A stretch of DNA of 64,000 nucleotides from Xenophilus azovorans DSM 13620 (GTDB taxonomy: Bacteria; Pseudomonadota; Gammaproteobacteria; Burkholderiales; Burkholderiaceae_C). Shown here piece after piece: positions 1 to 64,000 of this stretch (positions are counted from its first letter, which is position 1; every line of letters starts with the position of its first letter). The stretch lies in contig NZ_JQKD01000004.1 in NCBI RefSeq assembly GCF_000745855.1, positions 124,001 through 188,000 on the forward strand, read 5' to 3'. Below the pieces are notes generated by a model, which had not been told where the DNA came from, made no database searches, and saw nothing but the letters and a program-made list of their open reading frames with translations. A program made the translations under genes and the position numbers.

Positions 1-1
1 C

Positions 2-424
2 GAGGACGGCCTCGTCTACATCCTCGGCCGCAGCGACGACACCATCAAGGTCTCTGGCAAGCGCACCGGCCCTTCCGAGATCGAAACGCTGCTCACCGGC
101 ACGGGCAAGGTGTCGGAAGCGGCGGTGATCGGCGTGCCCGATGAGGTCAAGGGCTCGGCCATCGTCTGCGTGTGCGTGCCGATGCCCGGTGTGGCGGCCG
201 ACGGCACGCTCGAGCAGGAGTTGGCGGCAGCCGTGGTCAAGGGCATGGGCAACTCGTACCGCCCGCGCCAGGTGCTGCTGGTGAGCGACTTGCCCAAGAC
301 GCGCAACATGAAGATCATGCGGCGCGTGGTGCGCGCGGTATACCGCGGCGACAACCCGGGGGATCTGTCCTCGCTGGTCAACCCGGAGGCCGTGGCGGAT
401 CTGCGGGCGAGGCTGTCGGCTTGA
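2..424 (+). CDS. AMP-forming acyl-CoA synthetase, C-terminal part (5' truncated by window edge)
   Basis: Only the last 140 or so residues are in the window. They form the mobile C-terminal domain of an adenylate-forming acyl-CoA ligase of the acetyl-CoA synthetase type. The hinge signature LGRSDDTIKVSGKR is at the start, followed by an SEIE helix. Near the end is the A10 motif PKTRNMKIMRR, whose lysine would contact the acyl-adenylate. Most acetyl-CoA synthetases read PKTRSGK here, so the Ser-Gly before the lysine is replaced by Asn-Met. The gene faces the 15-gene minus-strand cluster tail to tail, 33 bases away. The substrate cannot be judged from this fragment. Confidence 0.85.
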   Translation, partial: EDGLVYILGRSDDTIKVSGKRTGPSEIETLLTGTGKVSEAAVIGVPDEVKGSAIVCVCVPMPGVAADGTLEQELAAAVVKGMGNSYRPRQVLLVSDLPKTRNMKIMRRVVRAVYRGDNPGDLSSLVNPEAVADLRARLSA

Positions 425-457
425 CGGGCGGCGGCTCGGCGCTTCGGCCAACCGCGT

Positions 458-1108
458 TCACGGAACGCCAAGCGCGGCCAGAGCATCGATGTAGCCGGAC
501 TCCCGCGACTCGATGCCGCCCACCGCGTCGCTGACCCGGTGCAGCAGCCCGTCTTCGAGCCCGTAGACGAAGCCGTGCACAGCCACCGCCTGGCCTCGGG
601 CCCAGGCCCGGCGCAGCATCGTGGTACGACACACGTTGCTCACCTGCTCGATCACGTTCAGCTCGCACAGTCTCTGCGCGCGCTCGGCGGGTGACGAAGC
701 TGCTTCGAGCCGGGCTTCATGCTTGCGCGCGACGTCCTCGATGTGTCGCAGCCAGTTATCGGCCAGCCCGGTGCGGCGCTGCTCGACCACCGCCTGCACT
801 CCGCCGCAGCCGTAGTGGCCGACCACCAGCACATGCTCGACCTTCAGCACCTCCACGGCGTACTGCAGTACCGTCAGGCAGTTCAGATCCGAGTGCACCA
901 CCAGGTTGCCGACGTTGCGGTGCACGAAGATCTCGCCCGGCCGCAGGCCGACGATCTCGTTGGCCGGCACGCGGCTGTCGGAACAGCCGATCCACAAGTA
1001 GCGTGGCGTCTGCTGGCCCGCGAGCCGCGTGAAGAACTGCGGGTCCTCGGCGCGGCATCGGGCCGACCACGCGCGGTTGTTGCGGATCAGGGGGTCGATG
1101 CTGCACAT
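458..1108 (-). CDS. can: Beta-class carbonic anhydrase
   Basis: This enzyme interconverts CO2 and bicarbonate in the cytoplasm. The 216-residue protein has the usual length of the E. coli Can type. The zinc ligands are visible: Cys42 and Asp44 in GCSDSRVPAN, and His98 and Cys101 in GHYGCGG. HRNVGN (63-68) is also conserved. The start was set at the ATG opening MCSIDPL, because the longer upstream frame is a low-complexity Arg/Ala tail overlapping the neighbouring gene. It is the last gene of a 15-gene minus-strand run that holds both subunits of a biotin-dependent acyl-CoA carboxylase. A role in supplying bicarbonate to that enzyme is an inference from position; a housekeeping role is equally possible. 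Confidence 0.93.
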   Translation of the reverse strand: MCSIDPLIRNNRAWSARCRAEDPQFFTRLAGQQTPRYLWIGCSDSRVPANEIVGLRPGEIFVHRNVGNLVVHSDLNCLTVLQYAVEVLKVEHVLVVGHYGCGGVQAVVEQRRTGLADNWLRHIEDVARKHEARLEAASSPAERAQRLCELNVIEQVSNVCRTTMLRRAWARGQAVAVHGFVYGLEDGLLHRVSDAVGGIESRESGYIDALAALGVP

Positions 1109-1136
1109 GCGGTTGTTCCTTCGCGGTGCTGCGGGC

Positions 1137-1937
1137 TCAGCGGCCCTTCCACACCGGCTTGCGCTTCTCGGCGAAGGCGCGCGGGCCTTCCTGCGCATCC
1201 TCGCTGGCGTAGGCGGCGCGGTAGATGTTGTGCGCCAGCGCCATGCCGGCGTCGCAGCCCGCGCTCATCGCGGTGAGGATCGACTCCTTGCCCGCCATCA
1301 CCGACAGCGGCGCGTTATCGCGGATGCGCTCGGCGAGCGCCTGTGCGCGGGCGCGCACCGCGTCGGGCGTGTCCTCGAGGTAGTTGATGAAGCGAAGCTC
1401 GTGGAAGGTCTCGATCGGGTACAGCTCACCGGTCAGCACCATCTCCATCAGCAGCGGCTGCGGCAGCATCCACAGCAGCGGAATCGCCCACGGGCTGCCG
1501 CGGCCGGCGATGCGCGTCTCGGTGATACCAACCTGGGTGCCCTTCAGCCCGACGCGCAGGTCGGAGTTGAGCGACAGCATCATGCCGCCGGCGATCAGGT
1601 GCCCGGTCATCGCGGCGATGATCGGCTTGGCGACGCGGCGCTGGCGGGCGTGGAACGGGTCCTTCATCTTCGTGAGGATGTCCACGCCCTCCTCCTTCTT
1701 CACCCGCGAGGCCTCGCGCAGATCGAGCCCGGAGCAGAAGGTGCCGCAGTCGGCCGAGGTGAGGATCGCGACGCGCACGTCCTTGTCGGCATCGACCTGG
1801 TCCCAGCATTCGTACAGGCGGTTGGCTGCCGCCGGCGACAGCGCATTGCGGATCTCGGGGCGGTTGATCTTGACGGTGGCGATGCCGTCACGCACCTCGT
1901 AGAGCACGGTGTCGGCGTCGTTCATGGCGGTACTCAT
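1137..1937 (-). CDS. Enoyl-CoA hydratase/isomerase family protein (crotonase)
   Basis: A 266-residue crotonase-fold protein. Conserved parts are INRPEIRNALS near the N terminus, the CSGLDL oxyanion-hole strand and the MTGHLIAGGMML segment that normally holds the second oxyanion glycine. The usual second catalytic Glu segment (about GTIPGAGG) is replaced by GRGSPWAIPLLWMLP. The crotonase at 36331 has a closely similar RGMPWASPVIHMLP stretch, so the two are paralogues of one subfamily and may be isomerases or atypical hydratases. The ATG overlaps the upstream crotonase stop by 4 bases (ATGA), indicating translational coupling; the carbonic anhydrase gene follows 28 bases later. Confidence 0.88.
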   Translation of the reverse strand: MSTAMNDADTVLYEVRDGIATVKINRPEIRNALSPAAANRLYECWDQVDADKDVRVAILTSADCGTFCSGLDLREASRVKKEEGVDILTKMKDPFHARQRRVAKPIIAAMTGHLIAGGMMLSLNSDLRVGLKGTQVGITETRIAGRGSPWAIPLLWMLPQPLLMEMVLTGELYPIETFHELRFINYLEDTPDAVRARAQALAERIRDNAPLSVMAGKESILTAMSAGCDAGMALAHNIYRAAYASEDAQEGPRAFAEKRKPVWKGR

Positions 1938-2725
1938 CGGGCCACCTTCCAGTTGGCTGCGCGCTTGCCCAGGAAGGCGGCGATGCCTTCGGCAGCCTCG
2001 GGCGTCTCCCAGGCATCGGCCAGCGCGTTGGCGGTGTAGTCCATGCACTCGCGCGGTGGCCGGCCGTGCACGTCGTTGAACAGCTGCTTGGTCGCCGCGA
2101 TCGAGCTCGCCGGCAGCGAGAGCACGAGATCGAGTTCCTCATCCACCGCGCGGTCCAGGTCTTCGGGCGCGACGACACGGTCCACCAGGCCGATGCGCTC
2201 GGCCTGCGCGGCGTCGATGAACTGCGTCGTCAGGCCGTAGCGGCGCGAACGCGCGAGGCCGATCTTGCGCGCGACGTACGGGCCGATGTTGGCCGGCACC
2301 AGCCCGAGCCGCGCCTCGGTGAGCGAGAAGCGCGCGGTGCTGGCCGCGACGGCCACGTCGCAGATGCAGGTCATGCCGAAGCCGCCGCCGGTGGCCGGGC
2401 CGTTGATGCGACCGATCACCACCTTGGGCAGGCGGTCGAACTCGTAGAACAGGTCGGCCAGCGGCAGCGAGTCGGCGATGCGCTGCTCGCGGCTCTGCGA
2501 CAGCACCGTCTGCATCCAGGTCAGGTCGCCGCCCGCACAGAACGACTTGCCTTCGCCGCTGAGCACCACCGCACGCAGCTTCGTGTCGGCGCCGATCGCG
2601 GCGATGGCGTGCAGCAGCTCGCGCACCACGTCCAGGCTCAGCGCGTTCTGGATCTCGGGGCGGGCGAGCGTGAGGCGGGCGACATACGCGCTGTCGCGCG
2701 TGAGGCGGATGGTCTTGTAGTCCAA
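1934..2725 (-). CDS. Enoyl-CoA hydratase, methylglutaconyl/isohexenylglutaconyl-CoA hydratase-like
   Basis: A 263-residue crotonase. It shows LARPEIQNALS, the oxyanion segment SFCAGGDLTWMQ, and RINGPATGGGFGMTCICDVAVA followed by EARLGLVPANIGPYV, as in genuine hydratases of the LiuC/AtuE branch. The start is probably TTG at 2725 with GGAG eight bases upstream; there is no in-frame ATG near the conserved N terminus. It lies directly downstream of the carboxylase alpha subunit, the place where the leucine (liu) and acyclic-terpene (atu) clusters keep the hydratase acting on the carboxylated 3-methylenoyl-CoA. That role is inferred from neighbourhood; family membership is clear. Confidence 0.88.
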   Translation of the reverse strand: MDYKTIRLTRDSAYVARLTLARPEIQNALSLDVVRELLHAIAAIGADTKLRAVVLSGEGKSFCAGGDLTWMQTVLSQSREQRIADSLPLADLFYEFDRLPKVVIGRINGPATGGGFGMTCICDVAVAASTARFSLTEARLGLVPANIGPYVARKIGLARSRRYGLTTQFIDAAQAERIGLVDRVVAPEDLDRAVDEELDLVLSLPASSIAATKQLFNDVHGRPPRECMDYTANALADAWETPEAAEGIAAFLGKRAANWKVAR

Positions 2726-2745
2726 CGGGTTCTCCAGGCGGGTTG

Positions 2746-4775
<2,030 letters not shown>

Positions 4776-4776
<1 letters not shown>

Positions 4777-5579
4777 CAGCGCCCGCTCCAGCGCGGCGGC
4801 CGCTTCTCGTTGAAGGCGCGCACGCCTTCGAGCCGGTCCTGCGACGACACGAGCACGTTGTAGGCGGCAATGTCGAGCGCGTAGCCGCTGTGGAAGTCGA
4901 CCTCGCCGCCGCGCGACGCCGCCACCTTGGCGTAGTGCACGGCCATCGGCGCGGCCAGCGCCACCTCGCGCGCCTCGGCCACCGCGGTGGCAAGCGCCTG
5001 GCCGGGCTCGACCAGCGTGGTGGTGATGTTCCACTGTGCAGCCTGCTCCGCGCTGAAGCGGCGCGCGGTCAGCAGCAGTTGCTTGGCGCGCCGCGCCCCG
5101 GCCGCGCGCACCAGGTTCTGGATGCCGCCGCCGCCGGGCATGATGCCGCGCCGCACCTCGGGCAGCGAGAACACCGCCGAGCGCGCGGCCACGATCCAGT
5201 CGCACATCAGCGCCAGTTCGCAACCGCCGCCATGCGCATGGCCTTCCACGGCGGCGATCACCGGGCACGGAAAGTCCTTCACCGCCAGCAGCACCTCCTC
5301 GGCCAGCTGGTGCTGTCGCCGCCACTGCTGGTCGGTCATGCCGTCGCGCTGCTTCAGGTCGCCGCCGGTGCTGAAGGCGCGCTCGCCGGCACCGGTGACG
5401 ACGAGCACGCGCAGGCCGTCGTCGTAGGCCAGATCATGCAGTGCGGCGCGCAGGTCGACGAACATCTGCGTGTTCATCGCGTTCATCACCTCGGGTCGGT
5501 TCAGCACCAGGCAACGCACGCCCTCGTCGGGGGAGGTGCCCGGGGCTGGCTCGACGCGCAGCGTCTCGTAGGTTCCCAT
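4776..5579 (-). CDS. Enoyl-CoA hydratase/isomerase family protein (crotonase)
   Basis: A 267-residue crotonase. It has LNRPEVMNAMNTQMF, the oxyanion segment AFSTGGDLKQ, and EGHAHGGGCELALMCDW followed by PEVRRGIMPGGGGIQNL. The latter carries the PE...G..PG..G pattern with the first catalytic-type Glu. It ends in EKRPPRWSGR, the usual C-terminal helix. It lies between an ACAD and the carboxylase alpha subunit, with 9-base and 1-base junctions, so it is cotranslated with them. It could be a second hydratase of the same pathway or an enoyl-CoA isomerase. Confidence 0.88.
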
Positions 5580-5588
5580 CGTGCGGTC

Positions 5589-6755
5589 TCAGTACGAACG
5601 CGGCATGCCAAGCAGATGCTCGGCCACCTGCGCCAGAACCAGGTTGTTGGAGATCGGCGCGGTGCGGAACAGGCGGCTTTCCTTCCACTTGCGCTCGATG
5701 TCGAACTCGCAGGCCACGCCGTAGCCGCCAAAGGTGGTCATCGCGGCCTCGGCCGCCTCCCAGGCGGCCTCGCTGGCGAGGTACTTCACCATCGTGGCCT
5801 CGCGGCCGCAGGGCTGGCCGGCGTCGAACAGCGTGGCCGCCTTGTTGCGCATCAGCTCGGCCGCCTCGACGTTGAGGTGCGCCCGCGCGATCGGGAACTG
5901 CACGCCCTGGTTGGAGCCGATCGGGCGGTCGAACACGACGCGCTCGCGCCCATAGGCCGCGGCCTTGCCGACGAACCAGTGGCCGTCGCCGATGGCCTCG
6001 CTGGCCACCAGCAGGCGCTCGCTGTGCAGCGAATCGAGCAGGTAGTGGAAGCCCTTGCCTTCCTCGCCGATGCGATCGTCGTCGGCGAGCTCCAGGTTGT
6101 CGATGAACACCTCGAAGGTGTGGTGGTTGATCATCGTCTTGATCTGGCGCGACTGCAGCGCCTTGCCGGCCTTGGCGATGTCGATCAGGAACAGGCTCAG
6201 GCCGTCGGTCTTCTTCTTCACCTCGGCGAGCGGCGTGGTGCGCGCGATCAGCAGGTACAGGTGCGAATGGCTGTAGCGCGAGGTCCAGATCTTCTGCCCG
6301 TTGAGCACGTAGCCGCCGGGCACGCGGCGCGCGAAGGTCTTGATCGCCAGCGTGTTGGAACCGGCGTCGGGCTCGGTCACTCCGAAGGCCTGCAGGCGCA
6401 GGCTGCCGTCGGCGATGCGCGGCAGCGTGCGGCGCTTCTGCGCCTCGCTGCCGTGGCGCATGATCGAGGCCATCGTGTACATCTGCGCGTGGCAGTGCAC
6501 GGCGCTGGCGCCGTTCTGGTTGATCTCCTGCAGGATCAGGCAGGCGTCGAGCAGCGGCAGGCCGGCGCCGCCGTATTCCTCGGGGATCAGTGCGGCCAGC
6601 CAACCGGCCTGGGCCATCGCATCGACGAAGGCCTCGGGGTACTGGCCGTCCTGCGCCAGCTGGCGCCAGTACGCGGGGCCGAAACGCGCGCACAGCTCCT
6701 TCACGGCGGCGCGGATCTGGGCCTGGGTGTCGGTGTAGTCGAAGTTCATCGGCAT
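5589..6755 (-). CDS. Acyl-CoA dehydrogenase
   Basis: A 388-residue FAD-dependent acyl-CoA dehydrogenase with all three ACAD domains. FAD/substrate motifs are visible at FGVTEPDAGSNT and NGQKIWTSRYSH, and the C-terminal part has FGGYGVACEFDIERKWKESRLFRTAPISNN. The usual EGT catalytic Glu near the C terminus is absent (the loop reads TAPISNN). SERLLVASE on helix G offers a Glu at the isovaleryl-CoA/long-chain ACAD position, which suggests branched or long substrates. ATG 6749 (MNFDYTD) is an alternative start. It precedes a crotonase and the carboxylase alpha subunit, as LiuA/AtuD enzymes do in carboxylase clusters. Confidence 0.9.
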   Translation of the reverse strand: MPMNFDYTDTQAQIRAAVKELCARFGPAYWRQLAQDGQYPEAFVDAMAQAGWLAALIPEEYGGAGLPLLDACLILQEINQNGASAVHCHAQMYTMASIMRHGSEAQKRRTLPRIADGSLRLQAFGVTEPDAGSNTLAIKTFARRVPGGYVLNGQKIWTSRYSHSHLYLLIARTTPLAEVKKKTDGLSLFLIDIAKAGKALQSRQIKTMINHHTFEVFIDNLELADDDRIGEEGKGFHYLLDSLHSERLLVASEAIGDGHWFVGKAAAYGRERVVFDRPIGSNQGVQFPIARAHLNVEAAELMRNKAATLFDAGQPCGREATMVKYLASEAAWEAAEAAMTTFGGYGVACEFDIERKWKESRLFRTAPISNNLVLAQVAEHLLGMPRSY

Positions 6756-6780
6756 GGGAAATTGACTCCTTCCGGTCGGT

Positions 6781-7974
6781 TCAGCCGATCACGCCGAGGC
6801 GCTGCAGCGCGGCCTGCGCCGCTGCATCGATGCCCAAGGCATGGAGCACGGCCGCGGTGTCGGCGCCCAGCGCCGGTGGCGCCGTGGGCGTGCGGCCACG
6901 CTCGCCGCCGCTGTTGAAGGGCAGGCCGATGGCGCGGTGCCCGGGTGCCTGCGGCAGCGGCACGTCGGTCAGCAGCCCCAGGGCCTGAACCTGCTCCTGC
7001 TCCAGCACCTGGGCCACGTTGTTCAACTCGCTGCAGGGCGCGCCGGCCGCGCGCAGCAGGGCGATGCACTCGGCGGTGCTGCGCGTGCGCGTGTGCGCTG
7101 CCAGCGCCTCGTGCAGCGCGTCACGGTGGCCCACGCGCAAGGGGTTGTCGACGAAGCGCGCATCGCGCGCCAGCTCAGGGCAGCCCAGCGCGTCGCAGAT
7201 GCGGGCGAACAGCCGGTCGTTGGCGGCCGCGATGAAGACCTGGCCGTCGGCCGTGTCGTACAGCTCGTAGGGCACCATCATAGCCATGCCCGAGCCCATC
7301 TTGCGCGGCAGCCGGCCCGTGGCCAGGTAGTTGGCGATCGGCACCGCCATCCACGCCAGGCCGGTCTCCAGCAGGCTGGCGCCCACACGCAAGCCCTGGC
7401 CGGTGGTGGCGCGCTGCAGCAGGGCCGCGAGCACGGCCATGGCGGCCCACATGCCGGTGCCCAGGTCGATCAGCGACACGCCCACCCGCGCCGGCTCGTC
7501 GCCTTCGTGGCCGGTGACGCTCATGATGCCGGTGAAGGCCTGCATCAGCGGGTCGTAGCCGGGCAGGCCACGCATCGGCCCCGCCTCGCCGAAGGCGCTG
7601 ATGGCGCAGTACACGAGCCGTGGGTTCGCGGCGCGCAGCGGTTCGTCGCCCAGGCCGCGCGCCTCGGCGCTGCCCGGCTTGAGCGAATGCACCAGCACGT
7701 CGGCACCCGCGGCCAGCTGCGCCACGATGCGCTGGCCCTCGGGCCGGTCGAGGTCGAGCGCGACGCTCTTCTTGCTGCGGTTCAGCGCCGCAAAGCCGGT
7801 GCCCATGCCGCCGATCTCGGGCGGCCGCCAGGCGCGCGCGTCGTCGCCGCCGCCCGGCCGCTCGATCTTGATGACGTCGGCGCCGAGGTCGGCGAGCACC
7901 TGCGTGCAGTACGGGCCGGCGACGTTCTGCGTCAGGTCGATGACGCGCAGGCCCTGGAGGACGGAGCCGAGCAT
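6781..7974 (-). CDS. Family III CoA-transferase (CaiB/BaiF)
   Basis: A 397-residue protein of the CaiB/BaiF family, which moves CoA between acyl groups through an aspartyl-CoA intermediate. The N terminus GLRVIDLTQNVAGPYCTQVLADLGADVIKIE and the catalytic Asp in SLIDLGTGMWA are present. LNRSKKSVALDLDRPEG is the usual CoA-contact segment. GTG codons at 7982 and 7976 are possible starts that would overlap the upstream gene's stop. It follows the carboxyltransferase gene by 5 bases and probably activates a pathway acid using a pathway acyl-CoA as donor. Racemase activity is less likely: the racemase gene of this window, at 26962, has a clearly different active-site set. Confidence 0.88.
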   Translation of the reverse strand: MLGSVLQGLRVIDLTQNVAGPYCTQVLADLGADVIKIERPGGGDDARAWRPPEIGGMGTGFAALNRSKKSVALDLDRPEGQRIVAQLAAGADVLVHSLKPGSAEARGLGDEPLRAANPRLVYCAISAFGEAGPMRGLPGYDPLMQAFTGIMSVTGHEGDEPARVGVSLIDLGTGMWAAMAVLAALLQRATTGQGLRVGASLLETGLAWMAVPIANYLATGRLPRKMGSGMAMMVPYELYDTADGQVFIAAANDRLFARICDALGCPELARDARFVDNPLRVGHRDALHEALAAHTRTRSTAECIALLRAAGAPCSELNNVAQVLEQEQVQALGLLTDVPLPQAPGHRAIGLPFNSGGERGRTPTAPPALGADTAAVLHALGIDAAAQAALQRLGVIG

Positions 7975-7979
7975 CACCG

Positions 7980-9587
7980 TCACATCCTGAACACGCCGAA
8001 ACGCGTGTCGCGTTGCGGCTGGCGGCCGGCCAGCTCGAACAGCAGGGCCAGCGTGTCGCGCGTCTCTAGCGGGTCGATGACCATGTCGCACCACAGGTTG
8101 GAGGCGAAGTTGTAGGGGCTGGCGAAGGCCTCGAACTGCTCGCGGATCGGCTGCTTGAAGCGCTCGCGCTCGGCGTCGGTCCAGCTCATGCCTTCGCGTT
8201 CGTGGATGCGGTCGCGCACCATCGTCAGCGTGGTGGCGGCCTGCTCGGGGCCCATCAGCGCGGCACGGCCGCTCGGCCACATCAGCATCGCATGCGGCTT
8301 GAACGGCCGCCCGCACATCGCAAGGTACGCCGCGGCGTACGAGCCGCCGGTGATGAGCGTGTAGCGCGGCACGCTGGCCGAGGCCATGGCGGTGATGAAC
8401 TTGGCGCCGTGCTTGGCGATGCCCTCGCGCTCCACCGCCTGCCCGACCATGAAGCCCGACACGTCGGCCACGAACAGCAGCGGGATGTCGCGCTGGCAGG
8501 CCAGCTCGATGAAGTGCGCGCCCTTGACCGCAGCCTCGGAAAAGATGACGCCGTTGTTGGCCAGGATGCCGACCTGGAAGCCCTTGATGCGCGCGAAGCC
8601 ACAGACCAGCGTGTCGCCGTACAGCGGCTTGAATTCCTGGAACTCGCTGCCATCGACCAGACGCGCGACGACCTCGCGGTTGTCGGTGGGGTGGCGCGTG
8701 TCGGCGCTGACGATGCCGTAGATCTCTCGCGGGTCGTGCAGCGGCGCGCGGCTCGGGGCCACGTTCCAGCGCTGCTTCGGCGGCGTGCCGAGGTTGGCCA
8801 CGATGTCGCGCACGATGGCGATGGCGTGGCCGTCGTTCTCGGCCAGGTGGTCGGTGACGCCGCTGACGCGGCTGTGCATCTCGCCGCCGCCCAGCGTCTC
8901 GACATCGACCTCTTCCTTGGTGGCCGCATACACCAGCTCGGGCCCGCCGAGGAACATCGCGCCCTGCTTGCGCACGATGACGGCGATGTCGCACAGCGCC
9001 GGCAGGTAGGCACCGCCCGCGGTGGACGGGCCATGCACGGTGGCGATCTGCGTGATGCCCTCGGCCGACATGCGGATCTGGTTGTAGAAGATCGACCCGA
9101 ACTGGCCGTCGTCCGGGAAGATGTGCGCCTGCTCGGGCAGGTTGGCGCCGCCGGACTGGACCATCGTGATGCATGGCAGCCGGTGCTGCCAGGCGAACAT
9201 CTGCGCCCGCACGTGCTTCTTCGCGGTGATGCCGTAGTAGGTGGCGCCCTTCACCGTGGCGTCGTGGATCATCAGCATGCACGGCCGGCCGCTGACCAGG
9301 CCCACGCCGGTGATGATGCTGCCGCCGGGCGGCACGCCCTCGTACAGGCCCTCGCCCGCGAGCTGGCCGAACTCCAGGAACGGCGAGCCGGGGTCGAGCA
9401 CCGCTGCCAGCCGCTCGCGCGGCAGCAGCTGGCCGCGCTGCTGGTGCAGGCGGCGCGCCTTCTCGGGCCCGCCGATGAGCGCCCGCGCACGGCGTGCGTG
9501 CAGGTCGGCGATGCGCGCGAGGTAAGCCTCGTGGTTGCGCGCGAAGGCCTCGCCGCCGGGCGAGACCGTGGAGGGCATCACCGTCAT
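7980..9587 (-). CDS. Acyl-CoA carboxylase beta subunit (carboxyltransferase), both domains intact
   Basis: A 535-residue carboxyltransferase of the methylcrotonyl/geranyl-CoA carboxylase family, partner of the alpha subunit at 2746. The N-domain acyl-CoA site is complete: SGGANLP (145-151), AGGAY (190-194) and LGGPELV (213-219). The C-domain biotin side is also complete: GFMVG (378-382) and GGSYAAAY (414-421), followed by a full-length helical segment before LWCD. It is therefore the in-window reference for the altered paralogues at 44250, 46012 and 47543. The GGSYGAGY form usual in the family is GGSYAAAY here. Its ATG overlaps the upstream ACAD stop by 4 bases. Confidence 0.94.
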   Translation of the reverse strand: MTVMPSTVSPGGEAFARNHEAYLARIADLHARRARALIGGPEKARRLHQQRGQLLPRERLAAVLDPGSPFLEFGQLAGEGLYEGVPPGGSIITGVGLVSGRPCMLMIHDATVKGATYYGITAKKHVRAQMFAWQHRLPCITMVQSGGANLPEQAHIFPDDGQFGSIFYNQIRMSAEGITQIATVHGPSTAGGAYLPALCDIAVIVRKQGAMFLGGPELVYAATKEEVDVETLGGGEMHSRVSGVTDHLAENDGHAIAIVRDIVANLGTPPKQRWNVAPSRAPLHDPREIYGIVSADTRHPTDNREVVARLVDGSEFQEFKPLYGDTLVCGFARIKGFQVGILANNGVIFSEAAVKGAHFIELACQRDIPLLFVADVSGFMVGQAVEREGIAKHGAKFITAMASASVPRYTLITGGSYAAAYLAMCGRPFKPHAMLMWPSGRAALMGPEQAATTLTMVRDRIHEREGMSWTDAERERFKQPIREQFEAFASPYNFASNLWCDMVIDPLETRDTLALLFELAGRQPQRDTRFGVFRM

Positions 9588-10741
9588 GGCCGCGTCCCGA
9601 GTTCCTTGCGCTGCGATTGCGCGAAGCGTTGCAGGTGGTGGTCGATGCCGCCGTCGGCCTTCTCGAACAGGGTCAGGCGGCGGAAGTAGTGGCCGATGTC
9701 CAGATCCTCGGTCATGCCGACGCCGCCGTGCAACTGCACGCCCTGCTGGGCGACGTAGCGCGCGCGCTCGCCGACCGCCACCTTGGCCGCCGACGCCGCA
9801 CGCGCCCGCTCGGCCGGTGCAGCATCGGCATGCAGCGCCGCCATCACCACCATCGAGCGCGACGCTTCGAGCGCCGCGAACATGTCCACCATGCGGTGCT
9901 GCAGCACCTGGAAGCTCGCCAGCGGCGCGCCGAACTGCTTGCGCGTGGCCAGGTAGGCGCCGGTCTTGTGCAGCACGGCCGTCATCGCGCCCAGCGCGTC
10001 GGCGCAGGCGGCGATGGTCGACAGGTCGACGGCGCGCTCCAGCGCCTCCAGTGCACGCCCCGGGTCGCCCAGCAGTGCCGCGGCGTCGAGCTGCACGCTG
10101 TCGAGCCGCAGCTCGCCGGCGGACACGCCGTCGTAGCGCCGGTAGGGTTCGATGCGCACGCCGGCCGTGCCCACCGGCAGCGCGAACAGCGCAAGACCGG
10201 CGCGCTCGCCCGGGCGGCCGTCGAGGCGCGCACTGACGATGGCCATGTCGGCCTGCGGCAGGCCGACGACGCCGGTCTTGCGGCCGTCGAGCACCCAACC
10301 GCTGCCCTGACGCTTTGCGCGCGTTTCGACCCACGCGAGCGTGGGGCCCGAGTCGGCCTCGGTGCAGGCCAGCGCCAGCCGGCTGCGCCCTTCGACCAGC
10401 GGCGTCAGCAGCGCCAGTTGCTGCCCGGCGTCGGCCGCAGCAGCCACCGCCTGGGCCGCCAGCACGGTGGATGCGACGTAGGGCTCGAGTGAGAGCGCCG
10501 CGCCCATCGCCTCGCACACGGCGATCAACTCGGGCATGCCGCCGAAGCCGCCCACGGCCTCCGGCAGGCCGAGGCCCAGCCAGCCGAATTCGGCAAAGCG
10601 CGTCCAGTGCGCCGCCCCGGCCACGGCGTCGTCGGCTGACGCCAGCCGCTTCGCGCGCGCGTCGAAGCGGTACTCGGCGCGGAAGTACTTCTGCGCCGCA
10701 TCACGCAGCATCTTCTGTTCGGGGGTGGGGTTCAGGTCCAT
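9584..10741 (-). CDS. Acyl-CoA dehydrogenase, partner-type (degenerate) subunit
   Basis: A 385-residue ACAD. The fold is recognisable at GLGLPEAVGGFGG, DGRKTGVVG, RKQFGAPLASFQVLQHRMVDM and VQLHGGVGMTEDLDIGHYFRR. The C terminus runs into LFEKADGGIDHHLQRF with no EGT or GGSxE catalytic loop. It sits 15 bases downstream of a fuller ACAD (10757). Such adjacent pairs are known in actinobacterial steroid and bile-acid side-chain catabolism (FadE pairs), where the two proteins form alpha2beta2 enzymes and one supplies the catalytic Glu. A heteromer with the 10757 product is therefore likely. The same pairing occurs at 61274/62431 and, fused, at 53641. Confidence 0.87.
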   Translation of the reverse strand: MDLNPTPEQKMLRDAAQKYFRAEYRFDARAKRLASADDAVAGAAHWTRFAEFGWLGLGLPEAVGGFGGMPELIAVCEAMGAALSLEPYVASTVLAAQAVAAAADAGQQLALLTPLVEGRSRLALACTEADSGPTLAWVETRAKRQGSGWVLDGRKTGVVGLPQADMAIVSARLDGRPGERAGLALFALPVGTAGVRIEPYRRYDGVSAGELRLDSVQLDAAALLGDPGRALEALERAVDLSTIAACADALGAMTAVLHKTGAYLATRKQFGAPLASFQVLQHRMVDMFAALEASRSMVVMAALHADAAPAERARAASAAKVAVGERARYVAQQGVQLHGGVGMTEDLDIGHYFRRLTLFEKADGGIDHHLQRFAQSQRKELGTRP

Positions 10742-10756
10742 GCGCGTGTCATCCGT

Positions 10757-11938
10757 TCAACGTGCCACGCCGGCCAGCATGGACTTGGCCAGCACCGTCT
10801 TCTGCACCTCGTCGCTGCCGCCGTAGATGGTGGCGGCTCGCAGGAAGGCAAAGCGCTCCATCGCATGGGCGTGGGGTGAATCGGCCAGCGCGCCCTGCGC
10901 GTGCCAGGGCCAGGCCTGTTCGGCGCCGACCTCGAGCGCCAGCTCCGACAATGTCTGCTGCACCGCGGTGCCCATCAGCTTGAGCATCGACGACTCCGGG
11001 CCCGGCGCTTTACCCGCAGCCATGGAGGAGAGCACGCGCAGATTGGTGAACTCCAGCGCCATCAGGTCGATCTCGGCACGCGCCAGGCGGGCGGACATGC
11101 CGGGCTGGTCGATCAGCCGTCCACCGCCCCAGCCGCGCGATTCGGCCGAGCGCAACACGTTGGCCATCGCCGCCTTCGAGTCGGCCACGCCGGCGATGCT
11201 GGTGCGCTCGTGCGTGAGCAGGTACTTGGCGATCTCCCAGCCCTGCCCTTCCTTGCCCACCAGGTTGCTGCGCGGCACGCGCAGGTCCGTGAAGAAGACC
11301 TGGTTCAGGTGGTGCTCGCCGTCGATCGAGACGATGGGCCGCACCTCGATGCCGGGACGGTCCATCTCGATCAGCAGGAAGGAGATGCCCTCCTGCTTCT
11401 TGCCGGTGCTGGCCGTGCGCACCAGGCAGAACATGTGCGTGGCCCAGTGCGCGTAGGTGGTCCAGATCTTCGAGCCGTTGATGACGTAGTCGTCGCCGTC
11501 GGCCACCGCGGTGGTGGCCAGACTCGCCAGGTCGGAGCCCGCGCCGGGCTCGGAATAGCCCTGGCACCACCAGTCCTCGCAGCGGCGGATGCGCGGCAGG
11601 TACTGCGCCTTCTGCGCCTCGGTGCCGAAGGCGATCAGCACCGGGCCCAGCATGATCACGCCCATCGACAGGCCCACCGGCGCGTTGGCGGCGGCGCGCT
11701 CCAGGTCGTACAGATAGCGCTGCGTCGGCGTCCAGCCGGGCCCGCCGTGCTCCTTGCGCCAGCCCACGACCAGGTAGCCCTGCTCGTCGAGGCGGCGCTG
11801 CCAGTGCACGATGTCGTCGCGCGTCAGCATCTGCCCGCTCTGGACCTTGCGCCGCAGGGCTTCGGGGGTGTTGGCCGCGAACCAAGCGCGCACGCCGCGC
11901 TGGAAGGCGCGGTCCTCGTCACTGAATGTCAGGTCCAT
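10757..11938 (-). CDS. Acyl-CoA dehydrogenase, catalytic-type subunit
   Basis: A 393-residue ACAD that starts MDLTFSDEDRAFQ and carries GYSEPGAGSDLASL, NGSKIWTTYAHWA and the closing loop IYGGSDEVQKTVLAK. The Glu in the GGSDE loop and LTHERTSIAGV on helix G are the expected catalytic elements of the FadE26-like branch. It is followed directly by the shorter-motif ACAD at 9584 and preceded by the SDR. It probably forms a heteromeric dehydrogenase with 9584, acting on a bulky or branched acyl-CoA. The C-terminal half of the fused ACAD at 53641 belongs to the same branch (GYSEPSAGSD, IYGGSNEIQ). Confidence 0.9.
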   Translation of the reverse strand: MDLTFSDEDRAFQRGVRAWFAANTPEALRRKVQSGQMLTRDDIVHWQRRLDEQGYLVVGWRKEHGGPGWTPTQRYLYDLERAAANAPVGLSMGVIMLGPVLIAFGTEAQKAQYLPRIRRCEDWWCQGYSEPGAGSDLASLATTAVADGDDYVINGSKIWTTYAHWATHMFCLVRTASTGKKQEGISFLLIEMDRPGIEVRPIVSIDGEHHLNQVFFTDLRVPRSNLVGKEGQGWEIAKYLLTHERTSIAGVADSKAAMANVLRSAESRGWGGGRLIDQPGMSARLARAEIDLMALEFTNLRVLSSMAAGKAPGPESSMLKLMGTAVQQTLSELALEVGAEQAWPWHAQGALADSPHAHAMERFAFLRAATIYGGSDEVQKTVLAKSMLAGVAR

Positions 11939-12004
11939 CGGGTGGCAAACCTTCTTCGAAAGCGGGTCGAGCCGACGCGCGTGCGGCGCGGCGGCTTGCA
12001 GGCT

Positions 12005-12832
12005 TCAGAGCGAGATGCCGCCGCCGCAGATCAGCACCTGGCCACTGATGTAGTTGGATTCGGGCGTGCACAGCAGGTACACCGAGCCCGCGGCCTCTTC
12101 GGGCGTGCCGCCGCGGCCGAGCGGGATGGTGCGCTCCATCATCGTCATCAGCTCGGGGTTGACCCCCACCTTGATCTGCCGGCCCTCGACGTCGATCGAG
12201 GCGTTGCCGCCGGCGGTGGCTTCGGTCAGGCGGGTCTTGATCAGGCCGAAGGCCACCGCATTGACGTTGACCTTGTAGCGCCCCCACTCCTTGGACAGCG
12301 CCTTGGTCAGGCCGATGATGCCGGCCTTGCCGGCCGAGTAGTTGGCCTGGCCGGCATTGCCGCCGGTACCGGCGACCGACGAGATGTTGACCACCTTGCG
12401 GAACACTTCCTTGCCGGCATCGGCCTCGACCTTGGACTGGTGGCGGAAGTAGTCGGCCGCGGCGCGCAGGATCTTGAACGGCGCCGTCAGGTGCACGTCG
12501 AGGATCGCGTGCCACTGTTCGTCGGTCATCTTCTGCACCACGTTGTCCCAGGTGTAGCCGGCGTTGTTGACGATGATGTCCAGGCCGCCGAAGCCGTCGA
12601 TCGCGGTCTTGACGAACTTCTCGGCAAAGCCTTCGGCGGTGACGCTGCCGGCACAGGCCAGGGCCTGGCCGCCCGCGGCCTTGATGGCGGCGACGGTTTC
12701 TTCGGCCGGTCCGGCGTCGAGGTCATTCACGACGACCTTGGCGCCTTCGCCGGCCAGTTTCATCGCGATGGCGCGGCCGATGCCGCGGCCGGAGCCGGAA
12801 ACGATGGCCACTTTGCCTTCGAGCTTCTTCAT
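12005..12832 (-). CDS. Short-chain dehydrogenase/reductase (3-hydroxyacyl-CoA dehydrogenase type)
   Basis: A 275-residue classical SDR. It has the nucleotide motif SGSGRGIGRA (12-21), NNAG after LDIIV, and the catalytic Ser-Tyr-Lys set in NISSVAG and NYSAGKAG. VVVNDLD after strand 2 has Asp at the end, favouring NAD over NADP. The stretch DYFRHQSKVEADAGKEVFRKVVN and the RYKVNVNAVAFG region resemble the dehydrogenase part of peroxisomal-type multifunctional beta-oxidation enzymes. Together with the two hotdog genes upstream it would give hydration and oxidation of an enoyl-CoA. Confidence 0.9.
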   Translation of the reverse strand: MKKLEGKVAIVSGSGRGIGRAIAMKLAGEGAKVVVNDLDAGPAEETVAAIKAAGGQALACAGSVTAEGFAEKFVKTAIDGFGGLDIIVNNAGYTWDNVVQKMTDEQWHAILDVHLTAPFKILRAAADYFRHQSKVEADAGKEVFRKVVNISSVAGTGGNAGQANYSAGKAGIIGLTKALSKEWGRYKVNVNAVAFGLIKTRLTEATAGGNASIDVEGRQIKVGVNPELMTMMERTIPLGRGGTPEEAAGSVYLLCTPESNYISGQVLICGGGISL

Positions 12833-12871
12833 GGGTGTCTCCAGAGAATGGGATTCGGTGTGGATGCGGGG

Positions 12872-13288
12872 TCAGTCCAGCGCGACGATGGCGTCGCCGC
12901 TGAGCGTGACCTGCTCGCCGTTGCGCAAGGCCGTCAGCTCAATGCGCGCGCAGGGGCGGCCGCGGTACTCGAGCTTCTCGACGACCTTGCCGCTGCACTG
13001 CACGCGGTCGGCCACCTGGGTGATGGCCGCGAAGCGCACGCCGTAGTTGAGCACGCGGCTTTGCGGCACCCACTGGGTGAGCGCGCGCGCCAGGTAGGCC
13101 ATCGACAGCATGCCGTGCGCGAACACGTCCTTCATGCCGGCCTTGCGGGCAAAGTCGAGGTCGATGTGGATGGGGTTGTGGTCACCCGAGGCGCCGGCAA
13201 ACAGGGCCAGCGTGGTGCGCGAGATCGGCGGCAGCTCGAGCATGGGCATGGCGTCGCCCACGTTCACGTTCTTGGGATCGAAACTCAT
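12872..13288 (-). CDS. MaoC-type (R)-specific enoyl-CoA hydratase subunit
   Basis: A 138-residue hotdog protein with the hydratase motif ASGDHNPIHID and FAHGMLSMAYLAR, so the catalytic Asp and His are present. Start at MSFDPKNVNVG. It lies 20 bases downstream of a second, slightly larger hotdog gene (13309). In HadAB and ChsH1-type systems two such proteins, one with the full hydratase motif, form a heterodimeric dehydratase/hydratase, which is the likely arrangement here. It would hydrate the product of the ACAD pair encoded next to it. Confidence 0.9.
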   Translation of the reverse strand: MSFDPKNVNVGDAMPMLELPPISRTTLALFAGASGDHNPIHIDLDFARKAGMKDVFAHGMLSMAYLARALTQWVPQSRVLNYGVRFAAITQVADRVQCSGKVVEKLEYRGRPCARIELTALRNGEQVTLSGDAIVALD

Positions 13289-13308
13289 CGTGCGTCTCCT
13301 CTCACTTC

Positions 13309-13752
13309 TCAACCGTGGCGCACGACAAGAATGCCGCGCATGTCGGCGACGTGCTCGCCGAGCTGGTTGGTGACCTTGGACTCGCGCACCACGAACTCGA
13401 GCAGGCCGCCCTTCTTGTCGTAGATGTCGGTGACCCTGGTCTCGATGCGCAGGGTGTCGCCGGCGCACACCGGGGCGTGGTAGTCGAAGTGCTGCTCACC
13501 GTGCAGCACCTTGCCCAGGTCGATCTCGAATTCCTGGATCATCTTCATCGACACGCCGGCATCGCTCTCGGCGCCGAAGAAGAAGGTGGGCGGCGCGACG
13601 ATGCCGCGATAGCCCGCGGCCTTGGCCGCGGCTTCATCGGTGTGGATCGGGTCGGTGAGGCCGATCACCTTGGCGAAGAAGGCGATGCGCCCCTTTTCAA
13701 CCGTCCACAGCGTGGGCGGCGGCGCATAGCCGATGTGCTTCCTGTCGATCAT
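13309..13752 (-). CDS. MaoC/FAS1-type dehydratase N-terminal domain protein (hotdog)
   Basis: A 147-residue single-hotdog protein of the FAS1_DH/HadA-like kind. It starts MIDRKHIGYAPPP and has FAKVIGLTDPIHTDEAAAKAAGYRGIVAPPTF. The spacing resembles the MaoC motif, but the usual Gly-Asp is Thr-Asp and AHG is APP, as in the non-catalytic partner of heterodimeric hydratases. It lies directly upstream of the full-motif MaoC gene at 12872. Later residues (ADMRGILVVRHG) end the fold as in HadA. Partnership is inferred from gene order. Confidence 0.85.
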   Translation of the reverse strand: MIDRKHIGYAPPPTLWTVEKGRIAFFAKVIGLTDPIHTDEAAAKAAGYRGIVAPPTFFFGAESDAGVSMKMIQEFEIDLGKVLHGEQHFDYHAPVCAGDTLRIETRVTDIYDKKGGLLEFVVRESKVTNQLGEHVADMRGILVVRHG

Positions 13753-13778
13753 GGGTGTTGGCCCTTTGTTGATGGCAT

Positions 13779-14963
13779 TCAAGCCGCTTGGTACAGGGTC
13801 ACGACGCAGGCGCCGCCGAGCCCCAGGTTGTGCTGCAGGGCGGTGCGCGCACCCTTCACCTGCCGCTGCTCTGCCGTGCCGCGCAGCTGGTGCGTCAACT
13901 CGTAGCACTGCGCCAGCCCGGTCGCGCCCAGCGGGTGGCCCTTGGAGAGCAGGCCGCCCGACGGGTTGGTGACGACCTTGCCGCCATAGGTGTTGTCGCC
14001 ATCGCGCACGAACTTCTCGGCGCCGCCCTCGGGGCACAGGCCCAGGCTCTCGTAGGTGATGAGCTCATTCTGCGCGAAGCAGTCGTGCAGCTCGACGACG
14101 TCGATGTCCTTCGGGCCGATGCCGGCCGCCTCGTAGACCTTGCGGCCGGCCTCCTTGGCCATGTCGTAGCCGACCACGCGCATCATGTCGTGCGCCTCGA
14201 ACGTGCTGGGGAAGTCGGTGGTCATGGCCTGCGCGGCGATGCGCACCTGGCGGTTCAAGCCGTGCTTCTTGGCGTAGGCCTCCGAGCAGATGACGGCCGC
14301 GGCGGCGCCGCAGGTGGGCGGGCAGGCCATCAGGCGCGTCATCACGCCCTCCCACATCATCGGCGCGGCCATCACGTCGTCCACGCTGACCTCCTTGCGG
14401 AACAGCGCCAGCGGGTTGTTCACCGCATGGCGGCTGGCCTTGGCGCGGATGGCGGCGAAGGTTTCGAGCTTGGTGCCGTACTTGTCCATGTGCGCCTTGC
14501 CGGCGCCGCCGAAGTAGCGCAGCGCGAGCGGGATCTCAGGGTGCCCGACTAGTTCGTCGGTGACCTGGTCGAACTGCTCGAACGGCGTCGGGCGGTCGGG
14601 GAAGGCGGCCTTGATCGCCCCGGGCTGCATCTGCTCGAAGCCGAGTGCCAGCACGCACTCGGCAGCGCCCGACTGCACCGCCTGGCGCGCCAGGAACAGC
14701 GCCGATGAGCCGGTGGAGCAGTTGTTGTTGACGTTGAGCACCGGGATGCCCGTCATGCCCAGCGGGTACAGCGCGCGCTGGCCGCAGGTGGAGTCGCCAT
14801 ACACGTAGCCGACGAAGGCCTGTTCGATGGCCTTGTAGTCCACGCCGGCATCCTGGAGCGCCTGGCGCGCGGCCTTCTCGCCCATCACGTTGTAGGGCTC
14901 GCTGGCGCCGGGTTTGGCGAAGGGAATCATGCCGACGCCGGCAACGATGACTGTGTGGCTCAT
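13779..14963 (-). CDS. Thiolase family protein, SCP-x/lipid-transfer thiolase type
   Basis: A 394-residue thiolase of the sterol-carrier-protein-x branch, expected to split a 3-oxoacyl-CoA with CoA. The nucleophilic cysteine is Cys82 in NNNCSTGSSALF. The downstream SCP-x pattern ELHDCFAQNELITYE and NPSGGLLSKGHPLGATG supply the His of the active site. There is no fused SCP2 domain and no DUF35 gene beside it. The start was set at MSHTVIVAG, ten bases after CAGGAG-like sequence; the longer frame is not conserved-looking. It belongs to the 458-16545 unit and would close its beta-oxidation round. Confidence 0.91.
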   Translation of the reverse strand: MSHTVIVAGVGMIPFAKPGASEPYNVMGEKAARQALQDAGVDYKAIEQAFVGYVYGDSTCGQRALYPLGMTGIPVLNVNNNCSTGSSALFLARQAVQSGAAECVLALGFEQMQPGAIKAAFPDRPTPFEQFDQVTDELVGHPEIPLALRYFGGAGKAHMDKYGTKLETFAAIRAKASRHAVNNPLALFRKEVSVDDVMAAPMMWEGVMTRLMACPPTCGAAAAVICSEAYAKKHGLNRQVRIAAQAMTTDFPSTFEAHDMMRVVGYDMAKEAGRKVYEAAGIGPKDIDVVELHDCFAQNELITYESLGLCPEGGAEKFVRDGDNTYGGKVVTNPSGGLLSKGHPLGATGLAQCYELTHQLRGTAEQRQVKGARTALQHNLGLGGACVVTLYQAA

Positions 14964-15027
14964 GGAAAGCTCCTGGGGTTGGACAAGACGTTGATGCCGC
15001 GGGGCCGGCACGTGGCCACGGCGCGGT

Positions 15028-16545
15028 TCATTCGGCGAGCCATTGACGCTCGACCTCGTGGCGCTGGATCTTTCCGGTGCTGCTGCGCGGGAACGCGGCC
15101 AGCTCGACGAACCGGATCTCCTTGGGAACCTTGAAGCCGGCGAGCTGCTCGCGGCAGCGGCTCAGCAGGGGCTCGCCGTCGGCAGCCGCACCCGGCTGCA
15201 CGGCGACGAAGGCCACCGGTACCTCGCCCCAGCGCTCGTCGCGTCGGCGCACCACCACGGCGTCGGCCACCGCGGGCTGGGCCAGCAGCACGCGCTCGAT
15301 CTCGGCCGGGTAGATGTTCTCGCCGCCGGACTTGATGAGGTACTTGACGCGGTCGACGAAGTCGAGCGAACCGTCGGCGCGGCGCACGAACAGGTCGCCC
15401 ATGTGGAACCAGCCGCCGCGGAAGTCGTGCGCGTTCACCTCGGGCGCGTTCCAGTAGCCGGAGAAGAGCGTCGGGCCGCGCAGCACGGCCTCCCCGGGTG
15501 TGCCCGGTGGCACGTCGCGGTCGTCGGCGTCGACCAGCCGCACGCGGCAGAAGCCCGACTCGCGCTTGGCCAGGCTCGTGGGCACGACGCCCGGCGCCAG
15601 CAGCGCGCCGGAGGCCGGCGCCAGACCGGTCTCGGTGGCGCCGAAGCTGTTGATGTAGGGCGCACCGAGCAGGCCGGTCAGCTCGGCGATCTGCTGCAGT
15701 GGCACCAGGTCGGCCATCGCGCCCACCAGCCGCACGCCGCGCGGGCGCGTGCGGTGGCGCTTCAGACCCTCGATGAGCAGGTCGATCATGCCGGGCATCG
15801 CCACCAGCCAGCCGATGGTCTCGCGCTCGATGGTCGCGCACAGGCGTTCGATGTCCAGACCGTCCTGCACGACGACCTTGCCGCCGAGCATCAGCGTGGC
15901 CAGGCTGAAGTCGGTGGCGGCCATGTGGAACAGCGGGCTCCAGGCCACGTAGGCGTGTTCGGCGCCGATGCCGTAGTCGGCGGCGAAGCACATCGCACGC
16001 GCCACCATCGCGCGCTGGCTGATGACGGCGCCCTTGGGCAGGCCGGTGGTGCCGCTGGTGTAGAGGATGACCAAGCCCTGCTCGGCGTCGACCTCTTGCT
16101 GTGGATCGTCCTCGCTGCGGCCCTCAAGAAGGCCGTCGAACTCGGCATCCAGCCCGATCACCGGGCAGTCCGCCCAGCCGATGCGCGCCAGCACATCGGC
16201 ATGGCGCCGCGAGACGAACACCAGGCGCGGCGACACGAGGCCGAGGCAATGCGCCGCCTCGCCGTCCGCCAGCCGCCAGTTCAGGCAGGCCACGATGGCA
16301 CCGATCTTGGCCGCCGCGAGCTGCAGCCCGATGTACTCGCGCCGATTCTCCGCCAGCACCGCGATGCGATCGCCGGCACCCACGCCGCCGGCCAGCAGGG
16401 CCTGCGCGATGCGGCAGGCCCAGCCATCGAGTTGCCCGAAGCTCAGCGCGCCCTGCGCGTCCTGCAGCGCGGGCGCGTCGCGGCGCACGACCGCCTGCTT
16501 GCGCAGCAGGTCGGCGACGGTCAGGGGCAATGCCTTGCTCTGCAT
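15028..16545 (-). CDS. AMP-dependent acyl-CoA synthetase
   Basis: A 505-residue class I adenylate-forming enzyme that activates an acid to its CoA ester. The phosphate loop ILYTSGTTGLPKGA, NSFGATETG, the GDLF...LDFVDRVKYLIKSGGENIYP hinge and the closing lysine in RSSTGKIQRHEVE are all present. It is the promoter-proximal gene of the 15-gene minus-strand run and is transcribed away from 16721. The divergent region between carries a strong -35 and a member of the shared 14-bp motif. The substrate is not evident. Confidence 0.92.
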   Translation of the reverse strand: MQSKALPLTVADLLRKQAVVRRDAPALQDAQGALSFGQLDGWACRIAQALLAGGVGAGDRIAVLAENRREYIGLQLAAAKIGAIVACLNWRLADGEAAHCLGLVSPRLVFVSRRHADVLARIGWADCPVIGLDAEFDGLLEGRSEDDPQQEVDAEQGLVILYTSGTTGLPKGAVISQRAMVARAMCFAADYGIGAEHAYVAWSPLFHMAATDFSLATLMLGGKVVVQDGLDIERLCATIERETIGWLVAMPGMIDLLIEGLKRHRTRPRGVRLVGAMADLVPLQQIAELTGLLGAPYINSFGATETGLAPASGALLAPGVVPTSLAKRESGFCRVRLVDADDRDVPPGTPGEAVLRGPTLFSGYWNAPEVNAHDFRGGWFHMGDLFVRRADGSLDFVDRVKYLIKSGGENIYPAEIERVLLAQPAVADAVVVRRRDERWGEVPVAFVAVQPGAAADGEPLLSRCREQLAGFKVPKEIRFVELAAFPRSSTGKIQRHEVERQWLAE

Positions 16546-16609
16546 CCTTGGTTCGGGTTGATCGCGACTCGCGCCGAAGTCGGGGCGCCACGGGTCGGCC
16601 TGAGTCTAC

Positions 16610-16623
16610 CTAACGCTTGACAG
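16610..16623. promoter_or_regulatory. Shared 14-bp inverted-repeat operator candidate, site 1
   Basis: CTAACGCTTGACAG fits CNAACRNYYGNTWG except that the right half reads GAC where GTT would be ideal. It lies in the divergent region between the 15-gene minus-strand cluster and the 16721 plus-strand cluster, and overlaps the -35 hexamer of the plus-strand promoter. It is the weakest of the five sites by symmetry. Confidence 0.45.
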
Positions 16624-16645
16624 TTTTACAACGCCCCGTTAACCT
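16617..16645 (+). promoter_or_regulatory. Sigma-70 type promoter for the 16721-30886 cluster
   Basis: A perfect TTGACA -35 (16617-16622) is followed after 17 bases by TAACCT (16640-16645) as a partial -10. The first gene starts 76 bases further on. The -35 overlaps operator site 1, so repression by occlusion is plausible. Confidence 0.5.
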
Positions 16646-16720
16646 TGTCGACGAATCTGGAGGCTGGCGCGCTCTTCCTGGGCGCGGCCCGCCAAGAACA
16701 CAAAATCCAAGGAGACAGCC

Positions 16721-17521
16721 TTGCATTCGTACACGGCGCTGCGCTACGAGAGGCGGGCGCAGACCGCCTGGCTCACGTTGAACCGCCCCGACGCGATGAA
16801 CGCGCTGTCGGACGCGTTGTGCGACGAACTCGCCGATGCCATCGGCCGCATTGAGCGCGACCGCGACGTGCGCGTGGCGGTGCTCACCGGCGCGGGGCGG
16901 GCCTTTTGCGCCGGCGCCGACCTGAAGGGCGTGTTCGAAGGTGGCACCGCTGCGCCGGACGATGAAGACCCGCTCAACGCCTTTCTCGACCGCATTGCCG
17001 GGATGATCGACCGGCTGCGCGTGCTGCCCAAACCCACCATCGCTGCACTCAACGGCCTGACGATGGCCGGCGGCCTCGAGCTGGCGATGGCCTGCGACTT
17101 GATCATCGCCGCCGAAGGCGCGCGCATCGGCGATGCGCACGCCAACTTCGGCGTCTTTCCTGGCGCAGGCGGCGCGGCCGTGCTGCCGCGGCGCATCGGC
17201 CCCACGGCGGCCAAGTACCTGCTGTTCACCGGCGACACGCTGCCGGCGGCCGAGCTGGTGCCGCTGGGCCTGGTGAACCGCGTCGTCCCCGACGCCGAAC
17301 TCGCTGCCGAGGTGGACAAGCTCGCCACGCGCATCGCCTCCAAGAGCCCGCTGGTGCTGCGGCGCATGAAGCAGGCCGTGGCCGACGGGCTGGATCAGCC
17401 GCAGGCCACCGCGCTGCGCCTGGAGCGCCTGGTGCTGGATGCCCACCGCCACTCGCACGACATCCGCGAAGGGGTCGCCGCCTTCGTTGGCAAGCGCAAG
17501 CCCGAGTTCAAGGGCTGCTGA
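16721..17521 (+). CDS. Enoyl-CoA hydratase/isomerase family protein (crotonase)
   Basis: A 266-residue crotonase. It has LNRPDAMNALSDAL, the oxyanion segment AFCAGADLKGVFEGG, NGLTMAGGLELAMACD and then HANFGVFPGAGGAAVLPRRIG, where the usual first catalytic Glu is replaced (HANFG) but the G..PGAGG turn is kept. It ends KRKPEFKG. The start is TTG, supported by AAGGAG (16709-16714) six bases upstream; the next ATG lies well inside the conserved domain. It is the first gene of the 13-gene plus-strand cluster, with a thiolase gene next. Confidence 0.88.
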   Translation: MHSYTALRYERRAQTAWLTLNRPDAMNALSDALCDELADAIGRIERDRDVRVAVLTGAGRAFCAGADLKGVFEGGTAAPDDEDPLNAFLDRIAGMIDRLRVLPKPTIAALNGLTMAGGLELAMACDLIIAAEGARIGDAHANFGVFPGAGGAAVLPRRIGPTAAKYLLFTGDTLPAAELVPLGLVNRVVPDAELAAEVDKLATRIASKSPLVLRRMKQAVADGLDQPQATALRLERLVLDAHRHSHDIREGVAAFVGKRKPEFKGC

Positions 17522-17533
17522 CCCTTTCAAGGA

Positions 17534-18790
17534 ATGCCCGTGAGCACCGCCGCCCTCCCCCCCGCCTACGTCGCCGGCGTCGGCATGACGCCGACCGGCA
17601 AGTTCCTCGACCGCAGCATCAAGCAGCTCACCGCCGACGCGGTGACCGCCGCTCTGGCCGATGCCGGGCTGGCCGTCGCCGACATCCAGGCCGCCTACTT
17701 CTCCAATGCCACGCAGGGCGTGCTCGAGGGTCAGACCATGGTGCGCGGCCAGATCGCGCTGCGCCCGCTGGGTATCGAGGGCATCCCGGTCTACAACCTG
17801 GAGAACGCCTGCGCCAGCGCCAGCTCAGCCTTCAACCTGGCAGTGCAGGCGGTGCGTTCGGGCGAGGTGGAGGTGGCACTGGCCGTCGGCGCCGAGAAGA
17901 TGTTCTGCACCGACAAGGCCAAGATGTTCAGTGTCTTCGACGGGGCCTGGGACCTGCAGGACATCGAGGGCAACAAGACGACGCTGCTGGCCATGGGCCG
18001 CGGCATCGAGCCGCCCGACGGCAGCACCTCGAAGGCGCCTTACAGCCTGTTCATGGACATCTACGCCGCATTCGGCCGCTTCCACATGCGCGAGTTCGGC
18101 ACCACGCAGCGGCAGTTCGCCGCGGTCGCCGCCAAGAACCACGGCCACTCGGCGCACAACCCGCTGGCGCAGTACCGCAACACCTACACCGTCGAGCAGG
18201 TGCTCGCGGCGCCGCCGATCACCTACCCGCTGACCCTGCCGATGTGCGCGCCGATCAGCGACGGCGCCGCCGCCGCCATCGTCTGCTCCGAGGCGGCGCT
18301 GGCGCGCCTCGCCGACCGGCGCCGCGCCGTGCGTGTGCTGGCCTCGGTGGTGGCCACCGGTACCACGCGCAAGCCCGAGGACGTGGGCGGGCACATCACC
18401 GCGAAGGCGTCCAGGCTCGCCTACGAGCGCGCCGGCGTCGGCCCGCAGGACATCTCGGTGGCCGAGGTGCACGATGCCACCGCCATCGGCGAGATCGTGC
18501 AGTCCGAGAACCTGGGCTTCTGCGAGTTCGGTGCCGGCGGCGCGCTGGCCGAGAGCGGCGCCACCACGGTGGGCGGGCGCATCCCGATCAACACCTCGGG
18601 CGGGCTCGAATCCAAGGGCCATCCGATCGGCGCCACCGGCATCGGCCAGTTGCACGAGCTGGTCACGCAGCTGCGCGGCGAGGCCGGCGCGCGCCAGGTG
18701 CAGGGCGCGCGGCTGGCCATGGCCGAGAACGGCGGCGGCCTCTACGGCATCGAGGAAGCCGTCTGCGCCATCACCATCCTCGGCCGCTGA
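17534..18790 (+). CDS. Thiolase family protein, SCP-x type
   Basis: A 418-residue thiolase with the nucleophile at about Cys93 in NACASASSAF. The C-terminal active-site segments are EVHDATAIGEIVQSE and NTSGGLESKGHPIGATG. ENGGGLYGIEEAVCAITIL near the end supplies the last Gly-rich loop, where SCP-x enzymes vary from CxG. The ATG at 17534 directly abuts AAGGA, so GTG 17540 (VSTAALPP), six bases after it, may be the real start. It lies between a crotonase and an ACAD, giving a nearly complete beta-oxidation set. Confidence 0.9.
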   Translation: MPVSTAALPPAYVAGVGMTPTGKFLDRSIKQLTADAVTAALADAGLAVADIQAAYFSNATQGVLEGQTMVRGQIALRPLGIEGIPVYNLENACASASSAFNLAVQAVRSGEVEVALAVGAEKMFCTDKAKMFSVFDGAWDLQDIEGNKTTLLAMGRGIEPPDGSTSKAPYSLFMDIYAAFGRFHMREFGTTQRQFAAVAAKNHGHSAHNPLAQYRNTYTVEQVLAAPPITYPLTLPMCAPISDGAAAAIVCSEAALARLADRRRAVRVLASVVATGTTRKPEDVGGHITAKASRLAYERAGVGPQDISVAEVHDATAIGEIVQSENLGFCEFGAGGALAESGATTVGGRIPINTSGGLESKGHPIGATGIGQLHELVTQLRGEAGARQVQGARLAMAENGGGLYGIEEAVCAITILGR

Positions 18791-18828
18791 CGGCCCGCCG
18801 CAACAAGCCTCCGACAAGCCGACCGATC

Positions 18829-19989
18829 ATGAATTTCCTGCCGACCGACGAACAACGCCTCGCCGTCGAGGGCTTCAACCGCTTCCTCGACACCAGGCTC
18901 GAGCCCATCGTGCGCCGCTACCAGCCCGACAAGCTGATCGAGAAGGAGCGCATGCTGGAGATCTTCCAGATGATGCTGCCCTACGGGATGGGCGGCAACG
19001 GCCTGATCTCGGAAGCGAACGGCGGCCTGGGCATGCCGTGGCTGACCTACGCGATGATGTACGACAACCTCGCCCGCGTCTCGGGCGACGTCGCCATCTC
19101 GCTGCTGATCCAGCAGTTGGGCGCCTACTCGCTGGAGGTGTGCAGCAACGACGCGATGCGGCAGAAGTACCTGCCGCGCATGGTGCGCGCCGAGATCATC
19201 GCCTGCAGCGGCATCAGCGAGCCGGGCGTGGGCAGCAACGTCGCCGAGGTCACCTGCCGCGCCAAGGCCGACGGTGACCACTTCATCGTCAGCGGCGAGA
19301 AGACCTGGATCTCCAACGGCCACTACTCCGATTTCTGCATGGTCATCGTACGCACGTCGGACGAGGGCGCGCGCGGCCTGTCGATGATCCTGGTCGACCG
19401 CCAGGAGCACGGCTACGAGAGCCGCAACATCGACAAACTGGGCCTGAACAGCACCTCCACCGCGCAACTCTTCTTCGACAACGTGCGCGTGCCGGCCGGC
19501 AACATGATGATCCAGGCCGGCACCGGCCTGAAGAACACGCTGGTGCTGTTCGAGAAGGCGCGGCCCATGGTCGGCCTGACCTCGGTGGGCATCGCGCAGG
19601 CGGCGCTGAACAAGGCCGTGGCCTACGCCAAGGAACGCCGCCAGCACGGCAAGCCGATCGGCCAGCACCAGCTGATCCAGGGCATGCTGGCCGACTCGGC
19701 GATCCAGCTCGACGCAGCGCGTCTCCTGATCTACCGCGCCTTCAACCTCATCGACCACGGTGTGCGCAGCGAGGTCGAAAGTGCCATGGCCAAGTGCTAT
19801 GCCACGGAAATTGCGGTGGACGTCGCCTCCAAGGCGGTGCAGATCCACGGCGGCAACGGCATCACCAAGGACTTCGGCGTCGAGCTGCTGTTCCGCAACG
19901 CCCGCATGATGACCATCCCCGACGGCACCACCGAGATCCAGAAGCTGATCATCGGCCGCGCGCTGACCGGTCTCAATGCCTTCTCCTGA
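18829..19989 (+). CDS. Acyl-CoA dehydrogenase
   Basis: A 386-residue ACAD that starts MNFLPTDEQRLAVEGFN. It has CSGISEPGVGSNVAEV, SGEKTWISNGHYSD, KERRQHGKPIGQHQLIQGMLADS, IHGGNGITKDFGVELLFRNARM and the closing loop IPDGTTEIQKLIIGR. The residue aligned with the usual EGT Glu is Asp (PDGT), so catalysis may use an Asp or a Glu elsewhere. The last 14 bases overlap the next gene, an ABC ATPase, so enzyme and transporter genes are translationally coupled. Confidence 0.92.
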   Translation: MNFLPTDEQRLAVEGFNRFLDTRLEPIVRRYQPDKLIEKERMLEIFQMMLPYGMGGNGLISEANGGLGMPWLTYAMMYDNLARVSGDVAISLLIQQLGAYSLEVCSNDAMRQKYLPRMVRAEIIACSGISEPGVGSNVAEVTCRAKADGDHFIVSGEKTWISNGHYSDFCMVIVRTSDEGARGLSMILVDRQEHGYESRNIDKLGLNSTSTAQLFFDNVRVPAGNMMIQAGTGLKNTLVLFEKARPMVGLTSVGIAQAALNKAVAYAKERRQHGKPIGQHQLIQGMLADSAIQLDAARLLIYRAFNLIDHGVRSEVESAMAKCYATEIAVDVASKAVQIHGGNGITKDFGVELLFRNARMMTIPDGTTEIQKLIIGRALTGLNAFS

Positions 19990-20785
19990 CGTGACGTCGA
20001 CAGCCCCCTCGTCCACGACGGCCGCGGTGCTGAAGGCCGAAGGCGTGACCCTGCGCTTCGGCGGCGTCACGGCGCTGTCGGACGTGAGCATCGAGGTGCG
20101 CGCCGACGAGATGCTCGCCGTGATCGGCCCCAATGGCGCGGGAAAGAGCTCGCTGATGAACGTGCTCAGCGGCTTCTACCGCCCCCAGCAGGGCCGGCTC
20201 GCGTACGAAGGACGCGACCTGCTCGGCCGCCCGGTGCACGAGATCGCGCGCCAGGGCGTAGTGCGCACCTTCCAGGGCACGCACCTGTTCCCGCACATGA
20301 CGGTGCTGGACAACATCCTCATCGGCCGCCACGCGCACATGCGCGGCGGCCTGCTGCAGGCCTTTGCCTACTTCCCGTGGACGCAGCGCGAGGAAGCCCG
20401 GCATCGCCAGGTGGCCGAGGACATCGTCGACTTCCTCGAGATCGAGAACATCCGCCACCAGCCGGTGGGCTCGCTCGGCTACGGCCTGCGCAAGCGCGTC
20501 GATCTCGGCCGCGCGCTGGCCATGGAGCCCAAGGTGCTGCTGATGGACGAGCCGATGGCCGGCATGAACACCGAGGAGAAGGAAGACCTCGCCCGCTTCG
20601 TCATCGACGTGCGCGAGGCGCGCCGCATCCCGGTGGTGCTGGTCGAACACGACATGGGTGTGGTGATGGACCTCGCCGATCGCGTGGCCGTGCTCGACTT
20701 CGGGCGCAAGATCGCCGACGGCACGCCGGCCCAGGTGCAGGCCGACCCGGCGGTGATCCAGGCCTATCTGGGAGCGGCCGCTTGA
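19976..20785 (+). CDS. LIV-type ABC transporter ATP-binding protein (LivG-like)
   Basis: A 269-residue ATPase of the branched-chain amino acid/amide import family. It has the Walker A motif GPNGAGKSS (51-59), the Q-loop in VVRTFQGTHLFPHMTVLDN and Walker B VLLMDEPMAGM with EHDMGVVMDLAD after it. The signature loop is altered to LGYGLRKRVDLGRAL, where LSYGQQRRLEIAR-like sequences are usual. It powers uptake through the permeases at 22800 and 23703. In this operon type the cargo is often an aromatic or fatty acid rather than an amino acid; the surroundings favour a carboxylic acid. Confidence 0.92.
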   Translation: MPSPDVTSTAPSSTTAAVLKAEGVTLRFGGVTALSDVSIEVRADEMLAVIGPNGAGKSSLMNVLSGFYRPQQGRLAYEGRDLLGRPVHEIARQGVVRTFQGTHLFPHMTVLDNILIGRHAHMRGGLLQAFAYFPWTQREEARHRQVAEDIVDFLEIENIRHQPVGSLGYGLRKRVDLGRALAMEPKVLLMDEPMAGMNTEEKEDLARFVIDVREARRIPVVLVEHDMGVVMDLADRVAVLDFGRKIADGTPAQVQADPAVIQAYLGAAA

Positions 20786-20790
20786 ACGCA

Positions 20791-22803
20791 ATGGACGTTA
20801 GCCTGAAGCAGGCTGCCGGCAGCGGCGCCGCGATGGCCGAGCCGGCCCGTGGCGCCGTCGCGGCGACAGCAATGAAGACTCAGACGCTTCCGCAGATGCT
20901 GCTGGCCCACGCGCGCACGCGGCCGCAGCAACTGGCGCAGCGCGTCAAGCGCAAGGGCATCTGGCGCTGCCACACCTGGGCCGAGGTGCAGGACACCGTG
21001 CGCGCCCTCGCGCTTGGCGCGGCGGCACTCGGCCTCGAGCGCGGCGACACCGCGGTCGTCGTCGGCGAAAACGAGCCCGAGCACTTCTGGTCGCTGTTCG
21101 CGGCCCAGTCGCTGGGCGCGAAGACCGTGTCGATCTACCCCGACGCCACGGCCGACGAACTGCTCTACCTGTGCGAAGACTCGCAGGCCCGATTCATTTT
21201 CGCGCAGGACCAGGAACAGGTCGACAAGGCACTGGCCATCGCCGCCAAGCTGCCCGGCCTGTGCGGCATCGCCTACTGGGACGACGCCGGCATGTGGTCG
21301 TACCGGCACGACCTGCTGCACGGTTTCGACACCCTGTGCGCCGCCGGCCGCAAGGAGCACGAGCGCCACCCAGAGCGCTTCGAGCAGGCCGTCGAAGCGG
21401 GGCGCTTCGACGACCTGGCGCTGCTCACCTACACCTCGGGCACCACCAGCAAGCCCAAGGGCGTGATGGTCAGCCACCGCTGGCTGGTGGACAACGCCAG
21501 CCGCATGCTCAGCGCGCTGCCGCTGGAACCCGGCATGGAGTACCTGTCTTACACGCCGCTGGCCTGGATCACCGAGCAGCTGCTGGGCGTCACGCTCGGG
21601 CTGATGCTGCCGCTGGTGGTCAACTTCCCCGAGGGCCCGGATCAGGTGCTGCCCAACATCCGCGAGCTGTCGCCGCACATGGTGCTGTTCGGGCCGCGGC
21701 AGTGGGAGAGCATCGCCGCCACCATCGAGGCGCGCATGCTGCACGCCAGCCGCCTGCCGCGCGCGCTGTACCGGTGGAGCGTACGCGTGGGCCATGCGGT
21801 GCGCGTGGCGCGTCTCGAAGGGCGCACCGCGCCGCTGTCGGCTCGCCTGCTGCTGCCGCTCGCCGAACTTCTGACCCTGCACGCGGTGCGCGACCAGTTC
21901 GGCTTCCTGCGTTCGCGCATCGCGGTCTCGGGCGGCACCGCGATGGCGCCGGACGTGTTCCGCCTGTTCCACGCCCTGGGCGTGCCGCTGCGCAACATCT
22001 ACGGCTGCTCGGAGTTCGGCCTCATCGCCGGCCACCGCGGCGAGCGCTACGACCTCGAGACCGTGGGGCCGCTGCTGACGGTGGCACCGGGCTTCGGCGC
22101 GGCGCTGGAATCCAGGGTCGATGCCAATGGCGAGCTGCTGCTGCGCGGCGGCACCGGTTTCCTCGGCTACTGGCAAAAGCCAGAGAAGACCGCCGCGCTC
22201 GACCGCGACGGCTGGTTCGCCAGCGGCGACGCGGTGCGCGCCACCGAGCGCGGCGAGATCGTCTTCCTCGACCGCGTGGAGCACCTCGTCAAGCTCGCCG
22301 GAGGACACGCGTATCCGCCGCAGTTCATCGAGACGCGGCTGCGCTTCTCGCCCTTCATCAAGGACGTGATGGTGCTGGGCGACGCGACGCGACCCTGGGT
22401 GGGCGCGCTGGTCAACATCGACATGGGCGTGGCCTCGCGCTGGGCCGAGGAGCGCCGCATCGCGTTCTCCACCTTCACCGATCTGTCGCAGCGGCGGGAG
22501 ATCCGTGCCCTGGTGCGCGACGAGATCGCGCGCATCAATGCCTTCCTGCCCGAGGGCTCGCGCGTCGTGCGCTTCGCCAACTTCCCGAAGGAGCTGGACG
22601 CCGACGAAGGCGAGCTCACGCGCACGCGCAAGCTGCGCCGCGAGTTCCTCGAACAGCGCTATCGCGTGCTGATCGAAGGGCTGTACGGCGGCGCCACCGA
22701 CATCGACTGCCAGATCGCCGTCACCTACCAGGACGGCCGACAGGGCGTGCTGCGCGCCAAGGTGACAGGCACCGATGTGATTACAGCGGCGGGCACGACA
22801 TGA
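20791..22803 (+). CDS. Long-chain-type AMP-dependent acyl-CoA synthetase within the ABC operon
   Basis: A 670-residue long-chain FadD15-like synthetase. It shows YTSGTTSKPKGVM, YTPLAWITEQ, NIYGCSEFGLIAGH and FASGDAVRATERGEIVFLDRVEHLVKLAGGHAYPPQFIE. As in this subfamily, the C-terminal domain closes with TRTRKLRREFLEQRY, a variant of the lysine motif. TTG 20782, in frame and seven bases after GGAG, may be the true start; the ATG chosen here is nine bases further. The gene overlaps the downstream permease by 4 bases. Its position inside a LIV importer operon suggests activation of the imported acid on entry. Confidence 0.91.
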   Translation: MDVSLKQAAGSGAAMAEPARGAVAATAMKTQTLPQMLLAHARTRPQQLAQRVKRKGIWRCHTWAEVQDTVRALALGAAALGLERGDTAVVVGENEPEHFWSLFAAQSLGAKTVSIYPDATADELLYLCEDSQARFIFAQDQEQVDKALAIAAKLPGLCGIAYWDDAGMWSYRHDLLHGFDTLCAAGRKEHERHPERFEQAVEAGRFDDLALLTYTSGTTSKPKGVMVSHRWLVDNASRMLSALPLEPGMEYLSYTPLAWITEQLLGVTLGLMLPLVVNFPEGPDQVLPNIRELSPHMVLFGPRQWESIAATIEARMLHASRLPRALYRWSVRVGHAVRVARLEGRTAPLSARLLLPLAELLTLHAVRDQFGFLRSRIAVSGGTAMAPDVFRLFHALGVPLRNIYGCSEFGLIAGHRGERYDLETVGPLLTVAPGFGAALESRVDANGELLLRGGTGFLGYWQKPEKTAALDRDGWFASGDAVRATERGEIVFLDRVEHLVKLAGGHAYPPQFIETRLRFSPFIKDVMVLGDATRPWVGALVNIDMGVASRWAEERRIAFSTFTDLSQRREIRALVRDEIARINAFLPEGSRVVRFANFPKELDADEGELTRTRKLRREFLEQRYRVLIEGLYGGATDIDCQIAVTYQDGRQGVLRAKVTGTDVITAAGTT

Positions 22804-23687
22804 TCATCGAGTTCCTCAACTACGCCCTCAACGGCGCCCTGCTCGGCCTGCTGTACGCACTGGTGGCGATGGGCTTCGTCGTCATCTACCGCGCCAGCAA
22901 GGTGTTCAACATGGCCACCGGCGAGATGCTGGTGCTCGGCGCCTTCCTCGTGTGGTGGGCGGTGGCCTCGCGCGGGCTGCACCCGGCGCTGGGCATCGCC
23001 GCGGCGCTGGTCATCGCGGTGGTGGTGGGGCTGGCGATCGAGCGGCTGTTCTTCCGCCGCCTGATCGGCGAATCGGTGTTCTCGATGATCATGGTCACGA
23101 TCGGCCTGCTCATTCTCACGCGCGGCCTGGTGCTGGTGATCTGGGGGCCGCAGGAACGCGCGTTCCCCGCGCTCATCCCGCTCGCGCCGCTGATCGTCGG
23201 CGAGATGATCATCCCGCGCCCGCTCGCCGCGGCCGGCGTGGTGGCGGTGGTCTTCGCGCTCGCCCTGCATTGGTTCTTCAACCGCAGCCGCACGGGCCTG
23301 GCGATGTCGGCGGTGGCCGAAGACCACCAGATCGCGCTGTCCATGGGCATCAGCGTGCGCCGCTCGATCGCCTTCGCGTGGGCACTGGGCGGCGTGCTGT
23401 CGGTGATCTCGTCCATCGTCTACCTGAGCGGCAAGTCGCTGACCTTCCTGTCGTCCGAGATCGGCTTCGCGGCGCTGCCGGTGGCCCTGCTCGCGGGGCT
23501 GGAGTCGATCCGCGGGCTGCTGCTGGCCGGCCTGATCGTCGGCGTCGTGCAGGGTCTCACCTCGGCCTACATCGACCCTCTGATCGGCGGCAACGCCGCG
23601 TCGGTGGTGCCCTACATCTTCATGCTCGTCGTGCTGGCGGTGCGTCCCAACGGGATGTTCGGCTGGAAGCGCATCGAGCGGGTCTGA
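22800..23687 (+). CDS. LIV-type ABC transporter permease (LivH-like)
   Basis: A 295-residue inner-membrane permease with about eight hydrophobic segments. It has the N terminus IIEFLNYALNGALLGLLYAL, the RASKVFNMATGEMLVLGAF loop typical of LivH, and the cytoplasmic ATPase-contact loop around SAVAEDHQIALSMGISVRR. It ends in VLAVRPNGMFGWKRIERV. The ATG overlaps the synthetase stop (ATGA). With LivM it forms the channel for the solute delivered by the receptor at 24809. Confidence 0.93.
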   Translation: MIIEFLNYALNGALLGLLYALVAMGFVVIYRASKVFNMATGEMLVLGAFLVWWAVASRGLHPALGIAAALVIAVVVGLAIERLFFRRLIGESVFSMIMVTIGLLILTRGLVLVIWGPQERAFPALIPLAPLIVGEMIIPRPLAAAGVVAVVFALALHWFFNRSRTGLAMSAVAEDHQIALSMGISVRRSIAFAWALGGVLSVISSIVYLSGKSLTFLSSEIGFAALPVALLAGLESIRGLLLAGLIVGVVQGLTSAYIDPLIGGNAASVVPYIFMLVVLAVRPNGMFGWKRIERV

Positions 23688-23702
23688 AAGAGTCTGCCCG
23701 CG

Positions 23703-24755
23703 ATGGATCCCTCCGGCACCTTCTTCACGCGCTACGAGCACGACAGTGCGCTCGTGCGCACGCGCGCGCAGTGGCTCGCGCTGGCGCTGTTCGCAGCGGC
23801 GCTGCTGGTGTTTCCCTGGTTCGCCTCGCCGCGCTTGGTGGCGGTGGCCAACCTGATGTTCATCACCGCCATCGTCGTCGTCGGGCTGCAGATCACCACC
23901 GGCTGCGCCGGGCAGATCAACCTCGGCCAGGCGGCTTTCATGGGCGTGGGCGCCTACGGCGCCAGCGTGATGGAGGTCAAGCTCGGCCTGCCGTTCTGGG
24001 TGGCGGTGCCGGTGGGCGGCGTGCTGGCCGCCTCGGCCGGCTGGGCCTTCGGGCTCACCGCTTCGCGCATCAAGGGCTTCTACCTGGCACTGACCACCAT
24101 CGCCGCGCAGTTCCTGTTCGTGTTCGTGGTGCTGAACCTGCCCTCGTCGTGGTTGGGCGGGGTCAACGGCTTCAGCCTGCAGCCGGCGCGGCTGGGGGCC
24201 CTGGTGTTCGACAGCGACCGCGCGCTGTACCACCTCTTCCTCGCCGCCACCGCGGTGATGGTGTTCGGCGCCTTCGGCATCCTGCGCAGCCGCCACGGCC
24301 GCGCGTTCGAGGCGGTGCGCGACGACGACGTGGCCGCCGGCATGATGGGCATTGACGTGGCCGGCACCAAGGCGCGCGCCTTCGTCGTCGGCGCCTTCTA
24401 CGCCGGCATCGGCGGCGCGCTGTGGGCCTACCAGATCCGCTTCGTCTCGGTCGACCAGTTCACGCTGTTCAACTCGATCTGGTTCATCGCGATGATGATC
24501 GTCGGCGGGCTCGGCTCGATCGTCGGCGCACTGATCGGCACCGTGGTCATCCGCGCCGTGCAGGAGACCATCACCAGCGTCGGACCCGACCTGATCGAGC
24601 GCTTCCCGGCGCTCAGCACCGATCTGGTCTTCGCCAGCATGAACGTTTTCCTGGGGCTGGTGATCACCGGCTTCCTGCTGCTCGAGCCCAAGGGCCTGAT
24701 GCACCGCTGGAACATCTTCAAGGCCACCTATCGCTTGTGGCCCTTCCCGCACTGA
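23703..24755 (+). CDS. LIV-type ABC transporter permease (LivM-like)
   Basis: A 350-residue second permease with multiple membrane helices. The LivM signature GCAGQINLGQAAFMGVGAY is present, and the coupling loop reads RSRHGRAFEAVRDDDVAAGMMGIDVAGTK. WFIAMMIVGGLGSIVGALIGT is near the end. It follows LivH by 15 bases. The N-terminal 35 residues are charged and cytoplasmic, a common form of LivM. Confidence 0.93.
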   Translation: MDPSGTFFTRYEHDSALVRTRAQWLALALFAAALLVFPWFASPRLVAVANLMFITAIVVVGLQITTGCAGQINLGQAAFMGVGAYGASVMEVKLGLPFWVAVPVGGVLAASAGWAFGLTASRIKGFYLALTTIAAQFLFVFVVLNLPSSWLGGVNGFSLQPARLGALVFDSDRALYHLFLAATAVMVFGAFGILRSRHGRAFEAVRDDDVAAGMMGIDVAGTKARAFVVGAFYAGIGGALWAYQIRFVSVDQFTLFNSIWFIAMMIVGGLGSIVGALIGTVVIRAVQETITSVGPDLIERFPALSTDLVFASMNVFLGLVITGFLLLEPKGLMHRWNIFKATYRLWPFPH

Positions 24756-24808
24756 ACCCGACCACCGACCCGCGCCGACATCGGCGCTTCAACCACGAGG
24801 AGATCCTC

Positions 24809-26035
24809 ATGCATCGGCGCCATCTCGTCTCCAGCGGCCTCGTGCTCGCCACCGGCCTTGCGCTCGGCTCGGCGGCCTCGGCGCAGACCACCGTCAACAT
24901 CGCCGCCCTCGCCGATTTCGCCGGGCCCTACGCCAACGTCATGAACGACATGCAGGGCGGGCGCAACGCCGTGGTCGACTGGTGGAACAAGGAGGTCGGC
25001 GAGAAGATGGGCGTGCGCATCGCCATCAAGACCTACGACACCCGCTACGACGTGGCCCAGACCGCGAGCCTGTGGCCGGGCATCAAGGCCGAGCTGAAGC
25101 CGGCAATCGTGCTCGGCCTGGGCGGGCCCGACGCCGCGGCGCTGCAGCAGCGCCTGCCCGAGGACAAGGTGCCGATGTTGTTCGGCACTGCCGCCTACGG
25201 CTTCGGCTGGAAGCCCGGGCAGTGGGCGCTGAACGTGCGCCCGACCTACCCGCACGAGGCGGCCGGCTTCCTCGAGTGGTTCCGCACTGCCAGGCTCGAG
25301 GGCAAGCGACCGGTCAAGGTGGCCATCATCACCTCGGAGGCCACGCCGGCCTACGCCGACATGGCCAAGGGCCTGCAGGCCTACGCCAAGGCCAACCCGG
25401 AAAAGGCCACCTTCGTCGAGGCCATCTGGACCGAGGTGCAGCCCGCCGACCTGACGCTGCAGGTGCGGCGCCTGGCCAACGCCGGCACCGACGTCATCGT
25501 CATCCAGACCAATACCGCGCAGGCCGTGGCCACCAAGCGTGCGCTGCAGGCGCTGGGCAAGAACATCCCGATCATGTTGTCGCTGCACAACGGCTTGCTC
25601 GGTTCGTCCAAGGCGCTGGGCAACCCCAACGGCTTCGCCGGCGACTTCGAGGTCGGCGCGATCGCCGACGCAAGCGAGGACGACACGCCGGCGCGCAAGT
25701 TCTTTGCGATGCTGCAGACGAAGTACGGCCTGAAGTCGAACTGGAACTCGATGACGATGCTCGGCCTGGGGCAGGCCATCGTCGCCGTCCGCTCGGTCGA
25801 GGCGGCGGCCAAGGCCAAGGGCGCCGCCGGCGTCACTGGCGAGGCCGTGCATGCGGTGCTGCTGGGCACCGCCTTCAGCGGCGCCGAGCTGATGGGCATT
25901 CTGCCCGGCGTGGACTTCAACCCGGAGAACCCATTCCCCACCGGGACGGCGAAGGTGAACGTCGCCACGATGAAGGACGGCAAGGTCGTCCGCGTGGCCG
26001 CCGACGCCCCGGTGCCCGCGATCCCGAAGTGGTGA
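24809..26035 (+). CDS. LIV-type ABC transporter periplasmic substrate-binding protein
   Basis: A 408-residue receptor. The N-terminal 28 residues are a signal peptide (MHRRHLVSSGLVLATGLALG, then AASA before Gln); the Arg pair at positions 3-4 gives it a Tat-like look. The mature part has the type I periplasmic-binding fold: IAALADFAGPYANV, the Lys/Glu-rich DVAQTASLWPGIKAE region and VKVAIITSEATPAYADMAKG. It resembles the receptors for aromatic or aliphatic acids more than the LivJ leucine receptor, but no ligand can be assigned. AGGAG is nine bases upstream of the ATG. Confidence 0.92.
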   Translation: MHRRHLVSSGLVLATGLALGSAASAQTTVNIAALADFAGPYANVMNDMQGGRNAVVDWWNKEVGEKMGVRIAIKTYDTRYDVAQTASLWPGIKAELKPAIVLGLGGPDAAALQQRLPEDKVPMLFGTAAYGFGWKPGQWALNVRPTYPHEAAGFLEWFRTARLEGKRPVKVAIITSEATPAYADMAKGLQAYAKANPEKATFVEAIWTEVQPADLTLQVRRLANAGTDVIVIQTNTAQAVATKRALQALGKNIPIMLSLHNGLLGSSKALGNPNGFAGDFEVGAIADASEDDTPARKFFAMLQTKYGLKSNWNSMTMLGLGQAIVAVRSVEAAAKAKGAAGVTGEAVHAVLLGTAFSGAELMGILPGVDFNPENPFPTGTAKVNVATMKDGKVVRVAADAPVPAIPKW

Positions 26036-26039
26036 GCCG

Positions 26040-26930
26040 GTGGCCGATGTGAGCGAGTCCGCCGTGGGCGAGGCGCGGCGCAGCGAGACCCCGGGCGCCA
26101 CTGGCGCGGGCCCGGCGGTGGGCGCCGCAGGAGCGCCGCTGCTGGCGCTGCTCAACGTCGAGGTGCTGTATGCCGAGGTGATCCTGGCGCTCAAGGGCGT
26201 GTCGCTGCAGGTCGCGCCGGGGGGCTGCGTGGCGCTGCTGGGCGCCAACGGCGCCGGCAAGAGCACCACGCTGAAGGCCATCTCGGGTGTCATCGAGTCC
26301 GACGACGGACGCGTCTCGGGCGGCAGCATCGCCTTTCGCGGCCTCCCCATCCACGGCCACGAAACGGCCAGCGTCGTGCGCGGCGGCCTGGTGCACGTGA
26401 TGGAGGGCCGGCGCGTGCTGCCGCACATGACGGTGGAGCAGAACCTGATCATCGGTGGCCACATGTTCCCGCGTGCCGCGCAGATGCGCCGCGCGCTCGA
26501 CGGCGTGTACCACGCCATCCCGCGCCTGGCCGATCTGCGCACGCGCACCGCCGGCTACCTGTCGGGCGGCGAGCAGCAGATGCTGGTGATCGGCCGCGCC
26601 ATCATGGCCGAGCCCAAGCTGATGCTGATCGACGAGCCCTCGCTGGGCCTGGCGCCGCGCATGATCGAGGAGGTCTTCGCGGTGCTGCACCGGTTGCGCG
26701 CGCAGGGGCTGGCGCTGCTGATCGTCGAGCAGAACACGCGCGTCGCGCTGGAGATCGCCGACTACGGCTACGTGATGGAAGGCGGGCGCATCGTGCTCGA
26801 GGGCCGCGCCGACGAATTGCGCGCCAACGAGGACGTGCGCGAGTTCTACCTCGGCCTGGACCGCGAGGGCGGGCGCAAGAGCTTCCGCGAGGTCAAGCAC
26901 TACCGGCGGCGCAAGCGCTGGCTGGGTTGA
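26040..26930 (+). CDS. LIV-type ABC transporter ATP-binding protein (LivF-like)
   Basis: The second ATPase of the importer. Walker A is GANGAGKST, signature LSGGEQQML and Walker [16 protein letters not shown], so all motifs are canonical, unlike the LivG partner. The GTG start four bases after the receptor stop is the only one giving an uninterrupted frame in this position. The first 35 residues are an Ala/Gly-rich extension without motif. The C-terminal tail [22 protein letters not shown] is unusually basic for LivF and is seen in the subtype linked to an acyl-CoA synthetase gene. Confidence 0.9.
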
Positions 26931-26961
26931 ATCCGACACATCGTCGATGGAGAGGCAAGGC

Positions 26962-28068
26962 ATGCCGGGTCCGCTGCAGGGTTTGAAGGTCATCGAGTTC
27001 GGCGGCATCGGCCCCGGCCCCTTCTGCGCCATGATGCTGTCGGACATGGGCGCCGAAGTGATCCGCCTGGATCGGAAGGCGGACAAGGGTAAGGACCGCG
27101 GCGCGCCCGGCTTCCTGGCCTCGGGCCGGCGCAGCGTGCTGCACCGCGGCCGGCGCTCGGTGGCGGTGGACCTGAAGGACCCGGCCCACCGCGACAAGGT
27201 GCTGGCGATGATCGACGGCGCCGACGCGGTGATCGAGGGCTACCGCCCCGGAGTGCTGGAGCGCCTCGGCCTCGGGCCCGACGTGCTGCTGGCGCGCAAC
27301 CCGAAGCTCGTCATCGGGCGCATGACAGGCTGGGGGCAGGACGGCCCGCTGGCGCAGGCCGCCGGCCACGACATCAACTACATCGCGCTGTCGGGCGCGC
27401 TGGCGACCATCGGCCGCAAGGAAGGCGGGCCGGTGGCGCCGGCGGCAATGATCGGCGACCTGGGCGGCGGCGGCATGATGCTGGCGTTCGGCATCGTTTG
27501 CGCGGTGCTCGAGGCGCGCACCTCGGGCAAGGGTCAGGTGGTGGACGCGGCGGTGCTCGACGGTGCCGCGCTGCTCACCTCGATCGTCTGCGAGCTGCGC
27601 GCGCTGGGCCTGTGGCGCGACGAGCGGCAGACCAACCTGCTCGACGGCGGCTCGCACTTCTACGACACCTACGAATGCGCCGACGGCCGCTGGGTCTCGA
27701 TCGGCTCGCTCGAGCCGCAGTTCTATGCGCTGCTGCTGCAAAAGCTCAGTCTCGACAAGGACCCCGAGTTTGCGCGCCAGCGCGACCCGGCGGCCTGGCC
27801 GGCGTTGAAGGCCAGGCTCGCCGCCTTGTTCCGCACGCAGCCGGCAGCGCACTGGTGCGCGCTGTTCGAGAACACCGACGTCTGCTTCGCCCCGGTGCTC
27901 ACCACCGTCGAAGCAGCCGCGCACCCGCACAACGCTGCGCGGGCCACCTTCTTCGAAAGCGAAGGCGTGGTGCAGCCTTCGCCGGCGCCGCGCTTCAGCC
28001 GCACGCCGGCGGCGCGGCCGGGGCCGGCGCCCTTCATCGGCGAGCACGACGACGAGTTGCTGGCTTGA
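26962..28068 (+). CDS. Alpha-methylacyl-CoA racemase
   Basis: A 368-residue CaiB-family protein that interconverts (R)- and (S)-2-methylacyl-CoA, so that methyl-branched chains can enter S-specific ACADs. All three catalytic residues known from the Mycobacterium tuberculosis racemase (His126, Asp156, Glu241) align at identical spacing: His136 in AGHDINY, Asp166 in GDLGGGG and Glu251 in [31 protein letters not shown] is the family N terminus. ATG 26962 is preceded by GGAGAGG at a good distance; ATG 26947 is a longer alternative. Its place between an importer and an SDR/synthetase/hydratase set points to a methyl-branched substrate. Confidence 0.93.
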
Positions 28069-28102
28069 GCGTGCTAGCAGCCATGCGACCGAGGGGCGCG
28101 AC

Positions 28103-28855
28103 ATGCAGCTGGGTCTGAAGGACCGGGTCGCCATCGTCACCGGCTCGGCGCGCGGCATCGGCGCCGAGACGGCGCTGGCGCTGGCGGAAGAAGGTGCATG
28201 CATCGTCGTCACCGACATCAACGGCGACGCCGCCGCGGCGCACTGCGCGGCGCTGCAAGGCGCAGGCCACCGGGCCATCGCCGTGGCGGCCGACGTGACG
28301 CGCCAAGCCGATGTCGAGCGCCTGGCGCAGGCCGCGGTGGCCGCCTTCGGTGGCGTGCACGTGCTCGTCAACAACGCCGGCTTCGCGCGCGATGCCCGCA
28401 TCACCCGCCTCAGCGAAGCGGACTGGGATGCGGTGGTCGACACCGTGCTCAAGGGCGCGTTTCTCTGCACCCAGGCCGTGGCGCCGCTGATGGCCGCAGC
28501 GAAGTGGGGGCGCGTCGTCAACATCTCCTCCCGCGCGCACCTGGGCAACCCCGGCCAGGCCAACTACTCGGCGGCCAAGGCCGGCATCCTGGGCTTTTCG
28601 GCGGCGCTGGCGCTCGAGCTCGGCCGCGACGGCATCACCGTCAATACCATCGCGCCGGGCTTCATCGAGACCGACGGCGTGCGCAAGCTGCCGCACTACG
28701 CGAAGATCCGCGACAACGCGCTCGCCCGCACGCCCATCGGTCGCCTAGGCGTGCCGCGCGACATCGCCGCCGCCGTGTGCTTCCTCGCCAGCGAAGCGGC
28801 GGGGTACATCACCGGCGCCACGCTGCACGTGACGGGCGGACGCTACGCCACCTGA
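28103..28855 (+). CDS. Short-chain dehydrogenase/reductase (FabG/3-hydroxyacyl-CoA dehydrogenase-like)
   Basis: A 250-residue classical SDR with TGSARGIGAE (nucleotide binding), VVTDING (acidic end of strand 2, NAD-type), VLVNNAGFARDARIT, NISSRAHLGNPGQANYSAAKAG with the Ser/Tyr/Lys catalytic set, and a C terminus ITGATLHVTGGRYAT. It would oxidise a 3-hydroxyacyl-CoA. It is followed 23 bases later by a synthetase and then a MaoC hydratase. Confidence 0.9.
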   Translation: MQLGLKDRVAIVTGSARGIGAETALALAEEGACIVVTDINGDAAAAHCAALQGAGHRAIAVAADVTRQADVERLAQAAVAAFGGVHVLVNNAGFARDARITRLSEADWDAVVDTVLKGAFLCTQAVAPLMAAAKWGRVVNISSRAHLGNPGQANYSAAKAGILGFSAALALELGRDGITVNTIAPGFIETDGVRKLPHYAKIRDNALARTPIGRLGVPRDIAAAVCFLASEAAGYITGATLHVTGGRYAT

Positions 28856-28878
28856 ACGCACCTGAAGGAGCCGACACG

Positions 28879-30405
28879 ATGGGCATGCCGCTGCTGCATG
28901 CGCTGCGCCTGAACGCACGCCGCCTGCCGCACCGCGAGGCGCTGCGATTTGGAGAGCAGGCCTGGCGCTACCCCGAGCTGCTGGCGCGCGCCGAGCGCGC
29001 CGCGGCAGCGCTGGCGGCGCTGGGCATCGCACCGGGCGAGAAGGTGCCGATGCTGTCGTACAACCATCCCGATTTGCTGGTGGCCTACTTCGCGCTGACC
29101 GGCATCGGCGCCGTGCCGGCGCCGCTGAACTACCGCCTCGCGGACCACGACCTGCGCCACGGCATCGCGGCCGCGCACGCGCGCTTCGTGCTGCTCGGCT
29201 CGGGCTTCGCCGAGCGCGCCGGGGCGCTGGCCGATGCCGCGTGGCAGCCGATCGTGTTTGCCGACTTCCCGCATGACGCGCCCGCGGGCGCCTGGCGCTG
29301 GGAAGAACTCCTGCAGTCCGCCGCGCCAGCCCCGCCCCAAGGCCGCGAGGGCAGCACGATCATGCTGCACACCTCGGGCACCACGGGCCGGCCGAAGGGC
29401 GCTTTACGCTCTCGCTTCGGTTTCGAGCAGCGCGCCATCGCGCAGGGCTTCGGCATCGACGACCGTACCTTGGCCGCCCTGCCGTTGTGCCTGAGTGCCG
29501 GCTGCGTGTACACGCTGCTGCCGTTGTACCTGGGCGCCAGCGTCACGCTGCTCGAACACTTCGACGCCGGCGCGGCGATCGAGGCGATCGAGCGCGAGCG
29601 CATCACATCCACCATGCTGCTGCCGGCGATGCTGCAGGCGATGGTCGATCAGCCGCGCTGGCGCGATGCCGACCTGTCGAGCCTGCGCGTCATCCAGTCG
29701 GGTGCGGGCACGCTGTCGGGCACGCTCAAGCGCCGGCTGCTCGAGCGCCTGGGCGAAGGGGTGCTCAACATCTACGCCGCCTCCACCGAGGTCGGACCCT
29801 ATGCCAACCTCGACGGTGCCGACGTCAGCCGCCACCTGGAAGGCAACTGCGTCGGCCGGCCGTTCTTCGGCGTCGACCTGAAACTGCTGGGCGACGACGG
29901 CCACGAGGTGGCGCCCGGCGAGGTGGGCGAGATCTGCTGCCGCAGCGACTCGCAGTACGACGGCTACTTCGAGGACGAAGAACTCACCCAAAGCACGCGC
30001 CGCGGCGACTACCTCACCGTCGGCGACCTCGGCCGCATCGACGCCGACGGGCTGCTGCACTTCGTCGGCCGCAAGCGCGACATCATCAAGAGCGGTGGCA
30101 TCAACATCTACGCCTCCGAGATCGAACAGGTGCTGCAGCAGCACCCCGCCGTGGCCGAGGTGCACTGCATCGGACTGCCCGACGAGCGGCTGACCGAGCT
30201 GATCTGCGCCGTGGTCGTGCCGCTCCCCGGTGCCGCGCCCGCGGCGGACGAACTGGCCGCCTTCGCCGCCGCCCGGCTGGCCGCCTACAAGAAACCTCGC
30301 CGCGTCGTCTTCATGCCCGAGGTGCCGAAGAACCTGACCGGCCGCGTGCTCAAGGCGCAACTCGTCGAGCAGGTGCTCGCGCTGCCCGCGGCGCAACCGG
30401 AGTAG
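28879..30405 (+). CDS. AMP-dependent acyl-CoA synthetase
   Basis: A 508-residue adenylate-forming synthetase with HTSGTTGRPKGAL, IYAASTEVGPYA, GDLGRIDADGLLHFVGRKRDIIKSGGINIYASEIE and the A10 segment PKNLTGRVLKAQL. In the last motif the usual invariant lysine (TGKxxR/K) is Arg, which should weaken the adenylation half-reaction unless the nearby lysine in LKAQL takes over. GAAGGAG lies eight bases before the ATG. It stands between an SDR and a MaoC hydratase in the plus-strand cluster. Confidence 0.9.
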   Translation: MGMPLLHALRLNARRLPHREALRFGEQAWRYPELLARAERAAAALAALGIAPGEKVPMLSYNHPDLLVAYFALTGIGAVPAPLNYRLADHDLRHGIAAAHARFVLLGSGFAERAGALADAAWQPIVFADFPHDAPAGAWRWEELLQSAAPAPPQGREGSTIMLHTSGTTGRPKGALRSRFGFEQRAIAQGFGIDDRTLAALPLCLSAGCVYTLLPLYLGASVTLLEHFDAGAAIEAIERERITSTMLLPAMLQAMVDQPRWRDADLSSLRVIQSGAGTLSGTLKRRLLERLGEGVLNIYAASTEVGPYANLDGADVSRHLEGNCVGRPFFGVDLKLLGDDGHEVAPGEVGEICCRSDSQYDGYFEDEELTQSTRRGDYLTVGDLGRIDADGLLHFVGRKRDIIKSGGINIYASEIEQVLQQHPAVAEVHCIGLPDERLTELICAVVVPLPGAAPAADELAAFAAARLAAYKKPRRVVFMPEVPKNLTGRVLKAQLVEQVLALPAAQPE

Positions 30406-30409
30406 CTTC

Positions 30410-30886
30410 ATGCAGCTGTCGAGCGTGGGGCCAGAGCCCTGCTTCTTCGAAGACCTGGAGGTCGGTGCCGCCTTCGACAGCCCGACGCGCACGATGACCG
30501 AGGCCGATGTCGTCAACTTCGCGGGCCTGTCGGCCGACTTCAACCGCCTGCACGTCGACGCCGAGTATGCAGCCGGCACGCCCTACGGCCAGCGCATCGC
30601 GCACGGGCTGCTGGTGCTGGCGCTGATGTCGGGGCTGGTCACGCGCATGCTGCTCAACCAGCAGCTGGAGCCCAGCCTGATGGGGTTGCTCGACATCCAG
30701 TGCCGCTTTCCGAAGCCCATCTTCATCGGCGACACGCTGCGCGTGCGCGTGGAAGTGGCGGCGAAGAACGAGACATCGAAGCCCGACCGCGGCGTGGTGG
30801 CCTTCCGCCGCCAAGCGCTGAACCAGCGCGGCGAGGTGGTCGTCGAAGGGACCTGGAAGCTGCTCGTGCGCCGCCGCCCGGTGTGA
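30410..30886 (+). CDS. MaoC family (R)-specific enoyl-CoA hydratase
   Basis: A 158-residue single-hotdog hydratase. The catalytic motif SADFNRLHVDAEYA with downstream IAHGLLVLALMSGL keeps the Asp and His. The remaining strands RFPKPIFIGDTLRVRVEV and ALNQRGEVVVEGTWKLLVRR are typical. It is the last gene of the 16721-30886 run. With the SDR at 28103 it would form the R-type hydration/oxidation steps. Confidence 0.9.
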   Translation: MQLSSVGPEPCFFEDLEVGAAFDSPTRTMTEADVVNFAGLSADFNRLHVDAEYAAGTPYGQRIAHGLLVLALMSGLVTRMLLNQQLEPSLMGLLDIQCRFPKPIFIGDTLRVRVEVAAKNETSKPDRGVVAFRRQALNQRGEVVVEGTWKLLVRRRPV

Positions 30887-30889
30887 AGC

Positions 30890-31247
30890 TCAACGCCTCG
30901 TCGCACGACGGGCCATCAGCAGTGCCGACAGCAGCGCCAGCGTGAAGGTCAGCCCGACCAGCAAGAAGGGGTCGCGGTGGCCACCCCGGAGCCCTGCGCG
31001 GCGAACACGCTGCCGAGGTAGTTCGCCGCCCCTGACTGCCACAGCGCCGTGGTGGCGTCGCTCTGTGCCAGCAGGCCCGTCAAGCCGCGCAACGGCTTGA
31101 CGGTCGTGCCATTGGCAGCGTCCTGTGCGCCGTGTAGGTGTCGATGTGGAGCATCAGCCACCGCTCCAGCGCGATCCATAGCAGGTTGACCCCGATCACC
31201 CCCGAGCTAGCACGCGCTGCCGTGGCAGCGGCCCACCTGCCGACCAT
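30890..31247 (-). pseudogene. Decayed membrane-protein remnant
   Basis: No intact gene covers this convergent gap, but minus-strand frames keep membrane-like pieces in succession. From ATG 31247 a 55-residue frame contains GVIGVNLLWIALERWLMLHID and stops at 31080. A second frame holds WQSGAANYLGSVFAAQGSG. A third runs DPFLLVGLTFTLALLSALLM to a stop at 30890. Order and spacing suggest the C-terminal part of an integral membrane transporter, perhaps of the major facilitator type, broken by at least two frameshifts. The family call is tentative. Confidence 0.35.
31077..31103. repeat. 11-bp perfect inverted repeat (hairpin)
   Basis: CCGTCAAGCCG (31077-31087) pairs perfectly with CGGCTTGACGG (31093-31103) around a 5-base loop. 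It lies between two converging transcription units and inside the decayed region, so it may act as a two-way terminator, although no T-run follows on either strand. Confidence 0.5.
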
Positions 31248-31504
31248 CGTAGCGCCCCGCGGGGCGAATCGCTGTCCAAGGATGGGGCGTCGTCAGGCTC
31301 GACGGCGCTCAAACGCGACGAGGTTCAGCGCGTTCTGGACGAAGTTTAGGCGCAACTTCGCAGCGGCGGCATTCGCGTCCAGGTGCATCTGGCCCATTGC
31401 AACGCGGCCGAGGAGATCGGTCGGCGCGTCGCCGTTGACGCACGCCCCGTGCAGCACTCTCGTCGCCGTATCGCACACGGAGGAAGGTTAAACCTTGCCC
31501 GCCC
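31248..31504. other. Remainder of the 618-bp convergent gap, no recognisable gene
   Basis: This part holds a 14-bp perfect palindrome, CGCCCCGCGGGGCG (31253-31266), and a 61-codon minus-strand frame (31293-31478) ending in LNFVQNALNLVAFERRRA. I do not recognise that frame, and it has no clear ribosome-binding site. A and T are more frequent here than in neighbouring genes, as expected for decaying DNA. Confidence 0.4.
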
Positions 31505-32287
31505 TCAACGAAAGCGCGAGAAGTCCGGCTTGCGCTTTTCGAGAAAGGCGGTAGCGCCTTCCAACTGCTCGCCGGTCTCGAAGTAGTTCGGCGCAACCTC
31601 CTCGATCAGCTCCTTCATGTCGCGCTGCATGATCGGCGCCATGTGGTGATAGAAGGACCTTTTGAGGATGCGCAGGCAGGTGGGGCTCAGCGCCAGCAGT
31701 TCGTCGGCGAACTTGCGCACCTCGTCGTCGAGCTTTTCCTTGGGAACAACCGAGTTCGCCAAACCCCAGTCGAGCGCCTGCTGGGCCGTGTAGCGACGGC
31801 ACAGCATCCACAGCTCGCGGGCGCGCTTATGGCCGAGCACGTTGGCCGCGTGCGAAACGATGTAGCCACCCGCCGGCGAGCCGACGCGCGGCCCGTTCTG
31901 GCCGAAGATGGAGTGGTCGGCTGCCACGGTGAGGTCGCAGAAGTAGGCGATGTGGTGGCCGCCGCCGATAGCGTAGCCGCTGACGCGCGCGATCACTGGC
32001 TTGGGGCACTCGACGATCTGGCGATTGAACGTGAAGTTCAGGTCCTCCAGCCCGCTCTTGCCGCCGCTGCCCTTCTCCCAGTTGACGTCGCCGCCGACGC
32101 AGAACGCGCGGTCACCGGTGCCGGTGAGCACGATCACGCCGACCTTGCGGTCATTGGCCGCGACATCCAGTAGCCGCTGCATCTCGACGATGTTGTCGCC
32201 GGTGAAGGCGTTGAGCTGCTTGGGCCGGTTGATGGTGATGGTGGCGACGTAGTCCTTGACCTCGAGATAGACCTCTTTGTCCGACAT
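31505..32287 (-). CDS. MenB/BadI-like crotonase (ring-cleaving 2-ketocyclohexanecarboxyl-CoA hydrolase type?)
   Basis: A 260-residue crotonase. The stretches AFCVGGDVNW, KPVIARVSGYAIGGGHHIAYFCDLT, FGQNGPRVGS and GHKRARELWMLCRRYTAQQALDWGLAN are those of 1,4-dihydroxynaphthoyl-CoA synthase (MenB) and of BadI, which opens the ring of 2-ketocyclohexanecarboxyl-CoA. No other men gene is present, so a catabolic Dieckmann-type cleavage is likelier than menaquinone synthesis. The Asp of the usual GSxDxGY loop is replaced: here it reads GSPAGGY (Ala139), so the chemistry may differ. It is the third gene of the 35299-31505 unit. Confidence 0.82.
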   Translation of the reverse strand: MSDKEVYLEVKDYVATITINRPKQLNAFTGDNIVEMQRLLDVAANDRKVGVIVLTGTGDRAFCVGGDVNWEKGSGGKSGLEDLNFTFNRQIVECPKPVIARVSGYAIGGGHHIAYFCDLTVAADHSIFGQNGPRVGSPAGGYIVSHAANVLGHKRARELWMLCRRYTAQQALDWGLANSVVPKEKLDDEVRKFADELLALSPTCLRILKRSFYHHMAPIMQRDMKELIEEVAPNYFETGEQLEGATAFLEKRKPDFSRFR

Positions 32288-32326
32288 GCTCGTAAATCTC
32301 CTGTAGCGGTTGAAGGGAAGCTCGGT

Positions 32327-33302
32327 TCAGTTGACCTTGATATTGGCGTCGCGCACCACCTTGCCCAGGCGCGCCATCTCCGAACGGATGTGCGCTGCGA
32401 ACTCCTCGGGCGTGGAGGTGGTGACCTCGCCGCCGAAGGCGGCCAGGCGCTCGCGCGTTTCGGGCAGTGCCATCACGTCCAGCACCGCCGTGTGCAGGCG
32501 CTCGATCACCGGCCGCGGCGTGCCCGCAGGCGCCAGCAGCCCGACCCAGGCGGTCGACTGGAAGCCCGCATAACCGGACTCGGCCACCGTGGGCAGTTCG
32601 GGCAGCACCGCGAGCCGCTTCAGGCTCGTCGCCGCCAGCGCCTTGAGCTTGCCGGCCTTGACGTGCGCCGTCGACGACGACACGCTGTCCACCAGCACCG
32701 GCACCTGGCCGGCGATGACATCGCCCACCGCCGGCGCACTGCCCTTGTACGGGATATGCAGCATGTCGATGCCCGCGGTGGCCTTGAAGAGTTCGGCCGC
32801 CAGGTGCGTGGAGGTGCCATTGCCCGACGAGGCGTAGCTCAGCTTGCCCGGCTGCGACTTGGCCAGCGCCACCAGTTCGGCGAGGCTGTTCACCGGCACC
32901 GCCGGGTGCACCGAGATGACGTTGGGCACCGCTGCGAGCAGGCTGATGGGCGCGAAGTCGGCCACCGGGTCGTAGGCGAGCTTGCCGAACAGCGCCAGGT
33001 TGGCGCCGTGCGTGGCGTTGAAGCCGATGAACAGCGTGTAGCCGTCGGCTGGCGAGCGCGCCGCCGCCTCGGCGCCGATGTTGCCGCCGGCACCGCCCTT
33101 GTTGTCGATGACGATCGGCTGCCCGAGCCGGTCGGCCAGGCGCAGCGCCAGCGCGCGCCACGTTGTCGAGCACGCCGGCCGGGGTCGACGGCACGATGAT
33201 GCGCACCGGCTTGTCCGGATAACGCGTTTGCGCCCAGCCCGCGTGCGGCATCGCCAGGGCGAGCATGGTACCGGCGGCCATGAGGATCATCCGTCTGCGC
33301 AT
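32327..33302 (-). pseudogene. Bug-family (TctC) periplasmic solute receptor, frameshifted
   Basis: Tripartite tricarboxylate-type receptor of about 325 residues when repaired. It starts MRRRMILMAAGTMLALAM with signal-peptide end AGWAQ, then YPDKPVRIIVPSTPAGVLDNVAR. At about 33151-33158 the reading shifts: GTGGCGCGCGCTGG lacks two bases of the GC repeat needed to read NVARALALRLADR. The -1 equivalent frame then continues intact with DNKGGAGGNIGAEAAARSPADGY and PISLLAAVPNVISVHPAVPV to the stop. The total length, 976 bases, is two short of a multiple of three. Either a recent mutation or a sequencing error in the GC run explains this. The start overlaps the synthetase gene by 16 bases. Confidence 0.88.
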
Positions 33303-35299
33303 GGCGCTCGCTCCTTCGCGGTGACGGCGGCACGTTGCCGCGCGAAATCGATGAACCAGTCGAGGCTCGCCGGGTTGGCCATCGCGTCGCGATGGGCCAC
33401 CTTCTCCGCCGGCTGGCCCAGCAACAGCTTCTTCAGCGGCACCTCCAGCTTCTTGCCGGTAAGCGTGCGCGGGATCTCCGGCGCCTCGATCACGTCGTCG
33501 GGCACATGGCGAGCCGACAGCTGCCCGCGAATCGCGCCCTTGATGCGGTCCACCAGCCCCGGCTCGAGCGCGCAGCCCGGCCGCAGCGTCACGAACAGCG
33601 ACATCCAGCTCTCGCGCCCGAGGTACTCGAGGTCGACGACCAGGCTGTCCGTCACCTCGGGCATCGCCTCCACCACGCGGTACAGCTCGCTGGTGCCCAT
33701 GCGCACGCCGTGTCGGTTGATGGTGGCGTCGCTGCGGCCGTAGATGACGGCGCCGCCGCGCGGCGTGATGCGCAGCCAGTCGCCATGACGCCACACGCCG
33801 GGGTAGACGTCGAAGTAGGTCTCTTGCAGGCGCTTGCCGCCGGAGTCGTTCCACAGGTACAGCGGCATCGACGGGATCGGCGCCACGCAGACGAGCTCGC
33901 CCACCTCGTCGACCAACTCGCGCCCGGCCTCGTCCCAGGCCTGCACGTCGGCGCCGAGGCAGCGCGCCTGCATTTCGCCCTCGTACACCGGCAGCGTCGG
34001 CACGCCGCCGACGAAGGCGCCGGCGAAGTCGGTGCCGCCGGACATCGGCGTCAGCCACACGTCGCGGCGCACCTGCTCGTACACCCAGCGGTAGCTCTGC
34101 GGCGCCAGCGGCGAGCCGGTGGAGCCGATGGTGCGCAGCCGGCCCAGCGCCGCGAGCTGGCGCGGTTCGATGCCGTTCTTCTCGCACATCGAGAAGAACG
34201 CCGCACCGGCGCCGAAGAAGTCGAGGTTCATCTCGCCGCAGAAGCGCCACAGCGTTCCGTAGTCGGGCCAGGCCGGGTTGCCGTCGTAGATGCACATCAC
34301 CGCGCCGACCAGCAGCGCGGCAACGTTGAGGTTCCACATCACCCAGCCGGTGGTGGTGTACCAGTGGAAGCGGTCGCCGGGCAGCACGTCGTTGTGCAGC
34401 GCCATCGTCTTGACGTGCTCGATCAGGATGCCGCCGTGGCCGTGCACGATGGCCTTGGGCAGGCCGGTGGTGCCTGAGGAGTACACCACCCACAGCGGAT
34501 GGTCGAAGGCCAGCGCCTCCACCCGCAGCGGCGTGGCGCGCGCGATCGTCTCGGCCCAGGCCACGCCGCGCAGCCAGGCCTGCGCGTCGGCGGCTGCATC
34601 CAGGTAAGGCACGAGCACAAGCCGCTCCACGCTCGGCAACGCCTGCAGCAGACTGGCGACGATCTCGCGCCGGTCGTGCGCGCGGCCGCTCCAGCGGTAG
34701 CCGTCGACGGCGATCAGCACCTTGGGCTCGATTTGGCGGAAGCGGTCGACCACCGCAGCCGTCCCCATCTCGGGCGAGCACAGCGACCACACGGCGCCGA
34801 CGCTTGCCGCGGCCAGGAAGGCGGTCACCGCCTGAGGGATGTTCGGCAGGTAGGCCGCCACGCGATCGCCCGGGCGCACACCTTGCTCGCGCAGCCACTG
34901 GGCGAGCGCGGCCGTTTCGCATTCCAGACGCTCCCAAGAGACTTCGTCTCTCGCGCCGGCTTCGTTGCGGAACATCAGCGCCGGACGCTCGCTGCTGCGC
35001 TGGCGGAAGATCTGGTTCACGTAGTTCGTGCGCGTGTTCGGAAACCAGCGCGCCCCGGGCATCGAGCGCTCGGCCAGCGCCGGTGTCCGCTCTCCCTCCA
35101 GTGGCAGGTCGAAGTACTCGACCAGTGCACCCCAGAACGCGTCGATGTCGCCGACCGACCAGCGCCAGAGCGCCTCGTAGTCGGCAAAACGCAGGCCCTT
35201 CTCGCGCGCGAGCCAACCCTGGAAAGCGGTGATGCGGGCCGCTGCCGAGCGCTCGGCAGCGGGCTGCCAGATCAAGGAAGTGTCGTCATCGACGGTCAT
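33287..35299 (-). CDS. Acetoacetyl-CoA synthetase (acetoacetate-CoA ligase), copy 1
   Basis: A 670-residue AMP-forming ligase of the acetoacetyl-CoA synthetase family. It has the family N-terminal domain (ALWRWSVGDIDAFWGALVEYF, MPGARWFPNTRTNYV), the P-loop YSSGTTGLPKAIVHGHGG, TTTGWVMWN, SGGTDFAGAF and GRSDATINRHGVRMGTSELYR, and ends with TLTGKKLEVPLKKLLLG, whose first Lys is the A10 residue. It would salvage acetoacetate or a similar 3-keto acid released by the pathways. It is the first gene of a three-gene unit and divergent from the IclR gene. Confidence 0.92.
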   Translation of the reverse strand: MTVDDDTSLIWQPAAERSAAARITAFQGWLAREKGLRFADYEALWRWSVGDIDAFWGALVEYFDLPLEGERTPALAERSMPGARWFPNTRTNYVNQIFRQRSSERPALMFRNEAGARDEVSWERLECETAALAQWLREQGVRPGDRVAAYLPNIPQAVTAFLAAASVGAVWSLCSPEMGTAAVVDRFRQIEPKVLIAVDGYRWSGRAHDRREIVASLLQALPSVERLVLVPYLDAAADAQAWLRGVAWAETIARATPLRVEALAFDHPLWVVYSSGTTGLPKAIVHGHGGILIEHVKTMALHNDVLPGDRFHWYTTTGWVMWNLNVAALLVGAVMCIYDGNPAWPDYGTLWRFCGEMNLDFFGAGAAFFSMCEKNGIEPRQLAALGRLRTIGSTGSPLAPQSYRWVYEQVRRDVWLTPMSGGTDFAGAFVGGVPTLPVYEGEMQARCLGADVQAWDEAGRELVDEVGELVCVAPIPSMPLYLWNDSGGKRLQETYFDVYPGVWRHGDWLRITPRGGAVIYGRSDATINRHGVRMGTSELYRVVEAMPEVTDSLVVDLEYLGRESWMSLFVTLRPGCALEPGLVDRIKGAIRGQLSARHVPDDVIEAPEIPRTLTGKKLEVPLKKLLLGQPAEKVAHRDAMANPASLDWFIDFARQRAAVTAKERAPCADG

Positions 35300-35337
35300 G
35301 CTGCCGCACCAGCAGATTGCATGGGTCCCATGTTACT

Positions 35338-35351
35338 CGAACAACTGTTAG
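35338..35351. promoter_or_regulatory. Shared 14-bp inverted-repeat operator candidate, site 2
   Basis: CGAACAACTGTTAG, with the CNAAC and GTTNG arms both intact. It lies 39 bases upstream of the acetoacetyl-CoA synthetase start and 114 bases before the IclR start, so it could serve either or both divergent genes. Confidence 0.6.
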
Positions 35352-35444
35352 TTTGATTCTTGCCGACCCTAGGGTCACCACGGAGGCTCGATCCGTTGAC
35401 GCGTCGGACCGGGCTTGTTAACGTGGTCGCTCACCCGAACACTC

Positions 35445-35460
35445 GTTCCGATATCAGAAC
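35445..35460. promoter_or_regulatory. Palindrome at the IclR gene start (candidate autoregulatory operator)
   Basis: GTTCCGATATCAGAAC is a 16-bp palindrome with a single mismatched pair, ending four bases before the IclR ATG. IclR-family proteins usually bind such near-palindromes in their own promoters. This sequence differs from the shared 14-bp motif, so it is more likely the IclR protein's own site. Confidence 0.55.
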
Positions 35461-35464
35461 ACCC

Positions 35465-36334
35465 ATGGAGACACTGGAATCGCGGGCTGTGCCGCTCGAC
35501 GCATCGGCGGCCGCGCTGGCCGATGCGCCAGCGCGGGCCGACGCGGCACCGATGTCGCTGTCGCGAGTGCTGACCCTGCTTCGACTGCTGGCAGCCCAGC
35601 CTGCCGGCCTCACGCTCGCGCAGCTGCACCCGATGCTCGGCGCACCGAAGACCAGCGTGCACGTGCTGCTGCGCGGGCTGCTCAGCGAGGGCTATGTGCA
35701 ACGCGACGGTGTGATGCATCGGCTCGGCCCGCAGTCCTTCGTGCTCGGTGCCGCCCTGGTATCGGCGCGCTCGCTGGCGGCGATGGCAGTGCCTTTCCTG
35801 CACGCGGCGCAAGCGAGGTCGGGCGAGACGGTGGTGTTGGCGGTGATCGACAGGTCCGCCCGGACGCTGACCTACGTCGAGGTCGCCGAAAGCCAACAGC
35901 TGGTGCGCTATTCGGTGCCCGTGGGCACCACGCGGCCCCTGTACGCCACGTCCGCCGGTCGGGTGCTGCTGGCGCACCAGGATCCGGCCTGGCTGGCCGA
36001 ATACCTGCGGACGGTCGAGCTGCGTCCGCTGACTGCCAAGACCCTGACCGACCAGCGGCAGCTCGCCCGCGTGATCAAGCGCACGCGCGAGCAGGGCTGG
36101 GGCTCGACGCTCGGCGAGGTGACGTCGGACGTCGCCGGCTTCGCAGCCCCGGTGTTCGAGCACGACGGCCGCGTCGACGCCGCCATCATCGTGGCTGCGC
36201 CGCTCGACCGTGGCCGCGCCGCCGCCCAGCGGCTCACGGCCGCGGCGCAGGAAGCCGCGGCCGGGCTGTCCAAGGCGCTGGGCTACGCGGGCCGGCATTC
36301 ACCCGCTCCTGGAAAGACGCGCGAAACCGCATGA
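35465..36334 (+). CDS. IclR family transcriptional regulator
   Basis: A 289-residue regulator. The N-terminal winged helix (about 31-85: LSRVLTLLRLLAAQPAGLTL, GAPKTSVHVLLRGLLSEGYV) is followed by the GAF-like effector domain with ATSAGRVLLAHQ, EQGWGSTLGEVTSDVAGFAAPVF and AAIIVAAPLDR. The ATG at 35465 is preferred because the 35-codon upstream extension runs through the palindrome. The stop overlaps the start of the next crotonase gene by 4 bases, so regulator and catabolic genes form one unit. It probably senses an intermediate of the 36331-42193 pathway or of the divergent synthetase unit. Confidence 0.92.
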   Translation: METLESRAVPLDASAAALADAPARADAAPMSLSRVLTLLRLLAAQPAGLTLAQLHPMLGAPKTSVHVLLRGLLSEGYVQRDGVMHRLGPQSFVLGAALVSARSLAAMAVPFLHAAQARSGETVVLAVIDRSARTLTYVEVAESQQLVRYSVPVGTTRPLYATSAGRVLLAHQDPAWLAEYLRTVELRPLTAKTLTDQRQLARVIKRTREQGWGSTLGEVTSDVAGFAAPVFEHDGRVDAAIIVAAPLDRGRAAAQRLTAAAQEAAAGLSKALGYAGRHSPAPGKTRETA

Positions 36335-37092
36335 GCAACGAACTCCTCTACGAAGTCAGCGACGGCATCGCCGTCATCACCATCAACCGCCCCGAGCGCA
36401 AGAACGCGATCAACCGCGCCGTGCGCCAGGCCATGTTCGAGGTCTGGCCGCGCTTCGAGGCCGACGAGTCGGCGCAGATCGCGATCCTGACCGGTGCAGG
36501 CGACACCTTCTGCGCCGGCATGGACCTGGTCGAAGCCGCCGACACCGCGCTGCGCATCCCGCCGCGCAATTTCATGCCCGTGCTTGGCGAGACCATCGAG
36601 GTCACCAAGCCGGTGATCGCGGCCGTACAGGGCTACGCCTTTGCCGGCGGCTGGCTGCTGGCGCAGATGTGTGACCTGTGCGTGGCCGACGAAACGGCCA
36701 AGTTCGCCATCACCGAAGGCCGCGTGGGCCGCGGCATGCCCTGGGCTTCACCGGTGATCCACATGCTGCCGCAGCGCATTCTGATGGAAGTGGCGATGAC
36801 CTGCGACCCGTTGTCGGCCCAGCGCGCCTACGAGCTCGGCTACGTCAATCGGGTCACGCCACCGGGGCAAGCCCTGCAAGGCGCCAGGGAGCTGGCCGCA
36901 CGCATCCTCGTGAACGCGCCGCTCACGGTGCGCGGCGCCAAGGAAATGGTGCGCATGGCCACCGAGATGGGCCGCACGGCGGCACTGCGCGCGTCCTGGC
37001 GGGCCTTCGACGCCGTGTATCTCAGCGAAGACGCGCTGGAAGGGCCGCGCGCCTTCCGCGAGAAGCGCAAGCCGCAGTGGAAAGGACGTTGA
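36331..37092 (+). CDS. Enoyl-CoA hydratase/isomerase family protein (crotonase)
   Basis: A 253-residue crotonase with INRPERKNAINRAV, the oxyanion strand TFCAGMDLVEAA, VQGYAFAGGWLLAQMCDL and ITEGRVGRGMPWASPVIHMLPQRILMEV. That last stretch replaces the normal catalytic-Glu/PGAGG turn and matches the gene at 1137, so they are one subfamily. It ends EKRKPQWKGR. It is coupled to the IclR gene by an ATGA overlap and followed two bases later by the MmgE/PrpD gene. Confidence 0.87.
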   Translation: MSNELLYEVSDGIAVITINRPERKNAINRAVRQAMFEVWPRFEADESAQIAILTGAGDTFCAGMDLVEAADTALRIPPRNFMPVLGETIEVTKPVIAAVQGYAFAGGWLLAQMCDLCVADETAKFAITEGRVGRGMPWASPVIHMLPQRILMEVAMTCDPLSAQRAYELGYVNRVTPPGQALQGARELAARILVNAPLTVRGAKEMVRMATEMGRTAALRASWRAFDAVYLSEDALEGPRAFREKRKPQWKGR

Positions 37093-37093
37093 C

Positions 37094-38536
37094 ATGATTG
37101 CGAACACCTCCTACTCGCCCCTCTCGCCGCTGGCACGAGCCCCCATGGCCGTCGGCCGCGTCGGCAGCGCGCCCTGCCTCACCGCCGCGCTGGCGGAGCG
37201 CGCCGCCGCGTGGCGGCACGAGGCGCTGGACGCCGACGTGCGCGAGCTCGTGCGCCAGTGCGTGCTCGACTGGATCGCGGTGTGCCTGGCCGGCGCCAAC
37301 GAACCGCTGACGCGCATGCTCGCCGAAGAGGCGCGCGAACAGGGCGGGCACGCGCAGGCCACGGTCGTCGGCCAGGGCTTCGCGACCAGTTGCCGGCAGG
37401 CGGCCCTGGTCAACGGCGCTGCTTCGCACGCGCTCGACTTCGACGACGTCAACATGAGCTTCAGCGGCCACCCGAGCGTGGTGCTGGTGCCGCCGCTGCT
37501 GGCCCTGGCGGAGGCGCGCGGCGCCAGCGGGCCGGAGTTCATGGCCGCCTTCGTCGCCGGCTACGAAACGCTGTGCCGCATCGGCGCGGCCGTCTCGCCA
37601 GGCCACTACGCGGCGGGGTTCCATGCTACCGCCACGCTCGGCACCTTCGGCGCCGCGGCCGCCTGCGCGCACCTGCTCGGCCTGCGCGCCGACGACACCG
37701 CGGTGGCGTTGGGCATTGCGGCCACCGAGGCGGCGGGCCTGAAGTCGATGTTCGGCACGATGTGCAAGCCCTTGCACGCTGGCAAGGCGAGTGCCGACGG
37801 GCTGCTGGCCGCGCAGCTGGCGGCGCGCGGCTTCACCAGTCGCGTGGACGCGATCGAAGCCAGCCAGGGCTTCGCATCGACGCATGGCCCCGACTTCCAT
37901 CCCGATGCGGCCTTGCGCGACCCTGCATGCGGGCTCTACCTGCGCCAGAACCTGTTCAAGTACCACGCCGCCTGTTATGGAACGCATGCGGCCATCGAGG
38001 CCGCACGCCAACTGGCCGAGCGCCACGAGCTCTGTGCCGACGATGTGATGAGCGTCATCGTGCACGCGTCCGCCGTCAGCGACGGGGTGTGCAACATCGC
38101 CGATCCCCGCAGCGGCCTCGAAGCCAAGTTCAGCCTGCGCCACACGGTCGCGATGGCGATTGCCGGCGTGGATACGGCTTCGTTGGCGAGCTATTCGGAC
38201 GAGCAGACTGCCGACCCCGATCTGCAGTGCTTGCGTGACCGCGTGCGCGTGGAGCTGCACGCCGATTGCGCCGAGCTGACCAAGACCGAAGTGGTAATCA
38301 AGACGAGCGCTGGCGCCACGCTGCGCCAGCGCCACGACGCCGGTGTGCCGGCCTCGGACCTGCGTGCACAGCGCGCGCGGCTGGAGTGCAAGTTCCGCTC
38401 GATGGCGGCGCCGGTGGTAAGCACCGAGGCGTGCGAGGAGCTGCTCGGGTTGGTGGACCGCCTCGACGAACTGCCCGACCTGTCGCCGCTGGCCGGGCTG
38501 CTCGCCGGCGTGCCCTTCGACGCAGCCCGGCACTGA
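37094..38536 (+). CDS. MmgE/PrpD family protein
   Basis: A 480-residue protein of the 2-methylcitrate dehydratase/aconitate decarboxylase fold. Recognisable parts are VLDWIAVCLAGANEPLTRML, ASHALDFDDVNMSFSGHPSVVLVPPLLALAEA, GYETLCRIGAAVSPGHYAAGFHATATLGTFGAAAACAHLLGL and GTMCKPLHAGKASADGLLAA. This family dehydrates, decarboxylates or epimerises tricarboxylate-like acids without a metal cluster. The operon contains no citrate-cycle genes; it sits between a crotonase and an ACAD, so its substrate is likely a branched carboxylic acid intermediate. The first 25 residues are Ser/Pro-rich and could be cut by a later start. Confidence 0.88.
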   Translation: MIANTSYSPLSPLARAPMAVGRVGSAPCLTAALAERAAAWRHEALDADVRELVRQCVLDWIAVCLAGANEPLTRMLAEEAREQGGHAQATVVGQGFATSCRQAALVNGAASHALDFDDVNMSFSGHPSVVLVPPLLALAEARGASGPEFMAAFVAGYETLCRIGAAVSPGHYAAGFHATATLGTFGAAAACAHLLGLRADDTAVALGIAATEAAGLKSMFGTMCKPLHAGKASADGLLAAQLAARGFTSRVDAIEASQGFASTHGPDFHPDAALRDPACGLYLRQNLFKYHAACYGTHAAIEAARQLAERHELCADDVMSVIVHASAVSDGVCNIADPRSGLEAKFSLRHTVAMAIAGVDTASLASYSDEQTADPDLQCLRDRVRVELHADCAELTKTEVVIKTSAGATLRQRHDAGVPASDLRAQRARLECKFRSMAAPVVSTEACEELLGLVDRLDELPDLSPLAGLLAGVPFDAARH

Positions 38537-38543
38537 GGCAGCG

Positions 38544-39686
38544 ATGAACTTCCTCGACGAAGAGCGCCAGGCCTGGAAGGACTCGGTCCGCCGCTGGCTC
38601 GACCGCGACGTCGGCCGCGAGTACGTGCGCAAGTGCGACATGGACCGCGCCTTCCCCTACGAGGCCTACGAGAAGGCGGCCCAACTCGGTTTTCACCGCC
38701 TGCTGGTACCGGAGGCCGACGGCGGAGATGGCGGCGACGTGTTCTCCTACGCGCTGATGTGCGAGGCGCTGTCGGCCTACGGCGTGGACTTCTCGGTGGC
38801 CATCGCCGGCGGCATCTTCACCGCGATGAACTTCTCGCTGCACGGCACCGAGGATCAGAAGCAGCGTTTCCTGCAGCCCTTCATGCGCGGCGAAGTGCGC
38901 TTCCCGATCTCGATGTCGGAGCCCGGCGCGGGCTCCGACGTGGCCAACGTGCAGACACGCGCTGAAGCAGACGGCGATCACTACGTGCTCAACGGCCAGA
39001 AGCTGTGGTGCAGCGGCGCGGCCAACCGCGGCGCCGTGATCCTGATGCTGGTGCGCACCGCGCAGACCCCCGACAAGCGCGACGGTCTGAGCGTCTTCAT
39101 CGTTCCGAACGAGCTGCCGGGCCTCACGATCCGGCCGCTGCAGACCCTGGCGCGCCGCTCGGTCGTGACCACCGAAATCTTCCTCGACAACGTGCGCGTC
39201 CCGGCGTCCAACATGCTGGGCGCCCCGGGCGAGGGCTTCAAGATCATCGCCGGCGAACACCTGGCGCTCGAGCGCGTGGCAGTGGCGGCCAGCTACGTCG
39301 GTAACGCCCAGGGCGCGGTGGACGATGCGCTGGCCTACGCCAAGCAGCGCGTGCAATTCGGCAAGCCCATCTTCGACTTCCAGGTCATCCGCCACATGCT
39401 GGCCGACATGCAGACGCAGACCGACGCGGCGCGACTGCTCACCTACCGGGCTGCCGACCTGGCGGCGCGGGGCCTGCCCTGCCGCAAGGAGGTGGCGATG
39501 GCCAAGCTGTTCGCGTCGGAGACGCTGCAGACCGTGAGCCGCCAGGCGGTGCAGATCTTCGGCGGCCTGGGCACAACGCCCGAAGCCGACGTCGAGCGCT
39601 ACTTCCGCGAGGGCATGCAGGCCACCATCGGTGGCGGTACCTCGCAGATCCAGCGCACGATCATCGCCCAGGAACTGCGCGTCTGA
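38544..39686 (+). CDS. Acyl-CoA dehydrogenase
   Basis: A 380-residue ACAD that starts MNFLDEERQAWKDSVRRWL. It has FPISMSEPGAGSDVANVQ, NGQKLWCSGAANRG, KQRVQFGKPIFDFQVIRHMLADMQ and QIFGGLGTTPEADVERYFREG. The closing loop is IGGGTSQIQRTIIAQE, with Gly where EGT would supply Glu. ALERVAVAASYVG on helix G offers a Glu at the isovaleryl-CoA/long-chain position instead. Branched substrates are therefore plausible. It is 7 bases after the MmgE/PrpD gene. Confidence 0.91.
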   Translation: MNFLDEERQAWKDSVRRWLDRDVGREYVRKCDMDRAFPYEAYEKAAQLGFHRLLVPEADGGDGGDVFSYALMCEALSAYGVDFSVAIAGGIFTAMNFSLHGTEDQKQRFLQPFMRGEVRFPISMSEPGAGSDVANVQTRAEADGDHYVLNGQKLWCSGAANRGAVILMLVRTAQTPDKRDGLSVFIVPNELPGLTIRPLQTLARRSVVTTEIFLDNVRVPASNMLGAPGEGFKIIAGEHLALERVAVAASYVGNAQGAVDDALAYAKQRVQFGKPIFDFQVIRHMLADMQTQTDAARLLTYRAADLAARGLPCRKEVAMAKLFASETLQTVSRQAVQIFGGLGTTPEADVERYFREGMQATIGGGTSQIQRTIIAQELRV

Positions 39687-39700
39687 AGCAAGGAGCCTCC

Positions 39701-40510
39701 ATGGCAGACCCCGTGGCTCCTCCGAGTGTGCAGGCGCTGGCGGCTGCCACGGTGGTGCTGGTGCGCGATGGGCCGCAGGGCCTCGAGGCCCTCATGGTCG
39801 TGCGTCACCACGAGATCGACTTTGCCCGCGGCGCGGCGGTGTTCCCGGGCGGCAAGGTGGACGCGGCCGACCGTGCCGCGCTGCTGCGCCAGCATGTCCC
39901 ATCGGGCGTGCACTTCGTCGAGGACGACCTCGTGCTGCGCATCGCCGCCGTGCGCGAGGCCTTCGAGGAGAGCGGCCTGCTGCTGGCGCGCCGCTACGGG
40001 CGGCTGCTCGACGCCGCGGCGCTCGGGGATCTGTGGCAGCGCTGGCACGAGCGCATTGCCGCGTCGGCCGAGGCCTTCGTCGACATGGTGCACAGCGAGG
40101 GCCTCGAACTGGCGCTCGACCTGCTGCAGCCGTTCGCGCACTGGGTGACGCCAGAGATTTCTCCCAAGCGCTTCGACACCTACTTCTACATCGCCGAGGC
40201 GCCGCCCGGCCAGGTGGCCGCGCACGACGGCCGCGAGGCGGTGGACTCGTTCTGGATCCATCCCCACGACGCGCTGCGCGACTGCGCGGAACGGCGCCGC
40301 GTCATCATCTTCCCGACCCTGTGCAACCTGGCGCTGCTCGGCAACAGCGCCAATGCCGCCCAGGCCCTGGCCGCCGCAAAGGCGCGCCCGGTGCAGCGCA
40401 TCCAGCCCACACTGGGCTTGCACACCGACGGGCGGCGCATCCCGGTGCTTCCGGCCGACAGCGGCTATCCGGCGCTGTCGGCGGCGTTGATGGACCTGGT
40501 CGCACGCTGA
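39701..40510 (+). CDS. NUDT19-like Nudix hydrolase (CoA/acyl-CoA diphosphatase type)
   Basis: A 269-residue Nudix protein. The box is split: FPGGKVD at 48-54 supplies the glycines, and after an insertion of about 25 residues come DLVLRIAAVREAFEESGLLL (76-95) with the metal-binding REAFEE. The same split box with a long insertion is typical of peroxisomal NUDT19, which cleaves CoA and acyl-CoA into 4'-phosphopantetheine and 3',5'-ADP. RFDTYFYIAEAP further on also fits that family. Its place between ACAD and hotdog genes of a CoA pathway suggests relief of accumulated dead-end CoA esters; this is inference. Confidence 0.85.
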   Translation: MADPVAPPSVQALAAATVVLVRDGPQGLEALMVVRHHEIDFARGAAVFPGGKVDAADRAALLRQHVPSGVHFVEDDLVLRIAAVREAFEESGLLLARRYGRLLDAAALGDLWQRWHERIAASAEAFVDMVHSEGLELALDLLQPFAHWVTPEISPKRFDTYFYIAEAPPGQVAAHDGREAVDSFWIHPHDALRDCAERRRVIIFPTLCNLALLGNSANAAQALAAAKARPVQRIQPTLGLHTDGRRIPVLPADSGYPALSAALMDLVAR

Positions 40511-40535
40511 ACCCGAACCAAGCGAGGCAGAACAC

Positions 40536-41005
<470 letters not shown>

Positions 41006-41006
<1 letters not shown>

Positions 41007-42193
41007 TGACGGTGCTCGGCGCCGGCACGAGCAACGCGCCGGCCTTCGCCCTCGGCGAAGAGCAGCGCCAGATCCGTCAGATGGTGCGCCGGCTGGCGCG
41101 CGAGCGTGTGGCGCCGCGCGCCGACGCCATCGACCGCACGGCCGAGTACCCGCAGGACATGTTCGAGCTGCTGCGCGAGGCCGGGCTGTTCGCGATCCCG
41201 TTCCCGGCCGAGTACGGCGGCACCGGCAGCATGCTGTCGGCCGCGGTGGCCATCGAGGAGCTGGCGCGCGTCTGCTACAACACCGCGTACCTGCTGGTCG
41301 TGCAGTGGGTACCCTTCGGCGCCATCCTCGCCGCCGGCACTGAGCAGCAGAAGCAACGCCTGCTCGGGCCGCTGGCCGCCGGTCAGTTGCGCGGTGCCTT
41401 TTCCACCACCGAGCCGCAAAGCGGCTCCGACGTGGCCGGCATTCGGACGCGCGCGCGCCGCTGCGAAGGAGGCTACCGCATCAGCGGCTCGAAGATCTGG
41501 TGCACCAACTCGCCGGTGGCCGACTTCGTGCTCGTCGCCGCCAAGACCGGCGAGGCCGACACCACGGGCGCCATCAACCTGTTCATCGTCGAGCGGGGCA
41601 GCAAGGGCTTCACGGTCGGGCGCCACGAGGACAAGATGGGCGCGCGCGGTGTGCCTTCGTGCCCCCTCTTCCTCGACGAGGTCTTCGTTCCCGAGGCCAA
41701 CCGAATTGGCGATGACGGGCGCGGCTTCAAGGCAGTGATGGAAGCCTTCAACAAGAGCCGGCCGCTGATCGGCGCGCGCGGCGTGGGCCTGGCGCAGGGC
41801 GCGGTCGATCTCGCCATCGAGTTCGTGCAGGGCCGCGTCACCTGGGGCCGTGCGGTGAGCGAGTACCAGGGCATCCGCTGGATGCTGGCGGACATGGCCA
41901 CGCAAACCGAGGCCGCGCGTCAGCTGGTGTACAGCGCCGCCGCAGCGGTGGACGCGGGCCTGACCGGCACCGCCCTGGCCCCGGTGGCGGCCATGGCCAA
42001 GTGCTTCGCCACCGACACCGCGATGCGCGTGGCCACCGACGCGGTGCAGCTGTTCGGCGCCGCGGGCATCTCAGCCGACGTGCCGATCAACCGCTACTTC
42101 CGCGACGCCAAGGTGCTGCAGATCATCGAGGGCACCAACCAGATCCAGCGCAACATCATCGGCGACAGCCTGCTGGGAAAGGTGAGGCGCTGA
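41006..42193 (+). CDS. Acyl-CoA dehydrogenase
   Basis: A 395-residue ACAD with the textbook catalytic loop IIEGTNQIQRNIIGDSLLG. Other motifs are AFSTTEPQSGSDVAGI, SGSKIWCTNSPVADF, GRVTWGRAVSEYQGIRWMLADMATQ and LFGAAGISADVPINRYFRDAK. MTVLGAGTSN is the chosen start, overlapping the upstream stop by one base. It is the last gene of the IclR-led operon and converges with the carboxylase alpha gene. Short- to medium-chain or 2-methyl substrates would fit its branch. Confidence 0.93.
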
Positions 42194-42197
42194 TGGG

Positions 42198-42214
42198 CGC
42201 GGCCATCGGCCGCG
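42198..42214. terminator. Short hairpin between converging genes
   Basis: CGCGGCC, loop ATC, GGCCGCG: a 7-bp GC stem five bases after the ACAD stop and 18 bases from the alpha-subunit stop. No T-run follows on the plus strand, so it is a weak terminator candidate. Confidence 0.3.
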
Positions 42215-42231
42215 GACCCTTCCCCCCAATG

Positions 42232-44235
42232 TCACTCCGGCATGACCGACACCACCACCGCGTTGCGCTCGACCGTCTGCCCGACGCGGCAATTCACCGC
42301 CGCCACCGTGCCGGCGCAGTCCGCGGTGATGCGCATCTCCATCTTCATCGACTCGAGGATCGCGACCACCGTACCCTTGTCGACGCGGTCACCCGGCGCG
42401 ACGTTTACCTTCAGGATCAGCCCCATCATCGGCGCCTTCACGTCGCCGCTGGCCTGTGCCGACGCGCTGATGTAGGACAGGTACGGCACCGCCTTCAGCG
42501 CGTGCGTGCCACGGCCGTCCTGCACGTGCAGCATGTCGCCGTCACGGTGCACGGTCACCAGCTCGCGCAGGCCGTCGGCAATGGCCAGGAAGCGGCCCTC
42601 TCCGCCAGCCGGTCCGAGCCGCAGGCGCAGCCGCGCGGTACCGACCCCGATGAGCAGGCTGCCGTCGCGCGCCACCGGCCCGAAGCGGATCTCGGCGCTG
42701 GCGCCGTCGGAGCCTTCCACGTGCACGCTGGGCACCGGTGCCAGGCCATCGTCGCCGCTGTTCAGCTGCCAGCCGCTGCCGCCCCACGCGGCCCACGGGC
42801 TGCGGGCGCTGCCGGCACTGTCACCTCGCTCGCCGCGCAGCCAGTGCATGGCACCGATGGCCAGTGTGCGTTCGTCGTGCTCGGCCTTGCCCAGCGCCCA
42901 GCCCTCGATCTGCTCGTCGATCAGCCGTGTGTGGAAGGTCGCCTTGCGCGTCTCGGGCAGGTCGATCAGGCGCTGCAGGAAGCCGATGTTGCTGGTGACG
43001 CCGAAGACCCGCGTGTCGTCCAGCGCCCGCTCCAGCCGGTCGAGTGCCTCGTCGCGTGTCGGTGCGTGCGTGATCAGCTTGGCCAGCATCGAGTCGTAGT
43101 ACGGCGTGACCTCGCCGCCCGACTCCACACCGGTCTCCACGCGCACGCCCGCGCTCGGGAAGCCCACGTGCGAGAGCCTCCCGGTGGAAGGCAGGAAGTT
43201 CGCCGCCGGGTCCTCGGCGCAGATGCGCGCCTCGACCGCGTGGCCGCTGATGCGCACGTCCTCCTGCGCCAGCGGCAGGCCCTCGCCCGAGGTGATGCGC
43301 ATCATCAGCTCGACGATGTCCAGGCCGGTGATGGCCTCCGTCACCGGGTGCTCGACCTGCAGCCGCGGGTTGACCTCGAGGAAGTGGTAGTCCTTCTCGC
43401 CGACGATGAACTCGACCGTGCCGACGCCGCGGTACTTCAGCCGCTCGCCCAGGCGCACGGCATCGGCCGCCATACGGTCGCGCATCGCCGCGCTCAGGTT
43501 CGCGGCGGGCGCTTCTTCGATCACCTTCTGGTGGCGTCGTTGCAGCGTGCACTCGCGCTCGAAGAGATGGATGACCTTGCCCTGGCCGTCGCCGGCGATC
43601 TGGATCTCGATGTGGCGCCCGCGCCGGATCAGCTTCTCGACGATCAACCCGGCATCGCCGAAGGCGTTCTTCGCCTCGCGCATCGCCGACTCGATCTCCT
43701 GCGCCAGGCCGTCCATTGTCTCGATGCCGCGCATGCCCTTGCCGCCGCCGCCCGCGGCGGCCTTCAGCATGACCGGCAGACCGACGCGCCGCACGGTGGC
43801 GGCGATCTCGGCGGGGTCGGTGCTCGGCGACTGGCTGCCGGGCACGATGGGAACGCCGGCCGCGTCGGCCTCGCGCTTGGCCGCCGCCTTGTCGCCCAGG
43901 CGCTCGATGACTTCGGGCGTCGGGCCGATGAAAACCAGCCCGGCGGCCTCGACCGCGCGCGCGAACGCCGCGTTCTCGGCCAGGAAGCCGAAGCCGGGGT
44001 GGATGGCCTGCGCGCCGACCGACTTCGCGGCAGCAATCACCGCGTCGATGCGCAGGTAGCTCTCGGAAGCCGCGGCACCGCCGATCTCGACGGACTCGCC
44101 GATCTCGCGCACATGCAGCGCGTCGCGGTCGGCAGCCGAGTGCACGCCCGCCACCGCCACGCCCAGGCGGCGGCAGGTGCGGGCGATGCGGCAGGCGATC
44201 TCGCCGCGGTTCGCAATCAGAATCTTCTTGAACAT
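42232..44235 (-). CDS. Acyl-CoA carboxylase alpha subunit, copy 2 (biotin carboxylase + biotin carrier)
   Basis: A 667-residue subunit paralogous to the one at 2746. It has the biotin carboxylase N terminus KKILIANRGEIACRIARTC, the ATP lid GGGGKGM, FLEVNPRLQVEHPVTEAITG, and the C-terminal biotinyl domain SGDVKAPMMGLILKV with ILESMKMEM; the biotin lysine is about residue 631. The middle region is the MCC-type transmission domain. All catalytic motifs are intact. It is downstream of the carboxyltransferase gene 44250, whose N-domain is degenerate, so the holoenzyme probably also needs the CT proteins encoded at 46012 and/or 47543. Confidence 0.94.
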   Translation of the reverse strand: MFKKILIANRGEIACRIARTCRRLGVAVAGVHSAADRDALHVREIGESVEIGGAAASESYLRIDAVIAAAKSVGAQAIHPGFGFLAENAAFARAVEAAGLVFIGPTPEVIERLGDKAAAKREADAAGVPIVPGSQSPSTDPAEIAATVRRVGLPVMLKAAAGGGGKGMRGIETMDGLAQEIESAMREAKNAFGDAGLIVEKLIRRGRHIEIQIAGDGQGKVIHLFERECTLQRRHQKVIEEAPAANLSAAMRDRMAADAVRLGERLKYRGVGTVEFIVGEKDYHFLEVNPRLQVEHPVTEAITGLDIVELMMRITSGEGLPLAQEDVRISGHAVEARICAEDPAANFLPSTGRLSHVGFPSAGVRVETGVESGGEVTPYYDSMLAKLITHAPTRDEALDRLERALDDTRVFGVTSNIGFLQRLIDLPETRKATFHTRLIDEQIEGWALGKAEHDERTLAIGAMHWLRGERGDSAGSARSPWAAWGGSGWQLNSGDDGLAPVPSVHVEGSDGASAEIRFGPVARDGSLLIGVGTARLRLRLGPAGGEGRFLAIADGLRELVTVHRDGDMLHVQDGRGTHALKAVPYLSYISASAQASGDVKAPMMGLILKVNVAPGDRVDKGTVVAILESMKMEMRITADCAGTVAAVNCRVGQTVERNAVVVSVMPE

Positions 44236-44249
44236 GGTGCTGGCCCGCC

Positions 44250-45821
44250 TTACATCCGGAACACGCCGAAGCGCGAGGGCACCGCCGGCACGCGGCCGGC
44301 CAGGTCGAGCAGCATCGCCATCACGTCGCGCGTTTCGGCCGGCTCGACGATCAGGTCGCACCAGGTGTTGCGCGCAAAGTTGTAGGCGTTGGCGAAGTCC
44401 TCGAAGGTCTTGCGCACCGGCGCCTTGTAGGCTTCGCGCTCGGCGTCGGTCCAGCTCGTGCCGTCGCGCTTGTGCTGGTCGTCCTTGACCATCGCCAAGG
44501 TGGTGGCGGCCTGGTCGGGGCCCATGATCGCGGCACGGCCGTTGGGCCACATCATCATCGCATTGGGCTTGAACGCGCGGCCGCACATCGCGAGGTAGCC
44601 CGCGCCGTAGGAGCCGCCGATGATCAAGGTGTACTTGGGCACGTTGGCGCAGGTCATCGCGGTGATCATCTTCGCGCCGTGCTTGGCGATGCCGGCCTCC
44701 TCGGCCTCGCGGCCGACCATGAAGCCGTTGATGTCGGCCATGAACAGCAGCGGGATGTCGCGCTTGCAGCACAGGTCGATGAACTGCGTGGCCTTGAGCG
44801 CGCTCTCGGAGAACAGCACGCCGTTGTTGCACAGGATGCCGATGTCGAAACCCTGGATGCGCGCGAAGCCGGTGATCAGCGTGTCGCCGAACTCGGGCTT
44901 GAACTCGTGCAGGTCGCTGCCGTCGATCAGGCGCAGCACGATCTCGCGGTTGCTGGTGGGCACGCGCGGGTCGGCGCTGACGAGGCCGTAGATCTCGCGC
45001 GTGTCGTGCAGCGGCTCGCGCGGCTCGGCCACGTCGCGCCGCTGCTTGGGCACATCGCCCAGGTGGCCGACCAGGTCGCGCAGGATGGCGATGGCGTGCG
45101 CATCACTCTCGGCCAGCCGGTCGGTGACGCCGTCCTCGCGGTTGGCGCGCTCGGCGTCGGCGGGCGCCGGAACGGCTGCGCCGAAGGCCAACGCACCGCG
45201 CTCGCGCACCACGACCACCTCGTCGCACATCGCGGCCACGAACGCCGCCGCATCCGCCGCGGGGCCGTGCACGCTGCAGATCTGCGCGATGCCCTCGCGC
45301 GACATGCGCGTCTGGTTGTACAGGATCGAGCCGAACTGGCCCTCGTCGGCGAACACACCCTGCCTGGCGCCGGGCGGCTGCGCGCCGGGCTGCAGCATCG
45401 TCACGCACGGCAGGCGGTGCTGCCACGCGAAGCGCTGCGCGCGCACGTGCCGCTTGCAGGTATGGGCGTTGTAGGCGCCGTCGTTGACCGTGGGATCGCT
45501 GGCGATGACCATGCATGGCCGCCCGGCGATCATGCCCACGCCGGTGACGACGCCGGCGCCGGGTGGATCGTCGCCGTACAGGCCCTCACCAGCCAGCTGG
45601 CACAGTTCGAGGAAGGGCGAGCCCGGGTCGAGCAAGGCGCTGATGCGCTCGCGCACCAGCATCTGGCCGCCGTCGCGCAGCTGCTGGCGGGCCGCGGCCG
45701 AGCCGGCCGCCAATGCCGCCGTGCGGCGCGCGCGCAGATCGGCCACGCGGGCCTCATAGGCCACGCGGTTGGCCTGCAGCTCCTCGGGGCTGGCGGTGAT
45801 GGCGGATGCCAGGATGCTCAT
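44250..45821 (-). CDS. Carboxyltransferase (acyl-CoA carboxylase beta) with degenerate N-domain
   Basis: A 523-residue CT protein. Its C-domain, which binds carboxybiotin, is canonical: GFMVG (366-370), GGSYGAGY (402-409) and the full helical stretch MGPDQAATTLAMVK to TWCD. Its N-domain, which binds the acyl-CoA, has lost every signature kept in the paralogues: SGGANLP is PGAQPPG (145-151), AGGAY is DAAAF (190-194), and the LGGPELV...LGGGEMHSR region is LAFGAAVPAP with about 12 residues missing. The frame is intact throughout and length is otherwise normal, so this looks like a specialised subunit rather than a wreck. CT active sites form between the N-domain of one monomer and the C-domain of another. 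Confidence 0.93.
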   Translation of the reverse strand: MSILASAITASPEELQANRVAYEARVADLRARRTAALAAGSAAARQQLRDGGQMLVRERISALLDPGSPFLELCQLAGEGLYGDDPPGAGVVTGVGMIAGRPCMVIASDPTVNDGAYNAHTCKRHVRAQRFAWQHRLPCVTMLQPGAQPPGARQGVFADEGQFGSILYNQTRMSREGIAQICSVHGPAADAAAFVAAMCDEVVVVRERGALAFGAAVPAPADAERANREDGVTDRLAESDAHAIAILRDLVGHLGDVPKQRRDVAEPREPLHDTREIYGLVSADPRVPTSNREIVLRLIDGSDLHEFKPEFGDTLITGFARIQGFDIGILCNNGVLFSESALKATQFIDLCCKRDIPLLFMADINGFMVGREAEEAGIAKHGAKMITAMTCANVPKYTLIIGGSYGAGYLAMCGRAFKPNAMMMWPNGRAAIMGPDQAATTLAMVKDDQHKRDGTSWTDAEREAYKAPVRKTFEDFANAYNFARNTWCDLIVEPAETRDVMAMLLDLAGRVPAVPSRFGVFRM

Positions 45822-45943
45822 GGCGCCGCCCGATCCATGCCGACAGAAAGCGTCGGGGATGTTGGCCGGGTAAAGAAATGCATGTCGTTCAGCATGTGCG
45901 TCGGGAGATTGGGGACTGCCGGCGATCGGAGATCAGGGCCGCA

Positions 45944-45973
45944 TTGCGCGTACGGCAGTCACACCGCTAGAAT
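45944..45973 (+). promoter_or_regulatory. Sigma-70 type promoter for the CT pair at 46012
   Basis: TTGCGC (45944-45949), an 18-base spacer and TAGAAT (45968-45973). The -10 is only two bases from operator site 3, and the coding start follows 38 bases later. Confidence 0.45.
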
Positions 45974-45974
45974 A

Positions 45975-45990
45975 CCAAACATTTGTTAGG
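45975..45990. promoter_or_regulatory. Shared inverted-repeat operator candidate, site 3
   Basis: CCAAACATTTGTTAGG, symmetric except at two base pairs; the core CAAACATTTGTTAG (45976-45989) fits CNAACRNYYGNTWG. It lies just after the -10 of the plus-strand CT pair, in the region shared with the minus-strand carboxylase genes. Confidence 0.65.
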
Positions 45991-46011
45991 TCATCAAATT
46001 TCAACTCGCCC

Positions 46012-47511
46012 ATGACATCGCCAGCAACGTTAGACACCCTCCGCGACGAGCGTTTTGCCCGGCGCGAGCAGGCCTACCGCCAACTGATGGCCCGCCTGAG
46101 CGCGCGGCTCGACGAGGCCCTGACCGGCGGCAGCGAGAAGGCGCGCAAACTGCACAAGAGCCGCGGCCAGATGCTGCCGCGCGAGCGCGTGCAGGCGCTG
46201 CTCGACCCCGGCTCGCCTTTCTTCGAGATCGGCCAACTCGCCGGCGCCGACCTGTACGAGGGCGTGCCCCCAGGCGCCACGATGATCACCGGCGTGGGCC
46301 AGGTCTGCGGGCGCTGGTGCATGTTGCTGGTGAATGACGCCACGGTGAAGGGCGGCACCATGTTCGGCATGACCACCAAGCGGCACACGCGGGCACAGCT
46401 GTTTGCGTGGCACCACCGCCTGCCGTGCATCACGATGGTCCAGTCCGGTGGCGGCTTCCTGCCCGATCTGGCCAACATCTTCCCCGACGAAGGCCAGGCT
46501 GGCTCGATCATGTACAACCAGGTCAAGATGTCGGCCGAAGGCATTGCACAGATCGCCCTCGTGCACGGCCCCTCCACGGCGGGCGGAGCCTACATCCCCG
46601 CGCTGTGCGACGAGGTGGTGATCATCCGCAAGCAGGGCGCCATGTTCCTGGGCAGCCCTCAGCTGGTGTTCGCCGCCACCGGCGAGGTCATCGACATCGA
46701 GCCGCTGGGCGGCGCCGAGATGCACAGCCGCCTGAGCGGCGTCACCGACCACATGGCCGATGACGACGAGCACGCGCTGGCCATCACCCGGCGCATCGTC
46801 GCACACCTGGGCGAGCCGCCGCGGCTGCGCTGGACACGCGCCGAGCCCGCGCCGCCGCTGCACGACCCTCGGGAACTGGCGGGCCTGGCCGCCGTCGGCG
46901 CGGTCGAAGGCGCCGACTGCCGCGACATCCTGGCGCGGCTGGTGGACGGCAGCCAGTTCCAGGAGTTCAAGCAGCTGCACGGCGAGACGCTGGTGTGCGG
47001 CTTCGCCCGCATCGAAGGCTTCGAGGTCGGCATCGTCGCCGGCCACGGCCTGCTCACCGCGCAGGCCGGTGCCAAGGGCGCGCACTTCGTGCAGCTGTGC
47101 GGCCAGCGCGACATCCCGCTGGTGTTCCTCGTCGACTCCCCCGGCTTCGCCGACAGCAGCCGGCCGGGCCAGACCAACGTCGGCCGCCACGGCGCCAAGC
47201 TGCTGAACGCGGTGGCCAACGCCGACGTGCCCAAGTTCACCGTCATCACCGGCCGCGCCCACGGCGCGGCCTACCACGCGCTGGGTGGCCGCGCCTTCAA
47301 GCCCAACGCGCTGCTGATGTGGCCCGGCGCCCGCGCCTCGGCATCGCCCGACGCGCCCGACGACGAGGCCGGGGCGCTGAACTGGGCGCGCCAGCTGTGG
47401 TGCGATGCCATCGTCGAGCCCGAGCGCACCCGTGCTGTGCTGGCACAACTGCTCGACGTCGCGGGCCGCCTGTCCGCACAGCCCGCGGCCTACGGCGCTT
47501 TCCGCATGTAG
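46012..47511 (+). CDS. Carboxyltransferase-like subunit with altered C-domain, paralogue A
   Basis: A 499-residue CT-family protein, complementary to 44250. The N-domain acyl-CoA site is intact: SGGGFLP (145-151), AGGAY (190-194) and LGSPQLV (213-219), with PLGGAEMHSRLSGV after. The C-domain is changed: GFMVG has become GFADS (SPGFADS, 376-382), GGSYGAGY is GRAHGAAY (414-421), and about 36 residues between MWP and WCD are missing compared with 7980 and 44250. The frame is otherwise clean, ending YGAFRM like the true beta subunits. Either it pairs with 44250 to make a composite active site or it has another CoA-ester activity. Confidence 0.92.
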   Translation: MTSPATLDTLRDERFARREQAYRQLMARLSARLDEALTGGSEKARKLHKSRGQMLPRERVQALLDPGSPFFEIGQLAGADLYEGVPPGATMITGVGQVCGRWCMLLVNDATVKGGTMFGMTTKRHTRAQLFAWHHRLPCITMVQSGGGFLPDLANIFPDEGQAGSIMYNQVKMSAEGIAQIALVHGPSTAGGAYIPALCDEVVIIRKQGAMFLGSPQLVFAATGEVIDIEPLGGAEMHSRLSGVTDHMADDDEHALAITRRIVAHLGEPPRLRWTRAEPAPPLHDPRELAGLAAVGAVEGADCRDILARLVDGSQFQEFKQLHGETLVCGFARIEGFEVGIVAGHGLLTAQAGAKGAHFVQLCGQRDIPLVFLVDSPGFADSSRPGQTNVGRHGAKLLNAVANADVPKFTVITGRAHGAAYHALGGRAFKPNALLMWPGARASASPDAPDDEAGALNWARQLWCDAIVEPERTRAVLAQLLDVAGRLSAQPAAYGAFRM

Positions 47512-47542
47512 CCCCGGCCGCGGCGTGGCACCGGCGAAAGAC

Positions 47543-49042
47543 ATGCAGGCAATCAGCAGCGCGGCGGCAACTACCGGCGCCGATTTCGAAACCCGCCGCG
47601 CCCGCTTCGACGCGCTGGCCTCGGCGCTGCAGGCGCGGCGCGACGAAGCCTCGGCCGGCGGCAACGAGCGCGCGCGCAAGCTGCACCAGAGCCGCGGCCA
47701 GCTGCTGCCGCGCGAACGCATCGCGGCGCTGCTCGATGCGGGCGCGCCTTTCTTCGAGATCGGCCAACTCGCCGCCGCCGACCTGTACGACGGCGTGCCA
47801 CCGGGCGCCACGCTGATTACCGGTGTGGGCCGCGTGGCCGGGCGCGAGTGCATGCTGATCGTCAACGACCCCACGGTGAAGGGCGGCACGATGTTCGGCA
47901 TGACCACCAAGCGCCATGTGCGGGCGCAGATGTTCGCCTGGCAGCACCGGCTGCCGTGCATCACGATGGTCCAGTCGGGCGGTGCCTTCCTGCCCGACCT
48001 GGCCAACATCTTCCCCGACGACGGCCAGGGCGGATCAGTGATGTACAACCAAGTGAAGATGTCGGCCGAAGGCATCGCGCAGATCGCCCTCGTCTTCGGC
48101 CCCTCGACGGCCGGCGGCGCCTACATTCCCGCGCTGTGCGACGAACTCGTCATCGTGCGCAACCAGGGCGCGATGTTTCTCGGCAGCCCGCAGCTCGTGT
48201 ATGCCGCCACCGGCGAGGTGGCCGATTCCGAGGCACTGGGCGGCGCGCTAATGCACTGCAGCCTGAGCGGCGTGGCCGACCACCTGGGCGACGACGACGC
48301 CGATGCGCTCGCCATCGCGCGGCGCATCGTCCGTCATCTGGGCGAACCGGCGCCGCTGCGCTGGACGCGCGCTGCGGCCGAAGAGCCGCTGCACCCCGCC
48401 ATCGAACTGCGGGGCCTGGTGCGTCTGAACGGCGAACCCGCGGCCGATGCCGGCGAGCTGATCGTGCGCCTGGTCGACGGCGGCCGCTTCCAGGAGTTCA
48501 AGCCGCTGCACGGCGAGTCCCTGCGGTGCGCCTTCGCCCGCATCGAGGGCTTCGAGGTCGGCATCGTCGCCGGCGCCGGCGCGCTCACCGCGCAGGCAGC
48601 GGCCAAGGGCGCCCACTTCATCGAGCTGTCCGTACAGCGCGACATCCCGCTCGTATTCCTGGTCGATTCCCCCGGCTTTGCCGACAGCGGCGAGGCGTCG
48701 CAGGGCAGCATCGGCCGCCACGGCGCGAAGCTGCTCAACGCGGCGGCCAATGCCGATGTGCCCAAGATCACCGTCATCGTCGGACAGGCCCATGGCGCCG
48801 CCTACCACGCGCTGTGCGGCCGCGCCTTCAGGCCCAACGCGCTGCTGATGTGGCCCAACGCGCGCGCCGCCGCGTCGCCCGATGCGCCCGACAACGAAAC
48901 CGGTGCGCTGAACTGGGCGCGCCAGCTGTGGTGCGACGCCGTGATCGAGCCCGAGCAGACGCGCGGGGTGCTCGCACAGCTGCTCGATGCGGCCGGCCGC
49001 ACGCCGGCGCGGCCGGGCGGCTGGGGCGTGTTTCGCATGTGA
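47543..49042 (+). CDS. Carboxyltransferase-like subunit with altered C-domain, paralogue B
   Basis: A 499-residue tandem copy of the previous gene with the same features. The N-domain is intact: SGGAFLP (145-151), AGGAY (190-194), LGSPQLV. The C-domain carries SPGFADS, GQAHGAAY and the same deletion between MWP and WCD. The two copies differ through much of their surface, for example LMHCSLSGVADHL against EMHSRLSGVTDHM, so the duplication is not recent. Start at MQAISSAAATT. Having two N-domain subunits for one C-domain subunit could give two acyl-CoA specificities; this is inference. Confidence 0.92.
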   Translation: MQAISSAAATTGADFETRRARFDALASALQARRDEASAGGNERARKLHQSRGQLLPRERIAALLDAGAPFFEIGQLAAADLYDGVPPGATLITGVGRVAGRECMLIVNDPTVKGGTMFGMTTKRHVRAQMFAWQHRLPCITMVQSGGAFLPDLANIFPDDGQGGSVMYNQVKMSAEGIAQIALVFGPSTAGGAYIPALCDELVIVRNQGAMFLGSPQLVYAATGEVADSEALGGALMHCSLSGVADHLGDDDADALAIARRIVRHLGEPAPLRWTRAAAEEPLHPAIELRGLVRLNGEPAADAGELIVRLVDGGRFQEFKPLHGESLRCAFARIEGFEVGIVAGAGALTAQAAAKGAHFIELSVQRDIPLVFLVDSPGFADSGEASQGSIGRHGAKLLNAAANADVPKITVIVGQAHGAAYHALCGRAFRPNALLMWPNARAAASPDAPDNETGALNWARQLWCDAVIEPEQTRGVLAQLLDAAGRTPARPGGWGVFRM

Positions 49043-49056
49043 GCAGCCAGCGGGCT

Positions 49057-49084
49057 GCAGGCTCCAGGCTGGGTCGGAGCCTGC
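49057..49084. terminator. Bidirectional terminator hairpin
   Basis: GCAGGCTCC (49057-49065) pairs perfectly with GGAGCCTGC (49076-49084), 10-base loop, in the 49-base gap between two converging genes. A smaller GCAGCC/GGCTGC hairpin directly precedes it. No strong T-run follows. Confidence 0.55.
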
Positions 49085-49091
49085 CCGCCGT

Positions 49092-51113
49092 TCACCGCTG
49101 CTTTTCGCCGGCCTCGACCATGCGCCGGACCTCGCCTGCGAAGTCCACGAAAAACTGCAGCGACGCCGGGTTCATCATCGCATCGCGGCTGGCCACCTTC
49201 TCGGGCGCCGCGCCCAGCAGGATCTTGCGCACCGGCACTTCGAGCTTCTTGCCGGTGAGCGTGTAGGGCACGGCGGCGATGGCGACGTAGCGGTCGGGCA
49301 CGTGGCGCGGCGAGCCCTGCATGCGCAGCGCCTGGGTGATGCGCGACTGCATCGCCTCGTCGAGCATGAAGCCCGGCTTGGGCACCACGAACATCGGCAT
49401 GAAGAAGCTGCCGCCGGGCAGGTCGAGGTTGAGCACCAGGCTGTCCTGCACGCCTTCGACGTTCTCGACGATGCGGTAGATCTCGGCCGTGCCGATGCGC
49501 ACGCCGGCGCGGTTGAGCGTGGAGTCGGAGCGACCGTAGATGTAGCAGCCGCCGCGCTGGTTGACCTTGAAGAAGTCGCCGTGCCGCCACTGGCCGGGGT
49601 AGACGTCGAAGTAGCTGTCGTGGTAGCGCCGGTTGTCGGCGTCACCCCAGAAGTACAGCGGCATCGAGGGCATGGGCTTGCGGATTACGAGCTCGCCCAC
49701 GCCGTCGGTGAGCGGTTCTCCCTCATCGCTCAGCGCGTGTGCATCCACGCCCAGCAGCCGCGTCTGGATCTCGCCGGCGTACACCGGCAGCGTGGGCGAG
49801 GCGCCGACGAAGGCCGAGCAGACGTCGGTACCGCCGCTTTGCGAGGTGACCCACAGGTCGCGCTTGACCTCGCGGTAGAACCACGCGAAGGTCTCGGGCG
49901 AGGCCGGCGAGCCGCCCAGCAGCACACCCTCCAGCGCCGACAGGTCGTACTTCTTCGCCGGCCGCACGCCGGCTTTGATCATCATCTGCACGAAGGTCGG
50001 GCTGGCGCCGAACATCGTCACGTGGTGCTCGGCTGCCAACTGCCACAGCCGCTCGACATGGGGCGCCAGCGGGTTGCCGTCGAACAGCACGATGCGCCCG
50101 CCACTGCACAGGCCCATGACCATGAAGTTGAACATCATCCAGCCGGTGGTCGTGTAGAAGAACAGGCAAGAATCCGCCGTCTGGTTGGCATGGAAGGTGA
50201 TGACCTTGTGTGTCTCGAGCGTCATGCCGCCGTGGCTGTGCGTGATCGCCTTGGGCAGGCCGGTGGTGCCCGAGGAGTACAGGATCCACAGCGGGTGCGA
50301 GAATTCCACGTCCTCATAGCGGAAGTCCTCGTAGTGCTCCGGCTGCTCGGCCATGACCTCCGACCACAGGCGCACAGCCGGCTCAGGACGCAGCGTCGGC
50401 CGCGGCGCGGCCGGGTCGAGGTCGGGCAGGAACACCAGGTGCTCGAGCGTGGGCAGGCCTTCGACGAGCCGGGCGAGATCGGTGCAGCGGTCGAAGTCCT
50501 TGCCGCCGAAGCGATAACCGTCCACTGCGAACAGCAACCGCGGTTCGATCTGCTGGAAGCGGTCGAGGATGCTGCGCGCGCCGAAGTCGGGCGAGCAGGC
50601 CGACCAGACGGCACCGATGGCCGTGGTGGCCAGCAGGGCGATCACGGCTTCTGGCGTGTTCGGCAGCGTCGAGACAATGCGATCACCGGGGCGGATGCCC
50701 ATGCGGCGCATCGCCTCGGCGAGCGTGGCCACCTGGTCGCGCAAGTCCTCCCAGTTCAGCGTGGCCGATGGCCGGATTTCGCTGCGATGATGGATGGCCG
50801 GCCACCCGCGCCGGCCCTTGCGCAGCATGTGCTTCGCGAAGTTCACCCGCGCACCGGGAAACCACTCCGCGCCGGGCATCGTGCGCTCCTTCAGAACGCA
50901 CTCGTGCGGCGTGGAGGACTCGATCTCGAAGTACTCCCACACCGCGGCCCAGAAGTCCTCCAGGCAGTCCACGGACCACTGCCACAGCGCAGCGTAGTCG
51001 GTGAACTCCAGCTGGCGGTGCACGCGCAGCCAGTCCATGAACGACGCGAGCTGCGACGACTTTGCGAAGGCCTCTCGCGGGGTCCAGAGCAGTTCACCTT
51101 CCTGGATGGTCAT
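49092..51113 (-). CDS. Acetoacetyl-CoA synthetase (acetoacetate-CoA ligase), copy 2
   Basis: A 673-residue paralogue of 33287, with the same family N-terminal domain (ALWQWSVDCLEDFWAAVWEYF, MPGAEWFPGARVNFA), P-loop YSSGTTGLPKAITHSHGG, TTTGWMMFNFM, SQSGGTDVCSAFVG and GRSDSTLNRAGVRIGTAEIYR, and the closing TLTGKKLEVPVRKILLG with the A10 lysine. ATG 51113 gives the conserved N terminus. It is the last gene of the 55980-49092 unit and would activate an acetoacetate-like acid released by the hydrolase or lyase steps. Why one locus needs two copies is unclear; different 3-keto acid ranges would explain it. Confidence 0.92.
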   Translation of the reverse strand: MTIQEGELLWTPREAFAKSSQLASFMDWLRVHRQLEFTDYAALWQWSVDCLEDFWAAVWEYFEIESSTPHECVLKERTMPGAEWFPGARVNFAKHMLRKGRRGWPAIHHRSEIRPSATLNWEDLRDQVATLAEAMRRMGIRPGDRIVSTLPNTPEAVIALLATTAIGAVWSACSPDFGARSILDRFQQIEPRLLFAVDGYRFGGKDFDRCTDLARLVEGLPTLEHLVFLPDLDPAAPRPTLRPEPAVRLWSEVMAEQPEHYEDFRYEDVEFSHPLWILYSSGTTGLPKAITHSHGGMTLETHKVITFHANQTADSCLFFYTTTGWMMFNFMVMGLCSGGRIVLFDGNPLAPHVERLWQLAAEHHVTMFGASPTFVQMMIKAGVRPAKKYDLSALEGVLLGGSPASPETFAWFYREVKRDLWVTSQSGGTDVCSAFVGASPTLPVYAGEIQTRLLGVDAHALSDEGEPLTDGVGELVIRKPMPSMPLYFWGDADNRRYHDSYFDVYPGQWRHGDFFKVNQRGGCYIYGRSDSTLNRAGVRIGTAEIYRIVENVEGVQDSLVLNLDLPGGSFFMPMFVVPKPGFMLDEAMQSRITQALRMQGSPRHVPDRYVAIAAVPYTLTGKKLEVPVRKILLGAAPEKVASRDAMMNPASLQFFVDFAGEVRRMVEAGEKQR

Positions 51114-51115
51114 GG

Positions 51116-52003
51116 TCACGCTCCCGGCGGGACTGAAACTCGTGCATGTTCGGCGGCGGGTGCGTTGCGGTGCACGAATCGGGCGACCAGGCGGTTGACC
51201 TCGTCGGGCGCCTCGAACGCCACCCAGTGGCTCGCATCGGGGACGACCCGGCACACGATGTGCGACGCGCAGCGGCGCAGGTATTCGGCGCGCGCCGCGA
51301 CATCCGGGCGCGGCAGCGGGTCGAGCGCGGGCAGCACCGCCAGCACCGGGCCTGTGAGCATTCGCAGGCTCGGGCCCAGCGTGTCGCGATAGCCCAGGAA
51401 GCGCGACTTGAATCGCGTCATGCCGTGGTTGCGCCGCTGCATGGCCACGGCCAGGTCGTCGATGCGCCGCGGGTCGGCGATCATCATCATCTCGAGGTTG
51501 GCGCGGTGGATGGCGTCGGTCTCGGCGTCGCTCGCCCCTGGCGGCACGGGCTTCAGCGGCGGCCGATGCCACCCATCCGGCGGAAAGCCGCCCGGGGCCA
51601 GCAGGCAGGCCGCGAACACCCGCTCAGGCAGGCGCGCCGCCAGCCAGGCAGTCACCACCCCGCCCCACGAGAAGCCGGCGACGGCGAAGCGCAGGCCGGG
51701 CGGCACCAGACCGGCATCGATGGCCGCCAGGATGAAGGCGCCGTAGCCGTCGAGATCGGTGTCGCGCGGCACGCCGATCGATTCGCCCATGCCCGGCAGG
51801 TCGGGGATGACCAGGCTGAAGCGGCGCGACAGCGGCTCGATGTTGCGCACCCAATGCGTCCACGAGCCCGTGCCGCCGTGCAGCAGCAACAGCGTCGGCC
51901 CGCTGCCCACCCGCAACGCCTTCACGCCGGCCGCCGTGACATGCTCGATCTGCAGGCCGGGGTAGAACGCCTCGGGCCGGAAGTCGTGCACCGCCGAACT
52001 CAC
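51116..52003 (-). CDS. Alpha/beta-hydrolase
   Basis: A 295-residue alpha/beta-hydrolase. The oxyanion strand is LLLLHGGTGSWTHW, the nucleophile elbow GFSWGG (Ser112), an Asp lies in ALDPLPRPD, and the His is in VPDASHWVAFEAPDEV. It starts with GTG overlapping the upstream stop (GTGA). The closest patterns are meta-cleavage product hydrolases and epoxide or ester hydrolases; a C-C or thioester hydrolase role in the operon is possible. It lies between the thiolase homologue and the acetoacetyl-CoA synthetase, so it may release an acid that the latter activates. Confidence 0.87.
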   Translation of the reverse strand: MSSAVHDFRPEAFYPGLQIEHVTAAGVKALRVGSGPTLLLLHGGTGSWTHWVRNIEPLSRRFSLVIPDLPGMGESIGVPRDTDLDGYGAFILAAIDAGLVPPGLRFAVAGFSWGGVVTAWLAARLPERVFAACLLAPGGFPPDGWHRPPLKPVPPGASDAETDAIHRANLEMMMIADPRRIDDLAVAMQRRNHGMTRFKSRFLGYRDTLGPSLRMLTGPVLAVLPALDPLPRPDVAARAEYLRRCASHIVCRVVPDASHWVAFEAPDEVNRLVARFVHRNAPAAEHARVSVPPGA

Positions 52004-53160
52004 AGCGTGGCCTCGGTGCCGAGCACGTTGGTGATCTGGCTGGACAGCACGCCGCCGTTGCCGTGGCACAGCGCCAGCTCGGCACCCGCCACCTGCCGCT
52101 CGCCGGCTTCGCCGCGCAGCTGCTGCACGGCTTCGACCAGCGTGAACATGCCGTACATGCCCGGATGCACACACGACAGCCCGCCGCCGTTGGTGTTCAC
52201 CGGCAGCGCGCCCCCGGGGGCGATGGCGCCGCTGGCGACAAACGCCCCGCCCTCGCCCTTGGCGCAGAAGCCGAGGTCTTCGAGGAACAGGATCGTGTTG
52301 ATGGTGAAGGCGTCGTAGAGCTCCACCACGTCGATGTCGCGCGGCGCCACGCCGGCCATCGCCATCGCGCGCTGCCCTGAGTCGACCGCCGCGGTGCGCG
52401 TGAGGTCGGCCATGGCGACGATGTTCATGTGCGTGGTGGCCGCCGCCGCGCCGAGCAGGTACACCGGCTTCTTCGGCAGGTGGCGTGCGCGGTCGGCACG
52501 TGTCATGACGATCGCCGCGCCGCCGTCGGTGACGAGGCAGCAGTCGCGCACCGTCAGCGGGCTGGACACCATGCGCGAGGCCAGTACGTCGGCCACACTG
52601 AGCGGGCCACGCATGAAGGCCTGCGGGTTGAGGTTGGCCCAGGCGCGCGCCGCCACCGCCACCGCGGCGAGCTGCTCGCGCGTGGTGCCGTACGCGTGCA
52701 TGTGGCGCGAGGCCGCCAGCGCGTACGAGGTGGCCGGGAAGATCGGCGCGTACGGCGCCTCGTAGGCGAAGGGCTTGACCGACGACACCAGCTTGCCGCT
52801 GGCGGTGCGCTGGTTGCTGCCGTAGAAGATCAGCGCCGTCTCGCACAGGCCTTCCTTCAGCGCCATCGCCGCCATCAGCGTGTACGACAGGAAGGTGGAG
52901 CCGCCGGTGCGGTTGTTGTCGGTGAACTTCGGCTGGATGCCCAGCATCTCGGCGATCAGCAACGCCGACAGCGGGTTGGCGTTGCCCGGTAGCGAGCCGA
53001 ACACCGCATCGACGTGCCGCGTCGTCAGGCCGGCCTCGGCGAGCGCCCTGACGCTGGCCTCGATGGCGATGTCTTCCGAGCTGCTGCCGGGCGCCTCGCC
53101 CAGGCCGGCCAGCGCCGCGCCGACGATCGCGGCGCTGCCGCGGAGGCTGCTGCCGCTCAT
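52000..53160 (-). CDS. Thiolase-fold protein without nucleophilic Cys (DUF35-linked, retro-aldolase-like)
   Basis: A 386-residue thiolase-superfamily protein of the lipid-transfer/SCP-x branch. At the place of the nucleophile (NNCSTGS in 13779) it reads NNRTGGS, so Cys is Arg84. The later segments ELYDAFTINTILFLEDLG, NTNGGGLSCVHPGMYG and CHGNGGVLSSQ keep the fold, with unusual residues where thiolases have SKGHPxGATG. Thiolysis by the usual mechanism is therefore not expected. The adjacent upstream gene encodes a DUF35 zinc-ribbon/OB protein, the arrangement of the Ltp2-ChsH2(DUF35) aldolases that cut steroid side chains. The ATG overlaps the DUF35 stop by 4 bases. Confidence 0.88.
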   Translation of the reverse strand: MSGSSLRGSAAIVGAALAGLGEAPGSSSEDIAIEASVRALAEAGLTTRHVDAVFGSLPGNANPLSALLIAEMLGIQPKFTDNNRTGGSTFLSYTLMAAMALKEGLCETALIFYGSNQRTASGKLVSSVKPFAYEAPYAPIFPATSYALAASRHMHAYGTTREQLAAVAVAARAWANLNPQAFMRGPLSVADVLASRMVSSPLTVRDCCLVTDGGAAIVMTRADRARHLPKKPVYLLGAAAATTHMNIVAMADLTRTAAVDSGQRAMAMAGVAPRDIDVVELYDAFTINTILFLEDLGFCAKGEGGAFVASGAIAPGGALPVNTNGGGLSCVHPGMYGMFTLVEAVQQLRGEAGERQVAGAELALCHGNGGVLSSQITNVLGTEATL

Positions 53161-53597
53161 CGTGTACACCCTTCCCTGCCGGTGGCGGCGTCGGGGTCAA
53201 GCGGGTCGAAGACGACGCAGGGCTCGCCGCCGGCGCCCTGCCCGACACGCGCCCGTACCGCCATGCCGATGCGCACCGCGTCGTTCGCGATGCCGTCCAC
53301 GCGCCCCATCATGCGCGGGCCCTCGGCCAGGTCGATCAGCACCACGTTGTACGGGCCACCCTTGTCGGCGCTGCGGTTGACGACGCTGACCGCATACACA
53401 GTGCCGCGCCCGCTCGGCGCCTGCCACGCGAGCTCGACGCTGCCGCAATGGCTGCACGCCAGCCGCGGGTAGAAGACGTGGCGCGCGCAGGCGGCACAGC
53501 GCTGGATGCGGAACTCGCCTGCCGCCAGGTGCTGGGCGAAGATGACGTCGGGGCCCGGGCCCTCGGTCCAGGTGCCGGTCGCAGGAGGGTGGGTCAT
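53157..53597 (-). CDS. Zinc-ribbon/OB-fold DUF35 protein, partner of the thiolase homologue
   Basis: A 146-residue protein with the rubredoxin-like zinc ribbon RCAACARHVFYPRLACSHCGS, Cys34, Cys37, Cys48 and Cys51, followed by an OB-fold starting WQAPSGRGTVYAVSVVNRSADKG. Such proteins bind thiolase-fold enzymes and acyl-CoA. Translational coupling to 52000 supports a complex. In steroid side-chain degradation the DUF35 domain is required for aldolase activity. Confidence 0.91.
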   Translation of the reverse strand: MTHPPATGTWTEGPGPDVIFAQHLAAGEFRIQRCAACARHVFYPRLACSHCGSVELAWQAPSGRGTVYAVSVVNRSADKGGPYNVVLIDLAEGPRMMGRVDGIANDAVRIGMAVRARVGQGAGGEPCVVFDPLDPDAATGREGCTR

Positions 53598-53640
53598 GGG
53601 CGTCTTTCTAAGGTGTTGCAGGGGTACGGTGCGCGCCGTG

Positions 53641-55980
53641 TCAGCCCGGCAGCTCGAGCACCGCCTTGGCCAGGATGTTGCGCTGGATCTCGTTGCTGCC
53701 GCCGTAGATGCTGGCCGGGCGGGCCGAGAAGAACACGTGCGCCGGGTGCAGCGCGCCGCCCGGCAGCGCCATCGATGCGTCGCTCACGCCGGCGGCACCC
53801 GCGGTCTCGAGCATCAGGTCGGCCACCCGCTGCTGCGCCTCGGTGATCCAGACCTTCAGCATCGACACCTCGGCACCGAGTTCATGCCCGCGGCGCAGCA
53901 CCTCGACGCAGCGCACGAACATCGCCTCAAGGTCATCGATGTCCAGCCGCAGCTGCTCGTGCCGCGCGCGCCAGGCACCGTCGCGGTCAAGGCCGGTGGC
54001 GCGCGCCAGCTCCGCCAGGCGCGCGAATGGCGCGCGCGCGCCGCGCGGGTTGCCGATCATGATGCGCTCGCTGCCCAGCAGCGACTTGGCCATCGTCCAG
54101 CCCTGGTTCAGCCCGCCGACGAGGTTGGCCTTCGGCACGCGCACGTTGTCGAAGAAGGTCTCGCAGAACTCGGCGTTGCCGCCCAGGTTGCGGATGCGCT
54201 TGACGGTGATGCCGGGCGCGCGCATGTCCGCCAGCAGGAAGCTGATGCCTTCCTGCTTCTTGGCCTTGGGGTCGGTGCGCACGAGCATGAAGATCCAGTC
54301 GGCCTCGTGCGCGAACGAGGTCCAGATCTTCTGCCCGTTGACGACGAACTCGTCGCCGTCGAGCACGGCCGTCGTGCGCAGGCTGGCCAGGTCGGAGCCC
54401 GCCGAGGGCTCGGAGTAGCCCTGGCACCAGCGCACCTCGCCCGACAGGATGCGCGGCAGCACCTCGCGCTTCTGCTGCTCGGTGCCGTAGCGGATGATCA
54501 GCGGCCCGAGCATGATCACCGCCATGTTCGGCGCGATAACGATGCCGTGGCGGTCGAACTCCGACTGCAGCGCCACCTGCTCGTAGCCAGATAGCCCCAT
54601 GCCGCCGTAGGCCTTGGGCCAGTTCGGCGCCACCCAGCCCTTCTCGTGGAGCTTGTCGTGCCAGGCGCGCGTTTCCTTCAGGCTCATGCGGCTGGCCGGG
54701 AAGCGCCACGCGGGCGGGAAGTTCTCGGCCAGCCAGCGGCGCAGCTCGTCGCGGCGGATCGGCTGCTCGCCGCCGGCGATCAGCTCGGGCGCCGAGGCTT
54801 GGTCGCCGTCGCCGGCCAATTCGTTGTAGCGGCGCCGGTGCAGCGCCGCGTTGCCCAGCCAGGCCGCGCCGACCATCGCCTTCTTCAGGTACAGGCCGAT
54901 GTCGCATTCGTCGGTGTAGCCGATGCCGCCGTGCAGCTGGATGCAGCCCTTGGTGACCTCCAGCGCCGCCGCCGAGGCCCGTGCCTTGGCCTGGCTGGCG
55001 GCGATGGCCAGCCGCCGCGCATCGCTGCCATGCGTGTCGGCCGCCGCGGCCGCCTGCAGCACCACCGAGCGCGTGAGCTCGACCTGGATCAGCAGGTCTG
55101 CGGCGCGGTGCTGCAGCGCCTGGAAGCTGCCGATGGCGCGACCGAACTGCTCCCGCATCGCGATGTAGGCGACGCTGGTTTCGAGCGCCTGGCTCATCAC
55201 GCCCAGCAGCTCGGCGGCTTCGGCGATGCGCGCCAGGTCGAGCGCGCGCTGCAGCACGCCCTGCGCGTGCGCCGGCCCGGCGACCAGCTGCGCGCCGGAG
55301 ACTTCGGCGCCCTCGAACCGCAGTTCGGTCCAGAAGCCGCCGTCCACGCGCGGTTGCGTGCTGGTCTGCAGGCCGCGCTGGCTGGCCTCCACCAGCAGCA
55401 GCAGCACACCCTGCGCGCCCTCCGCCGCCACCACGAAAGCGTCGGCCCCTGCGCCGCCGGCCACGAAGCGGCAGCGCCCGTCGAGCACGAAGCCCGCGCC
55501 GCGCGAAGCGGCTCGCGGGGCTTCGACGCTGCGGCGGCCTCCGGCAGCGTCGCCGTCGTCTTCATCCAGTTCATCGGCCTGCGCTCCGGCCGCCAGCGCG
55601 AGTTGCACCTCGCCGCGCGCCAGTGCCGGCAGCCAGCGCTCGCGCAGCGCCTGCGAGTCGCCGTGCAGCAGCGCCCAGGCCGGCAGCAGCGCACCGGCCA
55701 CCAGCGGCTCGGGCGCGAGCGCGCGGCCGCAGCGCTCTAGCAGCACCGCCGCCTCGCCGGCGCCGAGCCCGCTGCCGCCCAGCGCCTCGGGCAGGCACAG
55801 GCCGAGCCAGCCCAGGCCGGCCATGCGCCGCCAGCGCTCGCGGTCGTGCCCGGGCAGCGTGCCGCGCCATTCGCGCAGGCGACGGCCCGGGCCGTCGGCG
55901 GCGAAGAAGGCGGCGGCGGCGTCGCGCAGCATGCGTTGCACCTCGGTGGGTGCGTCGAGCCGTTCGGTCAGATCGATCAT
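53641..55980 (-). CDS. Fused double acyl-CoA dehydrogenase
   Basis: A 779-residue protein made of two ACADs. Residues 1 to about 390 are the degenerate type (REQFGRAIGSFQALQHRAADL, LHGGIGYTDECDIGLYLKKA, no catalytic loop). A linker of roughly 20 residues (DGDQASAPELIAGGEQPIRR) follows. The second half lacks a long N-terminal helix region but has CQGYSEPSAGSDLASL, NGQKIWTSFAHEAD, LLGSERIMIG and the loop IYGGSNEIQRNILAK. The order, degenerate then catalytic, is like mycobacterial FadE34-type fusions. It is equivalent to the separate gene pairs at 10757/9584 and 61274/62431. Start at MIDLTERLDAP. It leads the 55980-49092 unit. Confidence 0.93.
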   Translation of the reverse strand: MIDLTERLDAPTEVQRMLRDAAAAFFAADGPGRRLREWRGTLPGHDRERWRRMAGLGWLGLCLPEALGGSGLGAGEAAVLLERCGRALAPEPLVAGALLPAWALLHGDSQALRERWLPALARGEVQLALAAGAQADELDEDDGDAAGGRRSVEAPRAASRGAGFVLDGRCRFVAGGAGADAFVVAAEGAQGVLLLLVEASQRGLQTSTQPRVDGGFWTELRFEGAEVSGAQLVAGPAHAQGVLQRALDLARIAEAAELLGVMSQALETSVAYIAMREQFGRAIGSFQALQHRAADLLIQVELTRSVVLQAAAAADTHGSDARRLAIAASQAKARASAAALEVTKGCIQLHGGIGYTDECDIGLYLKKAMVGAAWLGNAALHRRRYNELAGDGDQASAPELIAGGEQPIRRDELRRWLAENFPPAWRFPASRMSLKETRAWHDKLHEKGWVAPNWPKAYGGMGLSGYEQVALQSEFDRHGIVIAPNMAVIMLGPLIIRYGTEQQKREVLPRILSGEVRWCQGYSEPSAGSDLASLRTTAVLDGDEFVVNGQKIWTSFAHEADWIFMLVRTDPKAKKQEGISFLLADMRAPGITVKRIRNLGGNAEFCETFFDNVRVPKANLVGGLNQGWTMAKSLLGSERIMIGNPRGARAPFARLAELARATGLDRDGAWRARHEQLRLDIDDLEAMFVRCVEVLRRGHELGAEVSMLKVWITEAQQRVADLMLETAGAAGVSDASMALPGGALHPAHVFFSARPASIYGGSNEIQRNILAKAVLELPG

Positions 55981-56146
55981 GGACTCTCGCCTCGGGTTCA
56001 GGTCCTGGCATCGGATTCGGGCTTGCCGGGGTCGCCGCCCTGCGGCGCCACCCCGGCGGCACAACGTCAGCGCGCGGCGCGCCCTGCCGCACCCCGGGTG
56101 CCGGCCCCTGGTGCTGCCCTCCATCCTGTGGCATCGTTGAGTCTAA

Positions 56147-56160
56147 CAAACACTCGTTTG
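56147..56160. promoter_or_regulatory. Shared 14-bp inverted-repeat operator candidate, site 4
   Basis: CAAACACTCGTTTG, with perfect CAAAC/GTTTG arms, 16 bases before the SDR start and 167 bases upstream of the fused ACAD start on the other strand. A second half-site, CTAAC, overlaps just upstream (56143-56147). Confidence 0.62.
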
Positions 56161-56175
56161 GCAAAGGAGCGGTCG

Positions 56176-56934
56176 ATGTTCAGCGGAAAAGCTCTCGAAA
56201 ACAAGGTCGCGATCGTCACCGGCGCCGGCCAGGGCATCGGCGCGGGCATCGCGCGCGCTTACGGCGCGCAAGCCGCCAAGGTCGCGGTGGTCGACTGGAA
56301 CCTCGAGACCGCCGAGCAGGTGGCGCAGTCGATCCGCGACGCCGGCGGGCAGGCCGCGGCGTTCAAGTGTGACGTGGCCGACCGTGCCGCCGTGGACGCG
56401 ATGGTGGCGGCGGTGGTGGCGAAGTTCGGCCCGGTGGACGTGCTCGTCAACAACGCCGGCATCACGCGTACGGCGATGCTGCACAAGATGAGCGCGCACC
56501 AGTGGCAGCAGGTGATCGACGTGCACCTCACGGGCAGCTTCAACTGCCTGCAGGCGGTCGTGGACGGCATGATGGAACGCCAGCGCGGCTGGATCATCAA
56601 CACCATTTCCACCGCCGGCATCCTGGGCACCATCGGCCAGATCAATTACGGCTCGGCCAAGGCCGGGCTGATCGGCTTCACCAAGTCGGCCGCGCGCGAA
56701 CTGGCGCGCTACAACATCATCGTCAACTGCGTCGCCCCGGGCGCGGCTACGCCGATGACGGAGACCATCCGCACCGACGAGCGCTTCAAGCAGCGCACGC
56801 TCGATCGCATTCCGCTGGGCCGCTGGGCCGAGCCGGAGGAGATTGCGCCGGTGTGGGTGTTCCTGGCCAGCGAAGGCGCGAGCTACGTGACCGGGCAGCT
56901 GATCGGCGTGGACGGCGGCATGTCGATCCACTGA
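56176..56934 (+). CDS. Short-chain dehydrogenase/reductase (FabG-like)
   Basis: A 252-residue classical SDR with VAIVTGAGQGIGAGIA, acidic strand-2 end VVDWN (NAD-type), VLVNNAGITRTAML, NTISTAGILGTIGQINYGSAKAG (Ser, Tyr, Lys) and a closing VTGQLIGVDGGMSIH. Start at MFSGKALENK, preceded by AAAGGAG. It is divergent from the fused ACAD and followed four bases later by the NDP-forming synthetase gene. It probably oxidises a hydroxyacyl-CoA. Confidence 0.9.
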   Translation: MFSGKALENKVAIVTGAGQGIGAGIARAYGAQAAKVAVVDWNLETAEQVAQSIRDAGGQAAAFKCDVADRAAVDAMVAAVVAKFGPVDVLVNNAGITRTAMLHKMSAHQWQQVIDVHLTGSFNCLQAVVDGMMERQRGWIINTISTAGILGTIGQINYGSAKAGLIGFTKSAARELARYNIIVNCVAPGAATPMTETIRTDERFKQRTLDRIPLGRWAEPEEIAPVWVFLASEGASYVTGQLIGVDGGMSIH

Positions 56935-56938
56935 CCCC

Positions 56939-59068
56939 ATGGCCTCGCCCACCGCTTCCCGCGGCTCGCTCGCGCCGCTGTTCGAACCGCGAGCGATCGC
57001 CGTCTACGGCGCGTCGTCCGACCCCACCAAGATCGGCGGCCGTCCGCTGGATTTCCTCAAGTCCAGCGGCTTCGACGGGGCCTTGTACCCGATCAACCCG
57101 AAGGCGGCGCAGATCCAGGGCCTGCCCGCATTCGCCACCGTCAGCGCGGTGCCCGGGCCGGTGGATCTGGCCATCGTGGCCGTGCCGGCACCTGGCGTGC
57201 TGGCCGCGCTTGAGGACTGCGCGGCCAAGGGCGTGGGCGGCGCGGTCGTGCTCAGCTCGGGTTTCGCCGAAACCGGCGGCCAGGGCATTGCATGGCAGGC
57301 CGGCATCTCGGCGCTGGCGCGGCGCACCGGCATGCGCGTGGTCGGTCCCAACTGCATGGGGCTGATCAACGTGCGGCGGCGCCTGCTCGGCACCTTCACG
57401 CCCAGCGCCGCCGGCTTCGGCCTGGTACCGGGCCGCATCAGCCTGGTCAGCCAGAGCGGCGCCTTCGGGGGCTACTGCCTGTCGCTGATCCGGCAGCGCG
57501 GTCTGGGGCTGAATTTGTGGATCACCACCGGCAACCAGTGCGACGTGGATGTCGCCGACTGCATCACCCATTTCGCGGACGACGACGGCACGCAGGTCAT
57601 CGTGACCTACCTCGAGGCCGCCACCGACAAGGACCGCCTGGTCGCCGCGCTGGCGCTGGCGCGCGAGCGCGGCAAGCGCGTCGTCGTCATGAAGGTCGGG
57701 CGCTCGGAGGCGGGCGCGCAGGCGGCGGCATCGCACACTGCGTCGCTGGCCGGCTCGGACCAGGTCTACGAAGGCCTGTTCCGCCAGTACGGCGTCTGGC
57801 GCGCGCGCAGCATCGACGAGTTGTTCGACGTGGCCTATGCCTGCTCGGTGAACGCGCCGGCGCCGCTCGGGCGGCGTCTGGGCCTGCTCACCGTGTCGGG
57901 CGGCGTCGGCGCACTGATGGCCGACGTGGCCAGCGACTGCGCGCTCGACGTGGCGCCGATGCCCGAGGACGCGCAGCGCCGGCTGAAGGAACTGGTGCCG
58001 TTCTGCGGTCCGCGCAACCCGGTGGACATGACGGCACAGCTCGTCAACGATCTCACGCTGTTCGGCAGCAACTTCCAGATCATGCTGGAGGAAGGCGGCT
58101 ACGACGTGGTGGTGGCGTTCCTGTCCAGCGTCGGCCAGGTGACGGAGCTGAGCCGCTCGCTGCTGGAGCAGCTGCAGGCCGTGCTGCGGCGTTTCCCCGA
58201 TCGGGCCGTGGTCTTCTCGTCGCTGGCCTCCCCCGAGGTGCGCAGGATGTACGAGGCCGCCGGCGTGCTGCTCTTCGACGAGCCCACGCGTGCCGTGCGC
58301 GCCGCCGCGGCGCTGGTGTACTTCGCCGAACAGTCGCGGCGCGCGGCGCAGGCCGACCCGCCGCCCGCCCTGCCCGCGGGTGCACTGCCGCCGCCGGTAC
58401 GGGCCATCAACGAGACGCAGGCCAAGACCATCCTTGCCAGTGCCGGCATCGCTGCCGTGCCAGAACGCATCGCGGCGGATGAGGACGCCGCCGCACGCGA
58501 GGCCGCGGCACTGGGTTACCCCGTGGTGCTGAAGATCGCCTCGGCCGACATCGCGCACAAGAGCGAGATCGGCGGCGTGATCGTGGGCCTGGCCGACGAG
58601 GCGCAGCTGCGCAAGGCGTTCCGCACCTTGACGCAGCGCGCCGCCACGCACGCCCCGCAGGCGCGCGTTGACGGCGTGGTCGTGGCGCGCATGGCCGAGC
58701 GCGGCGTCGAGACCATCCTCGGCGTCGTGCGCGATCCGGTGTTCGGGGCCGTGGTGATGTTCGGGTTGGGTGGGGTCTTCGTCGAGGCCTTCCAGGACGT
58801 GGCCTTCCGCGTCGCGCCGTTCGGCGTGGCCGAGGCGCGCGCGATGATCGGCGAGGTCAAGGGCCGTGTGCTGCTGCGCGGCGTGCGCGGGCAACCGCCG
58901 GCCGACGAAGACGCGCTGGCCGCGGCGCTGGCGGCGCTGTCGGTCTACGCGGCGCGCCACACCGACGGCATCGAGAGCATCGACATCAACCCGCTGCTGG
59001 TGCTGCCGCGCGGCCGCGGCGTGCAGGCGCTCGATGCCCTGATCGTGCCCACGACGGGCGCGGCCTGA
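56939..59068 (+). CDS. NDP-forming acyl-CoA synthetase (fused alpha-beta, ACD/Pat-like)
   Basis: A 709-residue protein with the CoA-binding domain (FEPRAIAVYGASSDPTKIGG, NPKAAQIQGL), succinyl-CoA-ligase-like domains with GPNCMGLIN, SQSGAFGG and ASHTASLAGSD whose His266 is the phosphorylated-His position, and a C-terminal ATP-grasp half (NETQAKTILASAGI, YPVVLKIASADIAHKSEIGGV, EGVETILGVVRDPVFG-like region, DINPLLVLP). It makes or uses acyl-CoA with ATP or ADP and phosphate, a reversible and cheaper route than AMP-forming ligases. It could recover ATP from a pathway acyl-CoA or activate an acid. Confidence 0.92.
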   Translation: MASPTASRGSLAPLFEPRAIAVYGASSDPTKIGGRPLDFLKSSGFDGALYPINPKAAQIQGLPAFATVSAVPGPVDLAIVAVPAPGVLAALEDCAAKGVGGAVVLSSGFAETGGQGIAWQAGISALARRTGMRVVGPNCMGLINVRRRLLGTFTPSAAGFGLVPGRISLVSQSGAFGGYCLSLIRQRGLGLNLWITTGNQCDVDVADCITHFADDDGTQVIVTYLEAATDKDRLVAALALARERGKRVVVMKVGRSEAGAQAAASHTASLAGSDQVYEGLFRQYGVWRARSIDELFDVAYACSVNAPAPLGRRLGLLTVSGGVGALMADVASDCALDVAPMPEDAQRRLKELVPFCGPRNPVDMTAQLVNDLTLFGSNFQIMLEEGGYDVVVAFLSSVGQVTELSRSLLEQLQAVLRRFPDRAVVFSSLASPEVRRMYEAAGVLLFDEPTRAVRAAAALVYFAEQSRRAAQADPPPALPAGALPPPVRAINETQAKTILASAGIAAVPERIAADEDAAAREAAALGYPVVLKIASADIAHKSEIGGVIVGLADEAQLRKAFRTLTQRAATHAPQARVDGVVVARMAERGVETILGVVRDPVFGAVVMFGLGGVFVEAFQDVAFRVAPFGVAEARAMIGEVKGRVLLRGVRGQPPADEDALAAALAALSVYAARHTDGIESIDINPLLVLPRGRGVQALDALIVPTTGAA

Positions 59069-59186
59069 GCGCCCCGGTCGACCGGATGCGGCTGGCGCTT
59101 CAACCCGTTGCCTGGTGGGTGAGCCCGCTGCGCGGCACCTCGAGGCCGCTGCCTGGACGCGGCCCGCTTTTGCGCCCGACAGCGGC

Positions 59187-59220
59187 GCGTGCGGCCGGGC
59201 CCGACGAACCGGCCGCACGC
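59187..59220. terminator. Strong bidirectional hairpin between converging genes
   Basis: GCGTGCGGCCGG (59187-59198) pairs perfectly over 12 bp with CCGGCCGCACGC (59209-59220), loop GCCCGACGAA. It separates the synthetase (stop 59068) from the NmrA gene (stop 59229). U-tracts are poor on both sides. Confidence 0.65.
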
Positions 59221-59228
59221 ACACAAAG

Positions 59229-60089
59229 TCAGGCGGCGCCGAACGCTGCCGCGTGGGCCTTGGCGAACTCCGCGAACGTGCGCGCCGGTCGGCCCGTGAC
59301 CTTGGGCACCGTGTCGAGCACGCCCGCCAGGTAGCCCGGCGGCGCGAGGGCATACAGCTCGTTCATCGCATCGGCCAGGGACTCGGGCATGCCCATGCCG
59401 GTCATCGCCTGCTTCGCCTGTTCCAGTGTGATCGCCACGTAGCGCACCGGGCGCCCCGCCGCCGCGCTGAGGGCGGCAGCCACCTCCGCGCCGCTCAAGG
59501 CCTGCGGCCCCGTCACCGGGTAGGCCTGGTTCTCGTGCCCGGGTTTGGTCAGCGCCTGCACGGCCACGGCGGCGATGTCGCGCGCGTCGATCCAGCTGAC
59601 CTTGCCCTCGCCGAGCGGCATGTAGAACTCGCCCTTCTCGCGGATGGCCTGGGCGTACATCAGCAGGTTCTGCATGAAGAAGCCGGGCTGCACGAAGGTC
59701 CAGGCCATGCCGGACTCCTGCACCTGCTGCTGGTTCTCGCCTAGCCAGCGGCCGATCTGCACCGGCGAATCCGGGGCCGCGCCGATGCCGGTGGACATGA
59801 CGAAGTGCTTGACGCCCGCAGTTTTTGCCGCAGTGATGAGCGCGGCGCGCATCTGCACCTGGTCGGGCACCAGCGGGGTGACCACGAAGACCTTGTCGAC
59901 GCCGCCCAGCGCGGCGGGCAGCGTCCGCGGCTCGCGCAGGTCGCCGGCGGCCGTCTGCACGCCGCGCGCATTCAGCTCGCGCGCCTTGGCGGCATCGCGC
60001 ACCAGCGCCTTGAACGGCAGCTTCGCCTCCTGCAGCAGCCGCACCACCTCGCTGCCGATCGTTCCCGTTCCTCCGACGACCAGAATCAT
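59229..60089 (-). CDS. NmrA-like NAD(P)-binding protein
   Basis: A 286-residue atypical SDR of the NmrA/HSCARG branch. It has VVGGTGTIGSEVVRLL at the N terminus, ALVRDAAKARELNARG, VDKVFVVTPLVPDQV and a WTFVQPGFFMQN loop, without a classical YxxxK. These proteins bind NAD(P)H as redox sensors or act as quinone/oxido-reductases. It is divergent from the HxlR regulator at 60221, a common pairing, and is probably controlled by it. No direct link with the acyl-CoA genes is visible. Confidence 0.88.
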   Translation of the reverse strand: MILVVGGTGTIGSEVVRLLQEAKLPFKALVRDAAKARELNARGVQTAAGDLREPRTLPAALGGVDKVFVVTPLVPDQVQMRAALITAAKTAGVKHFVMSTGIGAAPDSPVQIGRWLGENQQQVQESGMAWTFVQPGFFMQNLLMYAQAIREKGEFYMPLGEGKVSWIDARDIAAVAVQALTKPGHENQAYPVTGPQALSGAEVAAALSAAAGRPVRYVAITLEQAKQAMTGMGMPESLADAMNELYALAPPGYLAGVLDTVPKVTGRPARTFAEFAKAHAAAFGAA

Positions 60090-60181
60090 CTTTCATGCCC
60101 TTTCGATGGCTTCGCGGCACACGCTGCCGCACCACCGGCCGGCACCTGTCGCCTTCCGGTGGCGGCCATTCTCGGATCGTC

Positions 60182-60216
60182 GGTTACTATCGGCAAGTAG
60201 GTACCTTGAAGTAACC
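60182..60216. promoter_or_regulatory. HxlR operator candidate (nested inverted repeats)
   Basis: GGTTACT (60182-60188) pairs with AGTAACC (60210-60216), and between them lies the perfect palindrome AGGTACCT (60199-60206). It sits in the 131-base divergent region, five bases before the HxlR ATG, the usual place for an HxlR autoregulatory site. Confidence 0.55.
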
Positions 60217-60220
60217 ACCG

Positions 60221-60625
60221 ATGCCACGCCAAGCACCGCCGCCCGTCTGCCCCGTCGACGCCCTGCTGCGCCTGCTGATGGGCTCATGGACCAGCTACAT
60301 CCTGTGGCACCTGCGGCGCGACGGACCGATGCGCTTCGGCGCGCTGCTGCGCGCCGTTCCCGGGCTGTCGGCCAAAGTGCTGACGCAGCGGCTTCGCCTG
60401 CTCGAGGAGCGCGGCATCGTGTTCCGCGACCATGTGCCGTCGATACCGCCCGCAGTGTCGTACGGCCTTACGGAGCAGGGCCAGGAACTCGGGGGCGTCT
60501 TCGACGCGCTCGAGGCTGTCTCGAGCAGATGGTTGGCGAGGGCGCGCGGCGCCAACGAACAAGCCCAGGCACCTCCGACGGCGCGAAGAAAGCAGGCGAA
60601 TGCACGGGCGGCGCGCACGCCCTGA
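60221..60625 (+). CDS. HxlR family transcriptional regulator
   Basis: A 134-residue winged-helix regulator with the HxlR pattern CPVDALLRLLMGSWTSYILWHLRRDGPMRFGALLRAVPGLSAKVLTQRLRLLEERGIV and VSYGLTEQGQEL. Cys10 in PPVCPV is at the position of the redox-sensing cysteine of many HxlR proteins. The C-terminal 30 residues are Ala/Arg-rich. It probably controls the divergent NmrA gene and itself. Confidence 0.9.
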   Translation: MPRQAPPPVCPVDALLRLLMGSWTSYILWHLRRDGPMRFGALLRAVPGLSAKVLTQRLRLLEERGIVFRDHVPSIPPAVSYGLTEQGQELGGVFDALEAVSSRWLARARGANEQAQAPPTARRKQANARAARTP

Positions 60626-60712
60626 CACCGTGCCTCGTGCAAGAAGGACGCCTGCAGGTGGAAATGGCGCTCCAGGGGACGCGGGGGCCGCAGCGCGCCG
60701 GCCACGCTCAGA

Positions 60713-61171
60713 TCAGACCAGGTCGTCCACACGCCCGCGACGCATCATCAGCTTCTCGCTGAACTCGAAGACCTGCTGCTCGCGCTGGTTGAACACCCTC
60801 ACCCGCCCCTGCATGATGCCGCGCTTGCCGTCGGAGAGGTTCTTCTTGCCCTCGACGGTGATCTCGGCGCGCAGGGTGTCGCCCGGCCGCACCGGCACGG
60901 TGAACTTGAAGTCGGTGAGCTCGAGCGCGGCGATCGTCGCCGGACCCAGGATCTCTTCCATCATCCCGGCGGCCAGCGCCGCCGTCAGCAGGCCGGGGCA
61001 GATGCGGCCCCCGAAGTCGGTGTGCTTCTTCGCGAACTCCTCGTTGATGAAGATCGGCAGCTTCAGCCCGGCCAGGCTCGTGAAGAGCACGATGTCGGTC
61101 TCGGTGACGGTCCGGCCGTAGCTGCGGAACACGTCGCCGGGGTTGAGGTCGTCGAGCGAGCGGTTGGACAT
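60713..61171 (-). CDS. MaoC-like hotdog protein lacking the catalytic dyad
   Basis: A 152-residue single-hotdog protein that starts MSNRSLDDLNPGDVFRSYG. VTETDIVLFTSLAGLKLPIFIN aligns with the MaoC motif, but the Asp position is Leu36 and the His position Phe41. GGRICPGLLTAALAAGMM replaces the AHG helix. TDFKFTVPVRPGDTLRAEITV is a normal hotdog strand set. Hydratase activity is doubtful; thioesterase or partner roles are possible. It is divergent from the ACAD pair at 61274, with operator site 5 between. Confidence 0.83.
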   Translation of the reverse strand: MSNRSLDDLNPGDVFRSYGRTVTETDIVLFTSLAGLKLPIFINEEFAKKHTDFGGRICPGLLTAALAAGMMEEILGPATIAALELTDFKFTVPVRPGDTLRAEITVEGKKNLSDGKRGIMQGRVRVFNQREQQVFEFSEKLMMRRGRVDDLV

Positions 61172-61217
61172 GGCATCTCCTGGGTGTTCGGGCTCGGGTT
61201 CGGCCCGAGACAGCAAA

Positions 61218-61231
61218 CTAACGATTGGTAG
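61218..61231. promoter_or_regulatory. Shared 14-bp inverted-repeat operator candidate, site 5
   Basis: CTAACGATTGGTAG, one mismatch (GGT for GTT) from the consensus. It overlaps a TAGAAT (61229-61234) that looks like a plus-strand -10, 40 bases before the ACAD start; the same hexamer is next to site 3. It lies between the divergent genes 60713-61171 and 61274. Confidence 0.58.
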
Positions 61232-61273
61232 AATACTGTAGCCTGAAGGTGCTGACCAACCGGACCTGTCCTC

Positions 61274-62434
61274 ATGCTGTTCTTCGAGCCCGCACTCCCG
61301 CTGCCCGCCGTTGGCGAACGCACGGCCACGTTGCGCGCGCAGGTGCGTCGGTTCATCGCCGACGAGTTGGCCAGCGGCGGCTTCGAGCCGCAGTGCAACT
61401 CGTGGACCGAGGGCCTGGGCGGTGCGTTCAGCCGCCGGCTCGGCGCTCGGGGCTGGATCGGCTACCACTGGCCGGTGGCCTACGGCGGGCGCGGCGGCAG
61501 CGCCTTCGACACGCTGACGATCAACGAGGAGCTGCTCGCCGCCGGCGCCCCCGTGGCCGCGCACTGGATCGCCGCGCGCCAGAGCGCGCCGCTGCTGATG
61601 CGCTTCGGCAGCGAGGCGCAGCGGCAGGCGTTCCTGCCGCGCATCGCCGCCGGCGACACCTACTTCGCCATCGGCATGAGCGAGCCCGACGTGGGCTCCG
61701 ACCTCGCCTCCGTTCGCACGCGGGCCGAGCCTTCAGGCGCGCGCTGGCGGCTCGACGGCCGCAAGGTCTGGACCAGCGGCGCCCACATCGCGCATTACGC
61801 AATCGTGCTGTGCCGCACCGCCCCCGCCGACCCCACGGCCCGCCACGCCGGGCTGAGCCAGTTCATCGTCGATTTGAAGGCCCCGGGCGTGACGATCCGC
61901 CCGATCCTCATGCTCGATGGCAGCCACCACTTCAACGAGGTGACGTTCGACGGCGTCGAGCTGCCGGCCGAGTGCCTGGTCGGCCAGGCAGGCGACGGCT
62001 GGAAGCAGGTGACGAGCGAGCTCGCCTACGAGCGCAGCGGGCCCGAGCGATTCCTAAGCACGATGCCGATCGTCGAGCGCTGTCTGCGCCTCGTGCTGGA
62101 GGCGCCCGCCGCTGGGTCCGATGCAGCGGCCGGCCGGCTGCTCGCGCGGCTGATCACGCTGCGCAACATGAGCCTGGCGATCTGGGGCGCGCTCGAGGCC
62201 GGGCGCTCGCCGGCCATCGAAGCAGCGATGGTGAAGGACCTGGGCACGAACTTCGAGCGCGACACGCTGGAGATCGTGCGCGAGGCGATCGATGCCGACG
62301 AGCGCGTCGCGGGCGATGCCGTGCTGGCCGGCTTGCTCGCCAGCGCCTGGCCGCTGGCGCCCACCTACAACCTGCGCGGCGGCACCAACGAGGTCTTGCG
62401 CAACATGATCGCCAAGCAACTGCAGGCACGATGA
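61274..62434 (+). CDS. Acyl-CoA dehydrogenase, catalytic-type subunit
   Basis: A 386-residue ACAD. It has GWIGYHWPVAYGGRGGS, FAIGMSEPDVGSDLASVRT, DGRKVWTSGAHIAHY and the closing loop LRGGTNEVLRNMIAKQLQ. The loop Glu follows GGTN, as in the FadE26-like branch. AYERSGPERFLS lies on helix G. The next gene (62431) overlaps it by 4 bases and encodes the degenerate partner type, so the two probably form one heteromeric enzyme. Confidence 0.91.
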   Translation: MLFFEPALPLPAVGERTATLRAQVRRFIADELASGGFEPQCNSWTEGLGGAFSRRLGARGWIGYHWPVAYGGRGGSAFDTLTINEELLAAGAPVAAHWIAARQSAPLLMRFGSEAQRQAFLPRIAAGDTYFAIGMSEPDVGSDLASVRTRAEPSGARWRLDGRKVWTSGAHIAHYAIVLCRTAPADPTARHAGLSQFIVDLKAPGVTIRPILMLDGSHHFNEVTFDGVELPAECLVGQAGDGWKQVTSELAYERSGPERFLSTMPIVERCLRLVLEAPAAGSDAAAGRLLARLITLRNMSLAIWGALEAGRSPAIEAAMVKDLGTNFERDTLEIVREAIDADERVAGDAVLAGLLASAWPLAPTYNLRGGTNEVLRNMIAKQLQAR

Positions 62435-63522
62435 GCGAACTCTCGCTGCCCCTCGCCGAAGCGGCCGATCGTCTGCTGTCGCAGCGCTGCGACAGCCGCC
62501 TCGTGGCCGCGGCCGACGCCGGCCAATGGCCGCAGGCGCTGTGGCAGGCGGTCGAGGAACTCGGTCCGGGCCAGCTGCTCGCCCCGGAAGCCGAAGGCGG
62601 TGCCGGCGGCGACTGGCTCGACGCCTGCGCCCTGCTCGAACGCGCGGCGGCGCGCTGCGCACCGCTGCCGATCGCGCAGACGCTGCTGGCCGGCTGGTTG
62701 CGCTCGCGCGTCGGGCTGGCACCCGCTGCCGGGCCGGCCGCCGTGGCCTTCACCACGGCGCCGCTGGACGCGCTGCGCGCGGCCGGCCGTGCCGACCTGA
62801 CCGAAGCCGACGGCCCGGTCGTCGCCTGGGCAGACCAGGCCAGCCATGTCGCCCTGCTCGGCGCAGACGACGCCGGCACGGCCCAGCTGCTTTGGCTGCC
62901 GCGAGCGTGCGTCCAAGTGCGTGCGGTCGCGGGCGGCGCCTGGCCTGCGGCGCGCGTCGGCAGCGCCGGCATCCCGCTGCACGCGGCGGCGGGCGCGCGC
63001 CCGACCCAGGCCTGGTGCATCGCGTTGCCGGGCCTGAGCCTGGCCGAGGTGAGGGCGCGCGCCGCTTTGCTCAGCGCCGCGCAGATCGCCGGGGCGCTGG
63101 GGCGCCTGCTCGAGATGACCGTCACCTACACCGGCGAGCGCGTGCAGTTCGGGCGGTCGATCGGCCAGTTCCAGGGCGTGCAGCACCAGCTGGCGCAGCT
63201 GGCCGAGGAGGCCGCCGCAGCGCGCGTGGCGGTGCAGGCGGCCGCGGCCACCGAAGACCCGCGCTGGTTCGTCGCCGCGGCCGCCGCGGCGAAGGCGCGC
63301 GCGGGCGAGGCCGCGGGACTGGGCACGCGCATCGCGCACCAGCTGCATGGCGCCATCGGCGTCACCGCCGAGCACACGCTGCACCTCTACACCCGCAGGC
63401 TGCGCGAGTGGCGCGACGAGCACGGCAGCGAGACCTTCTGGGCCCGCGCCCTGGTGCAGGCCATCCGGCAGGGTGGCGAGCGTTCGGCGTGGCAGGCCGT
63501 GGTGGCCTGCACCTCGCGCTGA
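62431..63522 (+). CDS. Acyl-CoA dehydrogenase, partner-type (degenerate) subunit
   Basis: A 363-residue ACAD-like protein. Many FAD-domain motifs are weak; the C-terminal helices GERVQFGRSIGQFQGVQHQLAQLAEE and AHQLHGAIGVTAEHTLHLYTRRL are clear. There is no catalytic loop. It is alanine-rich and shorter than its upstream partner. Overlap with 61274 (ATGA) implies stoichiometric synthesis, fitting an alpha2beta2 dehydrogenase. Confidence 0.88.
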   Translation: MSELSLPLAEAADRLLSQRCDSRLVAAADAGQWPQALWQAVEELGPGQLLAPEAEGGAGGDWLDACALLERAAARCAPLPIAQTLLAGWLRSRVGLAPAAGPAAVAFTTAPLDALRAAGRADLTEADGPVVAWADQASHVALLGADDAGTAQLLWLPRACVQVRAVAGGAWPAARVGSAGIPLHAAAGARPTQAWCIALPGLSLAEVRARAALLSAAQIAGALGRLLEMTVTYTGERVQFGRSIGQFQGVQHQLAQLAEEAAAARVAVQAAAATEDPRWFVAAAAAAKARAGEAAGLGTRIAHQLHGAIGVTAEHTLHLYTRRLREWRDEHGSETFWARALVQAIRQGGERSAWQAVVACTSR

Positions 63523-63535
63523 CGGGACCCCAACG

Positions 63536-64000
63536 ATGAGCGCGCTGAACGGCATCCGCGTGCTCGATCTCACCGCGTACCTGCTAGGGCCCTTCGCCAC
63601 GCAGATTCTCGGCGACATGGGCGCCGACATCATCAAGGTCGAGTCGCACGAGGGCGACATCGCGCGCGGCATCGGGCCCACCCGCTCGCCGGGCATGGGC
63701 GGCATCTTCCAGCAGAACAACCGCAACAAGCGCAGCGTCGTGCTCGACCTCAAGCAGCCGGCTGGCCGAGACGCGCTGCTGCGGCTGGCCACCACCGCCG
63801 ACGTGTTCGTCTACAACGTGCGCCCGGCGGCGATGGCCCGGCTGGGGCTGTCGTACGAGGCGCTGGCCGCCGTGAACCCGGGCATCGTCTACGTCGGCGC
63901 GGTCGGCTTTGGGCAGGACGGCCCCTACGCCGCGCGGCCGGCGCTCGACGACCTGATGCAGGGCATGTCGGGCATCGCCGGCCTGTACGCGCGCGCCAGC
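63536..64000 (+). CDS. Family III CoA-transferase (CaiB/BaiF), 3' end outside window
   Basis: The first 155 residues of a CaiB/BaiF protein: GIRVLDLTAYLLGPFATQILGDMGADIIKVE, NNRNKRSVVLDLKQPAG, YNVRPAAMARLGLSYEAL and VGFGQDGPYAARPALDDLMQG. The catalytic Asp region lies beyond the edge. The racemase His segment (AGHDINY in 26962) is ARPALDD here, so CoA transfer is more likely than racemisation. It follows the ACAD pair by 13 bases and is probably in the same operon. Confidence 0.88.
   Translation, partial: MSALNGIRVLDLTAYLLGPFATQILGDMGADIIKVESHEGDIARGIGPTRSPGMGGIFQQNNRNKRSVVLDLKQPAGRDALLRLATTADVFVYNVRPAAMARLGLSYEALAAVNPGIVYVGAVGFGQDGPYAARPALDDLMQGMSGIAGLYARAS

Follow-up and report, generated by a model that had tools for sequence, protein, structure and literature searches.

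How can a biotin-dependent carboxylase work if every carboxyltransferase (CT) paralogue encoded beside its alpha subunit has only one of its two half-sites intact? This question is raised by a locus in a 64,000-nucleotide stretch of the Xenophilus azovorans DSM 13620 genome (hereafter, the window), where an alpha gene is accompanied by three such paralogues, termed B, C and D (Table 1). All genes named in an initial annotation proved to be open frames located where it had placed them, and the divergent region that it noted between B and C indeed separates B and alpha from C and D, with the alpha gene lying beside B. The operator-like element in this region is the only match to ACCAAACATTTGTTAGGT in the window at up to three mismatches, where 0.01 would be expected, and it recurs in 17 of 18 B–C loci at no more than two mismatches of 16. 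As argued below, the product of the locus is likely an acyl-CoA carboxylase that depends on biotin, belongs to the methylcrotonyl-CoA/geranyl-CoA carboxylase (MCC/GCC) lineage and has an obligate heteromer as its CT core.

Table 1. Features of the split carboxylase locus and the reference paralogue (positions in the window)
Feature	Position	Strand	Remark
Alpha subunit, biotin carboxylase and biotin carrier (ESMKMEM)	42232..44232	-	start 17 bases behind B
B, CT paralogue; C-domain (carboxybiotin half) intact, N-domain degenerate	44250..45821	-	
Divergent intergenic region, 190 bases	45822..46011	.	common to B-alpha and C-D
Conserved operator-like element ACCAAACATTTGTTAGGT	45974..45991	.	sole match within the window
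C, CT paralogue; N-domain (acyl-CoA half) intact, C-domain degenerate, without helical segment	46012..47511	+	
D, duplicate of C; N-domain largely intact, C-domain degenerate	47543..49042	+	73% identical to C
A, intact MCC-like CT, reference paralogue	7980..9587	-	outside the split system

Alignment bears out the annotated degeneration of B: in its N-domain, SGGANLP has become PGAQPPG, TAGGAY has become DAAAF and the LGGPELV region is shorter by 12 residues, while all C-domain signatures are intact. For C and D, described in the initial annotation as having lost the C-domain signatures, the change of GFMVG to GFADS and a net loss of 36 residues hold, with the N-domain signatures intact. The second C-domain motif, which reads GRAHGAAY or GQAHGAAY, is altered and not wholly lost, because the Gly-Ala pair of HGAAY remains; as this oxyanion-type motif still carries these residues, total inactivity of that half is an inference. 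Nor can GGSYGAGY, previously taken as the intact form of the motif, be general, because paralogue A, correctly annotated as having both halves intact and retained here as the MCC-like reference, reads GGSYAAAY.

To place these changes on a common scale, we used 155 positions that are near-invariant across 52 intact CTs, 86 of them in the N-domain (1-262) and 69 in the C-domain (286-524), with boundaries in P0001 numbering that we chose ourselves. Six distant paralogues from the same genome, L016, L017 and the partial CT of L094 were left out, and the MCC-like label carried by 27 intact rows is likewise our own assignment. The window B keeps 55 of 86 N-domain but 67 of 69 C-domain positions, whereas C keeps 85 and 47, and D 81 and 48, respectively. 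At the level of groups, B has lost 32/86 conserved N-domain columns versus 1/69 in the C-domain (Fisher p ~6e-9), C 0/86 versus 20/69 (p ~2e-8) and D 5/86 versus 17/69 (p ~0.001), all p values being uncorrected for phylogeny. The complete N-domain score of group C is partly inflated, because close intact A/G-type rows sit in the set; with these rows held out, C retains 91/101 N-domain columns, and the A/G-type rows themselves keep 90/101 N-domain but 76/78 C-domain columns. No such skew between the domains was seen in the intact groups when they were held out. A composite of the N-domain of C and the C-domain of B (window proteins) keeps 152 of the 155 positions, as opposed to 102 for the reverse composite, and in both types the motifs of the dead half drift across species, while those of the live half barely vary. 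The reciprocal degeneration of the two halves in B versus C and D is thus beyond chance.

Substitution rates, obtained for 11 of 19 full-length B rows and for 16 of 26 C/D rows (12 C and 4 D), point in opposite directions as well. For dN in the N-domain relative to the C-domain, the median ratio reaches 3.76 in B (55 pairs) but only 0.59 in C (66 pairs) and 0.73 in D (6 pairs), compared with 1.12 in the intact alphaproteobacterial F-type (36 pairs); a mild skew already exists in intact A/G-type relatives (0.71), and intact tandem F-types have a ratio of 1.51. Median dN/dS across B, C and D is 0.14-0.34, including the degenerate N-domain of B (~0.30) and C-domain of C (~0.34), and such purifying selection fits parts that an oligomer still needs. 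It also speaks against separate single-domain functions, for instance with C and D serving as a biotin-independent acyl-CoA enzyme with a crotonase-type N-domain. The crotonase-like fold of either CT half lends this idea some plausibility, as does one C-type gene found away from B (L099, see below); given that B and C are paired and have one promoter element in common, we nevertheless regard it as improbable.

The unit recurs well beyond the window. A divergent CT adjoins B in all 17 B-orthologue loci in which the contig extends upstream, no degenerate B without a neighbouring CT being seen wherever the contig reaches that far; 16 of these CTs show the C-type pattern and one (L055) is cut off, its visible part being C-type. 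The Gly-bearing D-type is present in six of the 17 loci (L045-L050) as well as in the window. Many rows are near-copies (at the protein level, L045 is identical to the window, and L044 and L059 seem to represent a single contig), which means that row counts do not represent independent events. The initial annotation had proposed searching for co-occurrence of the two degenerate types; of 399 family genomes screened at strict cut-offs, 8 hold both and none holds only one. It had also named a B-type gene alone with an alpha subunit as potential counter-evidence; all 34 loci with a single CT and alpha retain the three N-domain motifs, and a degenerate B acting alone with alpha was not found among them. 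The locus scan used B-derived patterns, so that only the genome surveys amounted to a systematic search for C-type genes lacking B. C-based surveys recovered the source genome and one with intact tandem CTs among 399 genomes of the order (cut-off 1e-192), and only the source genome among 398 of the phylum (1e-190), where such cut-offs can miss more distant forms and the two draws overlap. The exception is L099, a C-type gene without B beside it in the metagenome-assembled genome G150, where B was not found; as the orthologous alpha gene of this genome is truncated at a contig start, B may have been lost to assembly.

Could the three paralogues simply be decaying after tandem duplication? Conserved motifs have been lost, and L053 has a further C-like copy that is legible in fragments only, in an assembly containing unread bases. 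However, the frames are open, median dN/dS is well below 1 and the layout is identical in 17 loci from several genera, which contradicts pseudogene decay and leaves it with a negligible probability. The B–C unit is a maintained system.

In phylogenies, B, C together with D, and the alpha genes of the split system each form a single clade near intact tandem CT and alpha operons of Rhodocyclaceae and Nevskiaceae, which still hold intact relatives of both the B and the C type. Together with the co-occurrence, opposite domain rates and dead-half drift described above, these relatives carry the reciprocal pattern first noted in the window beyond it. One might instead view B and C or D as pseudoenzyme subunits that modulate or dock on an intact CT such as paralogue A. 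Further CT genes do exist: B, C and D are among 11 near-full-length Carboxyl_trans matches in the genome to which the window belongs, the Extensimonas-type genome G135 has additional CT genes as well, and B or C might conceivably pair with an intact paralogue encoded in its own genome. Yet regulation would give no reason for near-perfect conservation of one half of each protein alongside loss of the opposite half; moreover, the B–C–alpha unit of G135 includes an alpha gene of its own and lacks all the genes that adjoin the locus in the window, and paralogue A lies close to an alpha-like gene (2749, minus strand, 54% to 42232). We therefore consider such a role unlikely.

Structure models of the single chains B and C place the obligate heteromer that we favour within the MCC/GCC lineage. 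The AF2 model of C (pLDDT 77.1, pTM 0.84) best matches MCC beta (TM 0.88), and its TM of 0.80-0.89 against MCC chains versus ~0.4 against PCC/12S indicates MCC-type domain connectivity; the B model lies within 2.0-2.7 Å rmsd of MCC chains and more than 22 Å from full-length PCC-type chains. Both models include an N-terminal helix (12-37 in B, 13-38 in C), and a long helix of this kind in MCC/GCC-lineage CT beta is absent from PCC beta according to the accessible text of PMC4673880. The lineage trait of both half-sites in one chain is missing from B, C and D alike, and the AccA/AccD trait of one crotonase-like half per chain does not apply to B and C, each modelled as two-domain.

The working enzyme must probably be assembled from one good half each of B and C or D. 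From the available portions of published work, CTs have their active site at the dimer interface, where the N domain carries the acyl-CoA (PMC11735997), the MCC substrate is likewise located in the CT dimer interface (PMC4347857), and the PCC carrier loop touches the C-CT domain (PMC10148081). In this reading, the alpha subunit would carboxylate its own biotin and its carrier would bring the carboxybiotin to B at its C-domain. In the CT dimer, this domain would lie opposite the N-domain of the partner, C or D, which would hold the acyl-CoA. The second interface of the same pair, to which B contributes its N-domain and C or D the C-domain, would be dead, and neither BB nor CC homodimers would contain a complete site. 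The stoichiometry is likely alpha6 with a six-CT core. Such an enzyme may have originated from intact tandem CT paralogues sharing one alpha, followed by complementary half-site loss.

Neighbouring genes do not single out a substrate. The known acyl-pocket gate bears on the presumed specificity. At the Phe191-equivalent position, all 20 C rows have Ala and all seven D rows Gly, while all 19 B rows, with their degenerate N-domain, have Phe. The Phe typical of MCC is thus absent from C and D, and the Gly reported for GCC in the consulted part of PMC4673880 is present in D, C having Ala. Such an Ala/Gly pair seems to have arisen on two occasions, once among the tandem CTs that are intact in Rhodocyclaceae-like bacteria and once in the degenerate C and D. 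We tentatively suggest, as somewhat less than an even proposition, a modular carboxylase in which B is common and C (Ala) or D (Gly) are interchangeable, giving two specificities per alpha and B. This would be a natural means of mixing acyl-CoA specificity subunits on one common carboxylase core. More broadly, the sequences themselves reveal, in bacteria, that two paralogues have lost reciprocal halves of an active site, and, as intact relatives of either type persist in tandem operons, the route from homomer to obligate heteromer can be tested stepwise in a well-understood enzyme.

No described CT with reciprocal half-site loss was recognised in the open-access literature searched, as far as its accessible text goes, and each known system shares only part of the arrangement. 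MCC beta (PDB 3u9r, 9yx0) has both half-sites in each chain and a Phe gate, whereas B, C and D have one half-site per chain, and C and D have no Phe gate. GCC, of the same lineage, resembles C and D in its small gating residue, judging from the part of its description cited above, but its beta subunit is a single CT chain type, and the C and B models are 32-37% identical to its structure. The trypanosomatid deoxyhypusine synthase was counted as a close known system, yet it is an unrelated enzyme of a eukaryote. In mycobacterial AccD4/AccD5, whose reciprocal interaction in a long-chain acyl-CoA carboxylase is reported in the accessible text of PMC4347857, two CT paralogues share a complex, as proposed here for B and C or D from their co-occurrence; the connectivity there is, however, PCC-type (TM ~0.4), and that text does not describe reciprocal half-site loss. 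Bacterial acetyl-CoA carboxylase also distributes the N-half and C-half of one CT over different polypeptides, AccD and AccA, which the available part of PMC3199775 traces to an ancestral CT subunit that was split. There, the chain was cut in two, whereas B and C remain two-domain chains with one domain degenerate in each.

The four carboxylase genes of the window, encoding a biotin carboxylase/carrier subunit (alpha) and three carboxyltransferase (CT) paralogues (B, C and D, the last a duplicate of C), form a compact unit arranged around a divergent region. The genome measures 6.5 Mb, and a profile search of it gives 13 Carboxyl_trans matches. A second acyl-CoA gene group (window 2749-10741) holds an alpha-like subunit (54% to that at 42232) and the intact CT 7980, with neighbours labelled CaiB-like and acyl-CoA dehydrogenase by eye. 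Two partial matches in the same genome (L012, G000:C25:61801-62343; L013, G000:C19:64183-64686) span profile positions 249-427 only and 52-223 only; this coverage would fit AccA and AccD, which would represent an earlier split of such an active site.

Features of the carboxylase unit and the reference CT, in window coordinates
Feature	Position	Strand	Description
7980 CT	7980-9587	minus	intact; fourth CT, used as reference
alpha	42232-44232	minus	biotin carboxylase and biotin carrier domains present
B	44250-45821	minus	CT
Divergent region B/C			190 bases
Element ACCAAACATTTGTTAGGT	45974-45991		near-palindromic; in divergent region B/C
C	46012-47511	plus	CT
D	47543-49042	plus	CT

According to the initial annotation, B and C/D had lost opposite halves of the CT active site, and every motif change that it listed was borne out by the four-way alignment. 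Avoiding any choice of motifs, we called a column conserved if its identity reached 97% across a set of 52 intact CTs, made up of 27 sequences of the family's common paralogue resembling 3-methylcrotonyl-CoA carboxylase (MCC) and 25 closer relatives; 86 N-domain and 69 C-domain columns qualified. By majority, the B group retains 54 N and 68 C columns, the D group 81 and 52, and the C group 86 and 49, the complete N-domain score of C being partly due to the presence of its nearest intact relatives in the column-defining set. The window proteins alone retain 55 and 67 (B), 85 and 47 (C), and 81 and 48 (D). As a control, intact groups were left out one by one and the columns redefined each time; CT types F, A and G denote the residue at the Phe191 position considered below. 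The held-out groups kept 90/101 N and 76/78 C columns (A/G-type tandem CTs, 7 rows), 87/88 and 71/72 (F-type tandem CTs, 4 rows), 91/93 and 72/73 (7980 group, 5 rows), 88/88 and 70/73 (alphaproteobacterial F-type CTs, 9 rows), and 88/111 and 66/86 (distant MCC-like group, 27 rows). Losses resembling those of B or C appeared in none of these five groups; the A/G-type CTs show a mild N-sided loss, and in the columns set without them B retains 61/101 and 76/78, and C 91/101 and 55/78. The C-domain loss is to be read with some caution, as the Gly-Ala pair of the second C-domain motif is still present in C and D.

Motifs of the degenerate (dead) half vary by species in both B (PGAQPPG, PAPPAEK, SGGRQFL, SGDRASA) and C/D (GFADS, GFAAS, GLAAN, GFLSG, GFGSG), and those of the retained (live) half show almost no variation. 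Pairwise N/C ratios of dN have medians of 3.76 in B (11 rows, 55 pairs), 0.59 in C (12 rows, 66 pairs) and 0.73 in D (4 rows, 6 pairs); among intact CTs the medians are 1.12 for the alphaproteobacterial F-type (36 pairs), 1.51 for F-type CTs from tandem operons (6 pairs) and 0.71 for the A/G-type (21 pairs). Median dN/dS values of 0.297 (N) and 0.136 (C) for B, 0.187 and 0.337 for C, and 0.184 and 0.266 for D indicate purifying selection on both proteins, dead halves included.

The genome collection was scanned once, with an alignment of two B rows as the query, which returned 60 loci: 19 with B orthologues (74-100% identical), 40 with intact CTs and one (L099) with a C-type gene only. Alpha lies behind B in all 19; that of L052 (from about 9065 on) is in two overlapping frames, a frameshift or assembly error. 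A divergent CT stands upstream of B in all 17 B loci whose contig reaches that far (those of L098 and L100 start inside B), and its C-domain is degenerate in 16, that part lying beyond the contig end in L055. Co-occurrence of the two degenerate types also holds within the window's family, where the same 8 of 399 genomes (4 genera, the window's own genome included) have both C and B, and none has only one of them at cut-offs of E up to 1e-215 for C and 1e-225 for B. The Extensimonas-type locus has alpha, B and C but lacks both D and the acyl-CoA genes that neighbour the unit in the window, so the minimal unit is alpha-B-C. Schlegelella koreensis carries the alpha-B-C-D unit twice, on different contigs (L046, L048). 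For a CT relative at 55% to B (L017, G098:C12:837241-838812), the search reported a single TGA in frame. In L099, the C-type gene sits among unrelated genes, and a search of this MAG for a degenerate B found none; the orthologous alpha of the MAG is cut at residue 229 by a contig start, on the side that holds B in the sister locus. This case does not count as support for B-C pairing.

AlphaFold2 monomers of B (pLDDT 83.4, pTM 0.86) and C (77.1, 0.84) are good overall and match MCC beta best; the underlying alignments are shallow (37 rows for B, 33 for C), and the acyl-site N-domain loops fall under pLDDT 50 in both, even in C, where the motifs are conserved. The B model has C-domain helices at 435-453 and 459-477; the same region of C has two short helices only (450-453 and 455-460). 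Passages of PMC11735997 place CT catalysis at the dimer interface and acyl-CoA binding in the N domain, PMC4347857, in part, locates the MCC substrate in that interface, and a portion of PMC10148081 describes contact between the biotin carrier loop and the C-CT domain of PCC. On this basis, each B-C pair would have one live and one dead site.

Acyl size is gated by Phe191 in Pseudomonas MCC and Gly162 in geranyl-CoA carboxylase, and swapping this residue alters acyl preference (from the relevant passages of PMC4673880); Phe157 is its equivalent in mycobacterial AccD1 (PMC4347857, in part). The position holds Phe in 19/19 B rows, Ala in 20/20 C rows and in a fragmentary second copy at L053, and Gly in 7/7 D rows. 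C and D are therefore predicted to accept acyl groups larger than methylcrotonyl, perhaps differing from each other. Genes that accompany the unit, both in the window and at several loci, encode an AMP-binding ligase, a thiolase-like protein, acyl-CoA dehydrogenases and an MmgE/PrpD protein, and point to acid breakdown via CoA esters.

ACCAAACATTTGTTAGGT occurs once in the window (0.01 expected). Its 16-base core, at up to 2 mismatches, recurs in 17 of 18 B-C intergenic regions, L044 and L059 taken as one (the window, L045-L055, L057-L059, L090 and L103; L056 is the exception), which suggests joint control of B-alpha and C-D through one element between them. A related form, mostly TCTAACATTTGTTAGA, is present at up to 3 mismatches in 24 intact loci out of 40, most of them assigned by title to Bradyrhizobium and relatives; no match at this cut-off falls in the six tandem intact loci. 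The element is probably the operator of a regulator common to the split system and intact-enzyme loci.

In those six loci, several CTs are present or implied for a single alpha; the other 34 have one CT, then alpha. F- and A-type CTs occur in Nevskia and Polycyclovorans MAGs (L086, L087, L089), G-, F- and A-type CTs in a Rhodocyclaceae MAG (L064), and G- and A-type CTs, with the F-type on a second contig, in a betaproteobacterial MAG (G151; L092, L094). The tandems at L064 6377-11229, L086 8034-11226 and L092 3871-7124 are candidates for heteromeric carboxylases of the pre-split kind and deserve attention of their own. In a CT tree built by a quick method (SH-aLRT support in brackets), B forms one clade (100) within the intact F-type group (83), and C and D form another (100) within the intact A/G-type group (100), with D (96) placed among C genes; split-system alpha genes are likewise one clade (98). 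We infer that an ancestral tandem of intact paralogues came first and complementary loss after.

In the open-access literature searched, we found no description of a pair of full-length CT paralogues that have degenerated reciprocally. CT subunits are already known in split form (AccA/AccD) and as heteromers (AccD4/AccD5), and pseudoenzyme complementation has reportedly been seen in deoxyhypusine synthase. The split system is a variant of a known enzyme class.
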